Assembly: GCA_947259235.1 (NCBI GenBank)
Contig: CAMYLL010000055.1
Location: 1-11,688 of the forward strand
Direction of reading: 5' to 3'
DNA length: 11,688 nucleotides
From: an uncultured Pseudodesulfovibrio sp.
Lineage (GTDB): Bacteria > Desulfobacterota > Desulfovibrionia > Desulfovibrionales > Desulfovibrionaceae
The translations under genes were made by a program, and so were the position numbers. Each line of letters starts with the position of its first letter. Within the stretch, counting starts at the first letter, position 1. Below the pieces are notes generated by a model. It was given only the letters and a program-made list of their open reading frames with translations. It made no database searches and was not told where the DNA came from. Positions 1 through 11,688 of the stretch are shown one piece after another.

Positions 1-303
1 GTCGTCGTTGACCGGATTGGTGTTGGCCATGCACATGATGTTGGAGAACCCTCCCCAGGCCGCCGCGCGCAGCCCGGATTCGATGTCCTCCTTGTATTCG
101 AAGCCCGGCTCGCGCAGATGGACGTGGGCGTCCGTCATGGACGGCATGAGCTGGAGCCCGAAGGCTTCCTCGACCACGGCGTCGCCCGGATCAAGCGACG
201 CGGCCGAGGGCGTCACCTCGACTATCTTGCCCCGGCTCACGAAAACATCCACATCCCTGCCGTCGAGCTTCGCCCTGCGGACGATCAAATCTGTCTTGGC
301 CAT
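1..303 (-). CDS. pyrC: Dihydroorotase, N-terminal part (cut by window edge)
   Basis: Dihydroorotase interconverts carbamoyl aspartate and dihydroorotate, the third step of pyrimidine synthesis, in the cytoplasm. The visible 101 residues begin MAKTDLIVRRAKLDG. They contain the small N-terminal beta domain and the metal-binding motif DAHVHLREPG, followed by GGFSNIMCMANTNPV, both typical of the PyrC type I family. The C-terminal three quarters lie beyond position 1. I place the start at 303 because a GGAG ribosome-binding site (313-316) sits 9 nt upstream. An in-frame ATG at 318 would add MEKND but has a poor upstream site. The gene lies 127 bp downstream of pyrB on the same strand, which fits a shared pyrimidine operon. 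The identity is clear; only the exact start is open. Confidence 0.93.
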   Translation of the reverse strand, partial: MAKTDLIVRRAKLDGRDVDVFVSRGKIVEVTPSAASLDPGDAVVEEAFGLQLMPSMTDAHVHLREPGFEYKEDIESGLRAAAWGGFSNIMCMANTNPVNDD

Positions 304-309
304 ATCATT

Positions 310-316
310 CTTCTCC
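310..316 (-). promoter_or_regulatory. Ribosome-binding site that decides the pyrC start
   Basis: On the minus strand this reads GGAGAAG, ending 6 nt before the ATG at 303. It favours that codon over the in-frame ATG at 318, which lies just upstream of the site and so could not use it. Confidence 0.6.
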
Positions 317-367
317 ATGGTCGCCGAGTGTCCCGGCCGGTGATATCAACGTTCGCAACGGCCGTCA

Positions 368-420
368 AAAGGTGTTTGAAGCGCCGGAAAAGGGGCGGGC
401 CGAAGCGGCCGGACACCTTT
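368..420 (-). other. Nested inverted repeat between pyrB and pyrC
   Basis: Outer arms AAAGGTGT (368-375) and ACACCTTT (413-420) are exact inverted repeats. They enclose a compact inner hairpin, GGCCG/CGGCC with a 3-nt loop (398-410). On the transcribed (minus) strand the second outer arm is followed by a short T run, so a weak intrinsic terminator or attenuator is possible. The interior is asymmetric, with a long unpaired stretch (376-397), so the structure is not a textbook terminator. It may instead be an mRNA-stability element between two cotranscribed genes. Confidence 0.35.
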
Positions 421-430
421 GCACGGCCGC

Positions 431-1360
431 CTAGGCGTCGCCCTTGCGGGTCATGTAGAGAAACAGCAGCGCCATGCGCACCACCACGCCGCTTGAGACC
501 TGGTCGAGGATCAGCGAATCGGCGCAGTCGGCAAGCTCCGAGCTGATCTCAACCCCCCGGTTGATGGGGCCGGGGGGGATGATCTTGACCTCGGGCCGGG
601 CCAGCTCCACATGGCGCGGTCCCAGGCCGTATGTACGGGCGTACTCGCGCAGGTCGGGCAGCAGGCCGTCCTGCTGGCGCTCCAGCTGGAGCCGCAGGCA
701 CATGACGGCGTCCACTCCCCGCACCGCCTCGTTCAGGTCGGAGTAGACCGCCGCAGGCCAGCTCCGCACCGCGGGCGGCAGGAGCGTGCGCGGGCCGCAC
801 AGCCGGACCGTGGCCCCCAGCTTGTTGAGCAGGACCACGTTGGACCGGGCCACCCGGCTGTGGGCTATGTCGCCCAGGATGAGCACGGTCTTGCCGCGCA
901 CGTCCCCCCATTCCTGGTGCAGGGTGAACCCGTCGAGCAGGGCCTGGGTGGGATGGGCGTGGCGTCCGTCGCCCGCGTTGATCACCGAGCACTCCACCCG
1001 GCTGGACAGGAACCGCGCCGCGCCGCTGCACCAGTGGCGCAGGACGATGGCGTCCGGGGCCATGGCCTGGAGCGTCAGGGCGGTGTCCTTGAGGGTCTCC
1101 CCCTTGATCAGGCTCGACGAGCTCTTGGCCAGCGAAAAGGTGTCTGCCGAGAGCCGCTTGCCCGCCACGTCGAAGCTCGTCTTGGTGCGCGTGCTCGGCT
1201 CGGCGAAGAACAGGACCACGCTGCGGCCCTTGAGGGTCGGCACTTTCTTGACCGGCCGCTCCTGCAGTTCCTGAAACCTGCCCGCGGTCTCGAAGATCGC
1301 CATGACCTCGGATCGCGACAGCTGGGATACGTCCAGCAAATCCTTGTGTAGCCACTTCAT
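431..1360 (-). CDS. pyrB: Aspartate carbamoyltransferase catalytic subunit
   Basis: The enzyme transfers the carbamoyl group of carbamoyl phosphate to L-aspartate, the committed step of pyrimidine synthesis, as a cytoplasmic trimer. The 309-residue length is normal for the catalytic chain. The carbamoyl-phosphate loop [11 protein letters not shown] (STRT at 56-59) is present, followed by the mobile loop SSSLIKGE (K86), RH at 107-108, [16 protein letters not shown] (H136, Q139) and the C-terminal [10 protein letters not shown] (263-272). The start at 1360 has a GGAGG about 10-11 nt upstream. No regulatory chain gene (pyrI) is visible in the window. The stop codon of the upstream amidohydrolase is only 45 bp away and pyrC follows 127 bp downstream, so cotranscription of the three is likely. 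The nearest alternative, ornithine carbamoyltransferase, is excluded by the aspartate-type HPTQ and PGPINRG motifs. Confidence 0.96.
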
Positions 1361-1405
1361 ATGCTCTCATGCCTCCGGCACTGGTGAAAAAAACGCTCGG
1401 GACGC

Positions 1406-2542
1406 TCAGTCCCCCAAAAGATCTATCAGCCCGTCTGGAACCGTGGAAAAAACGGCCGTCTTGCCCGGTTCCAGGGTTCCCAGCCGCGCCTGCGCGCCCA
1501 GGATGCGGGCCGGGGTGCGCGTGATCATGGCCAGGAGATCGGTCAGGGACAGCCTGCCCTCGTACCGCTCGGCAAACCATGTGGTCTCGGCATAGAGGTC
1601 GAGGTCATGGTTGGACGCCAGGGAGTCGGTCCCCAGGCACAGCGGCGTGCCCGAGGCGACCCACTTCTCCCACGGGGCGCGGTCGCGCCCGATGTATTCG
1701 TTGGACCGAGGGCACAGGCAGACCGTGGCCCCGGACCGGCGCACCGTTTCAATGTCCTCGTCCGTAACCTTGACGCAGTGCACGGCCAGGGTGGTTTCGT
1801 CGAGCAGGCCCAGCTCGGCCGCGTGCTGCACCGGGCGCTTTTGCGGCGCGACGAAATCAAGCAGCCGCCCGCGCCCGCGCAGCAGGTCCAGGAATCCGCT
1901 CGGCTCTCCGGCCATGATCGCCACCTCGTCGTCGTGCTCGGACAGGTGCAGCGAAAAGGGCAGCCCGCGTTGCACGGCCTCGGCCTTGGCGGCGCGCAGC
2001 ACCCGGACATGGGTGGTGTACAGGGCGTGCCCGGCCACGGACATGACCCCGGCCGAGTACTCGCCGCCCGGGATGAACGAGCGCTTGGGAACCGCCTCGC
2101 CGATGGCCTCGGCGAAGACCACGAAAAAAAGGCCGGAAGCTTCAAGCGATCCGGCCATTTCCTTTGCGAAACGGGTGGCTATGTCCCCGACCATGACGGT
2201 CCCGGTTCGTTTGAGCTCGCGCAGGGCCTGGTCCAGCAGGTCCGGGTCGAGATCATGGATGGGGCGGGCCAGCAGGTCCTCGACCCAGGTCACGAACCCC
2301 TGGCCGGTCGGGCACTGGCCGCGCAGGTGGGCCAGCTCCAGATGAGAATGGGCGTTGATCAGTCCGGGGGCGATGGTCACGTCGCCAAGGTCGGTGACGG
2401 TCCCGGAAAAGGTCGGGGCGAGATCGCCGTAGGTGCCGATCCCGGTGATGATCCCCTGGCTGGCGATGATGGCCGCGTCGTCGATGACGGGCGCGCCCGG
2501 GATCATGGTCGCGGCTTTGGCCGCACGAAACAATTCAGACAT
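1406..2542 (-). CDS. Amidohydrolase / deaminase of the TrzN-SsnA-MtaD type
   Basis: This is a cytoplasmic metal-dependent hydrolase of the amidohydrolase superfamily, probably a deaminase acting on an aminated purine-like or related ring. With the start at 2542 it has 378 residues. Metal and catalytic residues are in order: HSHLE (H65, H67), HLSEHDDE (H199, E202), LAVHC (H255) and LGTDS (D306), plus LCPRSNEYIG before the last. The small beta domain is split between N and C termini, and the C-terminal LGTLEPGKTAVF matches the family end. The frame is open upstream to 2728, but the added residues are basic and low-complexity in look, while MSELFRAAKA begins the family-type strand. Substrate cannot be read from the sequence. 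Aminodeoxyfutalosine deaminase (MqnX, menaquinone route) is one reasonable candidate, and a nucleoside or SAH/MTA deaminase another. It is first in a probable operon with pyrB and pyrC. Confidence 0.85.
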   Translation of the reverse strand: MSELFRAAKAATMIPGAPVIDDAAIIASQGIITGIGTYGDLAPTFSGTVTDLGDVTIAPGLINAHSHLELAHLRGQCPTGQGFVTWVEDLLARPIHDLDPDLLDQALRELKRTGTVMVGDIATRFAKEMAGSLEASGLFFVVFAEAIGEAVPKRSFIPGGEYSAGVMSVAGHALYTTHVRVLRAAKAEAVQRGLPFSLHLSEHDDEVAIMAGEPSGFLDLLRGRGRLLDFVAPQKRPVQHAAELGLLDETTLAVHCVKVTDEDIETVRRSGATVCLCPRSNEYIGRDRAPWEKWVASGTPLCLGTDSLASNHDLDLYAETTWFAERYEGRLSLTDLLAMITRTPARILGAQARLGTLEPGKTAVFSTVPDGLIDLLGD

Positions 2543-2591
2543 TCGCTGTTCCGGTTTCCCTCTGCGCAAGGAGTGTTTGATCTGGTGTCGT

Positions 2592-2605
2592 GTCCGCGCA
2601 CGGAC
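2592..2605 (-). other. Short leader hairpin before the amidohydrolase-pyrBC operon
   Basis: A perfect 5-bp stem, GTCCG/CGGAC, with a 4-nt loop lies 50 bp upstream of the amidohydrolase start. No T tract follows it on the transcribed strand, so it is unlikely to terminate by itself. Confidence 0.25.
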
Positions 2606-2664
2606 TGAGAGTAGGAAGTACCGCTTTTTGGTTGCAGGGTCCAGGGAAATCCGGGTGAAAAGGT

Positions 2665-2704
2665 GACGGCGTTCTCTGCCGCCGCCGTCGGTTTCGGCGG
2701 CAGA
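2665..2704 (-). other. Two mutually exclusive hairpins between acs and the amidohydrolase
   Basis: Hairpin A is a perfect 10-bp stem, TCTGCCGCCG (2675-2684) with CGGCGGCAGA (2695-2704), loop 10 nt. Hairpin B is a 7-bp stem, GACGGCG (2665-2671) with CGCCGTC (2683-2689). Both use bases 2683-2684, and B's right arm lies in A's loop, so both cannot form fully together. On the minus strand B is followed by ACCTTTTC, a short T run. The segment is about 125-165 bp past the acs stop codon and 120-160 bp ahead of the amidohydrolase start. It may be the acs terminator, an operon attenuator, or both. Confidence 0.4.
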
Positions 2705-2828
2705 CCTGAGCGTGCCGTGGCCTGTCACGGGTTTTCGCGATTCGTGTTCGCCAAGGACGGATCAGGAAGGCAGGCGAAGGAGAGAGCCGGTTGCAAGGCC
2801 TCGCCTCCCGCTGCATGGCGGTGCGGGG

Positions 2829-4745
2829 CTAGTCGGACTGCATGCCCGTCAGGTCGCCGATGTCGTTGCCCAGCTCTTCTGACTTGAGCACGCGGCGCAT
2901 GATCTTGCCCGACCGGGTGCGGGGCAGCGTTTCCCTGAACTCCACGGACTTGATCACGGCCACCGGGCCGAGCTCGTTGCGCACGGTGCGCTTGAGTTCC
3001 TTGACCATGGCGTCGTCGGGCGTGAAGTCGTTGTTGAGGATGACAAAGGCCTTGGCCGCCTCGCCCTTGATCTTGTCGGGCACGCCGATGACGGCCACCT
3101 CGTTGACTGCGGGGTTGAAGGAGAACGCGGCCTCCACCTCGGCGGAGCCTATGCGGTGTCCGGCGATGTTGATGACGTCGTCGGCCCGGCCCTGGATCCA
3201 GATGTAACCGTCCTCGTCCTTTCGGGCCACGTCGCCCGCGTAGTAGGCGCCGGGGATTTGGGTCCAGTATTCCTTGTACCGGTCGTCGTCGTTCCACAGG
3301 CCGGTCATCATGGCGGGCCATGGCTTGGTGACCACGAGCAGGCCGCCCTTGCCCGGGGGCATGGGGGTTCCGTCCTTGTCCACCACGTCGGCCTCCACGC
3401 CGGGCAGGGGCTTGGTCACCGAGCCGGGCTTGAGCAGGGAGATGGGCAGGGGCGAGAGCATGAACATGCCGGTTTCGGTCTGCCACCAGGTGTCGATCAC
3501 CGGGCACTCGCTACGGCCGATGTTCTTGTAGAACCATATCCAGGTCTCGGGCGAGATGGGCTCGCCAACGGACCCGAGCAGGCGCAGGGAGGACAGGTCG
3601 TGCTGCTTGGGATACTGTGTGCCGAAGCGCATGAGCATGCGGATCATGGTGGGCACGGTGTAGAAGATGGTCACCCCGTAACGCGCGACGATGGACCAGA
3701 GGCGGTCCGCCTGGGGGTAGTTCGGGTGGCCCTCGTACATGACGGTGGTGGTTCCGGCCAGCAGGGGGCCGTATATGCCCGCGCTGTGGCCCGTCACCCA
3801 GCCCGGGTCGGCCGTGGACCAGAAGATGTCCGTGGGTTTGATGTCGAAGACCGTGGTCAGGGTGCGGTGGACCCCCACCATGTAGCCCGCGTGGGAGTGG
3901 ACCACGCCCTTGGGCTTGCCTGTGGTGCCCGAGGTGTAGAGCAGAAAGAGCGGATCGGCGGCGTCCATGACCTCTGTGGGCGCCTCGTTGCGCTCCTGGC
4001 GGATCAGGTCGTCGTAGTGAAAGTCGCGCCCGTCGAACATGTCCACCCCGATGTTGCAGCGGCGGACCACGACCATGGACTCCACGCAGTCGGCGCAGGA
4101 GCCCACCAGGGCGGCGTCCGCGACTTCCTTGAGGTTGATGATCTGGCCGTTGCGGTAGAAGCCGTCGGAGGTGATCAGCAGCTTGGCCTGGCAGTCGTTG
4201 ATGCGCTGGCGCAGGGCCTTGGCCGAGAACCCGGCGAAGACCAGGGAGTGGACCGCGCCGATCTTGGCCGAGGCGAGCATGGCAATGACGGTTTCGGGCA
4301 GGGCGGGCATGTAGACCACGACCCGGTCGCCCTTGCGGATGCCCAGGGAGCGCAGGGCGTTGGCGAAGCGGTTCACCTCGCGGTAGAGCTCGAAATAGGT
4401 GTATTTGCGCGAGTCGCCGGGTTCGCCCTCCCAGATCAGGGCGAGCTTGTTCTTGTTGGCGGTCTCGATGTGCCGGTCCAGCGCGTTGTAGACGATGTTG
4501 CAGCGCGCCCCGGCGAACCAGCGGTAGAAGGGGGCGTCCTTGTCGTCGAGGACCTGGTCCCATTTCTTGAACCAGTCCAGCTCGTCGGCGGCTTCTTCCC
4601 AATAGCCAAGGGGGTCCATGGCGGAAAACCGGCGTGCGGCCTCCAGCTCCTGGGGATTGACGTTGGCCTCGATGACCAATTGGGGCAACGGGCGCAGAAC
4701 CCGTTCCTCGGTGAGCAAGCTGTCAAGCGCTCCAGACTGATCCAT
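2829..4745 (-). CDS. acs: Acetyl-CoA synthetase, AMP-forming
   Basis: The enzyme makes acetyl-CoA from acetate, ATP and CoA through acetyl-AMP in the cytoplasm. In an incompletely oxidising sulfate reducer it would serve acetate assimilation. The 638 residues match the family length. The ATP loop YTSGTTGKPKG starts at Y270. DTWWQTETG carries W420-W421; the second Trp corresponds to the residue that limits the acyl pocket to acetate. The hinge region reads YYAGDVARKDEDGY and GRADDVINIAGHRIG, where bacterial Acs more often has GDGARRDEDGY and GRVDDVLNVSGHR. The C-terminal PRTRSGKIMRR carries the adenylation lysine K614, the usual site of acetylation control; no acetyltransferase gene is adjacent. 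The start at 4745 has a strong GAGGAGG 5 nt upstream. A LytTR regulator lies 107 bp upstream with possible binding repeats in the gap. Propionyl-CoA synthetase is a less likely alternative. Confidence 0.95.
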   Translation of the reverse strand: MDQSGALDSLLTEERVLRPLPQLVIEANVNPQELEAARRFSAMDPLGYWEEAADELDWFKKWDQVLDDKDAPFYRWFAGARCNIVYNALDRHIETANKNKLALIWEGEPGDSRKYTYFELYREVNRFANALRSLGIRKGDRVVVYMPALPETVIAMLASAKIGAVHSLVFAGFSAKALRQRINDCQAKLLITSDGFYRNGQIINLKEVADAALVGSCADCVESMVVVRRCNIGVDMFDGRDFHYDDLIRQERNEAPTEVMDAADPLFLLYTSGTTGKPKGVVHSHAGYMVGVHRTLTTVFDIKPTDIFWSTADPGWVTGHSAGIYGPLLAGTTTVMYEGHPNYPQADRLWSIVARYGVTIFYTVPTMIRMLMRFGTQYPKQHDLSSLRLLGSVGEPISPETWIWFYKNIGRSECPVIDTWWQTETGMFMLSPLPISLLKPGSVTKPLPGVEADVVDKDGTPMPPGKGGLLVVTKPWPAMMTGLWNDDDRYKEYWTQIPGAYYAGDVARKDEDGYIWIQGRADDVINIAGHRIGSAEVEAAFSFNPAVNEVAVIGVPDKIKGEAAKAFVILNNDFTPDDAMVKELKRTVRNELGPVAVIKSVEFRETLPRTRSGKIMRRVLKSEELGNDIGDLTGMQSD

Positions 4746-4750
4746 TGTAT

Positions 4751-4757
4751 CCTCCTC
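4751..4757 (-). promoter_or_regulatory. Strong ribosome-binding site of acs
   Basis: The minus strand reads GAGGAGG, 5 nt ahead of the ATG at 4745. It fixes the acs start and suggests efficient translation. Confidence 0.7.
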
Positions 4758-4778
4758 GCCGCGAAAATCCTTTCAGCG

Positions 4779-4808
4779 AGTCTATTTCGTATCACAGCGC
4801 CGCCGCAA
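4779..4808 (-). promoter_or_regulatory. Possible sigma-70 promoter of acs
   Basis: On the minus strand TTGCGG (4803-4808) is followed after 18 nt by TAGACT (4779-4784). This is a half-consensus -35 and a four-of-six -10. It would start transcription roughly 27 nt before the acs ATG. The weak match would fit a promoter needing an activator, and the LytTR-like repeats begin 14 nt upstream of the -35 element. Confidence 0.35.
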
Positions 4809-4822
4809 CGCCCGCGATATTC

Positions 4823-4853
4823 GGCAAGCGGTCCAAGCGGCGGGGCGAACGGT
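4823..4853 (-). promoter_or_regulatory. Putative LytTR operator: paired direct repeats upstream of acs
   Basis: On the minus strand ACCGTTCGCC (4844-4853) is repeated as ACCGCTTGCC (4823-4832), identical at 8 of 10 positions with a period of exactly 21 bp. LytTR proteins such as AgrA bind two imperfect 9-bp direct repeats separated by 12-13 bp, with consensus [TA][AC][CA]GTTN[AG][TG]. The first 9-mer here matches at 8 of 9 positions, the second at 7 of 9, and the gap between the 9-mers is 12 bp. The pair lies between a LytTR gene and acs, just upstream of a possible -35 box. Binding is inferred, not shown. Confidence 0.45.
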
Positions 4854-5722
4854 CAAAGTCCGATGACCTTTTTCAGCTCCGCGATGCGCCGGCGGCTGAT
4901 GGGCAGCTCGATGCGCGTGCGGCCCGCCGTGCGCAGCATGAAGTTGGAGCCGGGCATGCTGGCTATCTCGGTGACCATGTCCAGGTTGACGAGGTACTTG
5001 CGGTGCACCCGGAAAAAACGGTGCGGCTCCAGGCGGTCCTCCAGGTTCTTGAGGCGGTGGGAGGACAGAAACTTCTGGTTGGCCGTGTGCACGTACGAGT
5101 AGTCCTCGAAGGCCTCCACAAAGATGATCTGGTCGTAGGGAATGAGAATGGTGCGTCCGTCCTGGGAGACGGCGAGCTTCTCGATCTCCAGCCTGCGTCC
5201 GCCGGTCTGGTCCCAGGCGGATTTGAGGGCGGCCAGGAACGAGTCCTGTTCCTCCTCGGGCAGGGGGAGCTGCACGGTCTGCTCGTTGTCGTCGTCCGGG
5301 GCGTCCTGGTCCACGTTGAAGCTGGCCGGGGTGGGAACCTCGCGGAAGCGGGACTTGAAATTCTGGAGCCGGTCCACGGTGCGGGCCATGCGCCCGGGCG
5401 CGGGCGGCCACAGCAGGTAGTCCGTCGCGCCCAGCTCGAAGGCGGCGTAGGCATGGGTCTCTGTGTCGGAGATGAAGACCAGGGCGGGCTTGTGTTTGCG
5501 ACCGGCCAGCATCTGGGCCATCTCCATGCCCGAGGCGTCGCCCGGCAGGTCCACCCCCACGAAGAACACGCCGTACGGGATGGCCTCCAGCAGTTCCATG
5601 GCCTCGGAGGCGGTGACCGCCTCGCCCAGCACCTGGATGAAGCGGACGTCCTCCAGGGCGTCGCGCAGGGCGGTGCGGATTTCCGGATCCGGATGGATGA
5701 GCAGGGTCTTCAGCTTGGGCAT
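4853..5722 (-). CDS. LytTR-family regulator with degenerate receiver domain
   Basis: This is a cytoplasmic DNA-binding regulator of 289 residues. Residues about 4-125 have the receiver fold pattern, 128-175 form an acidic, proline-containing linker, and 178-285 are a LytTR DNA-binding domain. The LytTR part is marked by IPYDQIIFVEAFEDYSYVHT, FFRVHRKYLVNLDMV (236-250) and the final LPISRRRIAELKKVI. The receiver lacks the usual phosphorylation set. The acidic pair near the N terminus reads HPD (10-12), the phospho-acceptor position four residues before P60 is G56, and the conserved lysine before the proline near residue 106 is W105. Control by a sensor kinase through aspartyl phosphate is therefore doubtful. 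No histidine kinase gene is next to it. The nearest downstream gene is acs, 107 bp away, so acetate metabolism is a plausible target. The ribosome-binding site before 5722 is weak. Confidence 0.9.
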   Translation of the reverse strand: MPKLKTLLIHPDPEIRTALRDALEDVRFIQVLGEAVTASEAMELLEAIPYGVFFVGVDLPGDASGMEMAQMLAGRKHKPALVFISDTETHAYAAFELGATDYLLWPPAPGRMARTVDRLQNFKSRFREVPTPASFNVDQDAPDDDNEQTVQLPLPEEEQDSFLAALKSAWDQTGGRRLEIEKLAVSQDGRTILIPYDQIIFVEAFEDYSYVHTANQKFLSSHRLKNLEDRLEPHRFFRVHRKYLVNLDMVTEIASMPGSNFMLRTAGRTRIELPISRRRIAELKKVIGL

Positions 5723-5738
5723 GTCACGCGCGCTCTGG

Positions 5739-5815
5739 TTACAGGGGTATTCTCAATCCTCGGCAATGATATACCTGTAATCCCGAACAGGTGCAAGGTC
5801 GGGCGCGCGAACGGC
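5739..5815. promoter_or_regulatory. Repeats in the gap upstream of the LytTR gene
   Basis: The 103-bp gap between the cytidylyltransferase stop and the LytTR start holds an exact inverted repeat, TTACAGG (5739-5745) with CCTGTAA (5774-5780). It also holds a second ACAGG (5787-5791). On the minus strand two GTTCG-centred 9-mers (5807-5815 and 5783-5791) are 24 bp apart. They partly resemble LytTR half-sites but miss the usual 21-22 bp period. A clear sigma-70 promoter was not recognised. Regulation of the LytTR gene here, possibly by itself, is only a suggestion. Confidence 0.25.
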
Positions 5816-5825
5816 TTTTCCCTTT

Positions 5826-6506
5826 CTACCCGCGCTGGCGCATCAGCGTTTCTGCCAGAATGAAGTCGTGTTCGATGTCGATATCGACGGATTCCTGCGG
5901 CGGGGTGGGAAACATCTGCGGCGTGCGGCCGATTCTCTTGTGCCCGGCCCCGGCAAAGGACCGCTTGCTGAAAAGGAACAGGAGCGAGTTCTCCTCGAAC
6001 ACCGGCGGGAGGTCCTGGGTCCGCAGCAGCTCCGCCGGATCGTGATTCACGGCTTCGCCGGATTCCCAGTACAGGCGCGCCTGGAGCCGGTTGACGGAGA
6101 AGAGGGAATCGTAGGTGTCCCTGCCCTTGAAGTAGGCGTCTATGGCCCTGTCCACGGTTTTGGTGGTGAGCAGGGGGTTGGTCGCGTGGGTCTGCAGGAA
6201 ATGGTCCCCCGGACAGAGGGCGATGTCGTGGGCGATGATGGTGTTCATGGAGATCATGTCTCCGCATATGGATTCAGGACGCCAATGAATGGTCACCTTT
6301 GGAAAGTTCTTCGTCGCCTGTTCGGCGATGGCCTCGCTGTCGGTGTTGATGACGATGCTGTCGACCAGGGTGCTTCCCTGGAGCGCTGCGGCGACATGGA
6401 AAAACAGGGGAACGCCGCACATGGGACGGAGGTTCTTGTTAGGGACCCGTTCGGAGTGGCCCTTCATGGGCAGCAGTGCTGTGATTTTCATTGGTTTCCG
6501 GCTCAT
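5826..6506 (-). CDS. CMP-sugar synthetase-like cytidylyltransferase
   Basis: The protein belongs to the acylneuraminate/KDO cytidylyltransferase family, which moves CMP from CTP to the anomeric hydroxyl of a 2-keto-3-deoxy sugar acid in the cytoplasm. It has 226 residues, normal for the family. The N-terminal nucleotide loop LLPMKGHSERVPNKN (11-25) replaces the commoner PARGGSKRIPxKN. NTDSEAIAE (54-62), QTHATNPLL (105-113) and ESVDIDIEHDF (205-215, with metal-binding D208 and D210) follow. The altered first loop and the neighbours suggest a substrate other than sialic acid or KDO. The start ATG at 6506 overlaps the dehydrogenase stop (ATGA), implying translational coupling; a second in-frame ATG at 6491 has a GGAAA upstream and could be used instead. 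It is the last gene of a three-gene cassette. No glycosyltransferase is adjacent to show which polymer receives the sugar. Confidence 0.85.
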   Translation of the reverse strand: MSRKPMKITALLPMKGHSERVPNKNLRPMCGVPLFFHVAAALQGSTLVDSIVINTDSEAIAEQATKNFPKVTIHWRPESICGDMISMNTIIAHDIALCPGDHFLQTHATNPLLTTKTVDRAIDAYFKGRDTYDSLFSVNRLQARLYWESGEAVNHDPAELLRTQDLPPVFEENSLLFLFSKRSFAGAGHKRIGRTPQMFPTPPQESVDIDIEHDFILAETLMRQRG

Positions 6507-7420
6507 TGTTCAAGGGACGAGAGGAGGTTCTCGACGGCCTGTGTTTCCTGAATGACGCGGCCTTCCCGGGCGTATGAGCCGATGTGTCCTGTCAAGACCG
6601 CGTTCGGATAGTTGCGAAGCGGGCCGGTATAGGGCTCCTGCTCAAAGCAGTCCATGGCAACGCCGCCCAGCCGTTTTTCGCTTAGCGCTCTCTCCAGGGC
6701 GATTTCGTCTACCAGTCCGCCGCGAGAGTAGTTGAGCAGAAACGCGCCGGGTTTCATGGACCCGATGACGGACGCATTGATCAGGTGGTGCGTTTGCGCC
6801 ATGTACGGGACATGCACGCTGACGATGTCCGACTGTGAATAGAGGGTCTGGGCATCAACCATCGTCACGTCGGGAAAACTGGTCACAACGGGGTCATGGG
6901 CGAGAATCCGGCAGCCAAATGGCTTCAGGAGTGAAACGAGCCGGGTTCCGATTCTTCCCATGCCAAGGATGCCGACCGTTTGACAGGCAAGAAGAGAGCC
7001 CATGGGGCGCTCCCATTGCCCCCCGTGTATCGCCGAGCTGGAACGATCGATGCCGCGCAGCAGACAGAGCATCGCGCCGAGGGTGATCTCGGCCACGGCC
7101 TGGGTCGGGGCGTCCGGCGTGTTGGTGACGCGTATGCCAAGCTCTTTGGCCGCGTCCAGGTCCACGGAGTCCATGCCTATGCCGCATCTGGCGATGGCTC
7201 TCAGTTGGGAGCCGGAGGCCATGACGCGTCGCGTCAGCGGCTCCACGCCCGCCACGAGGCCGACGGGCTGGTGTTCCGTGATGAGGGCGACGGCTTCGTC
7301 TTCCGTCAGCTTCCGGCAGTGCGGATTGAGAATCGGGCTGAACCCCGCGTTGCGCAGCGCGGCCAGCGGGCTCGCGTCCATCGTGCCGAACGACGAGGTG
7401 GTGATGAGGATGTTTTTCAC
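6503..7420 (-). CDS. D-2-hydroxyacid dehydrogenase (SerA/hydroxypyruvate reductase-like)
   Basis: This is a cytoplasmic NAD-linked dehydrogenase that would reduce a 2-keto acid or oxidise a D-2-hydroxy acid. With the start at 7420 it has 305 residues, the size of short forms without an ACT domain. The NAD fold shows GILGMGRIG (GMGRIG at 153-158) and an acidic residue after the second strand, HDP (D176), indicating NAD rather than NADP. The catalytic triad is complete: R233 in YSRGGLVDE, E262 in MDCFEQEP and H279 in LTGHIG. The GTG at 7420 is chosen because GGAGG lies 6 nt upstream and the codon overlaps the aldolase stop as GTGA; a GTG at 7435 is in frame but lacks such a site. Its place between the aldolase and the cytidylyltransferase suggests it supplies or modifies the acid that is activated. 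The precise substrate is unknown. Confidence 0.87.
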   Translation of the reverse strand: MKNILITTSSFGTMDASPLAALRNAGFSPILNPHCRKLTEDEAVALITEHQPVGLVAGVEPLTRRVMASGSQLRAIARCGIGMDSVDLDAAKELGIRVTNTPDAPTQAVAEITLGAMLCLLRGIDRSSSAIHGGQWERPMGSLLACQTVGILGMGRIGTRLVSLLKPFGCRILAHDPVVTSFPDVTMVDAQTLYSQSDIVSVHVPYMAQTHHLINASVIGSMKPGAFLLNYSRGGLVDEIALERALSEKRLGGVAMDCFEQEPYTGPLRNYPNAVLTGHIGSYAREGRVIQETQAVENLLSSLEQ

Positions 7421-8124
7421 TCCATGCCTCCGCACACTGCCCGCGATTCCGACACAGCGTTCCGCGCTCCCTGGCCAAGGAAGAGGCTGTCCAGGCCATA
7501 GGCGAGGAATCGGTAGCCCTGATCACGTTTCGCCTGCAAAACCTGCGGATCTGGCTGTACGACATGAAAGCCGGCGGCAATCTTGCGGAGCGCCGCAACG
7601 CGCTGGACCTCGGCAAGGGCTTCGACAACCTCCGGGTGGTCGAATTTTCCGGGTACTCCAAGGGAGCCTGAAAGATCGTAGGGACCCACGATAAAGCCGT
7701 CCACGCCGTCCACGTCGAGGATTGCCTCAAGATTGGTGACGGAATCGATATGCTCGACCTGGACGATGACAACGCTGTTTTCGTCATTCCACTTCTGGTA
7801 TTCCTCAAAGCCGAATCCATACTGCTGGGCACGGGCGAGGCCAACACCGCGGAACCCGCGCGGGGGATATTTCACGGAGGCGACAGCCTGCTCCGCCTCG
7901 GCCGGGGAATTGACCATGGGGACAATGACGCCGGTCGCTCCGGCATCCATGACCCGCTTGATGATGTTCGGCTGATTGTGTCCGACGCGCACCAGCGGCG
8001 TCACGCCGCAGTGGTCCACCACCCGGATCATCTCCTGCGCCATGCCCAGCTCGATGGAGCTGTGTTCCATATCGATGGTGAGGCTTTCGGCGGTGTGCAG
8101 CCGGGAACGAAAAGAGTTTTTCAT
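7417..8124 (-). CDS. HpcH/HpaI-family aldolase, N-terminally shortened
   Basis: The family performs metal-dependent aldol cleavage or formation of 2-keto-3-deoxy acids, usually with pyruvate as the nucleophile. The 235 residues are shorter than the usual 250-265. Key residues are present: E20-H21 in TIDMEHSS, pyruvate-binding R46 in PLVRVGH, metal ligands E124 in VQVEH and D150 in GPYDLSGSLG. Compared with E. coli HpaI (H45, R70, E149, D175) each is shifted by 24-25, so the missing residues all lie before H21. The sequence runs directly from SRLHTAES to LTIDMEH, omitting the segment that normally forms the first beta strand and helix. The reading frame is intact and an AGGA lies just before the ATG. 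It is first in a cassette with the dehydrogenase (GTGA overlap) and the cytidylyltransferase. It may make a keto-deoxy acid for CMP activation, or may be impaired. Confidence 0.85.
   Translation of the reverse strand: MKNSFRSRLHTAESLTIDMEHSSIELGMAQEMIRVVDHCGVTPLVRVGHNQPNIIKRVMDAGATGVIVPMVNSPAEAEQAVASVKYPPRGFRGVGLARAQQYGFGFEEYQKWNDENSVVIVQVEHIDSVTNLEAILDVDGVDGFIVGPYDLSGSLGVPGKFDHPEVVEALAEVQRVAALRKIAAGFHVVQPDPQVLQAKRDQGYRFLAYGLDSLFLGQGARNAVSESRAVCGGME
7427..7431 (-). promoter_or_regulatory. Ribosome-binding site that decides the dehydrogenase start
   Basis: GGAGG on the minus strand stands 6 nt before the GTG at 7420 and lies inside the last codons of the aldolase gene. It supports the overlapping GTG start and coupled translation. 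Confidence 0.65.
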
Positions 8125-8439
8125 GAGTCCTGCATCCGTTAATGGGTTCGTCCGTCACGTGTGAGGCGTTTGCTTGCTATAGAATCAGTCGTCATCGTTC
8201 TTGTGCAATATCAGCCCCGGCGCTCAGTGCCAACCACTGAACGCCAGGGGGGGGCATCAAGAATCGTCCTGCATGCCGGGGCTGGCCGGATGGAGTGATC
8301 GGGTTGTTGTCCCATGTCAAGCGTACCGGTCTGTCCATTCCCGGTACGATCCGTTCCCGTATTCCCATGGGAGAGAGGGGAAGGCTGCCGGGGCCGGGAC
8401 CCTCGTGGGGAGAGTCCCGGCCCCGGGCCGTGTTGGTTT
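8125..8439. other. 315-bp intergenic region between the cytochrome unit and the aldolase cassette
   Basis: No credible gene was found here. It contains the long GC hairpin just past the cytochrome stop (listed separately). It also has a second hairpin, TCAGTG/CACTGA with a 5-nt loop (8224-8240), which lacks a T tract. On the minus strand a weak promoter-like pair can be drawn, TTGCAC (8203-8208) with GATTCT (8181-8186) at 16-nt spacing, about 60-85 bp before the aldolase start. The promoter of the three-gene cassette must lie in this region if the cassette is an independent unit, but the match is poor. Confidence 0.4.
8388..8426 (-). terminator. Strong GC hairpin ending the cytochrome transcription unit
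   Basis: A perfect 13-bp stem, CCGGGGCCGGGAC (8388-8400) with GTCCCGGCCCCGG (8414-8426), has a 13-nt loop and begins 13 nt past the TAA of the cytochrome gene. On the transcribed minus strand it is followed by a pyrimidine-rich stretch, not a clean T run, so it is an atypical intrinsic terminator or an mRNA 3'-end barrier. On the plus strand it is followed by TTTTT within about 14 nt, but no plus-strand gene needs it. Confidence 0.55.
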
Positions 8440-10950
8440 TTATTCCAGGCCCATCCCGGGATGGTGGACGGGGAAGTCCATGGCCTCCACGTGGCAGGCC
8501 GTGCAGGAGCCCTGAGCCCCGATGGGCTGGGCCTCGCCCGTGTACTGTACCGGCTGGGTGGAGTCGCGCTCCGTGGCCGGGTGGATGGCGTGGGGCGAGC
8601 CGTGGCAGCCCGCGCAATACACCGCGCCCATGTCGTCTCGTCGGGCGGAGAAGAGCTCGGCCGGGCCGTCCGTCCAGACGTTGAAGGCGTCCAGCGTCTC
8701 CGGCGGAGCGAAGTCCACGTGGCAGGTCAGGCAGTCGGGCTCGTTGCTCCAGGGCGCGCGCGGCTCGATGGCCTCCTGGGTTCCCAGGGTGCGCGGGGTG
8801 AGCTGGGCCAGTATCCTGTCCGCTCCCGGCTTGCCCGCCGCCTGTTCAGCCTTGAGCAGGGAGATGGCGAAGTCCTCCATCATGCCGTGGCAGCTGGTGC
8901 AGTCCAGGGCGTCGCCGTGCAGGCCGCGCAGGGTGTTCTGCGGGTGGCACTTGAGGCAGGAGCCGTCCGCGTCCCGTCCGGCCAGATAGACGGCGTGCAC
9001 GCCGTGGATGGCGGCCGAGAGGTTGGGCCTGTCGTTTGCGCCCCGGGCGTTCTGGGCCGGGTCGTCGTGGCACTCCACGCACAGGATCGGGCCTTTTTTG
9101 GAGCGCTCGACGTGGTTGGTGTTGTTCATTCGGTCGTGCACGGCCAGGACGTTGTCCGCCGTGGCCCTGGATACGCCGGAGCCGTCGCGGGCCCAGTCGC
9201 CGCCGTGGCAGTTGCGGCAGCCCATCTGGTCGCTGACGGGCAGGGCCGCGCGGGTGGTGGCGAGAACAGTGCCGTCCGCGTCGCGGGCCTCGATGGTGGC
9301 CATGGGCAGCGGGTTGAACGCGCCGTCCTTGTAGGGCAGCACGCCCAGGACCGCCTCGAACCGTCCGCCGTCCTCATTGGGTTCCATGGCCCCGGTCAGG
9401 CCGTCGCCCTCGAACCCGGGCTCCACGGCATAGGACAGGGTCACCCCGTCGGTGACCACGCTGGGCGACGGGTCGCGCGCAATGAGCTGGGCGCGGAGGG
9501 CGTTGCCCGGGGGCAGCAGGGTCCAGGCGTCGGTCTGAGCATAGAAGTGCATGCCCTGGTCGGCCCAGGCCAGCAGGACATATTCCGCGGTTTCCGCGTC
9601 AAAGGGGGCGGGCTCGGCGGCCTGGACCTCGGGGACCACGGCCTGCTCCACGTCCGGTTTTCCGTTGAGCCCCTTGGCGATGTAGGTGGCCAGGGCCTTG
9701 CGCTCGTCGGTGGTCCCAAGGAACGGGGGCATGTACCGGTTGAGTTTGCCCATGCCCGTGAGCAGGGCGTCGAGCCCGTCCACGTCATACATGGCCGTGC
9801 GCTTGCCGATCTCGTTCATGGGCCCGCCGATGGAGTGGCAGGCGGCGCACTGGAGCTGGAAGAGGAAGGCTCCGGCCCGCATCCTGTTTTCGTCGGTGAT
9901 GCCCTGGCGCAGCTCGGGCGGGGTCCATCTGGCGCGGGCCAGGGCGCCGTCCTGGTTGATGACTGCGGCGTGGGATTTGATGATGGAGTTGGAATAGGCG
10001 TAGTCCCAGATCAGGTAGGGCTTCCGTCCGGCCTCGCGGATGAACTCGAAGGAGCCGAAAAGCCCCTGTCCGGCCAGCAGGACGACGAGGGCCATGCTGA
10101 AGCCCACCACTCGGGGCATCTTCACGGCCAGGGCCAGCCCGCCCGCCAGGGTCAGCCCGGCGAATATCCAGAACCATTGCATGAATCCGGCCACGCGGTG
10201 GGACTTGAGGGTCACCAGCGCATACTGCTCGGGCGGCAGGGCGGCCACATACCAGTAGCCCGAGGCCACCACGGCCAGTACGCCGACGATGGTCCAGGCC
10301 GAGCAGGTGCGCACGGCGCGCAGGCGGGTGGGCATGTCCGGGATGCGCGTGGCCGTGACAAAGCCGAACAGTCCGGCGCAGGCCGCCGAGAAGAAGGAGC
10401 GGAAGACCAGCGAGGGCCAGAAGGTGGGGTTGAAGAACCCGTCCCAGAAGTCCTTGGTCTGTATCCACTCGCCCGGGGTGAGCATGAAGGCGACGATGCC
10501 GTTGATGAGGAACAGGGAGAACCAGGCGAAGACGAAGTAAAGGGAGCCGACGATGAGGTGGTCGCGCCGGTTCATGGTGTTCCATGCGTAGTAATAGATA
10601 AGCAGGGCCACGATCTCGCCCGTGAAGCAGACCCACTCGGCCGCCCAGGCGAACACGAAATGATGGATCAGGGTAATGGTCGCCTGGGGCGCGAGCAGGG
10701 CCACCGTGAACCAGATGGCCACGCCGGACACGCCGCCGAAGGCCATGGTCAGCAGCAGGAAGAAGCGGGTGTGTTTGTGCGCGTATTCGAGCAGGTGGGG
10801 GTTGCCGCTGCGGTAGGCCGCCATCTCGGTGAGCACCAGGAACAGGCCGCCGCCCACGGCGAAGTGGGCCACGTAGACATGGACGGTGGCGATCAGGGCG
10901 ATCCAGAAGCCGCCGCCCAGGGTTGTCAGTTGCCAGATGGGATATTCCAT
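8440..10950 (-). CDS. CydA-like quinol-oxidising membrane domain fused to octahaem cytochrome c
   Basis: This 836-residue membrane protein probably takes electrons from menaquinol and passes them to periplasmic c haems. Residues 1-330 contain about eight hydrophobic segments (roughly 15-44, 61-87, 93-123, 131-157, 178-201, 214-239, 255-275, 279-303) and resemble cytochrome bd subunit I. H24 aligns with the N-terminal haem b595 ligand, E105/E112 with the conserved glutamates, and GRKPY (308-312) with the GRQPW motif. The equivalent of the haem b558 histidine appears to be R184, and the long Q loop is absent. A class I cytochrome c domain follows, with CAACH at 368 and likely Met ligand M407. 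After a beta-rich stretch, seven more CxxCH sites begin at 578, 624, 665, 684, 740, 779 and 816. The C-terminal part must be periplasmic. There is no separate signal peptide; the first membrane helix serves. The ATG is 3 bp past the upstream stop, behind GAGGAGAGGG. The electron acceptor is unknown. Confidence 0.87.
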   Translation of the reverse strand: MEYPIWQLTTLGGGFWIALIATVHVYVAHFAVGGGLFLVLTEMAAYRSGNPHLLEYAHKHTRFFLLLTMAFGGVSGVAIWFTVALLAPQATITLIHHFVFAWAAEWVCFTGEIVALLIYYYAWNTMNRRDHLIVGSLYFVFAWFSLFLINGIVAFMLTPGEWIQTKDFWDGFFNPTFWPSLVFRSFFSAACAGLFGFVTATRIPDMPTRLRAVRTCSAWTIVGVLAVVASGYWYVAALPPEQYALVTLKSHRVAGFMQWFWIFAGLTLAGGLALAVKMPRVVGFSMALVVLLAGQGLFGSFEFIREAGRKPYLIWDYAYSNSIIKSHAAVINQDGALARARWTPPELRQGITDENRMRAGAFLFQLQCAACHSIGGPMNEIGKRTAMYDVDGLDALLTGMGKLNRYMPPFLGTTDERKALATYIAKGLNGKPDVEQAVVPEVQAAEPAPFDAETAEYVLLAWADQGMHFYAQTDAWTLLPPGNALRAQLIARDPSPSVVTDGVTLSYAVEPGFEGDGLTGAMEPNEDGGRFEAVLGVLPYKDGAFNPLPMATIEARDADGTVLATTRAALPVSDQMGCRNCHGGDWARDGSGVSRATADNVLAVHDRMNNTNHVERSKKGPILCVECHDDPAQNARGANDRPNLSAAIHGVHAVYLAGRDADGSCLKCHPQNTLRGLHGDALDCTSCHGMMEDFAISLLKAEQAAGKPGADRILAQLTPRTLGTQEAIEPRAPWSNEPDCLTCHVDFAPPETLDAFNVWTDGPAELFSARRDDMGAVYCAGCHGSPHAIHPATERDSTQPVQYTGEAQPIGAQGSCTACHVEAMDFPVHHPGMGLE

Positions 10951-10953
10951 GGG

Positions 10954-11688
10954 TTACGCCCTCTCCTCGCGTGATTTCAGATAGAGTTTGATCATGTAGA
11001 CGGTCACCGCGAGGCCGACCACGAGGAAGCCGAGGAACAGGTAGAGCGAGGAGTACTGGCCGGTGACGGGCGTGGACTCGATCTGGAACCACGGGGCCAG
11101 GAACAGGGTGCGCAGCCAGTGCCGGGTGACGCTCATGAAGAACACCGTCAGCACGGCCCAGACCGCGGCGCGGCGCGGGGCTTTATGCAGGCTCGAAACC
11201 AGGAGCATGCTGGCGCACAGCAGGGCCGTGCCAAAGGCCAGGGTGGCCGGGAGGTTGCCGCCCATGAAGGCGAGCATGGTCTCGCGCGGCAGGGTCAGCA
11301 GAAACCACACGCCCACCGCGAGGTTGAGCATGGTGGCCCGGGTCAGCCAGGTCATGCCGACCTCCACGTGTTCCTGTTTCTTGATCCACTGGCCGAGCAG
11401 GGCCACGAACAGCCCGCCGATGGCCACCACGCCCACCATGAAGTGGAGGAAGCGCGGGTAAAGGGTCGGGTCCGACCAGTTGAGAAAGGCCTTGGCGTCG
11501 TCGAAATAGGTCGGCCAGAACTCGGGCCGCAGCATCAGGGTCATGTTGTTGGAGAGCATGAACCCCACGTAGAGTAGCCCGGCCAGCGAGGCGGCGAAGA
11601 GGGCCGTGCGTGCGCCCGGGCCCATTGTGTCGTAGCCGAACTTGAAATAGTAGAAGCCGTAGTACGAGACGAGCAGCACCGCGACGAC
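10954..11688 (-). CDS. Polytopic membrane partner of the cytochrome fusion, CydA-related, 5' end beyond window
   Basis: The visible 244 residues run from the right window edge to a TAA at 10954; the frame is open through the edge, so the true start is outside. About six to seven hydrophobic segments are present. The stretch SDPTLYPRFLHFMVGVVAIGGLF (visible residues 72-94) aligns with NPTFWPSLVFRSFFSAACAGLF of the downstream fusion protein. The partner keeps a histidine (visible residue 82) where the fusion has arginine. LSNNMTLMLRPEFW precedes it. This suggests the two proteins share a CydA-type ancestry and form one complex with divided haem ligands. There is no CxxCH site in the visible part. 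The stop is 3 bp before the next start, so the two are almost certainly cotranscribed and coupled. A haem-free structural role is the alternative. Confidence 0.7.
   Translation of the reverse strand, partial: VVAVLLVSYYGFYYFKFGYDTMGPGARTALFAASLAGLLYVGFMLSNNMTLMLRPEFWPTYFDDAKAFLNWSDPTLYPRFLHFMVGVVAIGGLFVALLGQWIKKQEHVEVGMTWLTRATMLNLAVGVWFLLTLPRETMLAFMGGNLPATLAFGTALLCASMLLVSSLHKAPRRAAVWAVLTVFFMSVTRHWLRTLFLAPWFQIESTPVTGQYSSLYLFLGFLVVGLAVTVYMIKLYLKSREERA

Follow-up and report, generated by a model that had tools for sequence, protein, structure and literature searches.

A widespread CydA-like/octahaem cytochrome c fusion in the cytochrome bd superfamily and its putative partner, a second CydA paralogue

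A single reading frame from an uncultured Pseudodesulfovibrio sp. (assembly GCA_947259235.1, contig CAMYLL010000055.1) joins a CydA-like membrane region to eight c-type haem motifs, raising the questions of whether such a protein is genuine, where it belongs in the cytochrome bd superfamily, and in which direction electrons would move through it. The window, that is, the whole stretch of 11,688 nucleotides analysed here, carries the following features of this locus.

8440..10950, minus strand: CydA-like/octahaem c-type cytochrome fusion, 836 aa (ORF, Pfam, 22-sequence end-to-end alignment, structure model)
9982..10950, minus strand: eight-helix CydA-like domain, residues 1-323 (H24, E105, E112, E302, R305, E306 and R309 invariant; model)
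9667..9918, minus strand: monohaem cytochrome c domain, residues 345-428 (CAACH at 368-372; putative Met ligand M407)
9244..9582, minus strand: beta-sandwich domain without a haem motif, residues 457-569
8443..9219, minus strand: seven-haem domain, residues 578-836 (seven CxxCH; Pfam PF22113, PF14537, PF14522)
10954..11688, minus strand: partner gene encoding a second, CydA-prime-like CydA paralogue, of which the contig end leaves the C-terminal 244 residues (5' part off the contig)
10959..10968, minus strand: Shine-Dalgarno-like sequence GAGGAGAGGG within the 3' end of the partner gene, ahead of the fusion ATG

The fusion was found to be widespread. A protein search of 5.8 billion sequences yielded 2280 relatives, and almost all of the best 120 carried the full-length fusion. 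The scan of species-representative genomes detected at least 564 places encoding a relative, of which the best 80 were kept; these records included Desulfonema magnum, Malonomonas rubra and Desulfogranum species. The whole fusion ORF was picked by script in 71 of the 80 records (it was not picked in nine owing to overlapping ORFs), with eight CxxCH motifs in 70 of them and seven in L081. The first-pass annotation, made from the window alone, had described a single-chain fusion and proposed a search for it in related genomes. The architecture indeed proved to be conserved, both in the 80 records and along the 22-sequence alignment. An assembly or gene-calling artefact that fused two adjacent genes might be suspected, as the halves also exist apart, the CydA-c part in short proteins and the multihaem part on its own. 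It was ruled out by the presence of the full-length fusion in 80 records from different assemblies, including the complete genome of D. magnum, and the chance of such an error is negligible. The CydA/octahaem fusion is genuine.

Among 395 genomes drawn evenly from the phylum of the window, 70 encoded a CydA-c protein of this clade, comprising 18 full fusions and 52 short forms. A genome entered this set when its match to the membrane part had an E value below about 1e-60. Any match was present in 117 of the 395 genomes, and those of the 117 outside the set had a match to the multihaem part alone or a weak one. Judged by their names, most fusion hosts belong to anaerobic groups. We thus regard it as a common variant of the known bd superfamily that is as yet uncharacterised.

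The Pfam search gave a match of the fusion to PF01654 at 35.0 bits against the curated cut-off of 26.2, the profile search that had been suggested as a check, and the predicted fold is that of CydA, subunit I. The c-haem domain joins straight onto the last helix of the CydA-like domain; it matched cytochrome c6 and scored 26.0 bits against PF13442, slightly below the cut-off of 27. The model contained eight helices. This even number, together with seven Lys/Arg residues in the would-be cytoplasmic loops when compared to three in the others, supported a location of the c-haems on the outer (periplasmic) side, in agreement with the outward haem wire of the first-pass annotation.

In an alignment of 49 sequences, of which 38 were fusions and 11 were short forms, no variation occurred at H24, E105, E112, R184, E302, R305, E306, R309, P311, the first CxxCH or M407. 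The last two probably provide the attachment site and the Met ligand of the monohaem domain. Each of the five tested residues of the high-spin haem site (H24, E105, E112, E306 and R309) was thus conserved in 49 of 49 sequences. The alignment to 5doq placed H24, E105 and E112 on H21, E101 and E108 of the Geobacillus enzyme, and E306 on the glutamate of EVGRQPW, a stretch that scored just 4.6 bits on its own; the fusion has GRKPY where canonical CydA has GRQPW. We take H19, E99, E107, E445 and R448 to be the equivalents in the E. coli enzyme. Titles in the reference list of PMC8951039 link E. coli glutamates 99, 107 and 445 to proton-coupled O2 reduction.

The features related to quinol oxidation were gone. 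The Q loop, in which Lys and Glu residues are linked to quinol binding (PMC9846854), was missing from the structure models of both the fusion and the partner. In the fusion, helices 6 and 7 were only 13 residues apart, largely occupied by one short helix. The b558 histidine of helix 5 was also lost, its column being F183 next to the invariant R184. Both losses had been noticed in the first reading of the DNA. To our knowledge, E302 and R305 belong to no canonical motif; since they are invariant without a canonical counterpart, the chemistry of the active site may differ from that of canonical bd enzymes. In the seven-haem domain, seven extra histidines (605, 649, 652, 678, 787, 829 and 830) were invariant in all 38 fusions. 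Together with the seven CxxCH motifs they are just sufficient for bis-His ligation of all seven C-terminal haems, which is the predicted ligation, and the haem content of the fusion is likewise a prediction from its motifs.

The first-pass annotation had missed two points, namely that the partner is a second CydA paralogue and that the seven-haem part is optional. The partner gene ends three bases ahead of the fusion in the window, and a second CydA paralogue usually lay directly upstream of the fusion across the 80 records; five records had none although upstream sequence was present. A partner match was detected in all 70 CydA-c genomes, being weak only in G375 (E 2.8e-5), and it was adjacent to the CydA-c gene in 66 of them. 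The adjacent partner was located upstream in 17 of the 18 fusions and one short form, and downstream in 48 short forms. For the three remaining short forms, the partner match lay near a contig end. The fusion of G161 had no adjacent partner, its partner being found 1.8 Mb off and about 5 kb from canonical cydA; the fusion of L037 also lacked an adjacent partner. Seven further genomes had a partner match with no CydA-c above the cut, including G289 and G210 with weaker CydA-c matches. When the partner was compared with canonical CydA alone, the match probability was just 13%. The recurrent pairing suggests that the partner gene belongs to the enzyme as a paired subunit.

The c-haem equipment differed among loci while the CydA core was constant. 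We examined 20 short CydA-c loci and 20 lone-multihaem loci by script. The CydA chain of the short loci carried one c-haem in 17 cases and three in two, and the CydA-c frame of the remaining locus (L097) was not picked. The haem set was thus one, three in a row, or a combination of a dihaem protein, CydA-c and a two-haem partner. This five-haem version, in which the partner has two CxxCH of its own, occurred in L108-L111 and L113, from the window's own family and others, and its dihaem cytochrome was found in L108, L110, L111 and L113. In L095, the genes of a three-haem CydA-c and its partner were immediately followed by that of an eight-haem cytochrome (PF11783; L095:9933-11438, plus strand), perhaps a separate version of the haem wire. 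In L112, one of the 17 one-haem loci, a frameshift or a sequencing error divided the CydA-c gene (6341-7705, plus strand) into frames of 238 aa and 213 aa. Proteins like the seven-haem part also stand alone in genomes. A 595-aa protein from the window's family (L114:7067-8851, minus strand) has the monohaem and seven-haem domains with no CydA domain match, and resembles the fusion minus its membrane part. In a tree of 65 proteins, the distribution of fusion and short forms required five changes, and well-supported branches made at least four of these unavoidable, indicating that the seven-haem module was gained or lost several times. The tree included 18 short proteins hand-picked out of 120 listed, and one protein, P0236, is possibly a fragment, as its contig is 2.4 kb long. 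By these comparisons of protein sequences, the seven-haem part is an optional module.

Canonical cydA or cydB was found in the flanks of five of the 80 records (L020, L038, L063, L069 and L079), when 0.27-0.40 records were expected under simple assumptions, and none was found within the flanks examined of the other 75. Among the 18 full-fusion genomes of the survey, at least G232, G357 and G376 had canonical cydA about 1-5 kb from the partner. The nearby cydAB genes are a weak but independent hint of a role with O2. Most of 204 neighbouring ORFs (110-700 aa, within 5.5 kb, from 44 of the 80 records, chosen by codon score) were metabolic genes with no evident relation to the fusion, judged by the families listed. 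Two Desulfobulbaceae loci (L024:11170-11775 and L064:10707-11333) had a weak NnrU-like protein downstream of the fusion, slightly below the Pfam cut-off. Most host genomes, including that of the window, retained canonical CydA. In the latter it was located at G000:C80:1543-2814, and the same genome had a partial COX1 match at G000:C250:4267-4557 and 13 Cytochrom_CIII domain matches. Elsewhere in the window, 5826-8124 (minus strand) encodes a cytidylyltransferase, D-2-hydroxyacid dehydrogenase and HpcH/HpaI aldolase cluster (Pfam), perhaps of a sugar-acid or surface-glycan pathway and with no relation to the fusion. The regions 1-1360 and 2829-5722 (minus strand) contain dihydroorotase-like and aspartate carbamoyltransferase-like frames, recognised by eye, along with acetyl-CoA synthetase and a LytTR response regulator (Pfam).

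Murali, Gennis and Hemp reportedly described in 2021 an OR-C family of the cytochrome bd superfamily with a c-haem feature. In our tree of 50 N-terminal membrane parts, three groups were each separated as one side of a branch: a qOR group of 14 rows (support 99/96), an OR-N-like group of five rows (100/98), and a c-haem-bearing group of 31 rows that included the fusion (98/88). The long branches of L173 and L165 were flagged as possible false joining, and the OR-N-like rows were so named by their length (619-653 aa) and lack of CxxCH, not by a reference sequence. As the fusion fell outside both other groups, in a third clade with c-haem architecture, we provisionally assign it to OR-C by tree position and architecture. 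Membership in OR-N was ruled out by the separate clade of the latter and by the eight helices and eight CxxCH of the fusion, and an ordinary quinol oxidase by the missing Q loop. The published portions that we consulted divide the superfamily into qOR, OR-C and OR-N (PMC13189123, PMC10839748) and mention the OR-C family and a profile for it (PMC13189123, PMC11707229). The general idea of a CydA that bears a cytochrome c domain is already in print for cable bacteria; in the consulted portions of the literature on the bd superfamily and cable-bacteria CydA, we found no description of the octahaem form, the partner or the modular pattern.

As the O2-chemistry residues were kept, the quinol features were gone, and the periplasmic c-haem domain was invariant, the simplest reading is a flow of electrons inward to O2. 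The fusion and its partner probably form a two-subunit, cytochrome c-fed oxygen reductase of the bd type, a reading that we favour on the basis of residues and models. The fusion would hold the bd pair of high-spin haems close to the periplasmic face (H24, E105/E112, E306/R309), and the Met/His c-haem domain after the last helix would serve as the electron entry, replacing the quinol and b558 sites. Low-potential periplasmic cytochromes, c3 for example, may dock onto the seven predicted bis-His c-haems, which would serve as a wire, and the upstream CydA paralogue would be the second half of a heterodimer, in the place of CydB. Electrons would then pass from a periplasmic cytochrome c through the seven haems, the monohaem and the b-haem pair to O2, bypassing the quinone pool, in a system that could remove O2 or conserve energy in anaerobes. 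The literature search found no biochemistry of this enzyme. Against this reading also count the canonical CydA kept by most hosts, the largely unrelated neighbours, the 75 records with no cydAB in their flanks, the low match probability of the partner to canonical CydA, the five records with no partner upstream, and the second quinol site of the M. tuberculosis enzyme described below.

The first-pass annotation had instead proposed a quinol dehydrogenase, not an oxidase. In that case, menaquinol would be oxidised in the membrane part of the fusion or the partner, and electrons would leave through the b-haems and c-haems to periplasmic or outer-surface acceptors. Such export has been proposed in print for a cable-bacteria CydA homologue, as far as the portion of PMC12093952 that we consulted tells. 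Quinol use is also still compatible with the loss of the Q loop, because a second quinol site near haem b595 has been described for the M. tuberculosis enzyme (PMC9846854). The absence of the quinol and b558 features was correctly recognised, but what was lost is precisely what quinol oxidation uses: the Q loop is missing from both subunit models and the b558 histidine from the fusion. The fully kept O2-site residues would serve no evident purpose in a mere dehydrogenase. The export direction is therefore the less likely one, and we regard a quinol dehydrogenase as unlikely. The same core might otherwise use electrons from cytochrome c to reduce a different small molecule, be it NO, peroxide or some other ligand of high-spin haem. 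The additional invariants E302/R305 beside the kept haem-site residues, the GRKPY motif, and the anaerobic affiliation of most hosts would suit this, but none of the 25 commonest neighbouring families per list indicated such a substrate, and the recurring redox neighbour was cydAB, making the alternative rather improbable.

If a bd site is indeed fed by periplasmic multihaem cytochromes, sulfate reducers could remove O2 while bypassing the quinone pool. The characterised bd enzymes named in the parts of the literature examined are quinol-oxidising. Such an enzyme would bear on the periplasmic O2 reduction by Desulfovibrio, reported according to a title in the reference list of PMC13047784, and on O2 reduction at the end of the periplasmic wires of cable bacteria. 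We tentatively extend the oxygen-reductase reading, with a little less than even confidence, to a cytochrome c-dependent bd family of CydA-CydA' heterodimers. These would reduce O2 with electrons drawn directly from the cytochromes in the periplasm of sulfate reducers, through exchangeable input modules of one, three, five or eight haems, and the oxygen reductase that is missing in cable bacteria might be sought among the short relatives. As the family is large and hosts are culturable, the question is directly testable.

Among known systems, the OR-C family agrees with the fusion in the CydA fold, the high-spin haem residues, the lack of a recognisable quinol site and a clade of its own. The CydAh of cable bacteria is similarly described (PMC13047784, PMC12093952) as a homologue of CydA that occurs without CydB and carries a cytochrome c domain facing the periplasm. 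It was proposed for O2 reduction in the former and for passing electrons to the periplasm in the latter, and by the wording of these papers it may be the short one-haem form; no CydAh sequence under a cable-bacteria name was among the matches listed. From the parts available, one study of cable-bacteria genomes found CydA homologues only and no complete bd oxidase (PMC10030654), though aa3 oxidase or CydBSA is known from a few of the species (PMC10030654, PMC11247825). The OR-N CydAA' of Nitrospinota/Nitrospirales resembles the fusion in having two CydA-type paralogues, no quinol site and cytochrome c as the proposed donor (PMC10839748, PMC12342949, PMC3578206, each in part). OR-N enzymes are thought in general to use cytochrome c and to form CydA-CydA' pairs, as worded in the consulted part of PMC10839748. 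In contrast to the fusion, three helices replace the Q loop in the OR-N of Nitrospina, according to the portion of PMC3578206 available. Canonical CydAB (qOR) shares the fold and the H/E/E/E/R haem-site residues, whereas it has the Q loop, the b558 histidine, an extra helix after GRQPW and CydB, and lacks c-haem. The caa3- and cbb3-type haem-copper oxidases have c-haem domains fused or joined to an O2 reductase as the electron entry. They share this principle of electron entry with the fusion, although the fold and active site are unrelated.
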